46,852 nucleotides of DNA from positions 1 to 46,852 of the forward strand of contig NHJO01000005.1 of NCBI GenBank assembly GCA_002169695.1, in the 5' to 3' direction. Both the position numbers and the translations under genes were made by a program. The notes under the pieces were generated by a model. That model was not told the DNA's origin, searched no databases, and saw nothing but the letters and a program-made list of their open reading frames with translations. Origin of the DNA: a bacterium TMED217 (GTDB lineage: Bacteria > Fidelibacterota > Marinisomatia > Marinisomatales > UBA1611). Positions 1-46,852 of the stretch are shown here, in pieces; the stretch's first letter is position 1; each line of letters starts with the position of its first letter.

Positions 1-144
1 GAAGATAAAGTTGAAGATAAAGTTGAAGATAAAAAAGAAGATAAAGTTGAAGATAAAAAAGAAGATAAAGTTGAAGATAAAAAAGAAGATAAAGTTGAAG
101 ATAAAAAAGAAGATAAAAAAGAAGATAAAAAAGAAGATAAAAAA
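1..144 (+). repeat. Twelve tandem 12-bp coding repeats (EDKV/EDKK)
   Basis: Twelve back-to-back 12-base units run from base 1 to 144, each GAAGATAAAGTT or GAAGATAAAAAA. In order the fourth codon gives V V K V K V K V K K K K. The array is in frame with the probable rpsF tail and may continue upstream of the window. Such arrays change length by slippage, so copy number probably varies between strains. Confidence 0.95.
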
Positions 145-183
145 GAAGATATTTTAATTGAAAAAAATGAGGAGGTAGAATAA
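1..183 (+). CDS. rpsF: Probable 30S ribosomal protein S6, C-terminal tail (partial)
   Basis: This frame is open from the first base of the window and stops with TAA at 181-183, sharing its last base with the ATG of rpsR. What is visible is only a low-complexity tail of twelve four-residue units, EDKV or EDKK, followed by a short acidic end. No S6 core domain is inside the window, so the name rests on gene order: rpsF usually precedes rpsR and rplI. An ssb gene, often found between rpsF and rpsR, would be the alternative identity. The tail is highly charged and surely disordered. A strong GGAGGT at 171-176 inside this gene serves rpsR. Confidence 0.6.
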   Translation, partial: EDKVEDKVEDKKEDKVEDKKEDKVEDKKEDKVEDKKEDKKEDKKEDKKEDILIEKNEEVE

Positions 184-410
184 TGGCTTTTCAAACAAGA
201 AGAAAATATTGTTTTTTTAAAGAAAATAATATCAGTGAAGTTGACTATAAAGATGTCAAGTTATTAAAAAGATTTACAAATGATAATGGTAAGATTATGC
301 CTCGTCGAGTTACAGGTACAAGTGCGAGGATGCATCGCAAGGTTGTGAGTGCTATTAAGCGAGCGAGAACAATAGGTTTAATGCCTTTTATTAATAATGG
401 TTCTGAATAA
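183..410 (+). CDS. rpsR: 30S ribosomal protein S18
   Basis: This 75-residue protein has the S18 core: an N-terminal KYCFFKE segment, then the basic stretch RRVTGTSARMHRKV that contacts 16S rRNA, then a helix rich in Arg and Lys. S18 pairs with S6 on the platform of the small subunit. Length is normal for the family. The start is fixed by the GGAGGT Shine-Dalgarno at 171-176, six bases before ATG. It overlaps the upstream stop by one base and is followed 18 bases later by rplI, the classical S6-S18-L9 order. Confidence 0.97.
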   Translation: MAFQTRRKYCFFKENNISEVDYKDVKLLKRFTNDNGKIMPRRVTGTSARMHRKVVSAIKRARTIGLMPFINNGSE

Positions 411-428
411 TATTAACGAGGTTAGATT

Positions 429-872
429 ATGGAAATTATTTTATTAAGTGATGTTGAAAACTTAGGTCAGTCTGGTGATATAATTAATGTTAAACCTGGA
501 TTTGCAAGGAATAAATTAATACCTCAGGGGTTGGCACTTAGAGCTTCAAGTAGGAATGTAGCAATCGCGAAAGAGAAAAAGAAAACGGCTGGTATTAAGT
601 TAGAAAGGGAAAATCAAGCACTAGAGCTTTTAGCTAAAAAATTAAGTAATGTTGAACTTACTATTGAGGTAAAAGTTGGCGAAGAGGAAAAAATGTTTGG
701 CTCAATTACCAATAAAGATATTCATAATGAATTAATAGAAAAAGGCTTTGAATTAGATAAAAACCAGATATTCATTAAAGAGCCTATTAAAGCTTTAGGC
801 ATTTTCCATGTTAATGTAAAAATAGCAAAAGATATTACATCTGATGTAAAACTATATGTAATTAAAGGTTAA
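429..872 (+). CDS. rplI: 50S ribosomal protein L9
   Basis: This is a 147-residue L9, a two-domain protein that binds 23S rRNA near the L1 stalk. The N-terminal domain shows the expected VENLGQSGDIINVKPGFARN segment, then a long charged connecting helix at about residues 42-75. The C-terminal domain carries EEKMFGSIT at about residue 85 onward. Length matches the family. A GAGGT about seven bases before the ATG supports the start. It follows rpsR by 18 bases and precedes priA by 19 bases, so all three are probably cotranscribed. Confidence 0.97.
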   Translation: MEIILLSDVENLGQSGDIINVKPGFARNKLIPQGLALRASSRNVAIAKEKKKTAGIKLERENQALELLAKKLSNVELTIEVKVGEEEKMFGSITNKDIHNELIEKGFELDKNQIFIKEPIKALGIFHVNVKIAKDITSDVKLYVIKG

Positions 873-891
873 TCTTTAATATCTATATATA

Positions 892-3129
892 ATGTTTGCT
901 GAAGTTGCGCTTTCTATATCTACATTTCAATCTTTTACATATAAAGTCCCTAGTAATTTAAATTCCATTGCCCAGGTTGGATTACGTGTTCAAGTTCCAC
1001 TTGGTAATCGTTCATTATCTGGTATTATTATATCATTAAAAAGAAGTACATCTTATGATGGTGATATTAAAAACATTATAGATATAATTGATGATTCACC
1101 AGTATTTACAAAAGAATTGTGGGCATTAATAGAATGGATTAGTTATTATTATATAGTCCCTATTGGGAAAGTGTTTAATTCAGCTTTATCAATTAATATT
1201 TCTAATAAATATAAGCCTCAAATGAGTTGGTATGCTCAGTATATTCCTTCTGAAAATAAAAATCAAATTAAAGACTTAAAAAAAAATGCCCCAAAACAGT
1301 TCCAAGTATATAAAAATATTAAGAAAGCTTCTCCTTTATTATTGAAAGTATCATTATTAAAAAGTATTTGTTCTAACCCTCTTTCAATTTGCAGATCTCT
1401 TGAATTAAAAAAATTAATTAAAATATTAAAAAAGGATAAAAAGTCTATCACAAATGATTTTTCACTTCATTCAGAAAAAAAAAATATTCAATATAATTCG
1501 GATCAAAATAGGGTAATAAATGAACTAACTAAATCAATTGATAATGAAAAATTCAAAACTCATTTATTGCATGGGGTAACAGGGAGTGGTAAGACAGAAG
1601 TATTCATTGAAATAATAAAAAGGGTTGTTGGTCAAGGTAAAACGGCTCTTATTTTAATACCTGAAATTTCTTTAACACCTCAGATTGCAGGTCGTTTTAA
1701 ATCTGTTTTTGGTAGCTTAACTACTTTGTGGCATTCAAAACTAACTAAAGCTCAACGTTCTTCAACATGGTTAAAGATTAACAATGGAGATTGTAAAATA
1801 GTCATAGGTGCTAGGAGTGCAATATTTACGCCATTGAAAAATTTAGGCTTAATTATCGTTGATGAAGAGCATGACTCTTCATATAAACAAGATTCGCCAT
1901 CTCCAAGATACCATGCAAGGGATGTAGCCATTATGCGTGCGAAAATTGAGAACGTCAATATAGTTTTATCAAGTGCTACCCCTAGTTTAGAAAGTTATCA
2001 TAATTACAAGATTAATAAGTATAATTATTTGAGTTTACCAAATAGATATGGAAAAGCAATATATCCTACGGTGAAAGTTGTCGATTTAATAAAAGAAAGT
2101 GAAGAGACAGGAAAACAAAATATAGTAATATCAGGTTCTTTATTGGATAAGATTGAAAATAAAATCAATAAAAATGAACAAGTGTTATTGATTCAAAACA
2201 GGAGAGGATTTTCACCTTCTGTAAAATGTTCGGATTGTGGTGAAATGGCAATGTGTTTAGCTTGTAAAACACCTCTTACTTATCATAAATATGATAACAA
2301 CCTTAAATGTCATTTATGTGGTTATATTGAGTTTAAATCATTTGATAATTGCAAAAATTGTCAAAGTAGTAATCTTTTTTATATGGGTACTGGAACTCAA
2401 AAAGTTGAAAATATATTGCAAAAAACTTTTCCACAAGCTCGTATCTCAAGAGTTGACCATGATAGTGTCAAAGGTAAATTAGATATGGTTACTATATTGC
2501 AGTCTTTTTATGATGGTGAAATAGATATTCTAATTGGGACTCAAATGATTGCAAAGGGTTTAGATTTTCCTGATATAACTTTAGTTGGAATAATTAATGC
2601 TGATTTAGGCTTGCATATGCCGGACTTTCGATCAAGTGAAAGAATTTTTCAATTAATTTATCAAGCAGCGGGGAGGTCTGGAAGAGGAGAAAAAGAAGGG
2701 CAAGTGATTATTCAGACATATGATAGTGAAAACCCAGTAATTAAAGCAGCTGCAAAATTAGATTTAAATGAATACTATAAGACTATGTTAGAAGATAGAT
2801 TTATCTTGAAATATCCTCCTTATAGTTGGATAACCAAAATTGAATTTATAGGTCCTAAATCTAAGTCTGTGCTGTCTTTATCAAATAAAATTAGGCGTAA
2901 TTTATTAAGTAAGTTTAAAGGATTAGAAATATTGGGACCAGCAGCATGTTTTAAAGAAAAAATAAAAAATAATTATAGGTATCAATTAGTATTAAAATCT
3001 TTAAAGAAATATGATTCGAATGGAGAAAAATTACATTTATTTATTAATGATAATTTTATAAAAAACAATAACTCTAGCAATGGTTCAAATAAAATCAATA
3101 TTCATGTTGATCCAATATCAATGATATGA
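892..3129 (+). CDS. priA: Primosomal protein N', replication restart helicase PriA
   Basis: This 745-residue superfamily 2 helicase reloads the replisome at stalled forks. The N-terminal 3'-DNA-binding region (about 1-110) is followed by Walker A GVTGSGKTE near residue 229, a DEEH box (VDEEHDSSYKQD) and the SSATPSLES motif. Four CxxC pairs forming the two zinc sites lie in the segment after RRGFSPS. The helicase C domain has GTQMIAKGLDFP and QAAGRSGRG. Length is typical. It lies between rplI and an outer-membrane gene whose ATG overlaps its stop by four bases. Confidence 0.96.
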   Translation: MFAEVALSISTFQSFTYKVPSNLNSIAQVGLRVQVPLGNRSLSGIIISLKRSTSYDGDIKNIIDIIDDSPVFTKELWALIEWISYYYIVPIGKVFNSALSINISNKYKPQMSWYAQYIPSENKNQIKDLKKNAPKQFQVYKNIKKASPLLLKVSLLKSICSNPLSICRSLELKKLIKILKKDKKSITNDFSLHSEKKNIQYNSDQNRVINELTKSIDNEKFKTHLLHGVTGSGKTEVFIEIIKRVVGQGKTALILIPEISLTPQIAGRFKSVFGSLTTLWHSKLTKAQRSSTWLKINNGDCKIVIGARSAIFTPLKNLGLIIVDEEHDSSYKQDSPSPRYHARDVAIMRAKIENVNIVLSSATPSLESYHNYKINKYNYLSLPNRYGKAIYPTVKVVDLIKESEETGKQNIVISGSLLDKIENKINKNEQVLLIQNRRGFSPSVKCSDCGEMAMCLACKTPLTYHKYDNNLKCHLCGYIEFKSFDNCKNCQSSNLFYMGTGTQKVENILQKTFPQARISRVDHDSVKGKLDMVTILQSFYDGEIDILIGTQMIAKGLDFPDITLVGIINADLGLHMPDFRSSERIFQLIYQAAGRSGRGEKEGQVIIQTYDSENPVIKAAAKLDLNEYYKTMLEDRFILKYPPYSWITKIEFIGPKSKSVLSLSNKIRRNLLSKFKGLEILGPAACFKEKIKNNYRYQLVLKSLKKYDSNGEKLHLFINDNFIKNNNSSNGSNKINIHVDPISMI

Positions 3130-4022
3130 AAAAAATATTTTATTTTATTTTATTTTTTTCTTTAAGAGCAGAAACAGTTTCTCCAAGCTTGTTTTCTTGG
3201 TTTTCTGCTTCAAAATTAGCGCAGGCTGGTGGAGGTAGTTTAATTATAACGCCAACTTCTAGATCAGGGAATGCAGCAAACAGTTTATTAGGGAGAAGAT
3301 TTTCCACCTCATTTATTTTATATCCAGCAGGTATCCAAGCACAGTCTGTGGCTCTTTCAATTCCTAAGGTGGATAAATTAATAACAGCTGGAATTAATCA
3401 TTTATCTTATGGAACGTTTCAAGGGTTTGATGAGCATGCAATCCCAACTAATAATTATACTGCAAGTGATACATGGTTTAGAATAGGTTATTCAGGTTTA
3501 TTAAAAAGATTCCCAATTCGTTATGGCATAAACAATCAATTATTATCATCAAGTTTAGAAGATTATAATCTAACCCAATATTATTGTTCATTAGGTTTAA
3601 TATGGGAGATAAAAAAATATAAAATAGATATTGGTTTTTCAACAAATGATATATTATTAATTGAGAATTCAATTAATAATTCTGATGAAAATTCTTCTAT
3701 AAAATATAATTTAGGAATTTATAAGCAATTAGCTTATCTCCCATTAAAAATTTCAATAGATTATTTAATAATTAATAGCTCTAATATTAAAGATTATTTT
3801 ATTAGCGGGATTTTTTCTATTTCAAAAAATTTTACTTTAAGTTTGGGAACATCAACAAGAAAATATAGTCAAAATATAAATCAAAGTGTGATTAATACTA
3901 TTTTAGGTTCTAGTGGGGTTGGGATTAATTATATAAATAAAGAAATAGCAGTTAGTTATGGATTGTATTTTTATGGTACAGGCGGCTGGACCAATGGATT
4001 AGATTTGAGTATTAATTTTTAG
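3126..4022 (+). CDS. Outer-membrane beta-barrel protein, PorV/PorQ-like
   Basis: This 298-residue protein begins with a hydrophobic signal peptide (MKKIFYFILFFSLRAE). The mature part opens with a small-residue segment LAQAGGGSLIITPT resembling the start of PorV/PorQ/UPF0164-type barrels. Alternating amphipathic strands continue to the terminal LDLSINF, whose final Phe is the usual barrel insertion signal. No catalytic motif is visible. Its ATG overlaps the priA stop as ATGA, and a lipase-like gene begins eight bases downstream. The two may be cotranscribed, and the barrel could help surface exposure of the lipase, which is conjecture. The exact family is uncertain. Confidence 0.6.
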   Translation: MKKIFYFILFFSLRAETVSPSLFSWFSASKLAQAGGGSLIITPTSRSGNAANSLLGRRFSTSFILYPAGIQAQSVALSIPKVDKLITAGINHLSYGTFQGFDEHAIPTNNYTASDTWFRIGYSGLLKRFPIRYGINNQLLSSSLEDYNLTQYYCSLGLIWEIKKYKIDIGFSTNDILLIENSINNSDENSSIKYNLGIYKQLAYLPLKISIDYLIINSSNIKDYFISGIFSISKNFTLSLGTSTRKYSQNINQSVINTILGSSGVGINYINKEIAVSYGLYFYGTGGWTNGLDLSINF

Positions 4023-4030
4023 TTTTTATA

Positions 4031-5233
4031 ATGAAACGTTTTTTTTTCCTTAGTTTTTTTATACGAGTATTATTTTCACAAAATGATTATCCAATTGTTT
4101 TAATTCATGGTTTTTTTGGGTGGGGTAATGATGAAATGGGCAATTATCGCTATTGGGGCGGATATAAAGATATTCAAAAAATGTATGAAGAGAATGGTTT
4201 TATAGTTTATAATGTTTCAATTGGACCAATATCATCTAATTGGGATCGTGCGATAGAGGTTTATTATCAATTAAAAGGCGGTCAAATAGATTATGGGTTT
4301 AAACATTCTAATAAATATGATTTAATTCAAAAACCGCCTGACAAAAGGTATGATGGTTTATATCCTCAATGGGATAAAAATCACCCTGTACATTTAATCG
4401 GGCATAGTATGGGTGGGCAGACTGCTCGAATGTTGCAATTTTTATTGGAAACTGAAATTTTAGAAAATGATTCACTTAATATAAAAGAAAACTCTGATCT
4501 ATTGGGATTAGCTAGAAAAGGATGGATAGCTAGTATAACATCTTTAGCAACACCTCATGATGGAAGCACTTTAGCAGATATTGTAACAAAAACTTTTCCT
4601 TTTGTACAATATTTTATTGGTCTGGCAGGGGTAGTAGGAACCAATTTTTATAATTTTGATTTAAGTCAGTGGAATATAAATAGAGCTTTAGATGAAACAT
4701 GGTCTAACTATGTGCAAAGAATGAGAAAGCATAAAGCCTGGGAAACAAAAAATATTAGTTCTTGGGATTTAAGTTTAGATGGTGCTGCAGAATTAAATGG
4801 ATTTTTGAATGCAAGTCCAGATATATATTATTTCTCTTATAATTTTTCTGCGACAAGAAAAGATAATAGAACAGGGTATCATGTCCCTGATAAAGATGTT
4901 TTCTTACTTATTCGTTCAAGGGCGAAGTTATTGGGATCAAAGATAATATTTAAAAAAGATGGGAATGAAACAGATTCAACTTGGTGGGAAAATGATGGAA
5001 TTGTTAATACAAGGTCAATGATGGGTCCAACTACAGGACAAAATGGTCCTGATCCTATTGTCTCATATGTAGAAACTGATCCCCTTATGCAAGGCCAATG
5101 GTATACATTTGAGCCAATTAAACTTGACCACTATCAAAGTGTAGGCCATATGATTTCAAAAGAAAAAAGAGAAATATTAGATTCTATTTATATAAATCAT
5201 GCTAGATTATTATTATCGCTACCTAAATACTAA
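4031..5233 (+). CDS. Secreted triacylglycerol lipase, family I.5-like alpha/beta hydrolase
   Basis: This 400-residue protein has a short signal peptide (about 1-17) and then an alpha/beta-hydrolase core aligning along its length with Geobacillus/Staphylococcus thermoalkalophilic lipases. The oxyanion-hole motif is LIHGFFGWG (24-32). The nucleophile is Ser126 in GHSMGGQTARML, the acid is Asp322 in ENDGIVNTRSM, and the base is probably His367 in KLDHYQS. The family-specific zinc-site region is recognisable at IDYGFKH (86-92) and WDLSLDGAAELN (245-256). One of the two zinc histidines of the Geobacillus enzymes appears replaced. Expected activity is ester hydrolysis of lipids outside the inner membrane. 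Substrate range cannot be read from sequence. Confidence 0.85.
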   Translation: MKRFFFLSFFIRVLFSQNDYPIVLIHGFFGWGNDEMGNYRYWGGYKDIQKMYEENGFIVYNVSIGPISSNWDRAIEVYYQLKGGQIDYGFKHSNKYDLIQKPPDKRYDGLYPQWDKNHPVHLIGHSMGGQTARMLQFLLETEILENDSLNIKENSDLLGLARKGWIASITSLATPHDGSTLADIVTKTFPFVQYFIGLAGVVGTNFYNFDLSQWNINRALDETWSNYVQRMRKHKAWETKNISSWDLSLDGAAELNGFLNASPDIYYFSYNFSATRKDNRTGYHVPDKDVFLLIRSRAKLLGSKIIFKKDGNETDSTWWENDGIVNTRSMMGPTTGQNGPDPIVSYVETDPLMQGQWYTFEPIKLDHYQSVGHMISKEKREILDSIYINHARLLLSLPKY

Positions 5234-5270
5234 ACTTTTTATCATATTAATATATTTGTAATATACAACT

Positions 5271-5693
5271 ATGAATTATGGTGAGTTTTTATCGTCATTT
5301 TTAATTGATTTACAAAGATTATTTAGAGTGGAATTATCTACTGAGGATTTGACTTATAGTCAAACTTTGGCAATAATATCAATACCTAATGATGGGATAG
5401 AGATGTCTGAATTATCTTTATTGCTAGGTTTAGATAATAGTACTGTCACTAGGCTAGTGATAAGGCTAGAGAATAAAGATTGGGTAAAGAGAAAAAAGAG
5501 TAAAAGAGATCAAAGGGCAATCAAGGTTTTTCTAACAAAAAGTGGTATTGAAGTTCAGCAGAACATTGATAAAAAATTAGATGCTATTGGTAAAAAAATA
5601 TATATAAATATTAATGAAAATAAAAAAGACAATCTTTTTGATTCATTATCTTTATTTCAATGGACATTAAAAAAAATATTTTTAAAAAAATAA
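5271..5693 (+). CDS. MarR-family transcriptional regulator
   Basis: This 140-residue winged-helix protein has MarR architecture. N-terminal dimerisation helices are followed by a helix-turn-helix around residues 43-72 (MSELSLLLGLDNSTVTRLV). Then comes a basic wing containing KRKKSKRDQRAIKVFLT, and a C-terminal helix. The Arg/Lys-rich DQR segment is the usual wing signature. Ligand and target are unknown. It sits 37 bases after the lipase gene and 10 bases before mutY, so it may be autoregulated or may control the lipase, which is inference. No operator palindrome could be assigned with confidence. Confidence 0.85.
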   Translation: MNYGEFLSSFLIDLQRLFRVELSTEDLTYSQTLAIISIPNDGIEMSELSLLLGLDNSTVTRLVIRLENKDWVKRKKSKRDQRAIKVFLTKSGIEVQQNIDKKLDAIGKKIYININENKKDNLFDSLSLFQWTLKKIFLKK

Positions 5694-5703
5694 ATTTATA
5701 TAA

Positions 5704-6756
5704 ATGAAAATATCAACATCAATATTGAATTGGTTTGATATAGTAAAAAGAGACCTTCCATTTCGTAAAAATAAAAACCCATATAATATATGGGTTTCTG
5801 AAATAATGTTACAGCAAACTAAAGTAGAAACGGTCATTCCTTATTATAATAATTGGATAAAAAAATTTCCTGATGTTATGTCGGTAGCAAAAGCTGAGGA
5901 AGATGTACTATTAAAATCATGGGAAGGGTTGGGATATTACGCGAGATGTAGAAATTTTCATAAAGCTGCAAAAATTTTATGTGAAAATTTTAATTCAAAA
6001 ATACCGCAATCTTGGAATGCCTTTATTGGATTACCAGGAGTTGGAGAATATACTGCGGGGGCAGTTCTTTCAATTGCTTTTAATAAGCCATTTATTGTTT
6101 TAGACGGGAATGTGAAGCGTGTAATGGCTAGAGTCATTGGTAGACGAAAATTGTCAAAATATAATATTAATTTAATTAAACAGACTTTAAAAAAATGGTT
6201 AGATAAAAATAGGCCTGGCGATTTTAATGAAGCACTGATGGAATTAGGGGCATGTATTTGCACTCCTAAAAAACCAAAATGCATTGGATGTCCTATTAAT
6301 ACATTATGTATTGCATATAAGAGCGGTAACCCTCTTAATTATCCAAGTTATATAAGAAAGAAAAGTATCCCTAATTATACATTTGTTGGTGGAGTTATCA
6401 GGGATAAAGATAAAGTTTTAATTCAGAAAAGAAATGAAAAAATGCTTTCTGGGCTATGGGAAATACCAAATAAAAAAATCAATTCAGTAAAAACCTCAAA
6501 AAATGAATTAGAAAATTATATTATTAAACATTATCAGCTTAGTATTAAGATAAAAAAAAAATTAGGAGTAATTAAACATTCATATTCACATTTCAATATG
6601 AATTTAGTTTTATTTGATTGTATAAAATATAGTGGTATAACAAAATCTCAAAAGACATATAAATGGATTAAAAAATCTGAAATTAAAGATTACCCTTTTC
6701 ATAAGGTTAATCATAAAATATTTTCTTTATTTAAATATGATTATTGGACTATATAG
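5704..6756 (+). CDS. mutY: A/G-specific adenine glycosylase MutY
   Basis: MutY removes adenine mispaired with 8-oxoguanine. The 350-residue protein has catalytic Glu33 in SEIMLQQTKV, the helix-hairpin-helix LPGVGEYTAGAV (110-121), and catalytic Asp134 in VLDGNVKRV. The [4Fe-4S] ligands are C186-X6-C193-X2-C196-X5-C202. A NUDIX-like 8-oxoG recognition domain follows from about residue 225 (VGGVIRDKDKVLIQKR). All key residues are present and length is normal. It lies 10 bases after the MarR gene, and its 3' end overlaps plsC by 20 bases. Confidence 0.96.
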   Translation: MKISTSILNWFDIVKRDLPFRKNKNPYNIWVSEIMLQQTKVETVIPYYNNWIKKFPDVMSVAKAEEDVLLKSWEGLGYYARCRNFHKAAKILCENFNSKIPQSWNAFIGLPGVGEYTAGAVLSIAFNKPFIVLDGNVKRVMARVIGRRKLSKYNINLIKQTLKKWLDKNRPGDFNEALMELGACICTPKKPKCIGCPINTLCIAYKSGNPLNYPSYIRKKSIPNYTFVGGVIRDKDKVLIQKRNEKMLSGLWEIPNKKINSVKTSKNELENYIIKHYQLSIKIKKKLGVIKHSYSHFNMNLVLFDCIKYSGITKSQKTYKWIKKSEIKDYPFHKVNHKIFSLFKYDYWTI

Positions 6757-7456
6757 AACAATTATTTCTATAGTGCTTTGGCCAATATGGTTTATATATC
6801 TAATCATTATACTTCCGATTTTCTTATTTTATATAATATTAGTTAATAAAAAATATTATCATTATTTCTTAAGACCGATGTCTTATTTATTTTGTTTATT
6901 GGGTGGCCAAATAGTAAAACAAAGTGGAGACATTCCTGATCCAAAGAATGGGCCATTTTTATATATTATAAATCATGAATCTCTTTTTGATCATTTTGTA
7001 ATTGGTCAATATATTAAACATTATGTGACTGCAATAGCTAAGTATGAGCAATTTAAATACCCTCTATGGGGTGATGTTGCAAAGTTTTATGGGATTGTAC
7101 CTATTGACAGACTAAATACAGTAAAAGCAGTAGGTAGTTTAAAAAAAGTAGAAAAAGAAATTTTAAAAAATAAGGTTTCATTTTTAATAGCTCCAGAAGG
7201 CACTAGGTCTATAGATGGTAAATTAGGTGAATTCAAAAAAGGCGCTTTTCATATAGCAAAAAATACAGGAATTAATATTGTCCCTATAATTATTAATGGT
7301 TCTTATGAAGCAAAAAGAAAATCAGATTGGCGTTTATCTCCTGGCAAGATTAATATCCACTTTTCAAATGTTATTAGTTTTGATTTATATGCAGATATGT
7401 CAATTAATGAGCTAAGAGATTATGTTCGTGGTAAGATAAAGGATTTTGTAGATTAG
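6737..7456 (+). CDS. plsC: 1-acyl-sn-glycerol-3-phosphate acyltransferase
   Basis: This is a 239-residue membrane acyltransferase of phospholipid synthesis, converting lysophosphatidate to phosphatidate. A hydrophobic N-terminal region spans about residues 8-36. The catalytic HX4D motif is in NHESLFDHF at about 77-85, and the phosphate-binding motif APEGTRS lies near residue 152. A third conserved block is VPIIINGSYEA. The start overlaps the last 20 bases of mutY. A downstream start would cut the N-terminal membrane segment, so the ATG at 6737 is preferred. A DoxX-like gene follows after seven bases. Confidence 0.92.
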   Translation: MIIGLYRTIISIVLWPIWFIYLIIILPIFLFYIILVNKKYYHYFLRPMSYLFCLLGGQIVKQSGDIPDPKNGPFLYIINHESLFDHFVIGQYIKHYVTAIAKYEQFKYPLWGDVAKFYGIVPIDRLNTVKAVGSLKKVEKEILKNKVSFLIAPEGTRSIDGKLGEFKKGAFHIAKNTGINIVPIIINGSYEAKRKSDWRLSPGKINIHFSNVISFDLYADMSINELRDYVRGKIKDFVD

Positions 7457-7463
7457 TATTAAT

Positions 7464-7868
7464 ATGCAGCTGTTGAATCATAGCGTTATAGAAGTTGTTC
7501 AGATTTTAGTTTCAATATTTTTTTCTATAGTATTTTTCCAATCTGGTATAGATAAAATTATAGATAGAGATGGTAACGTTTCTTTTTTTAAAGATCATTT
7601 TAACAAAACTCCACTACAAGGTGTTACTGCATTAATGTTAACAATGTTAACAATGCTAGAGTTAGCTACAGCAACGGTCTGTTTTTTGGGATGTTTTAAT
7701 AGTCTGATTTATAGAAGCTCAGTCTTTATTTTTTTTGGATTAATTCTTTGTGCTATTGTATTGCTATTATTGTTATTTGGGCAACGAATTGCAAAAGATT
7801 ATGTTGGGGCAGCTGACATCACAATATATTTTATTTTGTGTATTATTACTATTATGAGTTTTAAATAA
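7464..7868 (+). CDS. DoxX/MauE-like four-TM membrane protein
   Basis: This 134-residue protein has four predicted membrane helices (about 9-27, 52-78, 84-105 and 115-132). The first is followed by SGIDKIIDRDGN, which resembles the FxxSGxxKL segment of DoxX proteins. Family members are linked to quinone or thiol redox functions, but no specific activity can be read here. It is packed between plsC (seven bases upstream) and the aminopeptidase C gene (13 bases downstream). Confidence 0.65.
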   Translation: MQLLNHSVIEVVQILVSIFFSIVFFQSGIDKIIDRDGNVSFFKDHFNKTPLQGVTALMLTMLTMLELATATVCFLGCFNSLIYRSSVFIFFGLILCAIVLLLLLFGQRIAKDYVGAADITIYFILCIITIMSFK

Positions 7869-7881
7869 AAGGATAACTATT

Positions 7882-9225
7882 ATGAATAAAACTATATCAT
7901 TAGATATGATTAAATCATATCAAAAAAATATTAATTCAGATCCGGTACTTAAATTATCTCGGAACGCCGCTACGCATAATGAAATAACAAACCTTACAAT
8001 GGATTGGGATAAATATAGAAAGATTGATCATACTTTCTCTCACCAGATTACTGGTGAAATGAAAATTACGAATCAAAAATCTAGTGGTCGTTGTTGGGGT
8101 TATGCAGGATTAAACTTGTTTAGAGTATACTTAGGTAGAAAACACAATCTTACAAATTTTGAGTTTTCGCAAACATATTTTATGTTTTGGGATAAACTAG
8201 AAAAATCAAATTATTTTTTGAATAGTATTATTGAGACTGTTGATAAAAAATGGAATAGTAGGCTTGTAATGCATTTATTAAATAATCCGATACAAGATGG
8301 AGGCCAGTGGGATATGTGGGTTAATTTAATTAACAAGTATGGTGTCGTTCCTAAATCAGAAATGCCTGAGACATACCAATCTGGAAAATCAATGAGAATG
8401 AATAGAATGATTACTAGAAAGTTGAGAGAGTTTGCTAAGGAATTAAGAGATTTAATTAATAAAAAAATTAGTAAAGAAGAAATTTCAAAATTTAAAAATA
8501 AAATGTTATCAACTATATATAAAATGTTAGTTATTCATCTTGGTGAGCCACCTAAGTCATTTACTTGGCAAATAAGAGATAAAAAGAAGAAATTTCATCG
8601 TTTTGAGAATTTAACTCCATTAAGTTTTTTTCAAGATCACGTTGGTATTGATTTAAATGATTTAGTTTGTCTTATTAATTGTCCAATGTCAGATAAGGAA
8701 TATAAAAAAGTGTATAGCGTAGAGTTCCTTGGAAATGTTGTAGAGGGTAATCCAATAAGGTATTTAAATATTGAAATAGAGGTTTTAAAAACTGCTGCGA
8801 TAGAGTCTATAAAAAATAATGACCCAGTTTGGTTTGGTTGTGATGTTGGAAAATATTTACATAGAACGCATGGAGTGATGGACACAGATTTATTTGATTT
8901 TAGTTTATTTTATGGAACAGAATTTTCATTAAATAAAGCAAATAGATTAGAATATGGTGAAAGTAAAATGACGCATGCAATGTTATTTACTGGTGTTGAT
9001 TTAGATTCAAAGGGGAACGCTAAAAAATGGAGAGTGGAAAATAGTTGGGGTGAAAGAAATGGTGAAAAAGGATATTATATAATGTCAGATGAATGGTTCG
9101 ATGAGTATTTATATGAAGTTGTGGTAAGTAAAAAATATTTAACTTCTGAATTAATTGATGCATATGATAAACAAAAAGCTCAGCTATTGCCTCCATGGGA
9201 TCCAATGGGTGCTTTAGCTAAGTAG
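7882..9225 (+). CDS. pepC: Aminopeptidase C (bleomycin hydrolase family, C1B)
   Basis: This 447-residue cytosolic papain-fold peptidase has the full catalytic set. Cys71 is in SSGRCWGYAGLN, with the oxyanion Gln at residue 65. The His is in KMTHAMLFTGVD, and the Asn is in RVENSWGERNGEKGY. Family members form hexameric barrels and trim N-terminal residues. No signal peptide is present, in agreement with a cytosolic role. The start follows an AAGGAT Shine-Dalgarno-like sequence. The protein ends in ALAK, and a short extended C-terminus is typical because it reaches into the active site. Confidence 0.95.
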   Translation: MNKTISLDMIKSYQKNINSDPVLKLSRNAATHNEITNLTMDWDKYRKIDHTFSHQITGEMKITNQKSSGRCWGYAGLNLFRVYLGRKHNLTNFEFSQTYFMFWDKLEKSNYFLNSIIETVDKKWNSRLVMHLLNNPIQDGGQWDMWVNLINKYGVVPKSEMPETYQSGKSMRMNRMITRKLREFAKELRDLINKKISKEEISKFKNKMLSTIYKMLVIHLGEPPKSFTWQIRDKKKKFHRFENLTPLSFFQDHVGIDLNDLVCLINCPMSDKEYKKVYSVEFLGNVVEGNPIRYLNIEIEVLKTAAIESIKNNDPVWFGCDVGKYLHRTHGVMDTDLFDFSLFYGTEFSLNKANRLEYGESKMTHAMLFTGVDLDSKGNAKKWRVENSWGERNGEKGYYIMSDEWFDEYLYEVVVSKKYLTSELIDAYDKQKAQLLPPWDPMGALAK

Positions 9226-9243
9226 GATTATAAAATAATAAAT

Positions 9244-11124
9244 ATGGATAGCAAATTATATTGGTTATTTTCTTTTGTTGGTCTGTATTGGACTTATTGT
9301 ATTTTTTGGGGTATTAAAGGCGCGCTTTCATCTAAAACTTCTGAGGATTATTTTGTTGCGGGTAGGTCTATCGGTACTTGGGTGTTTGTTCTTGCAGCTA
9401 CCGCTACTAGTTTTTCTGGGTGGACTTTTGTAGGCCATCCTGGGAAAATTCTTACAGATGGATTACCATATGCTTTCGCTTCTTTTTATGCTTTAACAAT
9501 TCCTTTCACGGGGGTTTTATTTTTAAGAAGACAATGGGTTCTTGGCAGAGTATTTAATTATATAACACCAGGTGAAATGTATTCAGATTATTACGGAGGC
9601 AAAGTTATTGGGTGGCTAACAGTATTAGTCGCTTTTCTATTTTCAGTCCCATATTTGGGAATACAACTTCGTGCATCTGGGTCATTGTTTAACGTGTTAA
9701 CTGATGGATTGATATCAACGAATGCAGGTATGATTTTATTATCTGCTGTTGTGGTAATATATGTTGCTTCTGGAGGTTTAAAGTCTGTTGCTTATGTTGA
9801 TTGTGCTCAAGCAGTATTACTTGCTCTTGGAATTATTATTCTTGGGATTATTACCATATCTTGGATTGGTAGTTGGAGTTTATTTACTCAAGGAATTGGT
9901 GATTTAGTCAAAAATGATATTATGCTGGGCAAGAGACTAACTATTGATGGATTTTCTAATAGAGTTTCTATGCCAGGTTCTATTCAGCTAGTAGCATCTG
10001 GGTCTAAAGCGACTGGTGGAATCTGGACAGGAATGATGTGCATGACATATATGTTTGCACTTATGGGGATACAGTCTTCACCAGCATTCTCTATGTGGGC
10101 CTATGCGAATAAAACCTCTATACCATTTAGGTGGCAACAAGTTATTGCATCATCATTGGTAATTGGAATTATATTATTTACCTTTACAATTATTCAAGGT
10201 ATGGGAGCAGAAGTACTAGTATTAAATGGTGTTTTTAAAAATATATCTGATAGTAATCTAGTTCCTAATTTAATTAATTTAATGTCAGAGACTTCTCCAT
10301 GGCTTGTTGGCCTTCTTGCAGTATGTGCTCTAGCGGCTATGCAAAGCACGGGTGCAGCCTATATGTCTACTTTTAGCGCTATGATAACTAAAGATATATA
10401 TAAAAAATATTATAATAGGAACGCAAGTGAATCACTTCAAAAATTAATTGGGAGAATATTTGTAGCTATTATAGCTATAGCAGCTTTAGTCGTAGCTATA
10501 ATCTCGACTGATGCATTGGTTATGCTTGGTGGTCTTGCTGTTGCATATGGATTTCAAATGTATCCAGCACTAATTGGGAATCTCTATTGTAGCTGGATCT
10601 CTAGGAAAGGGGTTATACTTGGTTTAATAAGTGGGCTTTTAGCTGTTACGTTAACGGATAAAATGTCTGGTTTATTTCCTCTACCTTGGGGCACATATCC
10701 ACTTACAATTCATTCTGCGGGATGGGGCATATTTTTTAATGCAATTTTTACTATAGCTGGATCATATTTTTTCCCAGATAATGAAGATATAATTAAAGTA
10801 AGGAAAAAAAAGCATGCTTTCTTAAAAGAGATTGCTGGAGTGCCGAATGAAAAAAGAAAATTAATTCCATTCGCGTGGGCAATAGTTTTTATTTGGTTTT
10901 TATTTGGTTTTGGCCCATTTGCAACTATCGGCAATAGCATTTTTTCTAATCCTAATGATCCATTAACGTGGCATCCTTTTGGATTACCTTCTTTATGGGT
11001 GTGGCAATTATGTTTTCTTTTTTTTGGGATATTCGTTATGTGGTTCCTTGCTTTTTATATGGAACTATCTAAACCAATAACTACAAATAATGTAGAAAAT
11101 TTATTTAAAAAATATTATAAATAG
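9244..11124 (+). CDS. Sodium/solute symporter (SSF family)
   Basis: This 626-residue inner-membrane protein has about 13-14 hydrophobic segments. SSF features include the N-terminal TSEDYFVAGRSIG, a SFSGWTF segment in the unwound first core helix, and ASGGLKSVAYVD in the region of the SSF signature. A hydrophilic loop at about 520-550 precedes two further C-terminal helices. The family couples Na+ entry to uptake of proline, pantothenate, sugars, choline or acetate, and substrate cannot be assigned. It follows pepC by 18 bases, so uptake of amino acids released by peptidases is an attractive but unproven idea. Confidence 0.88.
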   Translation: MDSKLYWLFSFVGLYWTYCIFWGIKGALSSKTSEDYFVAGRSIGTWVFVLAATATSFSGWTFVGHPGKILTDGLPYAFASFYALTIPFTGVLFLRRQWVLGRVFNYITPGEMYSDYYGGKVIGWLTVLVAFLFSVPYLGIQLRASGSLFNVLTDGLISTNAGMILLSAVVVIYVASGGLKSVAYVDCAQAVLLALGIIILGIITISWIGSWSLFTQGIGDLVKNDIMLGKRLTIDGFSNRVSMPGSIQLVASGSKATGGIWTGMMCMTYMFALMGIQSSPAFSMWAYANKTSIPFRWQQVIASSLVIGIILFTFTIIQGMGAEVLVLNGVFKNISDSNLVPNLINLMSETSPWLVGLLAVCALAAMQSTGAAYMSTFSAMITKDIYKKYYNRNASESLQKLIGRIFVAIIAIAALVVAIISTDALVMLGGLAVAYGFQMYPALIGNLYCSWISRKGVILGLISGLLAVTLTDKMSGLFPLPWGTYPLTIHSAGWGIFFNAIFTIAGSYFFPDNEDIIKVRKKKHAFLKEIAGVPNEKRKLIPFAWAIVFIWFLFGFGPFATIGNSIFSNPNDPLTWHPFGLPSLWVWQLCFLFFGIFVMWFLAFYMELSKPITTNNVENLFKKYYK

Positions 11125-11185
11125 GATTATGAGAGTTAACACATTTTCTTTCTTTCTAGATTAAAGAATAAATATATTTAAGCTA

Positions 11186-12574
11186 GTGGATACGAATAAA
11201 AAAATAAAAACAAATTCTTCGTCTATTGATGATATAGATAAAAATATTCATGCAAATCAGACTTTGTATGATGAATTACACCAATCATTAGTTGATGAAG
11301 TTGTCGCTAGTGCCGAGGAGAGCCAAGAAGAGAGTCATAATAAAAAGCGGAGTAGTTCTTCGCAAAATACTTTTTTTACAAAATTAATTGATTATTATCA
11401 ATTGAACGAATTATTTCGTTATGCTTTATGGGGTCTAGCGGCAGTTTTTATTGCGACTACAATATTAACGATAATTGAATATCCTTTGTTTAGTAGTAGT
11501 GTGAAAGATGATGTTGGAGATGGATTTATGTTTGGTGGATCAGAACCAAACTGGGTAGATACATTTTTCCATACATTTTGGTGGGCAGTTGTGACATTTA
11601 CCACTGTTGGTTATGGAGATGTTAGTCCTGAAACTCATTTAGGAAAATTTTTAACTATAATTATAATGATTTTAAACTTGGGCATTGTAACAATGCTTAC
11701 AGGTGCTGTTTCTTCGGTATTAGTTGCAGCACGATTGAAAGGAGATGATACATTGGATGAGACTAAATATCATGGGCATTTAATTATTGCGGGATGGAAC
11801 TCAGCAGTACAGTCAGCATTAAGGTTGATAGAAGCAAATGAAGATTCAACTTCAGTTGTTATTCTTATTAATGAAACAGAAGCTGAAGTTGTAAAACGAG
11901 CTGTATCAGGGTTTGACCGTTTAGACATTACTCATTTATCAGAAAACTTTACGCAAGAAGGTGTATTGAAAAAGGCCTTTATTGAGGAATGTGGAACTTT
12001 TATGATTGTACCTGATGATTCTGGTCTCTTACCTAATGAGAAACCTGATGAAGATAAAACAGTATTAACTGCATTGACTGCAAAATCAATTTTAGAAGAT
12101 ATACAAGTTGTAGCTTATATACTTGATGAAGAATATATTTCTCATTTACATAGGGCAAATGTAAATGAAATTGTATTTCCAGATGATCATATTCCGCACA
12201 TGTTAGCAAAGCATGTGACAGACCCTGGTGTTCCTCAATTATTTGATGAATTAATAACGCAAGAAGAGCAGGATAAAGGAATTCAGGTTGTATCCATACC
12301 TAAAGGTTTAGTTGGTTTGACACATAATAAAGTGTCTGCCTATTATAAATTTAAACATAAGTGGTTACTTGTTGGTTATGCTATAAAAAAAGCAGGGTTC
12401 AGTCTAGAAGATCAAATGGGTGAGAGTGGTAGTCCAATAATTAGAGATATGATTAAAGAGCAGCTAGATAGTGCAGGTATAAAACTATCTAGTGATGAAC
12501 ATGTGATTGTTGAAATTAACCCAGACGATGAATATATAATTGATGGAAAACATAAAGCATTGGTGTTGAGGTAG
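11186..12574 (+). CDS. Two-TM potassium channel with RCK/TrkA-N domain
   Basis: This 462-residue protein has a charged 70-residue N-terminal tail, TM1 (about 78-98), a pore loop with selectivity filter TVGYGD (140-145), and TM2 (about 154-181). A cytosolic Rossmann RCK domain follows from about 197 (HGHLIIAGWNSAV), and then a TrkA-C-like region. This is the MthK-like ligand-gated K+ channel plan. The apparent start is GTG at 11186 without a clear Shine-Dalgarno, so the N-terminus is uncertain. The next gene begins five bases after the stop and encodes a cyclic-nucleotide-binding domain, which could be its gating partner. Confidence 0.92.
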   Translation: MDTNKKIKTNSSSIDDIDKNIHANQTLYDELHQSLVDEVVASAEESQEESHNKKRSSSSQNTFFTKLIDYYQLNELFRYALWGLAAVFIATTILTIIEYPLFSSSVKDDVGDGFMFGGSEPNWVDTFFHTFWWAVVTFTTVGYGDVSPETHLGKFLTIIIMILNLGIVTMLTGAVSSVLVAARLKGDDTLDETKYHGHLIIAGWNSAVQSALRLIEANEDSTSVVILINETEAEVVKRAVSGFDRLDITHLSENFTQEGVLKKAFIEECGTFMIVPDDSGLLPNEKPDEDKTVLTALTAKSILEDIQVVAYILDEEYISHLHRANVNEIVFPDDHIPHMLAKHVTDPGVPQLFDELITQEEQDKGIQVVSIPKGLVGLTHNKVSAYYKFKHKWLLVGYAIKKAGFSLEDQMGESGSPIIRDMIKEQLDSAGIKLSSDEHVIVEINPDDEYIIDGKHKALVLR

Positions 12575-12578
12575 ATAT

Positions 12579-13142
12579 ATGAGTGTAAGTGCAAAGCAGA
12601 TTCAAAAAATAAATTATTTTAGCAATGTACCAGAAAATTTTTGTTCTGAAATAGCAAAAGCTGTAGAACAAAAACAATGCTCTCCTGGGACAATTTTATT
12701 AAAAGAAGGTGAGACAGGAGACACAATGTTACTTATTTTTAAGGGGCAAGTAGAAGTATCGAAAAATATGATGGTTAAAACTTCTAGTGGCTTTACAATG
12801 TCAACTAAATCAATTATTAGATTAGAAACTACTGATCCGGCTCCGTCAACTTCTCCAATATCTGAACCTACAGTATCTATTGTTAAGGCTCCTGCTTTTG
12901 GAATTGGTGAGTTTTCACTCGTTCTTGATGATGCAAAAAGGACATCGCATGTTACTGCCATGACAGAGATTGATTATGGAATATTAAGCTTAGAGGATTT
13001 TTCAAAAATTGTTGATGAAAACCCATCTATTGGTGGGCCCGTTTATTTTGAGGTTGCTAAATCAGCTGTTAATAATCTTGCAACAGCTACGCAAGATATT
13101 TCTAATCTTACTCAAGCTTTCTTTTTTGCTTTGACTAGATAA
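12579..13142 (+). CDS. Stand-alone cyclic-nucleotide-binding domain protein
   Basis: This 187-residue protein has a CRP/CNG-type cNMP-binding fold from about residue 12. The N-terminal ILLKEGETGDTMLLIFKGQVEV is typical. A Pro/Ser/Thr-rich insertion (about 75-105) interrupts the barrel. The phosphate-binding cassette is FGIGEFSLVLDDAKRT, with the Arg that usually binds the cyclic phosphate. No helix-turn-helix follows, so it is not a CRP-type activator. A short C-terminal helix ends the protein. It lies four bases behind the K+ channel gene, suggesting a separate regulatory subunit. Its TAA directly abuts the stop of the converging gene. Confidence 0.85.
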   Translation: MSVSAKQIQKINYFSNVPENFCSEIAKAVEQKQCSPGTILLKEGETGDTMLLIFKGQVEVSKNMMVKTSSGFTMSTKSIIRLETTDPAPSTSPISEPTVSIVKAPAFGIGEFSLVLDDAKRTSHVTAMTEIDYGILSLEDFSKIVDENPSIGGPVYFEVAKSAVNNLATATQDISNLTQAFFFALTR

Positions 13143-14945
13143 TTAATTTATAAAGAATGTTTTTCTACGAGTATTAATTTTTACTTCTAATTCATTTATT
13201 TTTGTTTTTTCATCGGCAGTTTGATCTTTTTTAGATTTTAATTTATCTAATTCTAATCTTAAGAATTGTACATCTCGGTCAAGTTTTGCTAATCGGTTTT
13301 TCATTTGAGATGACAATATTTTTTTAAAATCATCTATTTTATCACTGTCAGGAGAATAATAAATATTTGTATTCCCACGATCTGTATCTTCCCAAAATGT
13401 TGGTCCACTAAATTTTATTCTATTGTATAAGCCTTCCATTAGATTAAGATAAGTTTGATTATCAAAATATGCTAAATCATCTAGAACGTCAGAAACAATA
13501 GTTTCAGCAAAATCAGTATTGTTGATTTTAATATAATGCAATGCTAATCCAATTTGTAAAACGCGGACGCCATTATTTACACTTTGATCTAGATTATCTT
13601 TTGGGTAATCAGGCGGATTATCAAGTTGTAATATTTCTTTTAATAAATGCTCTTGGAGCTCATTATCCCAATCATTTTCTGAAATTAAAATAGATATTTT
13701 TTTTAATTCTGTTGTTAGAACATCCACTATAAAATACAAAGAAGGGTTGTTTGCTGCTTGTTTATAGATTTCATTACTATAAAACTTAAAATAAAAATAA
13801 CCCTGCTTTAGTAAATCTCTTTTATTATTGTCTACATACCCTTTTAATAAAGCTGAATAATGAAAGGCTAGATTATATAAATTTCTAGGCTCATTATTTC
13901 TTACTGCGTGTTTGATTGCAAATCTCATAAAAGTATTAAATCTAATATTGATATCGGTAATTAGACTTTCTTGCTTGAGTTCCAGTGCTAAGAGTCCAAT
14001 AGATGAAATTTCACTAGCAATTAATGAAGCTAGTTCATATTCTCCATTTTCCATTTTTCTTATATATGCATTGCCCATCATTTTAAATGATTTTACTTCA
14101 TAAAAAGTTTTTCTTTCTTCAAGATCTTTATATTGATGTTCTACATATGTTCTGAATGTCGGGTTATTACGAATTGTATTAGTCGCTGAAAAAAAGGTGG
14201 GGTCATAATATTCTTTATTTTTCATATAAGATCTAACAGTATCTCCAACTCTACGGATAATTTCTGTTTGGGCTTCTTTAAATGAGATGTATTCTAATAA
14301 ATCATCAAATTGATCAATGGTTGACATAAGCTGATATTGATAATGTTCTATAACTTTATTGTCTCTCATTGATATATGAATGGATTTATTTTTTAATCTA
14401 TTTATATCATCAATATTAAGTGAATATAGTTTCTTAATTACATTGTCTGTTTTTGAGTATAAAAGTATATAAAATATATAAGGAAGTGATAGCATTGATG
14501 ATACTGGTAGATAAATATAAGTATTAAGAATAACACTAGATAATCTCTCCATTGGTCCAAAGTAGTACATTATTATTGTTGCGTGGATTGAGGCAAGGAT
14601 TAAAAACCAAATGAAAAGAAGGCTAACCCAATCTTTTACAAATAGGTCCATAAGCTTAGGTGTAGACTCAGCAGCGATTGCTATGACTATTATAAGTGTT
14701 CCCAACACAGTTGCAAGAACACCACCCCAGATCTCTGGCGCAAAAGTTAAGTCTACAGCACCATGAGTTTCTTCTCCTAGTCCAAATAAATATTCAATTT
14801 GTAGAATTATTTCTGGATAAAAATAATGAAAAAGAATATCAGTGCAAAGGACACCAAAAAACACAATCAGTAAAGATGCAAATGATCTGTTTTTGTTAAT
14901 AATATTTAAAATGCTTGCAAAAAAAATAGTTAATTGATTGTTCAT
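13143..14945 (-). CDS. Large four-TM membrane protein of unknown function
   Basis: This 600-residue protein is not recognised. Four membrane helices are visible at about 22-44, 69-94, 106-130 and 138-163. A roughly 400-residue, mostly helical soluble region follows, ending in a charged coiled coil at about 555-595 (KLDRDVQFLRLELDKLKSKK). The layout is somewhat like DUF2254-type membrane proteins, but no diagnostic motif supports that. It converges with the K+ channel and cNMP-binding pair, with the two stop codons touching (13142/13143). The 263-base gap beyond its start must hold its promoter and that of the TerB-like gene. Confidence 0.75.
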   Translation of the reverse strand: MNNQLTIFFASILNIINKNRSFASLLIVFFGVLCTDILFHYFYPEIILQIEYLFGLGEETHGAVDLTFAPEIWGGVLATVLGTLIIVIAIAAESTPKLMDLFVKDWVSLLFIWFLILASIHATIIMYYFGPMERLSSVILNTYIYLPVSSMLSLPYIFYILLYSKTDNVIKKLYSLNIDDINRLKNKSIHISMRDNKVIEHYQYQLMSTIDQFDDLLEYISFKEAQTEIIRRVGDTVRSYMKNKEYYDPTFFSATNTIRNNPTFRTYVEHQYKDLEERKTFYEVKSFKMMGNAYIRKMENGEYELASLIASEISSIGLLALELKQESLITDINIRFNTFMRFAIKHAVRNNEPRNLYNLAFHYSALLKGYVDNNKRDLLKQGYFYFKFYSNEIYKQAANNPSLYFIVDVLTTELKKISILISENDWDNELQEHLLKEILQLDNPPDYPKDNLDQSVNNGVRVLQIGLALHYIKINNTDFAETIVSDVLDDLAYFDNQTYLNLMEGLYNRIKFSGPTFWEDTDRGNTNIYYSPDSDKIDDFKKILSSQMKNRLAKLDRDVQFLRLELDKLKSKKDQTADEKTKINELEVKINTRRKTFFIN

Positions 14946-15208
14946 ACTTTCCTAATTGCTCAAACTATGTAAATAAAGATACGATTATGAAATATGTTTT
15001 TCAATATCCAAGAATAAAAATTAAACTAAAATATGTTTTAATATGTAAGAAATAGAAAAAATCTATTTTATTGAGTTTTAGTTGACCTTCACACTAACAG
15101 ATGATAACTTCATTGTCGCTCAGTCAGAGTTAGCGGTTCACAGACTCAGGCAGAGTTAGAAGAAGTAATTGTGAACCATTAATATAAATTAATTATTACG
15201 AGGTAATT
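14946..15208. other. Intergenic region with a repeat-rich, less AT-rich core
   Basis: This gap separates the divergent four-TM gene and the TerB-like gene. Bases 14946-15080 are very AT-rich, as expected for promoters. Bases about 15083-15177 are clearly less AT-rich and hold a near-perfect 15-base direct repeat (15119-15133 and 15145-15159, one mismatch) and an 8-base inverted repeat, GGTTCACA (15135-15142) with TGTGAACC (15170-15177). Several CTAAC/GTTAG pairings are possible. It could be a small RNA, an operator or a decayed gene remnant. I cannot decide among these. Confidence 0.5.
15119..15159 (+). repeat. 15-bp direct repeat pair upstream of the TerB-like gene
   Basis: CTCAGTCAGAGTTAG at 15119-15133 recurs as CTCAGGCAGAGTTAG at 15145-15159, matching 14 of 15 bases with start points 26 bases apart. 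The second copy sits inside the interval bounded by the GGTTCACA/TGTGAACC inverted repeat. No tandem copies are seen elsewhere in the window. Confidence 0.8.
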
Positions 15209-15640
15209 ATGTCAGATTGGACAAATAGTCATGACCTAGTATTTGCATTTGTTTGTGTTTCTTTCCTAGCAGATGGAGAAGTTGATGAGTCTGAAAAAGA
15301 AGCAATGCGAGGGAATGTGCAAGTTATGCTTCCTGATATGGGAGATGATGAGTATCACCAGGTTGAAAAGGAAGTAATTGATAAATTCATTTCTTTAGGC
15401 GATGAATCTTCACGTTTTGATCAATATGGATCTTCACTTAATGCGATTAAAGAAATGTTTTCATCAGATGATGATCGCTATAAAGTGATAAAGAACCTTG
15501 CTTATATTGCTAGAGCAGATCAGTTCATTCATGAAAATGAAATGAAAATGATTGAGCAAGCATGTAGTGCCCTTGATATGGAGGATAAAGTCAGTTTGGT
15601 AAAAACAGAGTCAACTCTGTTTGTTGACTTTAAAGGTTAA
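15209..15640 (+). CDS. TerB-like (tellurite resistance/DjlA N-terminal type) protein
   Basis: This 143-residue, acidic, all-helical protein resembles the TerB fold. The signature is a repeated pattern, FLADGEVDESEKEAM near the N-terminus and IARADQFIHENEMKMIEQ near residue 108. In TerB-like domains such Asp/Glu clusters bind metal at the inner membrane face. No signal peptide or membrane helix is present. A GAGGT at 15200-15204 supports the ATG at 15209. The gene stands alone and is closed by a strong hairpin terminator from 15662. Its cellular role is unknown. Confidence 0.75.
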   Translation: MSDWTNSHDLVFAFVCVSFLADGEVDESEKEAMRGNVQVMLPDMGDDEYHQVEKEVIDKFISLGDESSRFDQYGSSLNAIKEMFSSDDDRYKVIKNLAYIARADQFIHENEMKMIEQACSALDMEDKVSLVKTESTLFVDFKG

Positions 15641-15661
15641 TTTAATTAAATAAAAATATGT

Positions 15662-15698
15662 AATAATGCCCGATATTAATTATCGGGCATTATTTTAA
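15662..15698 (+). terminator. Perfect 14-bp hairpin terminator
   Basis: Bases 15662-15675 (AATAATGCCCGATA) pair perfectly with 15681-15694 across a five-base TTAAT loop, and the stem is followed by TTTTA. It lies 22 bases after the stop of the TerB-like gene, so it is a Rho-independent terminator for that gene. A small Arg-rich ORF starts 22 bases beyond the stem. Confidence 0.88.
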
Positions 15699-15715
15699 TA
15701 TTTATAAGGATAATC

Positions 15716-15871
15716 ATGTCTGAAAAAAGAACTCATAATGATGATAGAAGAAGTGATAATAGAAGAAGTGACGATAGAAGGATAAAATCACTTGAAGTTG
15801 GAGAAGATAGACGCAGTAACGGAGAAAGGCGAAAAGATGAACGCCGAACAGACATAGAACGGCGTTCATAA
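15716..15871 (+). CDS. Small Arg/Asp-rich basic protein (51 residues)
   Basis: The reading frame begins at ATG 15716, with an AAGGAT Shine-Dalgarno-like sequence eight to ten bases before it, and stops at TAA 15869-15871. The product is built from repeats of RRSDNRR, RRSDDRR, DRRSNGERR and DERR, giving alternating Arg pairs and Asp/Glu. It has no hydrophobic core and is likely disordered, perhaps nucleic-acid-binding or a polyanion or metal buffer. It starts just after the terminator of the TerB-like gene and ends seven bases before the stop of the converging CADD-like gene. I do not recognise a family, but the good ribosome site and clean frame argue that it is expressed. Confidence 0.6.
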   Translation: MSEKRTHNDDRRSDNRRSDDRRIKSLEVGEDRRSNGERRKDERRTDIERRS

Positions 15872-15878
15872 TTATTAA

Positions 15879-16565
15879 TTAGCAGTAAACTCTTTCAATA
15901 CCTGATAAAAAATTATTTAAAGAAGATAAAGCTAAATCTATTGCATCTAAGGCTTCTTCTTTTTTGATTTTAGTATCACATACCTGTCCTAATAGTTCTT
16001 TAATGACTTGCCTATGAATGATATCAGCAGACTGGTGTACCTCAAAAAACTTTAAAGTTTCATCTCCTTTTTTTGCGCCATAATATTTTTTCAGACCATC
16101 AATTTTATTTTCTGCGATTTCAGGAACCATTGACTCATAGCAATATAGAGCACTGAATCCCATATGAAATCTTTCATCTTTAGATAATTTCATAAAATTA
16201 CTTACAAGATTTTTAGTTTCTTCTATTGCGGTTGTATTTTTAACATCGGATCGATTTTTACCCATGCCTTCTGCAAACCGCATCCATAATTCAGGATGAT
16301 TTTCCTCTCCACGCTCTTCATCGATAAGATTTTCAAGAATTTCTTGTCTTATAGATATATTATCGCAATTTGAATGAATTGAAGATAAATATCTAGGAAA
16401 AGCTGAAACATGTTTAAAATATTGAGCGGCATATTCTTGAATTACTGTTCTATTCAATTCACCAGCATTCCAAGCTTTGTAGAAAGAGTGGTTCAACAGA
16501 TGATGCTTTTCAATTTTTTCTTCAACAATATTTAAAAACTCATTTTTGTTCATATTATACTCCAA
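15879..16565 (-). CDS. CADD-family self-sacrificing diiron oxygenase (probable pABA synthase)
   Basis: This 228-residue heme-oxygenase-fold protein matches chlamydial CADD (CT610), which makes p-aminobenzoate for folate from one of its own tyrosines. Visible counterparts of the CADD residues are Tyr29 in HSFYKAW (the sacrificed Tyr27), Lys154 in AENKIDGL (Lys152), and metal ligands Glu83, His90, Glu144, His177, Asp181 and His184. Spacing agrees throughout (HxxxDxxH in HQSADIIH). A second possible start, MNKNEF, lies four codons in. The gene is 16 bases downstream of the PAS-UbiA gene on the same strand, so the two are probably cotranscribed. PqqC/TenA relatives are less likely given the residue match. 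Confidence 0.88.
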   Translation of the reverse strand: MEYNMNKNEFLNIVEEKIEKHHLLNHSFYKAWNAGELNRTVIQEYAAQYFKHVSAFPRYLSSIHSNCDNISIRQEILENLIDEERGEENHPELWMRFAEGMGKNRSDVKNTTAIEETKNLVSNFMKLSKDERFHMGFSALYCYESMVPEIAENKIDGLKKYYGAKKGDETLKFFEVHQSADIIHRQVIKELLGQVCDTKIKKEEALDAIDLALSSLNNFLSGIERVYC

Positions 16566-16581
16566 AGTTAGATGAATTTAT

Positions 16582-17871
16582 TTATCCTAGCCATATTCCG
16601 GCACAGAAAAATAGGCCCGTTAAGAAATGTAATCCAATAGTTCCTGCGTTTGCAGGCTGTAATAATCTATTATCATAGTGTTTGTATAGTGTTTTTATTG
16701 TAAATACACTGTATATCGAAGTAATTAAAGATATTAAAGACAATGTTGGAAATGTTACTGGGTTCGTCCAAACTAAAGCAATTATACTTATGAAAGCGCC
16801 AATAATGAGAGCAACATATCCTATCCTAGCTTTTTCTGGTCCAAAAACGACGACCAGATTATTTTTTCCCGTAGCTTTGTCACCGTCATGATCAGGAAAT
16901 TGATTAACAAATACTATTGCAGCTACTAAGAAGCCGATTGGAATACCTGCTAATATAGCGTCATTTAAATGAGCTAGAGCCTCTGGATTTTCACTACATT
17001 GTACTAAAAAGCTACCTACAACCATTAATGATCCGAAATTTAGTCCGATTAAAAGCTCTCCTAGACCTTTTCTGGAAGCAAAACGAAATGGTGGAGCAGT
17101 ATAAAATAAGCCTGATAAGAATCCAATTATCCCTAGATAAAGAATGTTGATTCCACCTTTATAAATTAATGGTATACCTACAATAGCGCTGAGTGTAAAT
17201 GTTACAATGGCGGTATTTAACATTCCCTCAGGTGTAATAAGACCCATTTGGATGCTTCGACTTCCTCCAGAAAAAGGAACCATATAATTATAATTTGCTT
17301 CATCAGTTCCGCTAGTATGATCATAATAATCATTAGATGTATTAGTTCCTATGTGTAAGAAGAAACCTGCGAGCATTGTTAAAGTAAAATAAAACCAATC
17401 GATAGGTACAAATTTACTTGCAACAGCTGCTCCTAAAAGAATTGGAACGATTGTCGCTGTTAAAAAAGGAAGTCTCATGATTACCATCCAGCTAAATAAT
17501 TTAGTTGTAAAACTAATTTTTGGGCGAACCTCATCTGGGGTTTTATCTTTTAGTGGTGAAGTAACGCCACAATAGCCTATGTGATTACCTTCTTTGTCTT
17601 TTGTTGGTGTGATTTTAATCTTGCAGGGCATTTCATGGCCATCTTTATGAAGAAAGACCGTTTCACCTTCCCACTTACCTTTTTCTACAGATTCTGCTAA
17701 CCAATTAACTACATGGCCAAGTACTATTTGACCAGAACTAAAATCACTTACTCTACTTTTACCAATAATTTCATTTTCGGTGTATCCAAATAATTGTTGT
17801 GCTCCTTCGCTAAAGGTTTCGATTTTTCCATCAAGGTCACATGTTATTACACTTTTTAAATTTTCATTCAT
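16582..17871 (-). CDS. PAS domain fused to UbiA/MenA-type prenyltransferase
   Basis: This is a 429-residue fusion. Residues about 5-105 form a PAS domain (GKIETFSEGAQQLFGYTENE, then FLHKDGHEMPCKIKITPTKD). Residues about 125-429 form an eight- to nine-TM UbiA prenyltransferase. Its two Asp-rich motifs are intact: NDYYDHTSGTD (180-190) and NQFPDHDGDKATGKNNLVV (323-341). The second motif resembles MenA-type enzymes that prenylate dihydroxynaphthoate, so a menaquinone role is likely. Normal MenA is about 300 residues and lacks a PAS domain. One continuous frame covers both parts, so this is not an assembly of two genes. It lies just upstream of the CADD-like gene and is divergent from mtaB. Confidence 0.88.
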   Translation of the reverse strand: MNENLKSVITCDLDGKIETFSEGAQQLFGYTENEIIGKSRVSDFSSGQIVLGHVVNWLAESVEKGKWEGETVFLHKDGHEMPCKIKITPTKDKEGNHIGYCGVTSPLKDKTPDEVRPKISFTTKLFSWMVIMRLPFLTATIVPILLGAAVASKFVPIDWFYFTLTMLAGFFLHIGTNTSNDYYDHTSGTDEANYNYMVPFSGGSRSIQMGLITPEGMLNTAIVTFTLSAIVGIPLIYKGGINILYLGIIGFLSGLFYTAPPFRFASRKGLGELLIGLNFGSLMVVGSFLVQCSENPEALAHLNDAILAGIPIGFLVAAIVFVNQFPDHDGDKATGKNNLVVVFGPEKARIGYVALIIGAFISIIALVWTNPVTFPTLSLISLITSIYSVFTIKTLYKHYDNRLLQPANAGTIGLHFLTGLFFCAGIWLG

Positions 17872-17966
17872 ACCTACATAAATCCTTTACTATTAAAAAT
17901 AATAAGCTTATAAATTTAGGTATCAATATTTTCTTAAAACGAAAGATATTTTAAAAAAATTAAAAC

Positions 17967-19274
17967 ATGGGAACACCTGCAAAAAAGATAGCTTTTCATA
18001 CATTAGGCTGCAAGTTAAACTTCTCTGAAACGTCAACTTTAGCAAGAGATTCTTTGAAATTTGGTTATGAGAATGTTAATTCTAAAGACTTTGCTGATAT
18101 TTATGTTTTTAACACTTGTTCTGTAACGGAAAATGCAAATAAGGAGACTCGTAAACTTGTTAGAAGAAGTAAGAGATTAAATCCAAATGCTTTTATTGCA
18201 TTAATCGGTTGTTATGCCCAATTAAAACCTAAAGAATTAATCGAACTTGAGGATGTTAATTTGGTTTTAGGAGCAACTGATAAATTTGATCTTCTAAAGC
18301 ATTTAGATGAAATTAATATTTTAGGTAATAAAAAATTATTGCTCAATGAAAACATAAAAAACGCAAAAATCTTTAATCCTTCCTATTCAAATAATGATCG
18401 AACTAGAGCATTTTTAAAAGTGCAAGATGGCTGTGACTATTATTGTACTTTTTGTACAATTCCTTTAGCTAGGGGTAAAAGCAGAAGCTCTTCAATAAAA
18501 AAAACTATTAAACTAGTAAGAGATATATCAAAAACTAGCACGAAAGAAATTGTACTCACAGGAGTAAATATTGGCGATTTTGGAGTAGGGAATGATGAAA
18601 CTTTTTATGATTTAATTAAACAAATAGATTTAATAAAAGATATTGATAGAGTTAGAATTTCATCTATTGAACCGAATCTTCTTTCTGATGATATAATTGA
18701 ATTTTGTTTTCATTCAAAAAAATTCATGCCACATTTCCATATACCTTTACAATCAGGTTCAAACAAGATTTTAAAATCTATGAGAAGGAGGTATACAGTA
18801 GATGATTTCTCCAATCTAATAAATAAAATTAAAACTTTAAATGCTGATGCATGTATAGGTGTAGATGTAATTGTTGGTTATCCTTCAGAATCTGAAGAAG
18901 ATTTTCTTAAAACATACGAATTTTTGAAAAATCAAGATGTATCATATTTACATGTTTTTACTTATTCTGAAAGAGAAAACACCAAAGCAATAGAAATAAA
19001 ACCTTCTATTTCTGTTGATGAGAGGTCTAAAAGATCAAAACTGCTACATGAGCTTTCAGATCAAAAAAGAGCAAATTTTTACAATAATTCTTTAGGAAAA
19101 ATTAAACCTGTTCTTGTAGAAAAGAGTAAAAATGGCATGTTATTTGGCTATACAGATAATTACATTAAAACAAGAGTGAGAGGACATGTTTCTTTGGGGA
19201 ATACAATACAAAATGTACATATTTTAGATATTAAACCAGATTATGTGGAAAGTGAGATTGTAGCAACTAGTTAG
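17967..19274 (+). CDS. mtaB: tRNA t6A37 methylthiotransferase MtaB
   Basis: This 435-residue radical-SAM enzyme converts t6A to ms2t6A at position 37 of ANN-decoding tRNAs. The N-terminal UPF0004 domain has its three cluster cysteines in TLGCKLN (Cys15), NTCSVTENAN and IGCYAQ. The radical-SAM motif CxxxCxxC is in DGCDYYCTFC. A TRAM-like RNA-binding segment closes the protein (VRGHVSLGN). The HTLGCKLNFSE start is characteristic of MtaB rather than MiaB or RimO. The 95-base gap to the divergent PAS-UbiA gene must hold both promoters. The 3' end overlaps the converging DUF3050 gene by eight bases. Confidence 0.94.
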   Translation: MGTPAKKIAFHTLGCKLNFSETSTLARDSLKFGYENVNSKDFADIYVFNTCSVTENANKETRKLVRRSKRLNPNAFIALIGCYAQLKPKELIELEDVNLVLGATDKFDLLKHLDEINILGNKKLLLNENIKNAKIFNPSYSNNDRTRAFLKVQDGCDYYCTFCTIPLARGKSRSSSIKKTIKLVRDISKTSTKEIVLTGVNIGDFGVGNDETFYDLIKQIDLIKDIDRVRISSIEPNLLSDDIIEFCFHSKKFMPHFHIPLQSGSNKILKSMRRRYTVDDFSNLINKIKTLNADACIGVDVIVGYPSESEEDFLKTYEFLKNQDVSYLHVFTYSERENTKAIEIKPSISVDERSKRSKLLHELSDQKRANFYNNSLGKIKPVLVEKSKNGMLFGYTDNYIKTRVRGHVSLGNTIQNVHILDIKPDYVESEIVATS

Positions 19275-20058
19275 GTTTAGTTTTTTTTATTTCAGCTAAT
19301 ATTTGATCCCAAAATTTTATTCTTGATTTAATAATATTTCTTCCACAATCAATACTTTCTTTCCACTTTAATTCATCATCTCCGCAAATTTCTTTAATCA
19401 TTCTTAATGCTAATGGAGTATGTTCATCTTCATCTAAGCCAATATGTCTATCCAAATAGTAAATAAAAGATTTGAATTTTCCAGTAGAGTTATTATTTAG
19501 GTCTTGAACGATTTCTCGAAACATATTAGGAATTATTTCTTCTCTTCCTAATGTGAAAATTGTTGCTGTAAGGTGTGGGGCATTTAGGTCAATGTATTTA
19601 AAGGTATCAAGAACAAATTTTTTTGCAGCTTTTGGAGTATTACTTTTTTCAAGAGATGATAGTAAATCAGAGTTGTCAAGTTGGCCTAGAAAATTTTCTA
19701 TAATTTTGGTGTTTGCACCAGCTTCTTTCATCGCATAGTAATATATTTCGAAATGACTAAGATGTTGACCAAATCGATCGACATCAGATTCCTCAGCAAG
19801 AACTATTTCATTCAATAGTCTCGATAGAGTACCATTATTCTTGGGTCGCCAAGGTATTTGAACACATGTAAATTCTCTTTGGAGGGATTTTAAAACTGAC
19901 ATAAAGTCCCAGACAGCAAAAACATGATGCTCCATAAATATATGTAAATGCTTTTCTGTCCTTATTGATTTATATAAAGGATGTTTTTTTAATTCATCTC
20001 TCTCATTCTGAGTCTCATCAAGAATATTCAGGAGATTGTTTTTTAATAGTTTGAACAT
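19267..20058 (-). CDS. DUF3050 heme-oxygenase-like protein
   Basis: This 263-residue protein carries the DUF3050 signature: KHPLYKSI (25-32), then FMEHHVFAVWDFM (41-53), then QREFTCVQIPWRP (60-72). Candidate metal ligands are Glu89/Glu90, His102 (QHLSHFE), and the C-terminal DRHIGLDEDEHTPLA. The family adopts the helical heme-oxygenase/TenA-like fold, and some relatives are diiron enzymes. No activity is established to my knowledge. Its start lies two bases after the gcvP stop, so the two are probably cotranscribed. It is the second heme-oxygenase-fold gene within 4 kb. Confidence 0.82.
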   Translation of the reverse strand: MFKLLKNNLLNILDETQNERDELKKHPLYKSIRTEKHLHIFMEHHVFAVWDFMSVLKSLQREFTCVQIPWRPKNNGTLSRLLNEIVLAEESDVDRFGQHLSHFEIYYYAMKEAGANTKIIENFLGQLDNSDLLSSLEKSNTPKAAKKFVLDTFKYIDLNAPHLTATIFTLGREEIIPNMFREIVQDLNNNSTGKFKSFIYYLDRHIGLDEDEHTPLALRMIKEICGDDELKWKESIDCGRNIIKSRIKFWDQILAEIKKTKPN

Positions 20059-20060
20059 TG

Positions 20061-22877
20061 CTATTTATATTCATCAACTGAGGGGCATGTGCAAACAAGA
20101 TTTCTATCACCATATGCATTATCTATTCTGCTTACTGTTGGCCAATATTTATAATCTTTTTGATGTTTAGTTGGATATGCAGACACTCTCCTTGAATATG
20201 AAAAACTCCACTCTTTTGAAGTTAATTGTAAAGCAGTATGTGGAGCATTCTTTAAAGGTGTATCTTTAGTTTTAATACTATCTACAATTTCCTTTTTAAT
20301 AGAAATTAGCGCATCACAAAATTGATCAAGTTCATTTTTTGATTCACTCTCTGTTGGTTCGATCATCATTGTACCTGGAACAGGCCATGACATTGTTGGA
20401 GCATGATATCCATAATCCATGAGTCTTTTTGCAATATCTTCTTCGCTTATACCGAACTCTTTCTTTATGGGTCTAATATCAATAATAAACTCGTGAGCGT
20501 TGAATCCATTTTTTTCTCTGAAAAGAATATCATAATGGGGGCTAAGTTTTTGGGCCATATAATTAGCATTTAGAATAGCTACTTTTGTAGCTTTAGTTAA
20601 CCCTTTTGTATTGAGCATGGCTATATATACCCACGATATTAATAATATACTACTACTTCCAAAAGGAGCAGAAGAAACGGGGTTGATTGTATTATCATTT
20701 TTGTTTTTCAAATGTGGGTGGCTAGGTAGAAATTGAGAAAGGTGTTCTTTACAAACTATTGGTCCCATACCTGGGCCACCACCACCATGAGGGATACAAA
20801 ATGTTTTATGTAAATTAATATGCATAACATCTCCACCAAATTCCCCAGGTTTACAGATTCCAACCATAGCATTAAGGTTTGCTCCATCAATATAAACTTG
20901 CCCACCATGATTATGAACTGTTTTGCAAGCTTCTTGTATTTCTTTTTCAAAAATGCCATGAGTAGAGGGGTATGTTAACATTATAGTTGATAGGTTTTTT
21001 GAATATAATTCAGCTTTGGCTTTCAAATCTTGCAAGTCTATATTTCCATTTTGGTCACATGAAATTATTTTAACAGACATTCCAGCCATTATTGCGCTTG
21101 CAGGATTTGTACCATGAGCAGATTCAGGAACTAAGCATATATTCCTATGTTTTTCACCCCGATTAATATGGTATGCTCTAATAACTAAAAGGCCTGCATA
21201 TTCGCCTTGAGCGCCTGAATTTGGTTGTAAAGAACAGTTATCAAAACCTGTTAATATTGAAAGCCAAGATTTTAGATCATTAAACACTTTCATGTATCCT
21301 TCTGTTTGTTCTAAAGGCACAAAGGGATGAATGTTGCTAAACTTTGGCCAAGTTACAGGAATCATTTCAGTTGTTGCATTTAATTTCATTGTACAAGAAC
21401 CCAGGGGAATCATACTTGTATTTAGTGATAAATCTTTTGTCTCAAGTTTATGTATGTATCTAAGCATTTCTGTTTCTGAATGATATTTATTAAAAACATC
21501 ATGAGGCAAATAATTTGATTTTCTTGTAAGCTCATCAGGAAGTTCATATTCGATATTTGTTTTATATTTGGTAACATTAAAAATTTTACATATTGTAGAA
21601 ATATCTCCTACTGTAGTTTCTTCATCAATTGAAACCCCAATACTTCCATCACTATATTGCCTAAAATTAAATCTTTCATTTTGAGCTAATTTTTTCCAAT
21701 TATTATTAGGTGTGAATCGTATGGTATCAAAATAATTATCATGAAATATTTTAACACCTCCATTAGAAAGTGATATGGCTAACTGATGGCATAAGTTTTT
21801 AACTTTATGAGCTATGTTTATGATATTTTGAGGTCCATGGTATACAGCATACATAGATGACATTATTGCTAGTAAAACTTGTGAGGTACATATATTGGAA
21901 GTTGCTTTTTCTCTTCTAATATGCTGTTCTCTAGTCTGTAAAGCCATTCTTAAAGCTCTATTGCCTTGTGTATCGTTTGAAACCCCAATTATTCTGCCAG
22001 GAATTTTTCTTTTAAATTTCTCTGTTGTTGCAAAAAATGCTGCATGAGGGCCACCATATCCTAATGGGACTCCAAATCGCTGTGTGTTTCCAACAGCAGC
22101 ATCTGCATACATTTCTCCTGGTGTTTTCAGAATGCTTAGAGCTAAAATATCTGTGGCGAGGCAAGTATAAATTTCATGATTTTTTGCAGTTTTAATTAAA
22201 TTAGTATAATCGTAAAGTTTCCCATCCGTAGATGGGTATTGAAGTAATAGACCAAAAACAGAATCATTGAAAACGAATTCATTTTCATCTTGAATGATTA
22301 ATTCAATATTTAGGGGTTCAGACCTTGTTTTCAATATATCGATTGTTTGAGGGTGACAGTTTTTTGAAATCAAAAATTTATTTTTCTTATCGGATTTTGT
22401 TGTATTAAAAAACATTGTCATTGCTTCAGCGGCTGCTGTTCCCTCATCAAGAAGAGACGCATTAGCAATGGGAAGATCTGTTGAATTAGATATTAATGTT
22501 TGAAAATTTAATAGAGCTTCCAAACGCCCCTGACTAATTTCTGCTTGATATGGAGTGTATTGTGTGTACCACCCTGGGTTTTCAAATATATTTCTTTTTA
22601 TTACATTTGGGACAATCGTTCCATAATAACCCATGCCGATGAAAGATTTAAAAATCGAATTTTTATTTGAGTATTCTTTTAGTTTATTTAGAACTTCATT
22701 TTCAGATAAGTTTTCTTTTAATAAATCAATATTAAGTGGAGAGTAAATATTTTTAGGTATCACAATTTTAATTAATTCATCAATGGAGTTAACATTCAAT
22801 TGTTCAAGCATTTCATTTATTTCTGAATCCTTGACTCCAATATGTCTATGTAAAAAACTTGTTTCAGTATAATTCAT
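20061..22877 (-). CDS. gcvP: Glycine dehydrogenase (decarboxylating), P-protein
   Basis: This 938-residue single-chain P-protein of the glycine cleavage system decarboxylates glycine and transfers aminomethyl to the H-protein lipoate. The N-terminal half begins FLHRHIGVKDSEINEML, and the C-terminal half has the PLP lysine in NLHKTFCIPHGGGGPGMGP. Other blocks include GSCTMKLNATTEM and PNSGAQGEYAGL. Length fits the fused form rather than the gcvPA/gcvPB split. No gcvT or gcvH is in the window. The upstream region shows no recognisable glycine riboswitch. Confidence 0.96.
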   Translation of the reverse strand: MNYTETSFLHRHIGVKDSEINEMLEQLNVNSIDELIKIVIPKNIYSPLNIDLLKENLSENEVLNKLKEYSNKNSIFKSFIGMGYYGTIVPNVIKRNIFENPGWYTQYTPYQAEISQGRLEALLNFQTLISNSTDLPIANASLLDEGTAAAEAMTMFFNTTKSDKKNKFLISKNCHPQTIDILKTRSEPLNIELIIQDENEFVFNDSVFGLLLQYPSTDGKLYDYTNLIKTAKNHEIYTCLATDILALSILKTPGEMYADAAVGNTQRFGVPLGYGGPHAAFFATTEKFKRKIPGRIIGVSNDTQGNRALRMALQTREQHIRREKATSNICTSQVLLAIMSSMYAVYHGPQNIINIAHKVKNLCHQLAISLSNGGVKIFHDNYFDTIRFTPNNNWKKLAQNERFNFRQYSDGSIGVSIDEETTVGDISTICKIFNVTKYKTNIEYELPDELTRKSNYLPHDVFNKYHSETEMLRYIHKLETKDLSLNTSMIPLGSCTMKLNATTEMIPVTWPKFSNIHPFVPLEQTEGYMKVFNDLKSWLSILTGFDNCSLQPNSGAQGEYAGLLVIRAYHINRGEKHRNICLVPESAHGTNPASAIMAGMSVKIISCDQNGNIDLQDLKAKAELYSKNLSTIMLTYPSTHGIFEKEIQEACKTVHNHGGQVYIDGANLNAMVGICKPGEFGGDVMHINLHKTFCIPHGGGGPGMGPIVCKEHLSQFLPSHPHLKNKNDNTINPVSSAPFGSSSILLISWVYIAMLNTKGLTKATKVAILNANYMAQKLSPHYDILFREKNGFNAHEFIIDIRPIKKEFGISEEDIAKRLMDYGYHAPTMSWPVPGTMMIEPTESESKNELDQFCDALISIKKEIVDSIKTKDTPLKNAPHTALQLTSKEWSFSYSRRVSAYPTKHQKDYKYWPTVSRIDNAYGDRNLVCTCPSVDEYK

Positions 22878-23102
22878 TATTAGAATAGTTAGTTTAAATA
22901 TTAATTATGTTGTTGGATTAAGTCGTGAATTTATAAATATATGTTTTATAGAATAGAATATTATAATAGTAAAATTAAAATTTCAGATATATTGATTAAT
23001 TAGATAAGTTTAAATACTTAGTTCTTTGATAAAAACTAATTTTTAATAATTAAAATCTTAAAAAAATATTATATCAAATATAAATTATAAATAGGAACCA
23101 CA
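22878..23102. promoter_or_regulatory. Divergent AT-rich promoter region
   Basis: This 225-base gap lies between the starts of gcvP (minus) and the zinc-ribbon gene (plus), so it must drive both. It is extremely AT-rich with many TATAAT-like words, which makes any single -10 box unreliable. An AGGAA at 23094-23098 serves as ribosome site for the plus gene. I looked for a glycine riboswitch and for long hairpins and found none. Confidence 0.5.
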
Positions 23103-23801
23103 ATGTCAATATTAAACCTTGTTGAATTACAAGAAATTGATTCTCAGTTAGAAGATTTAAACAGTTTATTGGGTGATTTACCTAAGATGGTCGAAGAATT
23201 AAATGACCAAGAAAATAGTTTGAAAATAAAAATTGAGAATGCGAAAAAAAGTTTAAAGGATGTTAATCTTAATACAAATAAATCAGAAACAATTAATTCA
23301 GAAATTCAAGAAAAAATAAATAAACTAACCGATCAATTGTTTTTGGTTACTAATAACAAACAATATGATGCGCTTACAACTGAGATTGAACATTTAAAAG
23401 ATCAAAAAGAAGAGCATGAAACTTTTATTATTACATGTATAGAAGAAAAAGAAAATTTAGAAAAAAGTATTTTAGAAAATGAAACTCAACTTGAAGAATT
23501 AAAAACTGATTTAGATACTCGTCGCAAAAAATTAGATGAAGCATTATCAAATACAGCTGAAGAAAAGGAATCTCTTGAAAAATCTCGTAAGCAGCAAGTT
23601 GTAATGATCGATGATAGTACTATTAAAATTTATAATAAAGTAATATCAGCTAGGTCAGGAATTGCCGTTGTCTCATTAGCCGGGGATTCTTGTGGTGGAT
23701 GCGGTTCTTCTCTTACGCTTCAATTAGCATCTGAGATAAGAGCTGGTGATATGCATAGATGTGATAGTTGTGGACGATTTGTATATAGTAAGAAAAAATA
23801 A
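23103..23801 (+). CDS. Coiled-coil zinc-ribbon protein (DUF164/CT398 type)
   Basis: This 232-residue protein has a long helical coiled-coil hairpin at about residues 5-170, rich in Glu, Lys and Leu. A C-terminal C4 zinc ribbon follows, with CGGCG near residue 197 and CDSCGRFVY near residue 220. This is the C4-type zinc-ribbon family (COG1579), also seen in chlamydial CT398, suggested to bind nucleic acid or RNA polymerase factors. No enzyme motif is present. It lies 11 bases upstream of the RNase P RNA, an arrangement I have seen described in several bacterial groups, so a link to RNA metabolism is possible. Confidence 0.85.
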   Translation: MSILNLVELQEIDSQLEDLNSLLGDLPKMVEELNDQENSLKIKIENAKKSLKDVNLNTNKSETINSEIQEKINKLTDQLFLVTNNKQYDALTTEIEHLKDQKEEHETFIITCIEEKENLEKSILENETQLEELKTDLDTRRKKLDEALSNTAEEKESLEKSRKQQVVMIDDSTIKIYNKVISARSGIAVVSLAGDSCGGCGSSLTLQLASEIRAGDMHRCDSCGRFVYSKKK

Positions 23802-23812
23802 TTATATTTATA

Positions 23813-24176
23813 GAGCTAGTTGAATGATTGCTCTAACATAATATTAATAGTTATGTTTAGAGAGGAAAGTCCGAGCACCGTAGGACATGGTGCCCTGTAA
23901 CGCAGGGAATCCGTAAGGATATGGAAAGTGCAACAGAAAATAAACCGCCTAATTAAAATTAGGTAAGGGTGAAAAGGTGGTGTAAGAGACCACCAGTCTT
24001 TCTTTAAATAGATTGAGCTTGTAAACCCCTCCTGGTGCAAGGCTAAATAGGTTCAGAGATGTTGTCCGCATCAATTGATGAACGGGTTGGTCGCTTCAGC
24101 TTAGTGGCAACATTAAGCGCAGATAAATAATCATTAAACTCATTGAGTGAACAAGACTCGGCTTATAGACTAGCTC
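23813..24176 (+). ncRNA. rnpB: RNase P RNA, bacterial type A
   Basis: Both ends pair as helix P1: GAGCTAGT at 23813-23820 with ACTAGCTC at 24169-24176. Between them all the expected conserved blocks occur in order: GAGGAAAGTCCGAGCACC (CR-I) at about 23861, ACAGAAAATAAACCGCC at about 23933, GGTAAGGGTGAAAAGGTGG at about 23963, GAGACCACCAG, GTAAACCCC at about 24020, and AGATAAATAATC followed by ACAAGACTCGGCTTATAG at the 3' end. About 364 nt is normal for this ribozyme, which removes 5' leaders from pre-tRNAs. It is transcribed in the same direction as its neighbours. No separate terminator is visible before pgpH, 30 bases downstream. Confidence 0.97.
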
Positions 24177-24205
24177 AAAATATTTAATATTATTTCAAAA
24201 ACATT

Positions 24206-26512
24206 ATGACAAAAAATAATCTTCATAAATATTTTTTTATCCAAAAATTTTCATTCTTAAATAGATATTGGAAACAAATTGGGATTATTTTTTTTCTTGT
24301 GATATTAATATCTTTTTTGTTTCCAAGAGGTGAAGCTCTTCAATATTCATATAAATTAAATGATATAACTAGAGAGCCGATAATTGCTCCATTTACTTTT
24401 CCTATTCTTAAATCAAAAAACCAATATGAAAATGATAAAAAAATAGAGAAAAAATCAGTTCCTTTTATATTTAATAGAGATAAAAATATTGTTAATAATC
24501 AACTTTCAAACATAGATAAGTTTTTTATATCTATAAATAATTTAAGATCTGCAATTTGGCGATTTAAACAATCTAAGCAACTTTATTATGAGAGGAAATA
24601 TCATCTTACTGCTGAAAAAGCAAAAAATGAATTTATTGCTGATAGTGCTAGTTTATCTATGATTTCAAATGACTTTAAAAATAAGTATCAATTCATAACG
24701 CAAAAAGATTCATCTTGGAATAAATATTTCACTATTGAAAATGACCCTAGAAAAACTAAAGACTGGATATCTCATAAAAATATTGTTTCTCAGATATGTA
24801 AAAATAGATGGTCGGAAGGTATTTATGATATATCTATTGATAGTATAATTAGTAATAAAGTTAAAATAAATCAAGGACAGGTTCCTATTATTACTGAAAA
24901 ATATGATTTTAATAGTCTTGAAATAGCATGGATAAAAGCAAAAGAAGAATATATAAATAAAATTAATTCGGAAGACACATTTTCAGATATTGGATATGAT
25001 ATTATAGTTGAATTTATGATACCAAACTTATTGTTTGATAGAGCAACTACATTATCAAACCAAAGGCAAAATATAAAACAAGTACCTAGAAGTAAAGGCG
25101 TCGTTCTTGAAAGAGAATTAATTGTAGATGCAAATATTAGAATAACTGAAGATGTTCTTCAAAAATTGAATTCATTATCTAATGAAATTGATAATCAAAA
25201 CTCAGGGAGACCACTAAATAATATTTGGAATTATTTGGGGAGAATAATTCTATTATCAATTGTTATTTCTTTATTTTTTACTTTCCTTTATATGTACAGA
25301 ATTGATGTATTTGTAGACTGGAAAATGATATTACTTATGTCTATTATTATATTATTTCAGATGTTTTTAGCTTATCTGATTATTATTTATTTTCAATTTT
25401 CAGAATATTTAGTCCCAGTAACTGTTGGTGCATTAACATTGACAATACTGTTTGATGCAAGAATTGGGTTTATGTCAACAGTGGTGGTTTCTATTTTAGT
25501 CGGCCTAATGATGGGCCAGAATATTGATTTTGTGATATCTTCTTTATTTATTTCAACTGTTGGTGTTTATAATATTCGCAAGCTTAGAAAGAGGAGTCAA
25601 TTATTTGCCACGATGTTTGCTTTAATTGGTGCTAGTATAATAGTAATTATTGCGATTGGTCTTTTTAAGGAGCAATCATGGGTAAAGATATTTTTTGATT
25701 TACAATTATTAATATTAAATAGTTTTTTAGCACCAATTCTTACGTACGGAATAATTGGTTTAACAGAAATGGTTTTTGAGATTACCACTGATTTAACTCT
25801 TATAGAATTATTGGATTATGATCGCCCATTATTAAAGAGGGCACAAAGAGAGACGAATGGGACTTTTAATCATAGTATTGTAGTCGGGAACCTTGCTGAA
25901 GCATGCGCAACTGCTATTGGTGCTCATTCATTATTATGTAGAGTCGGGGCTTATTATCATGATATTGGGAAAATGGTCAAGCCAGATTATTTTATTGAAA
26001 ATCAGTATATCGCTGATAACAAACATGATGTTATAAAGCCTACTATGAGTGCAAAGATAATTAGGAACCATGTTAATGATGGCTTGAAGCTAGCTAAAGA
26101 ATATGGGTTGCCTAAAATAGTATCTGATTTTATTCCAATGCATCATGGCACTACTAGAGTTGAATATTTTTATAGGCAAGCATTAGAAGAAGTACAGGGC
26201 GATAAAACTAAAATTGATGAAAGTCAGTTTAGGTATCCTGGACCAAAGCCTAATACAAAAGAAACAGGCATACTTATGATATGTGAAGCAATTGAAGCTG
26301 CTGTTAGGTCAATCAAAGATCCTGATATTATGAAAATAGAAGCTATGATTGATAAAATCATTAAACAAAGAATTGATGATAATCAACTTAGCGAATGTCC
26401 TTTGACTCTTGATGAATTAAATAAAATTAAGGGGACTGTAGATGGAAACACAGGAATGCTTCATGTGCTTAGAGGAATATATCATATACGTATTGAATAC
26501 CCTGATGATTAG
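24206..26512 (+). CDS. pgpH: 7TM-HD cyclic-di-AMP phosphodiesterase, PgpH type
   Basis: This 768-residue protein has one N-terminal TM (about 24-43) and a large extracytoplasmic 7TMR-HDED domain to about residue 335. Seven membrane helices (about 343-525) and a cytosolic HD domain follow. The HD residues are in NHSIVVGNLAE, YYHDIGKMVKPDYFIENQ (His and Asp of the metal site) and PMHHGTTRVEYFY. PgpH proteins degrade c-di-AMP and affect K+ and osmotic control. The gene is followed by ybeY and mazG, a frequent pgpH-ybeY arrangement. A c-di-AMP phosphodiesterase fits with the K+ channel seen earlier in the window, but no direct link is shown. Confidence 0.93.
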   Translation: MTKNNLHKYFFIQKFSFLNRYWKQIGIIFFLVILISFLFPRGEALQYSYKLNDITREPIIAPFTFPILKSKNQYENDKKIEKKSVPFIFNRDKNIVNNQLSNIDKFFISINNLRSAIWRFKQSKQLYYERKYHLTAEKAKNEFIADSASLSMISNDFKNKYQFITQKDSSWNKYFTIENDPRKTKDWISHKNIVSQICKNRWSEGIYDISIDSIISNKVKINQGQVPIITEKYDFNSLEIAWIKAKEEYINKINSEDTFSDIGYDIIVEFMIPNLLFDRATTLSNQRQNIKQVPRSKGVVLERELIVDANIRITEDVLQKLNSLSNEIDNQNSGRPLNNIWNYLGRIILLSIVISLFFTFLYMYRIDVFVDWKMILLMSIIILFQMFLAYLIIIYFQFSEYLVPVTVGALTLTILFDARIGFMSTVVVSILVGLMMGQNIDFVISSLFISTVGVYNIRKLRKRSQLFATMFALIGASIIVIIAIGLFKEQSWVKIFFDLQLLILNSFLAPILTYGIIGLTEMVFEITTDLTLIELLDYDRPLLKRAQRETNGTFNHSIVVGNLAEACATAIGAHSLLCRVGAYYHDIGKMVKPDYFIENQYIADNKHDVIKPTMSAKIIRNHVNDGLKLAKEYGLPKIVSDFIPMHHGTTRVEYFYRQALEEVQGDKTKIDESQFRYPGPKPNTKETGILMICEAIEAAVRSIKDPDIMKIEAMIDKIIKQRIDDNQLSECPLTLDELNKIKGTVDGNTGMLHVLRGIYHIRIEYPDD

Positions 26513-26539
26513 AATTTATTATCAGAAACTATATTTTAT

Positions 26540-26977
26540 ATGAAAAAAATCATAATTCATTCTAACTCTGATTATGAAGTGCCTAAAAAAAAATATTGTA
26601 TTTCAATCGTTAAAAATATTTTAAAACACCAAAAAATTAAAAAATATGATATTAACATAATATTTACTTCAGATATATATGTTAGTGATTTAAAAAAAGA
26701 ATTTTTTTCAAAAGATCAATGGACTGATGTCATAGCCTTCCCTATGAATGTAGATAATAATACTATTGAAGGTGAAATATATATTAGTATGCCCACTGCA
26801 AAAGAAAATGCTGAAAAATATAATCAAAAATATGAAAAGGAGGTCGCAAGATTAATTATACACGGTTCCTTACATTTGTTAGGTTATGCGGATGATACAT
26901 CAAAACAGAAAAAAGAAATGTCTAACTTAGAAGAAATATTATTAAATGAAACAAAATGGGAGGATTTATTTGAATAA
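26540..26977 (+). CDS. ybeY: Endoribonuclease YbeY (rRNA maturation factor)
   Basis: This is a 145-residue metallo-endoribonuclease involved in 16S rRNA 3' processing and ribosome quality control. The family block reads LIIHGSLHLLGYADDT. Metal ligands His108 and His112 are present, but the third usual His, six residues after His112, is Asp118. Such Asp variants are known in Bacteroidota-type YbeY, so activity is probably kept. The preceding TDVIAFPM and GEIYISM segments are typical. It starts 27 bases after pgpH, and its stop overlaps the 5' end of mazG. Confidence 0.9.
   Translation: MKKIIIHSNSDYEVPKKKYCISIVKNILKHQKIKKYDINIIFTSDIYVSDLKKEFFSKDQWTDVIAFPMNVDNNTIEGEIYISMPTAKENAEKYNQKYEKEVARLIIHGSLHLLGYADDTSKQKKEMSNLEEILLNETKWEDLFE
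26958..26963 (+). promoter_or_regulatory. Ribosome-binding site GGGAGG selecting the mazG TTG start
   Basis: GGGAGG at 26958-26963 lies six bases before TTG 26970-26972. The in-frame ATG at 26946 is upstream of this site and has no comparable signal of its own. The site therefore favours TTG as the start of mazG, inside the last codons of ybeY. Confidence 0.65.
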
Positions 26978-27761
26978 TAATTTAGATGAGCAAATCAAAT
27001 TAAATTTTATCGGCTTAATAAATATTGTAAAAAAATTAAGAAGCACTGAAGGTTGTAATTGGGATAAGTCTCAAACAGAAAGTTCATTAATACCATATTT
27101 TCTAGAAGAAACTTATGAGCTTATAGATAGTATTGATAAAAAAGATAATGAAAATTTGAAAGAAGAATTAGGCGATGTGATGCTACATATAATATTTCAA
27201 TCTCAAATAGCAACTGAGAAAAATACTTTCACTATAAATGATATAATTGATAGTATAAATAAAAAATTAATTAATAGACACCCGCATGTTTTTGATAGTT
27301 TTTCAAAATCAAAAATTGATAATGGTAAGCAAAATTGGGAAAAACAAAAACATATTGAAAAAGGTAGAACTTCTAGGTTAGATGGGGTTCCAAATATTTT
27401 ACCTTCGATTATTTTTTGTCAAAGGATTCAAGAAAAAGCATCATTAGCTGGTTTTGATTGGGATAATATTAGTAAGGTTTGGGAAAAACTAGATGAAGAA
27501 ATAGATGAATTAAAAATCGCTCAAAAAGAAAACGATTTTAATAAAATACAAGACGAGATAGGTGACTTATTATTTACAGTAATTAATCTTAGTAGATTTT
27601 TAAATATCTCTGCTGAGAATGCATTAAGAAGTTCAAATAAAAAGTTTATTAAACGATTTAAATTATTAGAAAAAAAAGTTGCTGATTCTAATAAAAATAT
27701 AGATAATCTTTCTTCAAATGATTTAGATAAAGTATGGGTAGAAGTAAAAAAAATAGTTTAA
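26970..27761 (+). CDS. mazG: Nucleoside triphosphate pyrophosphohydrolase MazG
   Basis: This 263-residue two-domain all-alpha NTP pyrophosphatase hydrolyses NTPs to NMP and PPi. The N-terminal domain starts IVKKLRSTEGCNWDKSQT, followed by the Mg-binding EETYELIDSI and EELGDVMLH. The second domain repeats the pattern with KLDEEIDELKIA and DEIGDLLFTVINLSR. I chose TTG 26970 because GGGAGG lies six bases upstream. The alternative ATG at 26946 would add eight residues. It overlaps ybeY by eight bases at this start. Its TAA overlaps the stop of the converging yjbQ by four bases. Confidence 0.92.
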   Translation: MNNNLDEQIKLNFIGLINIVKKLRSTEGCNWDKSQTESSLIPYFLEETYELIDSIDKKDNENLKEELGDVMLHIIFQSQIATEKNTFTINDIIDSINKKLINRHPHVFDSFSKSKIDNGKQNWEKQKHIEKGRTSRLDGVPNILPSIIFCQRIQEKASLAGFDWDNISKVWEKLDEEIDELKIAQKENDFNKIQDEIGDLLFTVINLSRFLNISAENALRSSNKKFIKRFKLLEKKVADSNKNIDNLSSNDLDKVWVEVKKIV

Positions 27762-28177
27762 TTACCATATATAGTAATAATTAGGTTTCTCTTTTTAGAT
27801 TGATTTCTATGTTCACATAAATAGATACCCTGCCATGTACCTAATGAAATAGTGCCATTATTAATTGGTATTATCAGTGAATTTCCTAATAAGGATGATT
27901 TAATATGTGCTGGCATATCATCTTCACCTTCAAATGTATGTGAATAATATTTTTGTCTTTCTGGGGCCAGATAGTTAAAATGTGATTCAAGGTCAGATCT
28001 AACACTCTGATCTGTATTCTCATTTAGCGTTAAAGAGGCAGAAGTATGTTTTATAAAGATATGTATTAGACCGATTGAGAATTTTTTTAATTCAGGAATA
28101 TTTTGGATAATTTCATTTGTAATTAAATGGAAACCTCTGTTTTTATTTTCGATAGTTATTTCTTTTTGTTCCCACAT
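27758..28177 (-). CDS. yjbQ: YjbQ/UPF0047 family protein
   Basis: This 139-residue protein has the UPF0047 signature. IFIKHTSASLTLNEN holds the conserved His and Thr/Ser residues, followed by DDMPAHIKSSLLG and the C-terminal GTWQGIYLCEHRN. Family members form trimers with a pocket lined by the conserved His and Glu, and E. coli YjbQ shows weak thiamin-phosphate synthase activity. The physiological role remains uncertain. It is the last gene of the minus-strand envelope cluster, five bases after the ThuA-like gene. It may be there by chance of packing rather than function. Confidence 0.9.
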   Translation of the reverse strand: MWEQKEITIENKNRGFHLITNEIIQNIPELKKFSIGLIHIFIKHTSASLTLNENTDQSVRSDLESHFNYLAPERQKYYSHTFEGEDDMPAHIKSSLLGNSLIIPINNGTISLGTWQGIYLCEHRNQSKKRNLIITIYGN

Positions 28178-28182
28178 GGAAA

Positions 28183-29433
28183 TTAGGTTTTTTTCTCTTT
28201 TTTTCTAGCTGCAGGGAATAAAATATTATTAAGAATTAGTCTATATCCAGGGGAGTTTCTATGGAGAGATAAATCTGTTGGTGGGTCACCAACGAAGTGT
28301 TGATAATCTTCAGGGTCGTGACCACCATAAAAAGTATATGTTCCTTTTCCATAGTTACCATGTAGGTATTTAGCTTGATCTGAGGCTGGATCTTCTCCCA
28401 TAATAATAACGTGATTTTTAATCATATTTTTATTAAAGCCAGTAGTTTGCCCCATAAATCCTTTCACTATAGGAACATGATTTTGTGTCAGCATTGTAGG
28501 GACAGGATCGTATTTTGCTGAAAATTCAAATAGGGAAAAATAATCTGCTTCTGCTCCTCTAGTTATTGGGTTATGGCTAGGTGGATAATCTATATCAGAA
28601 AATTCATAAATCATTGGATCCGAGAAAATAGTGAAATTTGTAAATGCTAATGTTTTAGAATAGTCAATTTTATTTGCGATATCGTTGTCGATTGGTGTTC
28701 CATCAAATACGCTATGTACACCATCAATATTTTCTAATGATAGTGCAATATCATAAGAATCTGTAGCAGAACACATAGCAAATAAAAAGCCACCATTAGA
28801 AATATAATTTTTAATAATTCTTGAAATAGCTTTTTTTTCTTCATGTACACTTATCATATCATATTTTTTAGCTAAATCTTCAAACCTATTTTTTTGTTCG
28901 ATATACCACGGTGCATTATGGTAATTGCGATAAAATTTTCCATATTGACCAGTAAAGTCCTCATGATGTAAATGAAGCCAATCATATTTTTCTAAAGTAT
29001 TGTCGAAAACTTCTTCATCCCATAATATATCATAGTCAACTTCAGCATAAGTTAGAGCGAGTGTGACAGCATCATCCCAAGGTTGCTTATTTGGAGGAGA
29101 ATATATGGCTATTTTAGGAGCTTTTTCTAGTATGACAATATCCATATTATTTTGTTCTATTGTAGAATAAATATCTAATAATTCATTTTCAATTTTTAGG
29201 AAAGAAACTCCTCTTATTTTACATTCAGCTTGTATAAAAGAATGATTGTCAATTAAAAAAGAACCACCTTGAAAATTAAGCAACCATTCAACATTAATAT
29301 TTCTATTTAATGCATAAAATGCTATTCCGTATGCTTTTAGATGGTCATTTTGTGTTTGATCCATTGGAATTAAAATTTTTTGAGCAATAATACTTTCTAT
29401 AAATATTATTAATAGTATAATTATTCTATTCAT
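28183..29433 (-). CDS. Secreted ThuA/glutamine-amidotransferase-like protein
   Basis: This 416-residue protein starts with a signal peptide (MNRIIILLIIFIESIIAQ) and then KILIPMDQTQNDHLKAYGIA. Homologues in Bacteroidota are often labelled asparagine synthetase B, but neither an N-terminal nucleophile Cys nor an ATP-pyrophosphatase motif is present, so that name is misleading. The middle part (ISNGGFLFAMCSATDSYDIAL, about 210-230) looks like a class I glutamine-amidotransferase or ThuA nucleophile elbow with a Cys. GGHDPEDYQH near residue 370 could supply a His. It acts outside the cytosol, and its function is unknown. It starts directly at the end of the TPR gene. Confidence 0.65.
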   Translation of the reverse strand: MNRIIILLIIFIESIIAQKILIPMDQTQNDHLKAYGIAFYALNRNINVEWLLNFQGGSFLIDNHSFIQAECKIRGVSFLKIENELLDIYSTIEQNNMDIVILEKAPKIAIYSPPNKQPWDDAVTLALTYAEVDYDILWDEEVFDNTLEKYDWLHLHHEDFTGQYGKFYRNYHNAPWYIEQKNRFEDLAKKYDMISVHEEKKAISRIIKNYISNGGFLFAMCSATDSYDIALSLENIDGVHSVFDGTPIDNDIANKIDYSKTLAFTNFTIFSDPMIYEFSDIDYPPSHNPITRGAEADYFSLFEFSAKYDPVPTMLTQNHVPIVKGFMGQTTGFNKNMIKNHVIIMGEDPASDQAKYLHGNYGKGTYTFYGGHDPEDYQHFVGDPPTDLSLHRNSPGYRLILNNILFPAARKKEKKT

Positions 29434-31293
29434 TTATATTTTTTCAATATTTTTTAATTTTCTTATATGATATCTGATTGGTTCTGAATAGACTGAATCG
29501 GAATGTTCGTTTAATATAAGCATATAATATTCCATCGCTTTTGGTATGTCATTGTAAACTTGTTCATATATTTGTCCCGCCATAATAATACCTCTATCTG
29601 CGTAAATACTGGTTTCAATTGACTTTAATTGCATAAGAGCTTCATCAAACTTTTTTAATCTCATTAATATGATTGATCTCCTTAATGAAACCATTGGTAT
29701 TAAGTCTATATTTTTATTATTTTTTATTATATAATCTAATAATTGGCTTGCTTCAACAATTTTTCTTTGTTTTAAAAGAAACTCAGATTTTAAATAATCT
29801 ATGAAAGCTTTCTTATTATCAGTCTCTATATAATAATGATTTATTAAATCCCTTATTTCCATTAAATCATTAAATGTATTGTTTGTAGGGTCTAAAGTTA
29901 AAAACATATTATTAATTATTGATAATGCTGTGTCTGGTTGCCCTGAAAAAAGATGCACTTCAATTAATTTATTTTTTATTTCAGGGGTTTTAAATATGTT
30001 GTATGTAGAATCTAAAAATGATATTGATTGATTAAAATTTCCTTTTGCTAATAAAATATCACCAATTCGTAGTATAATTTTCTTTTTTAATTCTAATGAG
30101 GGGTTTTCGGATAGTGCTGAAATATATAAACTTGATGCTTTATCGAAATCTTCAATAATCCGATATTGTATCTCTGCCAGTCTAAATTGTGCTTCTGTTA
30201 TTAATGATGATTCAGGTATAGAGACTAAAATAGAATCATAAATTGATAAACTTGACTGAAGATTATTAGGTGAAATCTTAGAATATACTTGGAAAGCATC
30301 TTCAAAGAATAAGTTGTCATTATAAAAAAAAGGAATCACATCATTTTTTTCAATAGGCGATATTTGGTCTTCAAAAGTTTTAGCTAACCCTAATAAAGCT
30401 TCTCCTAATTGGTAACCAGTTAATTTTTGCTTTATAGCAAATTGATAGGCCTTTGCTGATAGAGAGTAAGATCCTTCAATGCGTAAACTATTTGAAAAAC
30501 TTAGCCATTTTTTTGTATCAAAAAATCCCTTGTTTGCCCAATCAATATAAGTCTTGTAAGAGTTATCATACTCTCCATGTTTAAAGTAATGGTCTGCTAA
30601 TGTAGGAAGTAGAACATCTGGATATTTTGGACTAGTTTCCAATAGTTTTATTTCTATAATATTTTTTGCTTCATTATCATCACTCATCATTAGAATTCTT
30701 CTAGAGATTGTTGAGCCTCTACCATTATTTGACAAGAGTGTTAAAACATATTCATCGATGGCTTTTTTATAATCTTTTCTTTTTTGATAATAATTTCCTA
30801 GCTCTTGAGCTAAAAAATCATTTCCAAATTCTTTTCTACCACTATCAATCATTCTAAATAATTCTTTTTCTAAGTCATATTTATCATAAGTTGACAATAA
30901 AATTCTGTAAAAAGACTTATTTCTTTTAAAATTATTTAATCCATTAGACCATACTTCTTTTGCTTGTTTTATATTTTCGTTTAAATAATAAAATTCACCT
31001 AGTTCAATAGTTAAATGAATGTCTTTTGGATTTCTAATTATATAATATTCTATAAAATTAATTCCATCTTTATAGCGCTGACTCTTTTTATAAATATTTT
31101 TTAAGTTTCTTATAGCTTGAAAATTGTTTGGACTTTTACTAATGATATTTTTATAAATACTTATTGCAGAATCCCAATCTTTTTTTATCTCATACATTCT
31201 TGCAGTTTTAATTGATGATGAGAATTGGCTAAACGTCAAAGACAATAAAAGTAGGGAAAATAAAATTTTATAATTGAGGTTATTCAATGTCAT
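29434..31293 (-). CDS. Secreted TPR-repeat protein
   Basis: This 619-residue protein has an N-terminal signal peptide (about 1-22, ending LTFSQFSS). It then consists almost wholly of helical tetratricopeptide-like repeats, for example WDSAISIYKNIISKSPNNFQ, FDKASSLYISALSENP and IPKAMEYYMLILNEHSDS. There is no catalytic motif and no lipobox Cys. It probably acts as a periplasmic scaffold. Its start overlaps the end of the DUF4175-like gene by 14 bases, and its stop touches the start of the ThuA-like gene. This indicates translation coupling within one operon. Confidence 0.82.
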   Translation of the reverse strand: MTLNNLNYKILFSLLLLSLTFSQFSSSIKTARMYEIKKDWDSAISIYKNIISKSPNNFQAIRNLKNIYKKSQRYKDGINFIEYYIIRNPKDIHLTIELGEFYYLNENIKQAKEVWSNGLNNFKRNKSFYRILLSTYDKYDLEKELFRMIDSGRKEFGNDFLAQELGNYYQKRKDYKKAIDEYVLTLLSNNGRGSTISRRILMMSDDNEAKNIIEIKLLETSPKYPDVLLPTLADHYFKHGEYDNSYKTYIDWANKGFFDTKKWLSFSNSLRIEGSYSLSAKAYQFAIKQKLTGYQLGEALLGLAKTFEDQISPIEKNDVIPFFYNDNLFFEDAFQVYSKISPNNLQSSLSIYDSILVSIPESSLITEAQFRLAEIQYRIIEDFDKASSLYISALSENPSLELKKKIILRIGDILLAKGNFNQSISFLDSTYNIFKTPEIKNKLIEVHLFSGQPDTALSIINNMFLTLDPTNNTFNDLMEIRDLINHYYIETDNKKAFIDYLKSEFLLKQRKIVEASQLLDYIIKNNKNIDLIPMVSLRRSIILMRLKKFDEALMQLKSIETSIYADRGIIMAGQIYEQVYNDIPKAMEYYMLILNEHSDSVYSEPIRYHIRKLKNIEKI

Positions 31294-34200
31294 TTTGAAT
31301 TTTTAATTGACTCATAGCATTAAAATACCTTTTAATCATTGTTTGGTATTCTCTAGTATACCCCGCATTAAGAGATCGATTTAATGCATCTAATGCGATG
31401 CTTTGTCTTTGGCCTAGGTTTTCGGGTAGTCCCCCAGGGGTTGAATATTTTATAGAATTTTCACTAGAAAAAGATTTTCTTTCATCCTTATACCCTCTTT
31501 GTGATAAAGAAGTTTGGCTATCTAACATTCTCGATAAAATTCTACGTTGCTTTTCTTTTGTTCTTCTGTCGTATCTATATTTTGACAAGTCTGATATAAC
31601 ATCTTTTATATCTTTAGAAATGCCTTTTAAATCTCCTTGCCCTTGTTGCATACCAGACTGTTGGATTTCTTTAATTAATTTTTGAAGTGATTTTTGAATA
31701 TTTTTTTGACCTTGAAGCATTGATTGGAATATTTGTTGTTGTGCTGCTGATGACATTTGTCCCAAACCTAAATTATTTCCTTGTTGGTTTAAACCTTGTT
31801 GTTGGCCAGCCATTTGTTGCATCATTTTCAAAAATTGTTCAAAACCGCTTGCAGAGCCAGAAGAATGCATTTGTTGAATACTTTGAAATAGATTTATAGC
31901 AGCTGAGTTTAATCCCTCCATAGCTATATCTTGATTTTTGCCAGCACTTTTAATATTTCTGTTTGTTATATCAGATTTAGTTTGTTCGATCGCATTGTTT
32001 GCTTTACCAATCGATTTTCCTATTTGTGGAGTGATAGAAAATGTTTCTTTTGATAGATCAACCATTTGATTTATTGTTTGATTTAATTGATCCTGAATTA
32101 TTTGTTGCTTGTAGGCCATTTCTTTTAATTGAGATGAATTTCTTGAAAGAGATAATGTTTTTAATCGCAATTGTTCTTGATTTTTTGATAGGAAAAGAAT
32201 ATCGCGCATTATTTTTTCTAGTTTTTCTGCCATTTCTGCTACAGTTTCACTTTGGAATTCTTGTTGAATTTTTGATAGTTCATTTTGGATATTTTGCAAA
32301 TTATTGAGTGATGCTTGGCTTTTAGATTTTGCATTTTTTCTGTCATTATTTTGTAAACTAGATATTGTTTTTTCAATGTTTGTGCTTGCCATATTAAAAT
32401 TTGAATTATTTTTTAGTTCTTCTAGATTTTCAGATGATTTTTTACTGAAGGGTTCTATTAACTTTGAAGCAGTTTCAATATCCTGGTTAATACTATTTAA
32501 TTCTTCAAGTCCTCGAAGTTCTTCCTGCCATATTCTTGATTCAGTTGATTCATTATTAGACAATTCTAGGTTTTCAATATCTCTATCAAGCTTGTCTTTT
32601 TGTTGAATTAATTTTTCTAATCTATTTTTTAATTCATCCATTTTTTGTTCTGCTTGTAATCTTTTAAATATATCTATATATCTATTGAGTTCAGATTCAA
32701 TTTCAGCCATATTGTTAGACATGTTTTCTAATGCTTTTTGTAATGATTGTAAATCCATTTCTTCTAATGAGGTTTGTGCTTCCTTTAAGTTTTCTAAAAG
32801 ATTTTCTGGAATTATATTTTTTATCAAATTTGATAATTCTTCGAATTTTTTTGCTAAATCTGGTAGGAACAAATCATGTTTTTCACTTTGTTCCATTAGT
32901 GTTTCCATAGCATTGGAGATATCTTGGATTTTATTTAATTCATTTTTTGCTTGATTAATCATCTCATTAATTTTCTGTTTATCTTCCCAATTTAAATCAT
33001 TTTCTGTTTTTAAAACATTTAGCTCCATATTATCAATTTGATCTTTTAATGTTATAAGCTCATCTATGCTTTCACTAAATTGTTCTTTGATATCGTCTTC
33101 TTTATTTTCCAATTTTTCATATAATTCAGACAAAGAAGGAACTTTTGCTATAAATGTTTTTGTAATCGTTTTTTTTGGGCCTGAAATATTATCATTATCA
33201 GTTAACTCAAAATGATAATGCACTTCATCATCTGGCATTAGCATTAAATCAGACAGATTCCAATGTGTTTTTATTGTTTGTGCTATAGTATCTGGATTTA
33301 ATTCTGGTATTATAAACATAGCTATATATGGTTCAACATTTAAATATTCTGGTCTTATTATTTCATAAGCGAGTTGAAGATTATTAAACCCATAATCGTC
33401 TTCAATTTCTAATTGGAATTGTATTATTTGATTATTTCCAAGTGTGATTATTGGCGCAGGTTTAATAACTCGCACAATTGGATTATTATCTGGTAAAATA
33501 TTAATGCGGTATGGTATTGGGTCTCTATTTGTGATATCTCTTGGATCAACCAAATGAATTGAAAAATTTCCATCATTATTTATTATAAAACTACCATTAG
33601 CTTTATTTTGATATGTATTGAAAAAATTAATAGAATCATTTTTCTTTATAAAGCATGATTTTAGAACTTTATTACTTTCTAGATTTATTTTAACTATTGA
33701 GCCTTTCAAACCTTGTATGGCTGCAATGCTGCCATTTAAATTTTCTGAAGGAAGTTTAGAATAAGGTGGCGGGATAATAGTTATCTCAAAATTTTCTAAT
33801 TTTGGTCTATCTGTGACAAATATTGTGTCAGGCGCTGATTTGACGTATTCCCATGCTTCATAAAAATATTTTGCATTTACAATTGCGCTATATTCATAAT
33901 CTTGAAATAATTCAGGTAATTCATATTCAAAAAACCCAGAGGCATTTTTTCCAGCTTTTAAATTAATGATTGATGAATCTCTTTTATTGAGAGTTATTTG
34001 TGTTGGGATTAATTTTAGTAAAACAGAGTCAGGCTTTATGCCTTTCGACATAATCAAGACTGAAGTTTTTTCACCTCCAAGAATGTGCTGGTTTTTTGTG
34101 AGACTATGCAAACTAAATGGTTTTGGTGCAAAAAACTTTTCATTATAGTTCTTCCATCTATAAAATGCTTTAGAACTTTGGTCCCAAAAGGTAGAGAATG

Positions 34201-34696
34201 ATATTATTGCAATAAGCATTACAATTAATGTAATAATCTTTATATTAAATAGAGGTTTTTTATTAATGATATCGCTTGGTTTTACATTATTTATTTTTTT
34301 TGATATATCGTTAATAAAATTATCCGCGAGTTCTGGAGATTGGTTTTTATTTGACCTTTTTTCAATTTGATAAGCATTTAAAGCGATATCTTTATTATCT
34401 GGGAAAATAATTTTTCCAATTAATGAAGCGAGGCCGCGCCAAGAATAATTTTGATGACGATTTTGATTAATGTTTGCGTAAGAAAAGCATAACCAGATTA
34501 ATATAATTAAAAAAATCAATAGTATGACTAGTAAAGTTAATTTTTTATAAATAGGTGAAAAATAAAATATAGACTCAAGAATTAGTAAAGAAATCATGAA
34601 ACCTACAAAAGCAATTAGAATTAAAAATGATATGCTTATCAGATCTATTTTAATTTTTTCATTTCTTACTGATTTTAAATATTTTTGGATTTTCAT
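31280..34696 (-). CDS. DUF4175-like large coiled-coil inner-membrane protein
   Basis: This 1138-residue protein has two N-terminal TM helices (about 19-44 and 50-73) and a third at about 155-175. A beta-rich extracytoplasmic region of about 350 residues follows. A very long helical coiled coil (about 520-960) comes next, then a Gln/Met/Gly-rich segment (about 985-1050) and a basic tail. This is the DUF4175 plan found in the FCB group. I placed the start at ATG 34696, two bases beyond the DUF4159 stop. The longer frame begins with GTG at 34732 and would overlap that gene by 35 bases without better support. Role unknown. Confidence 0.78.
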   Translation of the reverse strand: MKIQKYLKSVRNEKIKIDLISISFLILIAFVGFMISLLILESIFYFSPIYKKLTLLVILLIFLIILIWLCFSYANINQNRHQNYSWRGLASLIGKIIFPDNKDIALNAYQIEKRSNKNQSPELADNFINDISKKINNVKPSDIINKKPLFNIKIITLIVMLIAIISFSTFWDQSSKAFYRWKNYNEKFFAPKPFSLHSLTKNQHILGGEKTSVLIMSKGIKPDSVLLKLIPTQITLNKRDSSIINLKAGKNASGFFEYELPELFQDYEYSAIVNAKYFYEAWEYVKSAPDTIFVTDRPKLENFEITIIPPPYSKLPSENLNGSIAAIQGLKGSIVKINLESNKVLKSCFIKKNDSINFFNTYQNKANGSFIINNDGNFSIHLVDPRDITNRDPIPYRINILPDNNPIVRVIKPAPIITLGNNQIIQFQLEIEDDYGFNNLQLAYEIIRPEYLNVEPYIAMFIIPELNPDTIAQTIKTHWNLSDLMLMPDDEVHYHFELTDNDNISGPKKTITKTFIAKVPSLSELYEKLENKEDDIKEQFSESIDELITLKDQIDNMELNVLKTENDLNWEDKQKINEMINQAKNELNKIQDISNAMETLMEQSEKHDLFLPDLAKKFEELSNLIKNIIPENLLENLKEAQTSLEEMDLQSLQKALENMSNNMAEIESELNRYIDIFKRLQAEQKMDELKNRLEKLIQQKDKLDRDIENLELSNNESTESRIWQEELRGLEELNSINQDIETASKLIEPFSKKSSENLEELKNNSNFNMASTNIEKTISSLQNNDRKNAKSKSQASLNNLQNIQNELSKIQQEFQSETVAEMAEKLEKIMRDILFLSKNQEQLRLKTLSLSRNSSQLKEMAYKQQIIQDQLNQTINQMVDLSKETFSITPQIGKSIGKANNAIEQTKSDITNRNIKSAGKNQDIAMEGLNSAAINLFQSIQQMHSSGSASGFEQFLKMMQQMAGQQQGLNQQGNNLGLGQMSSAAQQQIFQSMLQGQKNIQKSLQKLIKEIQQSGMQQGQGDLKGISKDIKDVISDLSKYRYDRRTKEKQRRILSRMLDSQTSLSQRGYKDERKSFSSENSIKYSTPGGLPENLGQRQSIALDALNRSLNAGYTREYQTMIKRYFNAMSQLKIQNDIE

Positions 34697-34697
34697 T

Positions 34698-35339
34698 TTA
34701 TTGAGTAAGGGCGTAGTAAATAATATTGACACCCATTTTTAGCGCTAGCTCTCTTATTTCTAGTGGGTCATTATGAACTGAGGGGTCTTCCCATCCATCC
34801 CCTAAATCTGATTCATAAGTATATAAAATCACTAATTTGTCATTTTCATAAATACCTAAAGCTTGAGGTGGTTTGCCATCGTGTTCATGAATTTTTGGCA
34901 AGCCGTTTTCAAAATTATAATATGATGAAAAAACTGGATGATCATGAGGAAGTTCAACAAATTCTTTATTAGGGAATACTTTTTTAATCTCTCGTCTAAA
35001 AGATTTGTCCATTCCGTAATTGTCATCAGCGTGAAGGAATCCACCATTACTAAGAATTGATCGAAGTTCAATAATTTCATTTTCAGAAAATTTTATGTTA
35101 CCATGCCCAGTTAAATATAAAAAAGGGAAGTGTTTTGCGTTATTATCTGTTAATTTTATCTTTATTTCTCTACCAGCTTTAACCATTGGTGTATTCGTTT
35201 TTAGATATTTTAATAAGTTTGGTAAGCTACTAGGATCACAGTACCAATCACCACCACCACTATATTGTATTCGAGCAATATTAAATTCTTGAGAGAATAG
35301 GAAGCATGTTATAAAAAATGTGAATATATAACTTTTCAT
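34698..35339 (-). CDS. DUF4159 secreted protein
   Basis: This 213-residue protein has a signal peptide (about 1-17). It shows the DUF4159 hallmarks RIQYSGGGDWYCDPSS (23-38), FLYLTGHGNIKFSENE and GGFLHADDNYGMDKSF. The central part resembles the N-terminal DUF4159 domain with a flavodoxin-like or amidotransferase-like core. The conserved His and Asp residues could form an active site, but no reaction is known. It is the first gene of the minus-strand operon reaching to yjbQ. Its promoter must lie in the 114-base gap before the divergent barrel-TPR gene. Confidence 0.85.
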   Translation of the reverse strand: MKSYIFTFFITCFLFSQEFNIARIQYSGGGDWYCDPSSLPNLLKYLKTNTPMVKAGREIKIKLTDNNAKHFPFLYLTGHGNIKFSENEIIELRSILSNGGFLHADDNYGMDKSFRREIKKVFPNKEFVELPHDHPVFSSYYNFENGLPKIHEHDGKPPQALGIYENDKLVILYTYESDLGDGWEDPSVHNDPLEIRELALKMGVNIIYYALTQ

Positions 35340-35453
35340 TGTTTTATATATGATTGTTATTTGTTATTTGTTCATAAATAATTATAAAATAACCCTCTAG
35401 AATATACCTAGTCTCTCCTTGTAAAAGATATATGAATCCTTAAATTTCCATCA

Positions 35454-37304
35454 ATGTTCAAACAAAAAATATTATATTGGTTAATTTTAATATCATTAAT
35501 AATGCCAAGACTAAATGCTCAATCATTATTTAAGGATAATATAAAAAAGCTTTTTTTGAGTATAATTAAAAAAGAAAAAGAAGATATTTCTGAAGAAATA
35601 AATTGGTACAATAAGTGGTTTCGTTCAAGAGAATTTGCTGCTCCAATCACATATATGCCAGTTGAAATACGTTATGGTCTCGGCTTTCATGGAAAATTTT
35701 CAGGTAGTTTTTCATCACCTGAAGTTGGTGATATTGATAATTGGATATGGTATGACCAAGATATTACTCAATTGGAACAAGGGCCAGAAAATACAGTGGG
35801 AACCTCATTAGATATTGATTTTGGTTTAATTAATATACCTAATAAAATAATGAATACTAGTTGGATGAATTTTTTAACTGGGTTTAATTATAGGTCTAGT
35901 TCAATCTTTATACCAAAGGAGATTCCTAGTGATTGGAAAGAAGGGACTAGTATAAGTGAGAGTAACATTCAGTTTAAGCCAGAATTAACAGAATATCTTA
36001 TTACAAACACAATCCAATGGCAGCCATTTAATCCTTGGTATATTAACCTTAGATATGGTTATGGGCTTGCATATTCAAAATTTTATTACGATAAAGATAT
36101 TGAAACAATAAATGTATCTCCAGATGGAAGTGGTACTTCAATGGCTCTTGGTTTGGGATTTCGATATATAATTGATTCAGGCAAATCAAATATTTTTTCT
36201 ATTGGGATTGACTTTCGTCATTCTTACACGAAAATCAACAAAATAAATGATCCAGATAATACTACGCCATTTAATCGATTTGATCTTGCTAATTATGGAT
36301 TATATTTAACTCTTGCAACTTTTTATGGTGGGAAGAAAACTATTGGTGATGAAGCAAAAATAATATACTATAGTAAAGATTATTTAACTGCAAAAGATAA
36401 ATTCAGAGAATTTATTAATAACTATCCAAACCACTCAAATAGATATAGAGCAATGAATTATATTTCTGAGTGCAATGAAAAAATACCTTATCAAATAATG
36501 GAACAGGGGATATTATATGATGATATTGGTGAAACTGATAAAGCTTTACAAAAATATATTAAAGCTAAGTCAAGAGTGGTGATTAATGATACGTTGATTA
36601 TTGAAACTTTAAATTTTAGAATTAATGAAATAGCAAAAAAATGGATGAATTCTGCTGAACTTTTATTAGATAAGAAATTCTATAAAGAAGCATATAGTTT
36701 AGTAAAAAAAGTTGCAGAGTTTTCTGAGATTGGGGAAAAAGAAACCAGCCGATATAAATCGTATATTATATTAGAACAAGGGAAAAAGTTGCAATCTATA
36801 TTAATCCTAGGGAAGGCTATGGAAAAATATTCTATTGCACTGGAGATGAATGCTAAGTTAGAATCTCAGATAATGGCATTACAATATCAGGCCGGAATAC
36901 AATTAGTTGAATTAGCAGATAAAGTAGATGAGTTCGATGAAATTATTTTAGCAAAAAAATCCTTAGAACATGCAAAAGAGTTATCATCTGGAATTGGTTC
37001 AAGAAATGAAAAACTATTAGATGACTTAAATGATAAATTAAAAAGTTATGAAAACTATAAGTCTACGATGATTATTGATTATGAGATGTCGAAAGCTAGA
37101 TATCTACAAGCAGTTGCAAGGTCTCCACGTTTGACAATTGGGATGTCTCTGCCTTTAATTGAAGACTTATTAGGTGCTCCGCATGACAAGATTATATCTA
37201 ATCAAATTTTAGATAAAGAACAACTTTGGATTTATTATTTAAATGATAGACAATTGCAATTATCCTTTAAGGACTTTATTTTATTTAAAATTGAAGAGAT
37301 TTAG
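35454..37304 (+). CDS. Barrel-TPR-BamE-like outer-membrane protein
   Basis: This 616-residue protein has a signal peptide (about 1-22). A beta-strand-rich region at about 60-300 shows barrel-type alternation (VEIRYGLGFHGKFSGSF, NLRYGYGLAYSKFYY). Helical TPR-like repeats run from about 305-530 (DYLTAKDKFREFINNYP, ETDKALQKYIKAKS). The terminal segment 559-616 has a BamE/SmpA signature: LTIGMSLPLIEDLLGAPHD, then LWIYYLNDRQLQLSFKD. The combination suggests an envelope assembly factor facing the periplasm. I do not know this architecture as a named family. It is divergent from the DUF4159 operon. Confidence 0.72.
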   Translation: MFKQKILYWLILISLIMPRLNAQSLFKDNIKKLFLSIIKKEKEDISEEINWYNKWFRSREFAAPITYMPVEIRYGLGFHGKFSGSFSSPEVGDIDNWIWYDQDITQLEQGPENTVGTSLDIDFGLINIPNKIMNTSWMNFLTGFNYRSSSIFIPKEIPSDWKEGTSISESNIQFKPELTEYLITNTIQWQPFNPWYINLRYGYGLAYSKFYYDKDIETINVSPDGSGTSMALGLGFRYIIDSGKSNIFSIGIDFRHSYTKINKINDPDNTTPFNRFDLANYGLYLTLATFYGGKKTIGDEAKIIYYSKDYLTAKDKFREFINNYPNHSNRYRAMNYISECNEKIPYQIMEQGILYDDIGETDKALQKYIKAKSRVVINDTLIIETLNFRINEIAKKWMNSAELLLDKKFYKEAYSLVKKVAEFSEIGEKETSRYKSYIILEQGKKLQSILILGKAMEKYSIALEMNAKLESQIMALQYQAGIQLVELADKVDEFDEIILAKKSLEHAKELSSGIGSRNEKLLDDLNDKLKSYENYKSTMIIDYEMSKARYLQAVARSPRLTIGMSLPLIEDLLGAPHDKIISNQILDKEQLWIYYLNDRQLQLSFKDFILFKIEEI

Positions 37305-37366
37305 ATTGATAGAATGAAATTAATCCACATTGTAATCAGGCAAACAGGGTACTTAGTTTTTATTAG

Positions 37367-38563
37367 ATGAAAAGTTTAATAAAGATACTATTTGGTTTTT
37401 ATATGAGCGGTATTCTACTTGCTCAATCTATCCAACGAGATTATAGCGAAGAACTTAGGTATCAGAACGACGCAATTAATAAAATGAAAAAAGAGATTGA
37501 AGAACTAAGCTCGAAATTAAGGAAAGCGAGCATTAATGAAAAAAGTACTTCAAAAAGAATTACAAATTTGGATGAAGAATTAGCATTAATAAACAAACTT
37601 ATACAAACATTAAAAAAAGAAGAAGATTTAAATAGAAATAAAATAAATATTTTAAAAAAAGATATTAATTCAAAAGAGAACGAGTTAAATATTTTAAGAG
37701 AAAGATACGAGCAGAGAATTATAAATACTTATTTAAAAGGGCGTGTTTCTGATCTTGAAAAAGTTTTATCATCTACGTCATGGCGTCAAGCAGTTTATAG
37801 AACTCAATATTTAAAGATAATATCATCAATTGAAAAAAAAATGACCAAGGAGATTGAAGCTCTATTAATAACAATTAATAAAAATAAATTAAAATTAGAG
37901 TCATTACTTAGACAGAGTATTTTGTTAAAAAGAGATAAGCAAAAACAAATGTCCTCTCTTCGCAAAATGAGAATAAAAAGAGAAAAAGAGCTTACACGAA
38001 TTAGACAGGATAAATCTGCATTAGCTAATTATATGCAAGAAAAAGCAGCTGGGGTAAAACAATTAGAGTCTATAATTAAAAAAGTATTAGAGGATAAAGC
38101 AAGATTTGAAAGAGAAGAAAGAATTCGCCAGCAACAAGAAGCTTTAAAAACAAAAGAATTTAATTTGCTTAAAGGTCAACTTCCTTGGCCAACTGAAGGC
38201 AGAGTAATCTCTAAATTTGGTAAACAATGGAACTCTAGATTAAAAACGACAACAGATAATCCAGGTATCGATATAAAAGGGCAGCCTGGTTCACCTATTC
38301 GTTCTACAATGAGTGGTGTTATTACAACGATTACTTATATAAGAGGTTATGGTTCGACAATAATTATTGATCATGGAGGAGGATTTTATACTGTTTATAG
38401 CCATGTCACAAATATACAAACTAGTGTTGATAGTGAAATTAGATCAGGTGATGTAATCGCATATATGGGAGATTCTGGATCAGTAAATGGTTCAAAATTG
38501 CATTTTGAAGTCTGGGGTAAAGGTCAAAAGCTTGATCCAGAAAAATGGTTAATTAAAAAGTAA
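37367..38563 (+). CDS. EnvC-like murein hydrolase activator (degenerate M23 domain)
   Basis: This 398-residue protein has a signal peptide (about 1-19), a long coiled coil (about 22-265) and a C-terminal LytM/M23 domain (about 272-398). Active M23 enzymes need HxxxD and HxH. Here the first His is Asn298 (NPGID, with Asp302 kept) and the first His of HxH is Lys377 (KLHFE, with His379 kept). His346 in YSHV remains. This points to an EnvC-type activator of cell-wall amidases rather than a peptidase. Its stop overlaps the holB start by one base. It is the likely septal cell-separation factor. Confidence 0.85.
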   Translation: MKSLIKILFGFYMSGILLAQSIQRDYSEELRYQNDAINKMKKEIEELSSKLRKASINEKSTSKRITNLDEELALINKLIQTLKKEEDLNRNKINILKKDINSKENELNILRERYEQRIINTYLKGRVSDLEKVLSSTSWRQAVYRTQYLKIISSIEKKMTKEIEALLITINKNKLKLESLLRQSILLKRDKQKQMSSLRKMRIKREKELTRIRQDKSALANYMQEKAAGVKQLESIIKKVLEDKARFEREERIRQQQEALKTKEFNLLKGQLPWPTEGRVISKFGKQWNSRLKTTTDNPGIDIKGQPGSPIRSTMSGVITTITYIRGYGSTIIIDHGGGFYTVYSHVTNIQTSVDSEIRSGDVIAYMGDSGSVNGSKLHFEVWGKGQKLDPEKWLIKK

Positions 38564-39681
38564 TGAATAACAAATTGATTTCTGCACAAAAAGAAATTTG
38601 GAATAGATTAGTAAAAATTAAAGCTTCTAATAATATTGGGAATGCGTATTTATTCTCTGGGCCAAAGGGTTCTGGGAAAGAAGAATTAGCAATAAAATTT
38701 TCGCAACTACTTAATTGTAAAAAATTAAGTCCGGATATATGTTATGAATGTGAATCATGCATAAGGTTTAAATCTTTGCAGCATGAAAGATTGAATATTG
38801 TTGTACCATTGCCATTACCAAAAACTGGACAAATTGATGATAGAAATTTTTTTATTTCAGATGATTATATTAATGCAATTAAGAAAAAATCTTTAGATCC
38901 CTTTTATAAAATTTCAATACCAAAAGCGAATAGAATTCTTATTCAATCTATTAGAGGGTTAAAAAAAACATTATATCTTAATCAAGAAGATGATGGCGGT
39001 AGGAATATGGTGATTATTTTTGATTCAGATTTGTTATGTTCTGGACAAGGAGAATCAGGGAATGCATTACTGAAAATATTGGAAGAGCCACCTGAGCACA
39101 CAACGATAGTACTTGTAACGGATTATAAAAAACTATTATTTGAAACTATTATTTCTCGCTGTCAGAATGTTGATATACCAAGACTATCAAATGATTACAT
39201 ATTTAATTGGCTTATAAGAAAAAATATCAAAGAAAATGAAGCTAAATTCATAATGTCAATATGTCGAGGGAATGTACATCAAGTTAGAGCATTATCAGAT
39301 CAGTCAATAAAAAAAACAATGGATACAATTGAAAAGCTGCCTACTATACTTATAAATAAAAACTCAAGTGAATGGAGATGGTTTACTGATTATTACAGTC
39401 GTCTTTATACATCTAGCCGACTAGAGTTTAATTATCATTTTAATTTGATTTTGTTTTGGTTTAAAAATGCTGCCAAAACTAGAAACGGTATTAAAAGTGA
39501 TTTTCATAATAAAGATATTGAGTCTCATTTAGTTTCATTTAATCATAAATATCCAAATGCAAATATTTATGCTATAATGTTATGTATTGAAGATGTAAAA
39601 AAGTCTGCCTCTCAAAATTTATATATGCCTTTAATACTTTTGAATTTGATACTTGATGTTCAAAAACATATAAATGAATAA
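38563..39681 (+). CDS. holB: DNA polymerase III subunit delta'
   Basis: This 372-residue AAA+ clamp-loader subunit has a P-loop-like FSGPKGSGKEELA near residue 32 and the zinc module LNCKKLSPDICYECESCIRF at about 48-67, with four Cys. The sensor/arginine-finger region TIISRCQNVDIP lies near residue 206, preceded by NALLKILEEPPEHTT. These features match HolB rather than DnaX, which would be longer and carry full DnaX domains. The ATG overlaps the EnvC-like stop as TAATG, and the 3' end overlaps metG by eight bases, so the genes are coupled. Confidence 0.88.
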   Translation: MNNKLISAQKEIWNRLVKIKASNNIGNAYLFSGPKGSGKEELAIKFSQLLNCKKLSPDICYECESCIRFKSLQHERLNIVVPLPLPKTGQIDDRNFFISDDYINAIKKKSLDPFYKISIPKANRILIQSIRGLKKTLYLNQEDDGGRNMVIIFDSDLLCSGQGESGNALLKILEEPPEHTTIVLVTDYKKLLFETIISRCQNVDIPRLSNDYIFNWLIRKNIKENEAKFIMSICRGNVHQVRALSDQSIKKTMDTIEKLPTILINKNSSEWRWFTDYYSRLYTSSRLEFNYHFNLILFWFKNAAKTRNGIKSDFHNKDIESHLVSFNHKYPNANIYAIMLCIEDVKKSASQNLYMPLILLNLILDVQKHINE

Positions 39682-41179
39682 ACCCTTTTATATCACAACA
39701 CCAATTTATTATGTTAATGATGCTCCTCATATAGGGACTGCATATACAACAATTTTAGCAGATGTTATATCACGATATCAAAAGCAATTAGGGAATGATT
39801 CATTTTTTTTAACTGGATTAGATGAACATGGTCAAAAAGTTCAAGATGCAGCAACCAAAAGAGGTGTACATCCAAAAGATCATTGTGATGAAATGTCAAA
39901 GAGTTTTTTATCACTTTGGGAGAGGTTACATATATCGAATAATGATTTTATTAGAACAACTGAGGATAGGCATAAAATTGTAGTAGAAAAAATATTAAAA
40001 ACAGTATATAATGCTGGGGATATATATGAGGATGAGTATGAAGGCCTATACTCTGTATCAGAAGAGAGGTTTATTACAGAAAAAGAAGCTGAGTCAGGTC
40101 AATTTCGAGATATTAAGAAGTTAAAAGAAAAAAATTATTTTTTTAAAATGAGTAAATATCAAAATTCTTTAATTGAGCATATCAAATCTAATCCAATGTT
40201 TTTACAACCTGAACATAGGAAAAATGAAATCCTTGGATTTTTAAAGCAGCCATTAAATGATCTTTGTATTTCTAGACCTAAGTCAAGATTGAATTGGGGC
40301 ATTGAACTACCCTTTGATTCAAATTATGTTACATATGTATGGTTTGATGCTTTGATTAATTATATAACTGCACCTGGGTTTTTAAATGATAAGATTTTAT
40401 TTGATAAATATTGGCCGGCAAGCATGCATTTAATTGGGAAAGATATATTAACTACTCATGCAGTTTATTGGCCAACGATGTTAATGTCTGCTGGTATTGA
40501 ACTTCCTAAAACTATTTTTGCACATGGGTGGTGGCTTATGGAGGATGAAAAAATGAGTAAGTCCACTGGTAATGTAATCAACCCTATGGATTTGATTGAT
40601 GACTATGGCGTTGATTCTATAAGATATTATTTAATGAGAGAAATGGTACTTGGGCAAGATGCAAATTTTACTATTAAATCATTTATTAATAGATATAATA
40701 GTGATCTTGCTAATGATTTTGGAAACCTTTTAAGTCGTATATCTACTTTAATAAATAAAAACTATAATGGTTATATACCAGAAGCATCTTATATGGGAGA
40801 GGAAGAAAATAAAATAAAATCTTCATGTATTGATCTAGTTGAAAAATTTGATATTTATATGTCAAAGATGTCAATTAATGAAGCAATAGAAGAAACCCTC
40901 CAATTTGTTCGTAAAATAAATAGATATTTCGAGCATATGGCACCATGGAAACTTGTTAAGGAAGACCTAAGTTCTGCTGCTACTGTTTTATATACTGGCG
41001 CTGAAGGGTTGAGGATATGTTCTGTCCTCTTATCTCCAATCATGCCTGAAAGGACAAAAATACTTTTATATGTTTTAAATACAGATTCAAAAATTAGAAA
41101 TTGGGGTGGGTTAGATTATGGTAAAAAATTAGGAGAGCATACTCCATTATTCCCTCGGATTAATACTGATAATATTTGA
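39674..41179 (+). CDS. metG: Methionine-tRNA ligase
   Basis: This 501-residue class I synthetase charges tRNA(Met). The HIGH-type motif is APHIGTAYT near residue 18. The KMSKS loop is EKMSKSTGNV near residue 295. The connective peptide (YSVSEERFITEKEA) lacks the Cys pairs of zinc-containing forms. The C-terminal tRNA-binding (Trbp111-like) domain of many bacterial MetG proteins is absent, and the length matches the short type. It overlaps holB by eight bases, and its TGA overlaps the ATG of tatD. Confidence 0.95.
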   Translation: MNKPFYITTPIYYVNDAPHIGTAYTTILADVISRYQKQLGNDSFFLTGLDEHGQKVQDAATKRGVHPKDHCDEMSKSFLSLWERLHISNNDFIRTTEDRHKIVVEKILKTVYNAGDIYEDEYEGLYSVSEERFITEKEAESGQFRDIKKLKEKNYFFKMSKYQNSLIEHIKSNPMFLQPEHRKNEILGFLKQPLNDLCISRPKSRLNWGIELPFDSNYVTYVWFDALINYITAPGFLNDKILFDKYWPASMHLIGKDILTTHAVYWPTMLMSAGIELPKTIFAHGWWLMEDEKMSKSTGNVINPMDLIDDYGVDSIRYYLMREMVLGQDANFTIKSFINRYNSDLANDFGNLLSRISTLINKNYNGYIPEASYMGEEENKIKSSCIDLVEKFDIYMSKMSINEAIEETLQFVRKINRYFEHMAPWKLVKEDLSSAATVLYTGAEGLRICSVLLSPIMPERTKILLYVLNTDSKIRNWGGLDYGKKLGEHTPLFPRINTDNI

Positions 41180-41937
41180 TGTTAGTAGACACCCATTGCC
41201 ACCTTTTTTTTGATGAGTTAAAAAATGATATTGATGGAGTACTAAGTAGAGCGAATGAACTCGGAGTGACAAAGATTATATGTGTTGGTACAGATATAAC
41301 AGATTCAATTAAAAGTTATAAACTAGCTAAAAAATATAATAATATTTATTCAACTGCGGGGATTCACCCTCATGATGTAGAGGCCGTAGAAGGTGACTAT
41401 ATAAATGAACTTCGCAATCTATTATTAAATGAAAAGGTAGTGGCTGTTGGAGAAATTGGATTAGATTATTATAGAAATATTTCTAAGCCTATTAGTCAAA
41501 AAATCATGTTTAAAGAACAGATTGAGCTGGCTCAAAAAATTAATAAGCCAATTGTTTTTCATAATCGTGAAGCTGATGAAGATATAATTAACATATTATC
41601 TGATTTTCAAGGTTTAGAGGGTGTCGCGCATTGTTTTTCTAGTACTTATAGAACAGCAATGGAGTTAATAGAGATGGGGTTTTATATTTCTTTTTCTGGG
41701 AATCTAACTTTTAAAAATAGTCATTTACCTGAAGTTGCAAAAAAATTGCCATTAGATAGACTATTAGTTGAGACTGATTCACCATTTCTTAGTCCTGTGC
41801 CATTTCGTGGTAGGACCAATGAGCCAGGAAGAACACGATATGTAGCAGAGAAGCTTTCTGAAATTTTTAATTTTGATATTAATGATATAGCCTCAATTAC
41901 AACCGCAAATGCAAAACGTCTTTTTAATATATCATAA
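41179..41937 (+). CDS. tatD: TatD-family metal-dependent deoxyribonuclease
   Basis: This 252-residue TIM-barrel hydrolase has metal ligands in MLVDTHCHLFFDEL (His6 and His8), AVGEIGLDYYR (Glu), VFHNRE (His), VAHCFSS (His) and VETDSPFL (Asp). The set is complete for TatD exonucleases. The start is ATG 41179, overlapping the metG stop as TGATG. The TTG one codon earlier is an unlikely start. The order metG-tatD-ksgA is common in bacteria, which supports all three calls. Confidence 0.94.
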   Translation: MLVDTHCHLFFDELKNDIDGVLSRANELGVTKIICVGTDITDSIKSYKLAKKYNNIYSTAGIHPHDVEAVEGDYINELRNLLLNEKVVAVGEIGLDYYRNISKPISQKIMFKEQIELAQKINKPIVFHNREADEDIINILSDFQGLEGVAHCFSSTYRTAMELIEMGFYISFSGNLTFKNSHLPEVAKKLPLDRLLVETDSPFLSPVPFRGRTNEPGRTRYVAEKLSEIFNFDINDIASITTANAKRLFNIS

Positions 41938-41949
41938 ATAATTTTTAGT

Positions 41950-42717
41950 TTGGTTAATATTAATTCACATTCTTTTAGAAAAAAATGGGGACAGAATTTT
42001 TTAATAGACCCCAATATTGTAAAAAAAATATATCAAACAATAAATCCTCAATTAACGGATAATATTATAGAAATTGGACCTGGAGAGGGTGCATTGACTC
42101 AAATAATATTGCCGAAAGTAAATGACATGATATCTATTGAGATTGACCCATTGCTTATTGAAAAATTGAGTAACTCAATTACACTAAAAAAATTAAAAAT
42201 TGTTCACGAAGATGTTCTGAAAACTAATATTTATGATTTAGATATTGGTAATCCGGCAAGAGTAGTTGGTAACATTCCATATAATATAACTTCTAAAATA
42301 ATTTTCTGGTTAATTGAGCAACTTGATTATTGGTCTGATGCATTCATCATGGTGCAAAAAGAAGTGGCACATAGATTAGTAGCGCAAGTAGGAACAAAAG
42401 AATATGGTAGGTTAACAGTTGTTGTTGGCGCTTATTTAGATGTTGAATATTGTTTTACGATTCCGCCAACAGTTTTTATCCCTAGACCAAAAGTAGATTC
42501 AGCTTTTATACGTTTTTCAAAAAAAGAGAATGCAATAATAGATGATCAAAAATATATTAGGTTTAATAAAATAGTTAGAACGGCATTTAATCAGAGAAGA
42601 AAAATGTTAAAGAATTCACTTAGTTCTTGGGATATTCCCGATAAAGTAAAAGAAGAAATTGATTTTTCAAGGCGGCCAGAGACATTATCTATCAAAGAGT
42701 TCGCAATGTTGGTTTAA
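41950..42717 (+). CDS. rsmA: 16S rRNA dimethyladenosine transferase RsmA/KsgA
   Basis: This 255-residue SAM-dependent methyltransferase dimethylates A1518 and A1519 of 16S rRNA. The N-terminal SHSFRKKWGQNFLID is characteristic. The SAM-binding motif is EIGPGEGALT near residue 40, and the catalytic NIPYNIT lies near residue 108. FIPRPKVDSAF follows in the second half. The start is a TTG at 41950 with no strong Shine-Dalgarno, but no better start exists without cutting the conserved GQNFL block. It lies 12 bases after tatD. Confidence 0.94.
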   Translation: MVNINSHSFRKKWGQNFLIDPNIVKKIYQTINPQLTDNIIEIGPGEGALTQIILPKVNDMISIEIDPLLIEKLSNSITLKKLKIVHEDVLKTNIYDLDIGNPARVVGNIPYNITSKIIFWLIEQLDYWSDAFIMVQKEVAHRLVAQVGTKEYGRLTVVVGAYLDVEYCFTIPPTVFIPRPKVDSAFIRFSKKENAIIDDQKYIRFNKIVRTAFNQRRKMLKNSLSSWDIPDKVKEEIDFSRRPETLSIKEFAMLV

Positions 42718-42720
42718 TTC

Positions 42721-42749
42721 TTGTTTATAATCTAGAGTACGATTAAAAT
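42721..42749 (+). promoter_or_regulatory. Candidate sigma70-type promoter for rpsU
   Basis: TTGTTT at 42721-42726 and TAAAAT at 42744-42749 are separated by 17 bases, a good sigma70-like spacing. The predicted start lies about 40 bases before the rpsU GTG. The -35 element is only a partial match to TTGACA. In such AT-rich DNA this is suggestive rather than conclusive. Confidence 0.4.
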
Positions 42750-42782
42750 TCGCGGCAAATTTAACTTACCACAAAAATCCTT

Positions 42783-42790
42783 GAGGAGGT
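42783..42790 (+). promoter_or_regulatory. Ribosome-binding site GAGGAGGT of rpsU
   Basis: This is one of the strongest Shine-Dalgarno sequences in the window. It ends seven bases before GTG 42798 and overlaps the upstream in-frame GTG at 42789. That makes 42798 the start of rpsU. Confidence 0.8.
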
Positions 42791-42797
42791 GAATAAA

Positions 42798-43061
42798 GTG
42801 GTAGAAATACAAGTAAGAGACAAAGAATCTCTTGAAAGAGCCTTACGAAGGTTTAAAAAGAAATGGGAGAGAGCGGGTATTCTTAGAGAACTTCGCGGTA
42901 GATCATTTTATATTAAGCCAAGTGATGAAAAACGAGAAGCCAAAAAAAAGGCTACACGAAGAATGGCTAGAAATGCTAGGATAGAGGCTTTAAGAAATAA
43001 TCCGCGAGGAGCTAGAAGACGAAGAGCTAAGCGTCCTACTGATAATAGGCGGAGTCGTTAA
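42798..43061 (+). CDS. rpsU: 30S ribosomal protein S21
   Basis: This 87-residue basic protein contains the S21 core LERALRRFKKKWERAGILRELRGRSFYIKPS and has an unusually long Arg-rich C-terminal tail ending in RPTDNRRSR. S21 sits near the anti-Shine-Dalgarno end of 16S rRNA. The start is GTG 42798, chosen by the GAGGAGGT seven bases upstream. The GTG at 42789 overlaps that site. Typical S21 is 60-75 residues, so the tail adds roughly 15-25 residues. The gene has its own candidate promoter and a strong terminator. Confidence 0.93.
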   Translation: MVEIQVRDKESLERALRRFKKKWERAGILRELRGRSFYIKPSDEKREAKKKATRRMARNARIEALRNNPRGARRRRAKRPTDNRRSR

Positions 43062-43097
43062 AATTAATAGCTCTATTTAACTATTAGTTTAATAATT

Positions 43098-43129
43098 AAG
43101 GGCTCGCTTTGTTCGAGCCCTTTTTTTTT
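43098..43129 (+). terminator. Rho-independent terminator after rpsU
   Basis: AAGGGCTCG at 43098-43106 pairs perfectly with CGAGCCCTT at 43114-43122 around a seven-base loop, and T residues run through 43129. It lies 36 bases after the rpsU stop and separates it from glmM. Confidence 0.93.
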
Positions 43130-43193
43130 CAATTTATAGCACTCGCTTTACTAAATAATATATATATAATTATTTTACAATCATGGTTTTGCA

Positions 43194-44534
43194 ATGTTAA
43201 TTAGAAGTATTTCTGGTATAAGGGGTCTTGTAGAAGAAGACCTAAAGAAAAGTACTATCATAAAATATGCTCACGCATTAAATAATAGTCTTAAGTCTGG
43301 TGTTATTTATGTTGGAAGAGATAGCCGACCATCAGGAGAGGCTATTGTAGAGATTATGATACAAGAACTACTTAAGCTAGGTAGAACAATTATATATTGT
43401 GGGATAGTGCCTACACCAACGATACAGTTTATGGTGCATACTAGTGAAGCAGTTGGTGGCTTTATAATCACTGCCAGCCATAACCCAATTGAGTGGAACG
43501 GTATAAAATTTCTTAGAGAGGATAGTACTTTTTTTCATTCTAAAGATTGTGAAAAACTTTTTGATTATGTAGATAATTACATTCCTAATGAAATCTCTAT
43601 TGAAGAAGAGGGGATAATGTGGGAAGAAAAAAATTCAGTACATAAACATACCATTAAGTGCGCTTCTTTGAAATGCATTAATCTAGATGGAATTAGACAG
43701 AGAAATTTTAAAGTTGTTATTGATGCGGTTAATGGAGCTGGTGCAAGTGCTCTCCCTGAAATGTTAGAAATATTAGGATGTGAAGTGATCAGATTAAATT
43801 GTGAACCTAGTGGGGAATTTACTCGAGGGACTGAGCCGTTACCTGAAAACCTTATTGATTTATCTAAAAATGTAATTGAACAAAAAGCTGATGTTGGTTT
43901 TGCGGTTGATCCAGATGCTGATCGACTTGCTGTAGTAGATGAAAAAGGTAAACCACTCGGTGAAGAGTACACTCTAGTTCTTGCTGCAGATGGTTATATT
44001 GAAACTATGCAAGTAGAAGAAACCTTTGTAACTAACCTTTCTACATCAATTGCTCTAGATAAATTAGCTATTAAAAAAAATTGTTCTGTCGAGCGTGCAG
44101 CTGTTGGCGAGATTAATGTTGTAAATAAAATGAATGATTTAGGCGCAAATTTTGGAGGAGAAGGAAACGGTGGAGTAATATTAAAAGAGTGTCACCTTGG
44201 GAGGGATTCTCTGGTTGCTGTAACAATGGTTTTGAATCGCATGTCTCAATCTGAGAGCTCGCTAAGCTCAATATTTAGTACCTTGCCTAATTTTAAAATA
44301 GTAAAAGATAAAATAAGCATTGAAGGGATTGATAAAGATCATCTATTATCTAGAGCCAGTAAGCTTTTTAATAATGCAAAGCAAAATAAGACTGATGGAA
44401 TAAAATTTATATGGGATAATAAATGGGTCCACCTTAGAGGGTCTAACACTGAACCAATAATTAGAATTTATGCTGAAGCACCCACATATGAAGAGGCAAA
44501 AGATTTAGTTGTTAAAGTGAAAAGCCTTTTATAA
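43194..44534 (+). CDS. glmM: Phosphoglucosamine mutase (alpha-D-phosphohexomutase)
   Basis: This 446-residue phosphohexomutase has the phosphoserine loop TASHNP with Ser95, metal-binding DPDADRLAVVD near residue 240, and the sugar-binding GEGNGGVI near residue 321. The C-terminal phosphate site is RGSNTEPIIRIYAEA. GlmM makes glucosamine-1-phosphate for peptidoglycan and LPS. The substrate could instead be phosphomannose or phosphoglucose, and family lines are blurred in this clade. Its TAA shares its last base with the ATG of deoC. The AT-rich gap behind the rpsU terminator should contain its promoter. Confidence 0.86.
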   Translation: MLIRSISGIRGLVEEDLKKSTIIKYAHALNNSLKSGVIYVGRDSRPSGEAIVEIMIQELLKLGRTIIYCGIVPTPTIQFMVHTSEAVGGFIITASHNPIEWNGIKFLREDSTFFHSKDCEKLFDYVDNYIPNEISIEEEGIMWEEKNSVHKHTIKCASLKCINLDGIRQRNFKVVIDAVNGAGASALPEMLEILGCEVIRLNCEPSGEFTRGTEPLPENLIDLSKNVIEQKADVGFAVDPDADRLAVVDEKGKPLGEEYTLVLAADGYIETMQVEETFVTNLSTSIALDKLAIKKNCSVERAAVGEINVVNKMNDLGANFGGEGNGGVILKECHLGRDSLVAVTMVLNRMSQSESSLSSIFSTLPNFKIVKDKISIEGIDKDHLLSRASKLFNNAKQNKTDGIKFIWDNKWVHLRGSNTEPIIRIYAEAPTYEEAKDLVVKVKSLL

Positions 44535-45178
44535 TGAAATCTATTTCAGAATATATTGATCATACAAACCTACGACAAGAAGCAAATAAAACAGATATTG
44601 AAAATTTATGTAAAGAGGCAATCGAAAATAATTTTACTTCTGTATGTATAAATCCTGTTTTTGTTCGTTATGCTTCTGAAGTATTAAATAAAGAAATGCC
44701 AAAAGTATGTACTGTTGTGGGATTCCCCTTAGGGGCAGATCCAACTGAATTAAAGTTTGCAGAATCAAGATATTTAATTCATCAAGGTGCTGATGAATTA
44801 GATATGGTAATCAATATTTCTGCGCTTAAAGAAGGAGATAATAAATACGTGCAATGTGAAATAGAAAAGGTAGTAGATGCAGCTGATGGTAATTGTGTAA
44901 AAGTAATTATTGAAACATGTTTGCTAACAAGTGAAGAAAAAAAAATCGCATCGGAAATTGCCGTTGCCGCTGGCGCAAATTTTATTAAGACATCAACCGG
45001 TTTTTCATCTTATGGCGCGACAGAAGAAGATGTTAAATTAATTCGTAAGTCTGTTGGGCTTGATGTAGGAGTAAAGGCTAGTGGCGGCATTAAAACATTA
45101 TCTAATTTAAATATGTTAGTTGAAGCTGGAGCAAATCGCATAGGCACTAGTAATGCGTTATCTATAATAAATGAATGA
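44534..45178 (+). CDS. deoC: Deoxyribose-phosphate aldolase
   Basis: This 214-residue TIM-barrel class I aldolase cleaves deoxyribose-5-phosphate to glyceraldehyde-3-phosphate and acetaldehyde. The N-terminal block is EYIDHTNLRQEA. The Schiff-base lysine is Lys152 in FIKTSTGFSS. The second active-site Lys is in GVKASGG, and the catalytic Asp is in ELDMVIN. All are intact. Length is normal. The start overlaps the glmM stop by one base and the end overlaps rlmD by eight bases. Confidence 0.94.
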   Translation: MKSISEYIDHTNLRQEANKTDIENLCKEAIENNFTSVCINPVFVRYASEVLNKEMPKVCTVVGFPLGADPTELKFAESRYLIHQGADELDMVINISALKEGDNKYVQCEIEKVVDAADGNCVKVIIETCLLTSEEKKIASEIAVAAGANFIKTSTGFSSYGATEEDVKLIRKSVGLDVGVKASGGIKTLSNLNMLVEAGANRIGTSNALSIINE

Positions 45179-46553
45179 CCCTATAATCATTAAAAAAGGA
45201 TTAGAGCTTGAACTAAAGATCAAATCATTAGCGTATGGAGGAATGGGATTAGCTAAAATAGATAATTTTGTTATCTTTGTAAAAAATGCTATTCCTGGAC
45301 AGCATGTTAAAGCTCTTGTATATAAAAAGAAAAAGGGATATGCAGAGGCAAGAGTACTTAGTGTTATTAAAGAATCTCCAAATGCCATAGAAGTCAAATG
45401 TAGTCACTATTGGATATGCAGTAAGCTCCAGAGCCTATCCTATAAAGAGCAATTAAAAGAAAAAGTAATGCAAGTTGAAGAAGCATTCCAAAGGCTTGGT
45501 GGTTTTGCTGATTTTAAACTAAATGATATAAAAGGTGCTGACCCTATTTATAACTATAGAAATAAAATGGAGTTTACTTTTTCGCCTAATCGTTGGGTCT
45601 TAGATACTGAGCCTGAGGGAGTTGACAGTTCTTTTGCTTTAGGTCTGCATATTCCTGGTAGGTTTGATAAAATTCTTAATATAGATGAGTGTCATATTCA
45701 GCCTGAAATAGGTAATAAAATTTTATCTATTGCGCAGGAGGTATGCTTAAAACATCCAGATTTAAAACCATATGATCCAAGAACAAATGTAGGATTTTTA
45801 CGCCATTTGATGCTCAGGTTTGGGGTTAACACTAATCAATTAATGATAAATATTGTAACGGGATATGACGACATAAACAAACTGTCACCATTAACTGATA
45901 GATTATTAGACGAAATTCCAGAAATAACATCGATGGTTAATAATGTAAATACACGTAAGGCAGATGTGGCCTATGGGGAGTTTGAAAACCTGATTTTTGG
46001 GAATCCATATATAGAAGAGAAAATTGGAAAATTAACATTTGAAATTTCTGCCAATTCATTTTTTCAGACGAATACTTTCCAGGGTCAAGTTCTATATGAC
46101 GAAGTTTTGAAAGTAGCAGGTCTGACCGGTGATGAGATTGTATATGACCTCTATTGTGGAACTGGGAGTATCGCTTTATACTTATCAAAAAATGCGAAAG
46201 TGGTTTACGGGTTTGAGGTAATAAGATCATCATTGGAGAATGCAGAAAAAAACTCAGTAATTAATAACATCGATAATGTCCATTTTTTAAAAGCAAACCT
46301 GGATACTTTTTTTAAAACAGGTCAATTACCAAGAAGGGTACCAAAGCCCAATGTGATTGTTGTTGATCCGCCACGTGCGGGGATGCACCCAGATATGTCA
46401 GGCTATCTCCACAAATTAAAAGCTGAGAAAATTGTATATGTCTCTTGCAATCCTACTACTCAAGCTCGAGATGTACAGATTCTAACTGAGAGCGGGTATG
46501 AGATAAAAAATGCAGTAATGGTGGATATGTTCCCGCATACTCCACATATTTAG
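45171..46553 (+). CDS. rlmD: 23S rRNA (uracil-C5)-methyltransferase, RlmD/RumA type
   Basis: This 460-residue enzyme has an N-terminal TRAM domain (YGGMGLAKI to about residue 65) and a C-terminal SAM methyltransferase domain (YDLYCGTGSIALYL). It also has VVDPPRAGMHPD and the nucleophile/base region VSCNPTTQARD. The usual [4Fe-4S] motif CX5CX2C is incomplete: Cys77 and Cys83 remain but the third position is Leu86. The cluster is therefore probably absent, while the catalytic centre is intact. Which uridine (RlmD 1939, RlmC 747 or TrmA-like) cannot be decided. It overlaps deoC by eight bases. Confidence 0.9.
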   Translation: MNDPIIIKKGLELELKIKSLAYGGMGLAKIDNFVIFVKNAIPGQHVKALVYKKKKGYAEARVLSVIKESPNAIEVKCSHYWICSKLQSLSYKEQLKEKVMQVEEAFQRLGGFADFKLNDIKGADPIYNYRNKMEFTFSPNRWVLDTEPEGVDSSFALGLHIPGRFDKILNIDECHIQPEIGNKILSIAQEVCLKHPDLKPYDPRTNVGFLRHLMLRFGVNTNQLMINIVTGYDDINKLSPLTDRLLDEIPEITSMVNNVNTRKADVAYGEFENLIFGNPYIEEKIGKLTFEISANSFFQTNTFQGQVLYDEVLKVAGLTGDEIVYDLYCGTGSIALYLSKNAKVVYGFEVIRSSLENAEKNSVINNIDNVHFLKANLDTFFKTGQLPRRVPKPNVIVVDPPRAGMHPDMSGYLHKLKAEKIVYVSCNPTTQARDVQILTESGYEIKNAVMVDMFPHTPHI

Positions 46554-46562
46554 ATGGTTATG

Positions 46563-46852
46563 TTACTTACGAAGTAAAGCCTTTGAAAATCTAGAATCAG
46601 GAATTTTTTTATTAAACTCTATATTATCTATTATCCACTCTGTTCCTTTACTATTTCTTTTTAGCTCATCTTTATAAACGAATTTTGAAGGAAACCACCT
46701 CCCTTGTATCTTTTTTATCCCCATCAATGATGCAGTTTTAAGAAGCTTTCCACTTTTAGCATAGAGCTCTTCTTTGATTGGCAGCAGATATTCTTTATCG
46801 ACCCATGACCTTCTTTTATGATAAGAGAGTCCTTTTACTTTTGCATCTAGCA
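46563..46852 (-). CDS. Outer-membrane lipoprotein-sorting (LolA-like) protein, C-terminus (partial)
   Basis: A minus-strand frame is open from the window edge to a TAA at 46563-46565, giving 95 residues of C-terminus. The segment shows KRRSWVDKEYLLPIKEELY, then AKSGKLLKTASLMGIKKI, QGRWFPSKF, IEFNKKIPDSRFS and the terminal LLRK. This is the pattern of COG2834-type outer-membrane lipoprotein-sorting proteins that accompany RND-type exporters. The N-terminus and signal peptide are outside the window. It converges with rlmD, with only nine bases between the two stop codons and no visible terminator. Confidence 0.7.
   Translation of the reverse strand, partial: LDAKVKGLSYHKRRSWVDKEYLLPIKEELYAKSGKLLKTASLMGIKKIQGRWFPSKFVYKDELKRNSKGTEWIIDNIEFNKKIPDSRFSKALLRK

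Follow-up and report, generated by a model that had tools for sequence, protein, structure and literature searches.

A PAS domain and a UbiA prenyltransferase are certainly encoded as one fused protein, in a single reading frame, within the window, the whole 46,852-nucleotide stretch of DNA that was analysed. A UbiA prenyltransferase is usually a membrane enzyme with no added domain, and here one of them, with its catalytic motifs intact, has a conserved PAS domain at its N-terminus. The architecture is old and stable and has a single origin, because the stop-free fusion is widespread and all copies placed on a tree fall in one clade. The protein likely has a MenA-like role in quinone formation, and its presence in a genome nearly excludes that of the Men pathway, as marked by MenD. 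The features are:

16582..17871, minus strand: gene for the PAS-UbiA fusion (ATG at 17871, stop at 16582, 429 codons and 429 amino acids), with full-length homologues known
17563..17853, minus strand: PAS domain, residues 7-103 (Pfam PAS_9, E 5e-13; PAS fold by Foldseek)
17839..17841, minus strand: Cys11 in strand A-beta, found in 43 of 43 distinct PAS-UbiA proteins and aligned with a ligand-facing LOV position
17752..17754, minus strand: Arg40, found in 42 of 43 (one X), near the place of the LOV cysteine
17569..17571, minus strand: Cys101 in strand I-beta, found in 42 of 43, the other one being X (an unread residue)
16678..17451, minus strand: UbiA prenyltransferase domain, residues 141-398 (Pfam PF01040, E 5.8e-30; NCBIfam PRK06080.1-3, 152.7 bits)
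17320..17343, minus strand: first Asp-rich motif, N177xxNDYxD184 (N177-T-S-N-D-Y-Y-D184), with Asn and Asp invariant in alignments
16879..16905, minus strand: second Asp-rich motif, N323xxxDxxxD331 (N323-Q-F-P-D-H-D-G-D331), followed by TGK, with Asn and Asp invariant
17872..17966, no strand: divergent intergenic region of 95 bp between PAS-UbiA and mtaB, which would hold the PAS-UbiA promoter
15879..16553, minus strand: CADD-family gene (self-sacrificing pABA synthase family; TIGR04305, 267.6 bits against a cut-off of 200), with a likely ATG at 16553 preceded by GGAG

Translation of both strands shows many stops in the plus-strand frame at 16582-17871, and the coding strand is the minus strand. 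The sequence-only reading had described a single-frame fusion of a PAS domain, at about residues 5-105, to a complete UbiA enzyme with both Asp-rich motifs, and this description is borne out, with Pfam profiles for both domains above their cut-offs and both motifs intact. For the PAS assignment in particular, PAS_9 scores 49.6 bits over residues 7-100, the threshold being 27, and the PAS_3 and PAS profiles likewise exceed their cut-offs. Nor is the gene a local artefact of two split genes, as that reading had allowed, since relatives keep PAS and UbiA unsplit; the same stop-free, full-length frame recurs in most of them at 41-90% identity, which excludes chance, misassembly and frameshift. Promoter-like matches in the gap between PAS-UbiA and mtaB were no better than those in shuffled sequences.

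The fusion is found in 58 of 245 genomes of the phylum (Ca. Marinimicrobia/SAR406, Fidelibacterota), a count taken from MAGs and single-cell genomes, many of them incomplete, and including three (G118, G128 and G191) that contain the N-terminal part only and are probably cut at contig ends. The relatives that share the gene order and bear a name are likewise Ca. Marinimicrobia. The stop-free fused protein occurs in most genomes of the host genus and family, and also in families f5, f7, f8, f9, f14 and f20. Two loci of the Marinimicrobia type sit under other labels, L041 in a MAG assigned to Gammaproteobacteria, with 85% identity over the UbiA part, and L033 in one assigned to Chloroflexi, and these are probably mislabelled or mixed bins. 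A plasmid search returned plain MenA only and no fusion, and the PAS part, when searched against phages, had a single weak PAS-like match. A literature search found no paper on PAS-UbiA or a PAS-menaquinone prenyltransferase, and none on SAR406 quinone synthesis.

Every fused copy placed on the tree belongs to one clade (support 99/97), the sister of which (94/93) contains related enzymes of the same phylum that have either an N-terminal PNPOx-like domain (PF01243; weak in deep families) or no extra domain. The PNPOx-UbiA form was counted in 41 genomes as frames of at least 455 amino acids, part of the fetched ones being domain-scanned. This fusion of a PNPOx-like (flavin split-barrel) domain to UbiA, seen in many Marinimicrobia (L051-L059, L154-L161), is possibly undescribed too. 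The order UbiA-(UbiE)-carA in f5, f7 and f3 is common to PNPOx-UbiA (L054, L056, L058) and PAS-UbiA (L048, L162), and in f20 UbiE comes after both forms (L161, L164). Whilst this shared order hinted at a recent in-place swap of PNPOx for PAS, the tree shows one old PAS clade, and the order supports no more than common ancestry or a replacement of one form by the other at that locus.

The full-length AlphaFold model of the fusion is too poor for use (pLDDT 55). A model of the PAS part alone is of moderate confidence (pLDDT 77) and has PAS secondary structure. Its Foldseek matches are PAS structures, namely 3lyx, NifL, Aer, FixL and LOV (E 1e-6 to 4e-8). Around 30 positions of the domain are near-invariant even at 41% identity, including C11, R40, W57 and T104, with W57 invariant across the 43 distinct proteins. 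Judged by alignment, C11, R40 and T104 would line a ligand pocket, and the conserved pocket is compatible with ligand sensing; a cofactor may be bound there. The LOV cysteine motif NCRFLQ is absent. A disulfide between C11 and C101 was considered and dropped, because alignment with LOV structures turns C11 towards the pocket and C101 to the opposite face. The PAS fold is shared with 3lyx, with the FAD-binding NifL and Aer and with the heme-binding FixL, but unlike these sensors the domain is joined to a metabolic membrane enzyme and has no signalling output.

The UbiA half is MenA-like, and the earlier assignment to a UbiA/MenA type stands; membership of MenA itself is not supported. As in MenA (the DHNA polyprenyltransferase, TIGR00751/PRK06080), there is a UbiA fold with both Asp motifs, the best curated matches are PRK06080-type MenA models, and some relatives have UbiE or MenI as neighbours. 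In contrast to MenA, the protein has an N-terminal PAS, none of the NCBIfam models reaches its cut-off (89.2 bits against 102.15 for TIGR00751, the menA equivalog), its clade lies outside both the reference MenA and those of men operons, and nearly all its genomes are without the MenD and MenB that should accompany a MenA. The enzyme is taken to work like MenA but, because score, clade and pathway context all speak against it, is not filed as a member, and the acceptor could differ from DHNA, given the score below cut-off and the position outside the canonical clade. Nor is an assignment to MqnP of the futalosine route supported: the window protein matches no MqnP model and PF02621 (MqnA/D) is found in 0 of 105 genomes of the subfamily. 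The best solved UbiA by sequence is UBIAD1 (PDB 8djk; E 1.6e-10), which has the same membrane fold and belongs to the MenA-like branch, but is eukaryotic, lacks a PAS domain and is weakly similar. Closer to hand, PNPOx-UbiA (for example L056 and L161) has a related UbiA half, a small N-terminal ligand-type domain and the UbiE-carA surroundings in common with PAS-UbiA, and differs in having a flavin split-barrel-like domain in place of PAS and in keeping UbiE.

A clue to function comes from co-occurrence with quinone pathway genes, scored by MenD, MenB, MqnA/D and UbiE. MenD, present in 70 of the 245 genomes, overlaps with PAS-UbiA in only one of 58 (G191; Fisher 8e-9); within the host order it accompanies the fusion in 0/55 genomes as against 18/75 of the others (Fisher 3.6e-5), and for the whole MenA-like subfamily of 105 genomes the overlap is two (p 2e-18), all of these being tests that ignore the relatedness of genomes. 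The better argument is provided by pairs within genera, as PAS-UbiA and MenD switch inside g9, g18, g30 and g59 (G031 versus G014/G023/G032; G148 versus G039/G147; G130-G139 versus G058/G129/G136; G192 versus G193). MenB over cut-off was found in 0 of 28 PAS-UbiA genomes tested, true MenB occurring only in genomes without the fusion. MqnA/D is missing from all 61 relatives and is found in 8 of the 245 phylum genomes, none of which holds the subfamily. UbiE is present in 8/8 PNPOx and 13/13 MenD genomes as against 3/28 PAS genomes. The proposal that the fusion catalyses the membrane-committing step of known menaquinone synthesis is thus not supported: apart from one genome with MenD, those with the fusion have neither MenD nor true MenB nor MqnA/D, and most of them lack UbiE as well.

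A quinol is nevertheless needed by the host, as its draft genome (1.1 Mb, 64% complete) encodes a quinol-oxidising bc complex together with CtaB, CtaA and SCO genes. No second, plain menA was found in this 64% complete draft, the only other UbiA gene being CtaB, the heme O synthase, which lies between the CtaA and SCO genes and is thereby set aside as a menaquinone enzyme. PAS, PNPOx and MenD genomes all encode the same Rieske motif, CPCHGSGF, with Phe at the spot where high-potential Rieske proteins have Tyr. This identity suggests one quinone class in all three groups of genomes and argues against a benzoquinone.

The gene neighbourhoods of relatives provide some indication of where the acceptor may come from. 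A MenI-like DHNA-CoA thioesterase lies directly upstream of PAS-UbiA in four loci (G051, G117, G119 and L043) and has 49-59% identity to the MenI of classical men operons, although it scores under its own profile cut-off (127 against 185). UbiE is directly downstream of PAS-UbiA in G192, and between PAS-UbiA and carA in G110 (L162, 6802-7135) there is a remnant of UbiE that retains residues 3-68 and 187-247, with the SAM-binding middle deleted, and still matches the L054 and L056 enzymes at E 1e-18 to 1e-22. In family f13, G055 and G044 are without MenD and Mqn, contain UbiE and have a MenA-like UbiA, which in G055 passes the TIGR00751 cut-off (117.8), within an operon of TetR, NMT1-like binding protein, ABC ATPase, permease and TonB receptor (L055, 515-5343; L057, 3062-9456) that looks like a quinone-precursor salvage cassette of the import-and-prenylate kind. 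A FecI-FecR-TonB-receptor cluster adjoins MenI-PAS-UbiA in f8, with a homologue beside UbiE in G040 (f9). The f8 cluster (L167, 8443-13482; L220, 611-5719) comprises an ECF sigma factor, FecR, the TonB receptor and a secreted AhpC-TSA-like protein with a sorting tail. Together the MenI and importer or TonB neighbourhoods point towards a DHNA-like acid that is salvaged; the window itself has no importer linked to PAS-UbiA, and the UbiE neighbourhoods gave no pathway clue. Use of external DHNA by a bacterium with MenA only has been proposed in Lactiplantibacillus (PMC10746273). L. plantarum likewise keeps the late step and is missing ring synthesis, but the PAS-UbiA host belongs to a Gram-negative marine phylum. 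We know of no PAS fusion in MenA-only bacteria that salvage DHNA.

From these observations we infer the substrate, product, salvage and gating as follows. PAS-UbiA would be a MenA-like, membrane-embedded prenyltransferase with a PAS domain permanently attached, presumably facing the cytosol. Its most likely acceptor is DHNA or a close analogue, a dihydroxy-naphthalene with a carboxyl group, and addition of the polyprenyl tail to this would give these SAR406 lineages their pool quinone. Neither of the known routes, MenD/MenB and futalosine, would supply the acceptor, which is most likely salvaged from outside the cell, an undescribed route being the alternative. The end product is probably without ring methylation (demethylmenaquinone-like), because UbiE is missing from most PAS-UbiA genomes. 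A small redox-active or aromatic molecule is probably the ligand of the PAS domain, which plausibly adjusts prenyl transfer as a ligand or redox gate. Taken whole, this best reading, a pool-quinone prenyltransferase for which DHNA or a similar acid is obtained by salvage, with a non-methylated product and PAS as the gate, is held with about even confidence. The wider proposal, that the PAS- or PNPOx-fronted subfamily serves an undescribed naphthoquinone supply in Fidelibacterota, by a new ring route or by import-and-prenylate salvage, with the last step gated by the fused sensor, is more tentative and somewhat doubtful.

Several other explanations need to be weighed against this best reading. 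PAS may be structural, serving dimerisation, folding or membrane placement, and not a sensor. PAS domains often dimerise, and the subfamily does not always need PAS, as related enzymes have an unrelated PNPOx-like domain or none; set against this, the near-invariant positions of the domain suggest a ligand pocket over a scaffold, and the structural role is judged rather unlikely. Somewhat less likely still is that the enzyme belongs to a complete quinone pathway, as yet undescribed, with ring-making genes elsewhere and no salvage. To have all these lineages rely on salvage is a demanding assumption, and the subfamily spans deep families with genomes of 2-4 Mb that are likewise without MenD and Mqn, but across families no conserved unknown gene was found to travel with the enzyme, and the importer-linked MenA-like genes of G044 and G055 favour uptake.

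The remaining explanations alter the acceptor or the product. Prenylation of homogentisate, made by HPPD, to a methyl-benzoquinone would need no methyltransferase and would account for the missing UbiE as well as for the missing MenD and Mqn. Decarboxylation is a feature of homogentisate prenyltransferases as it is of those for DHNA, and HPPD is commoner in genomes with the fusion, at 23/28 against 16/33 (p 0.008). It is nonetheless an improbable explanation, as HPPD also occurs in 7/13 MenD genomes, was not found in G004 (92% complete), G021, G030 and G040, and lies in what by eye is a tyrosine-degradation operon (aminotransferase, HPPD, FAH-like and homogentisate-dioxygenase-like), which disposes of it as a dedicated partner; no homogentisate-prenyltransferase NCBIfam model is among the matches of the window protein at E 1e-3, and the Rieske motif equals that of MenD genomes. 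Slightly more improbable again is another prenylated lipid that is no respiratory quinone, for while the enzyme is outside the canonical MenA clade and no upstream quinone genes were found, its distribution is nearly complementary to that of MenD, it has UbiE and MenI neighbours, and the draft genome has a bc complex and no other quinone prenyltransferase. A module in which PAS-UbiA and CADD, perhaps with DUF3050, would prenylate a CADD product such as pABA is very improbable. In the window CADD starts 28 bp past the PAS-UbiA stop on the same strand, a gap that makes co-transcription probable, and CADD is somewhat enriched with the fusion (17/28 genomes against 6/33). The small module suggested from the sequence does not extend beyond this, because the two genes adjoin in genera g1 and g7 only, CADD was not found in 11/28 PAS-UbiA genomes and is present in six without the fusion; as a general arrangement it is rejected in favour of a lineage-specific neighbour with a sporadic distribution. 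Moreover, CADD-family enzymes make pABA (PMC11965152), and pABA serves folate.

Other genes of the window may be recorded alongside. The DUF3050 gene (19267-20058) overlaps mtaB by 8 bp at its end; its place between gcvP and mtaB is a feature of this genus that the other genera seen do not share. An ion channel with a TrkA-N domain is followed 4 bp later by a protein with a cNMP-binding domain (11186-13142), an arrangement kept in the genus. A 600-residue membrane protein (13143-14945) has no Pfam match and is 85-87% conserved in the genus and around 80% in G022. Between a TerB-like gene and CADD there is a strong 14-bp inverted repeat with T/A tails (15662-15694) that resembles a bidirectional terminator.

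Menaquinone synthesis is known to be controlled by feedback on MenD (PMC9835592). If the salvage-and-gate reading is true, a sensor fused to the membrane-committing enzyme would let the quinone pool be controlled directly, at the post-translational level. In an abundant ocean phylum, around 100 of 245 genomes are without the two known naphthoquinone routes, yet a MenA-like enzyme is kept, and for this reason both the identity and the origin of their quinone come into question. The source of the pool quinone in these SAR406 lineages is thereby raised, by the co-occurrence data, as a testable question.
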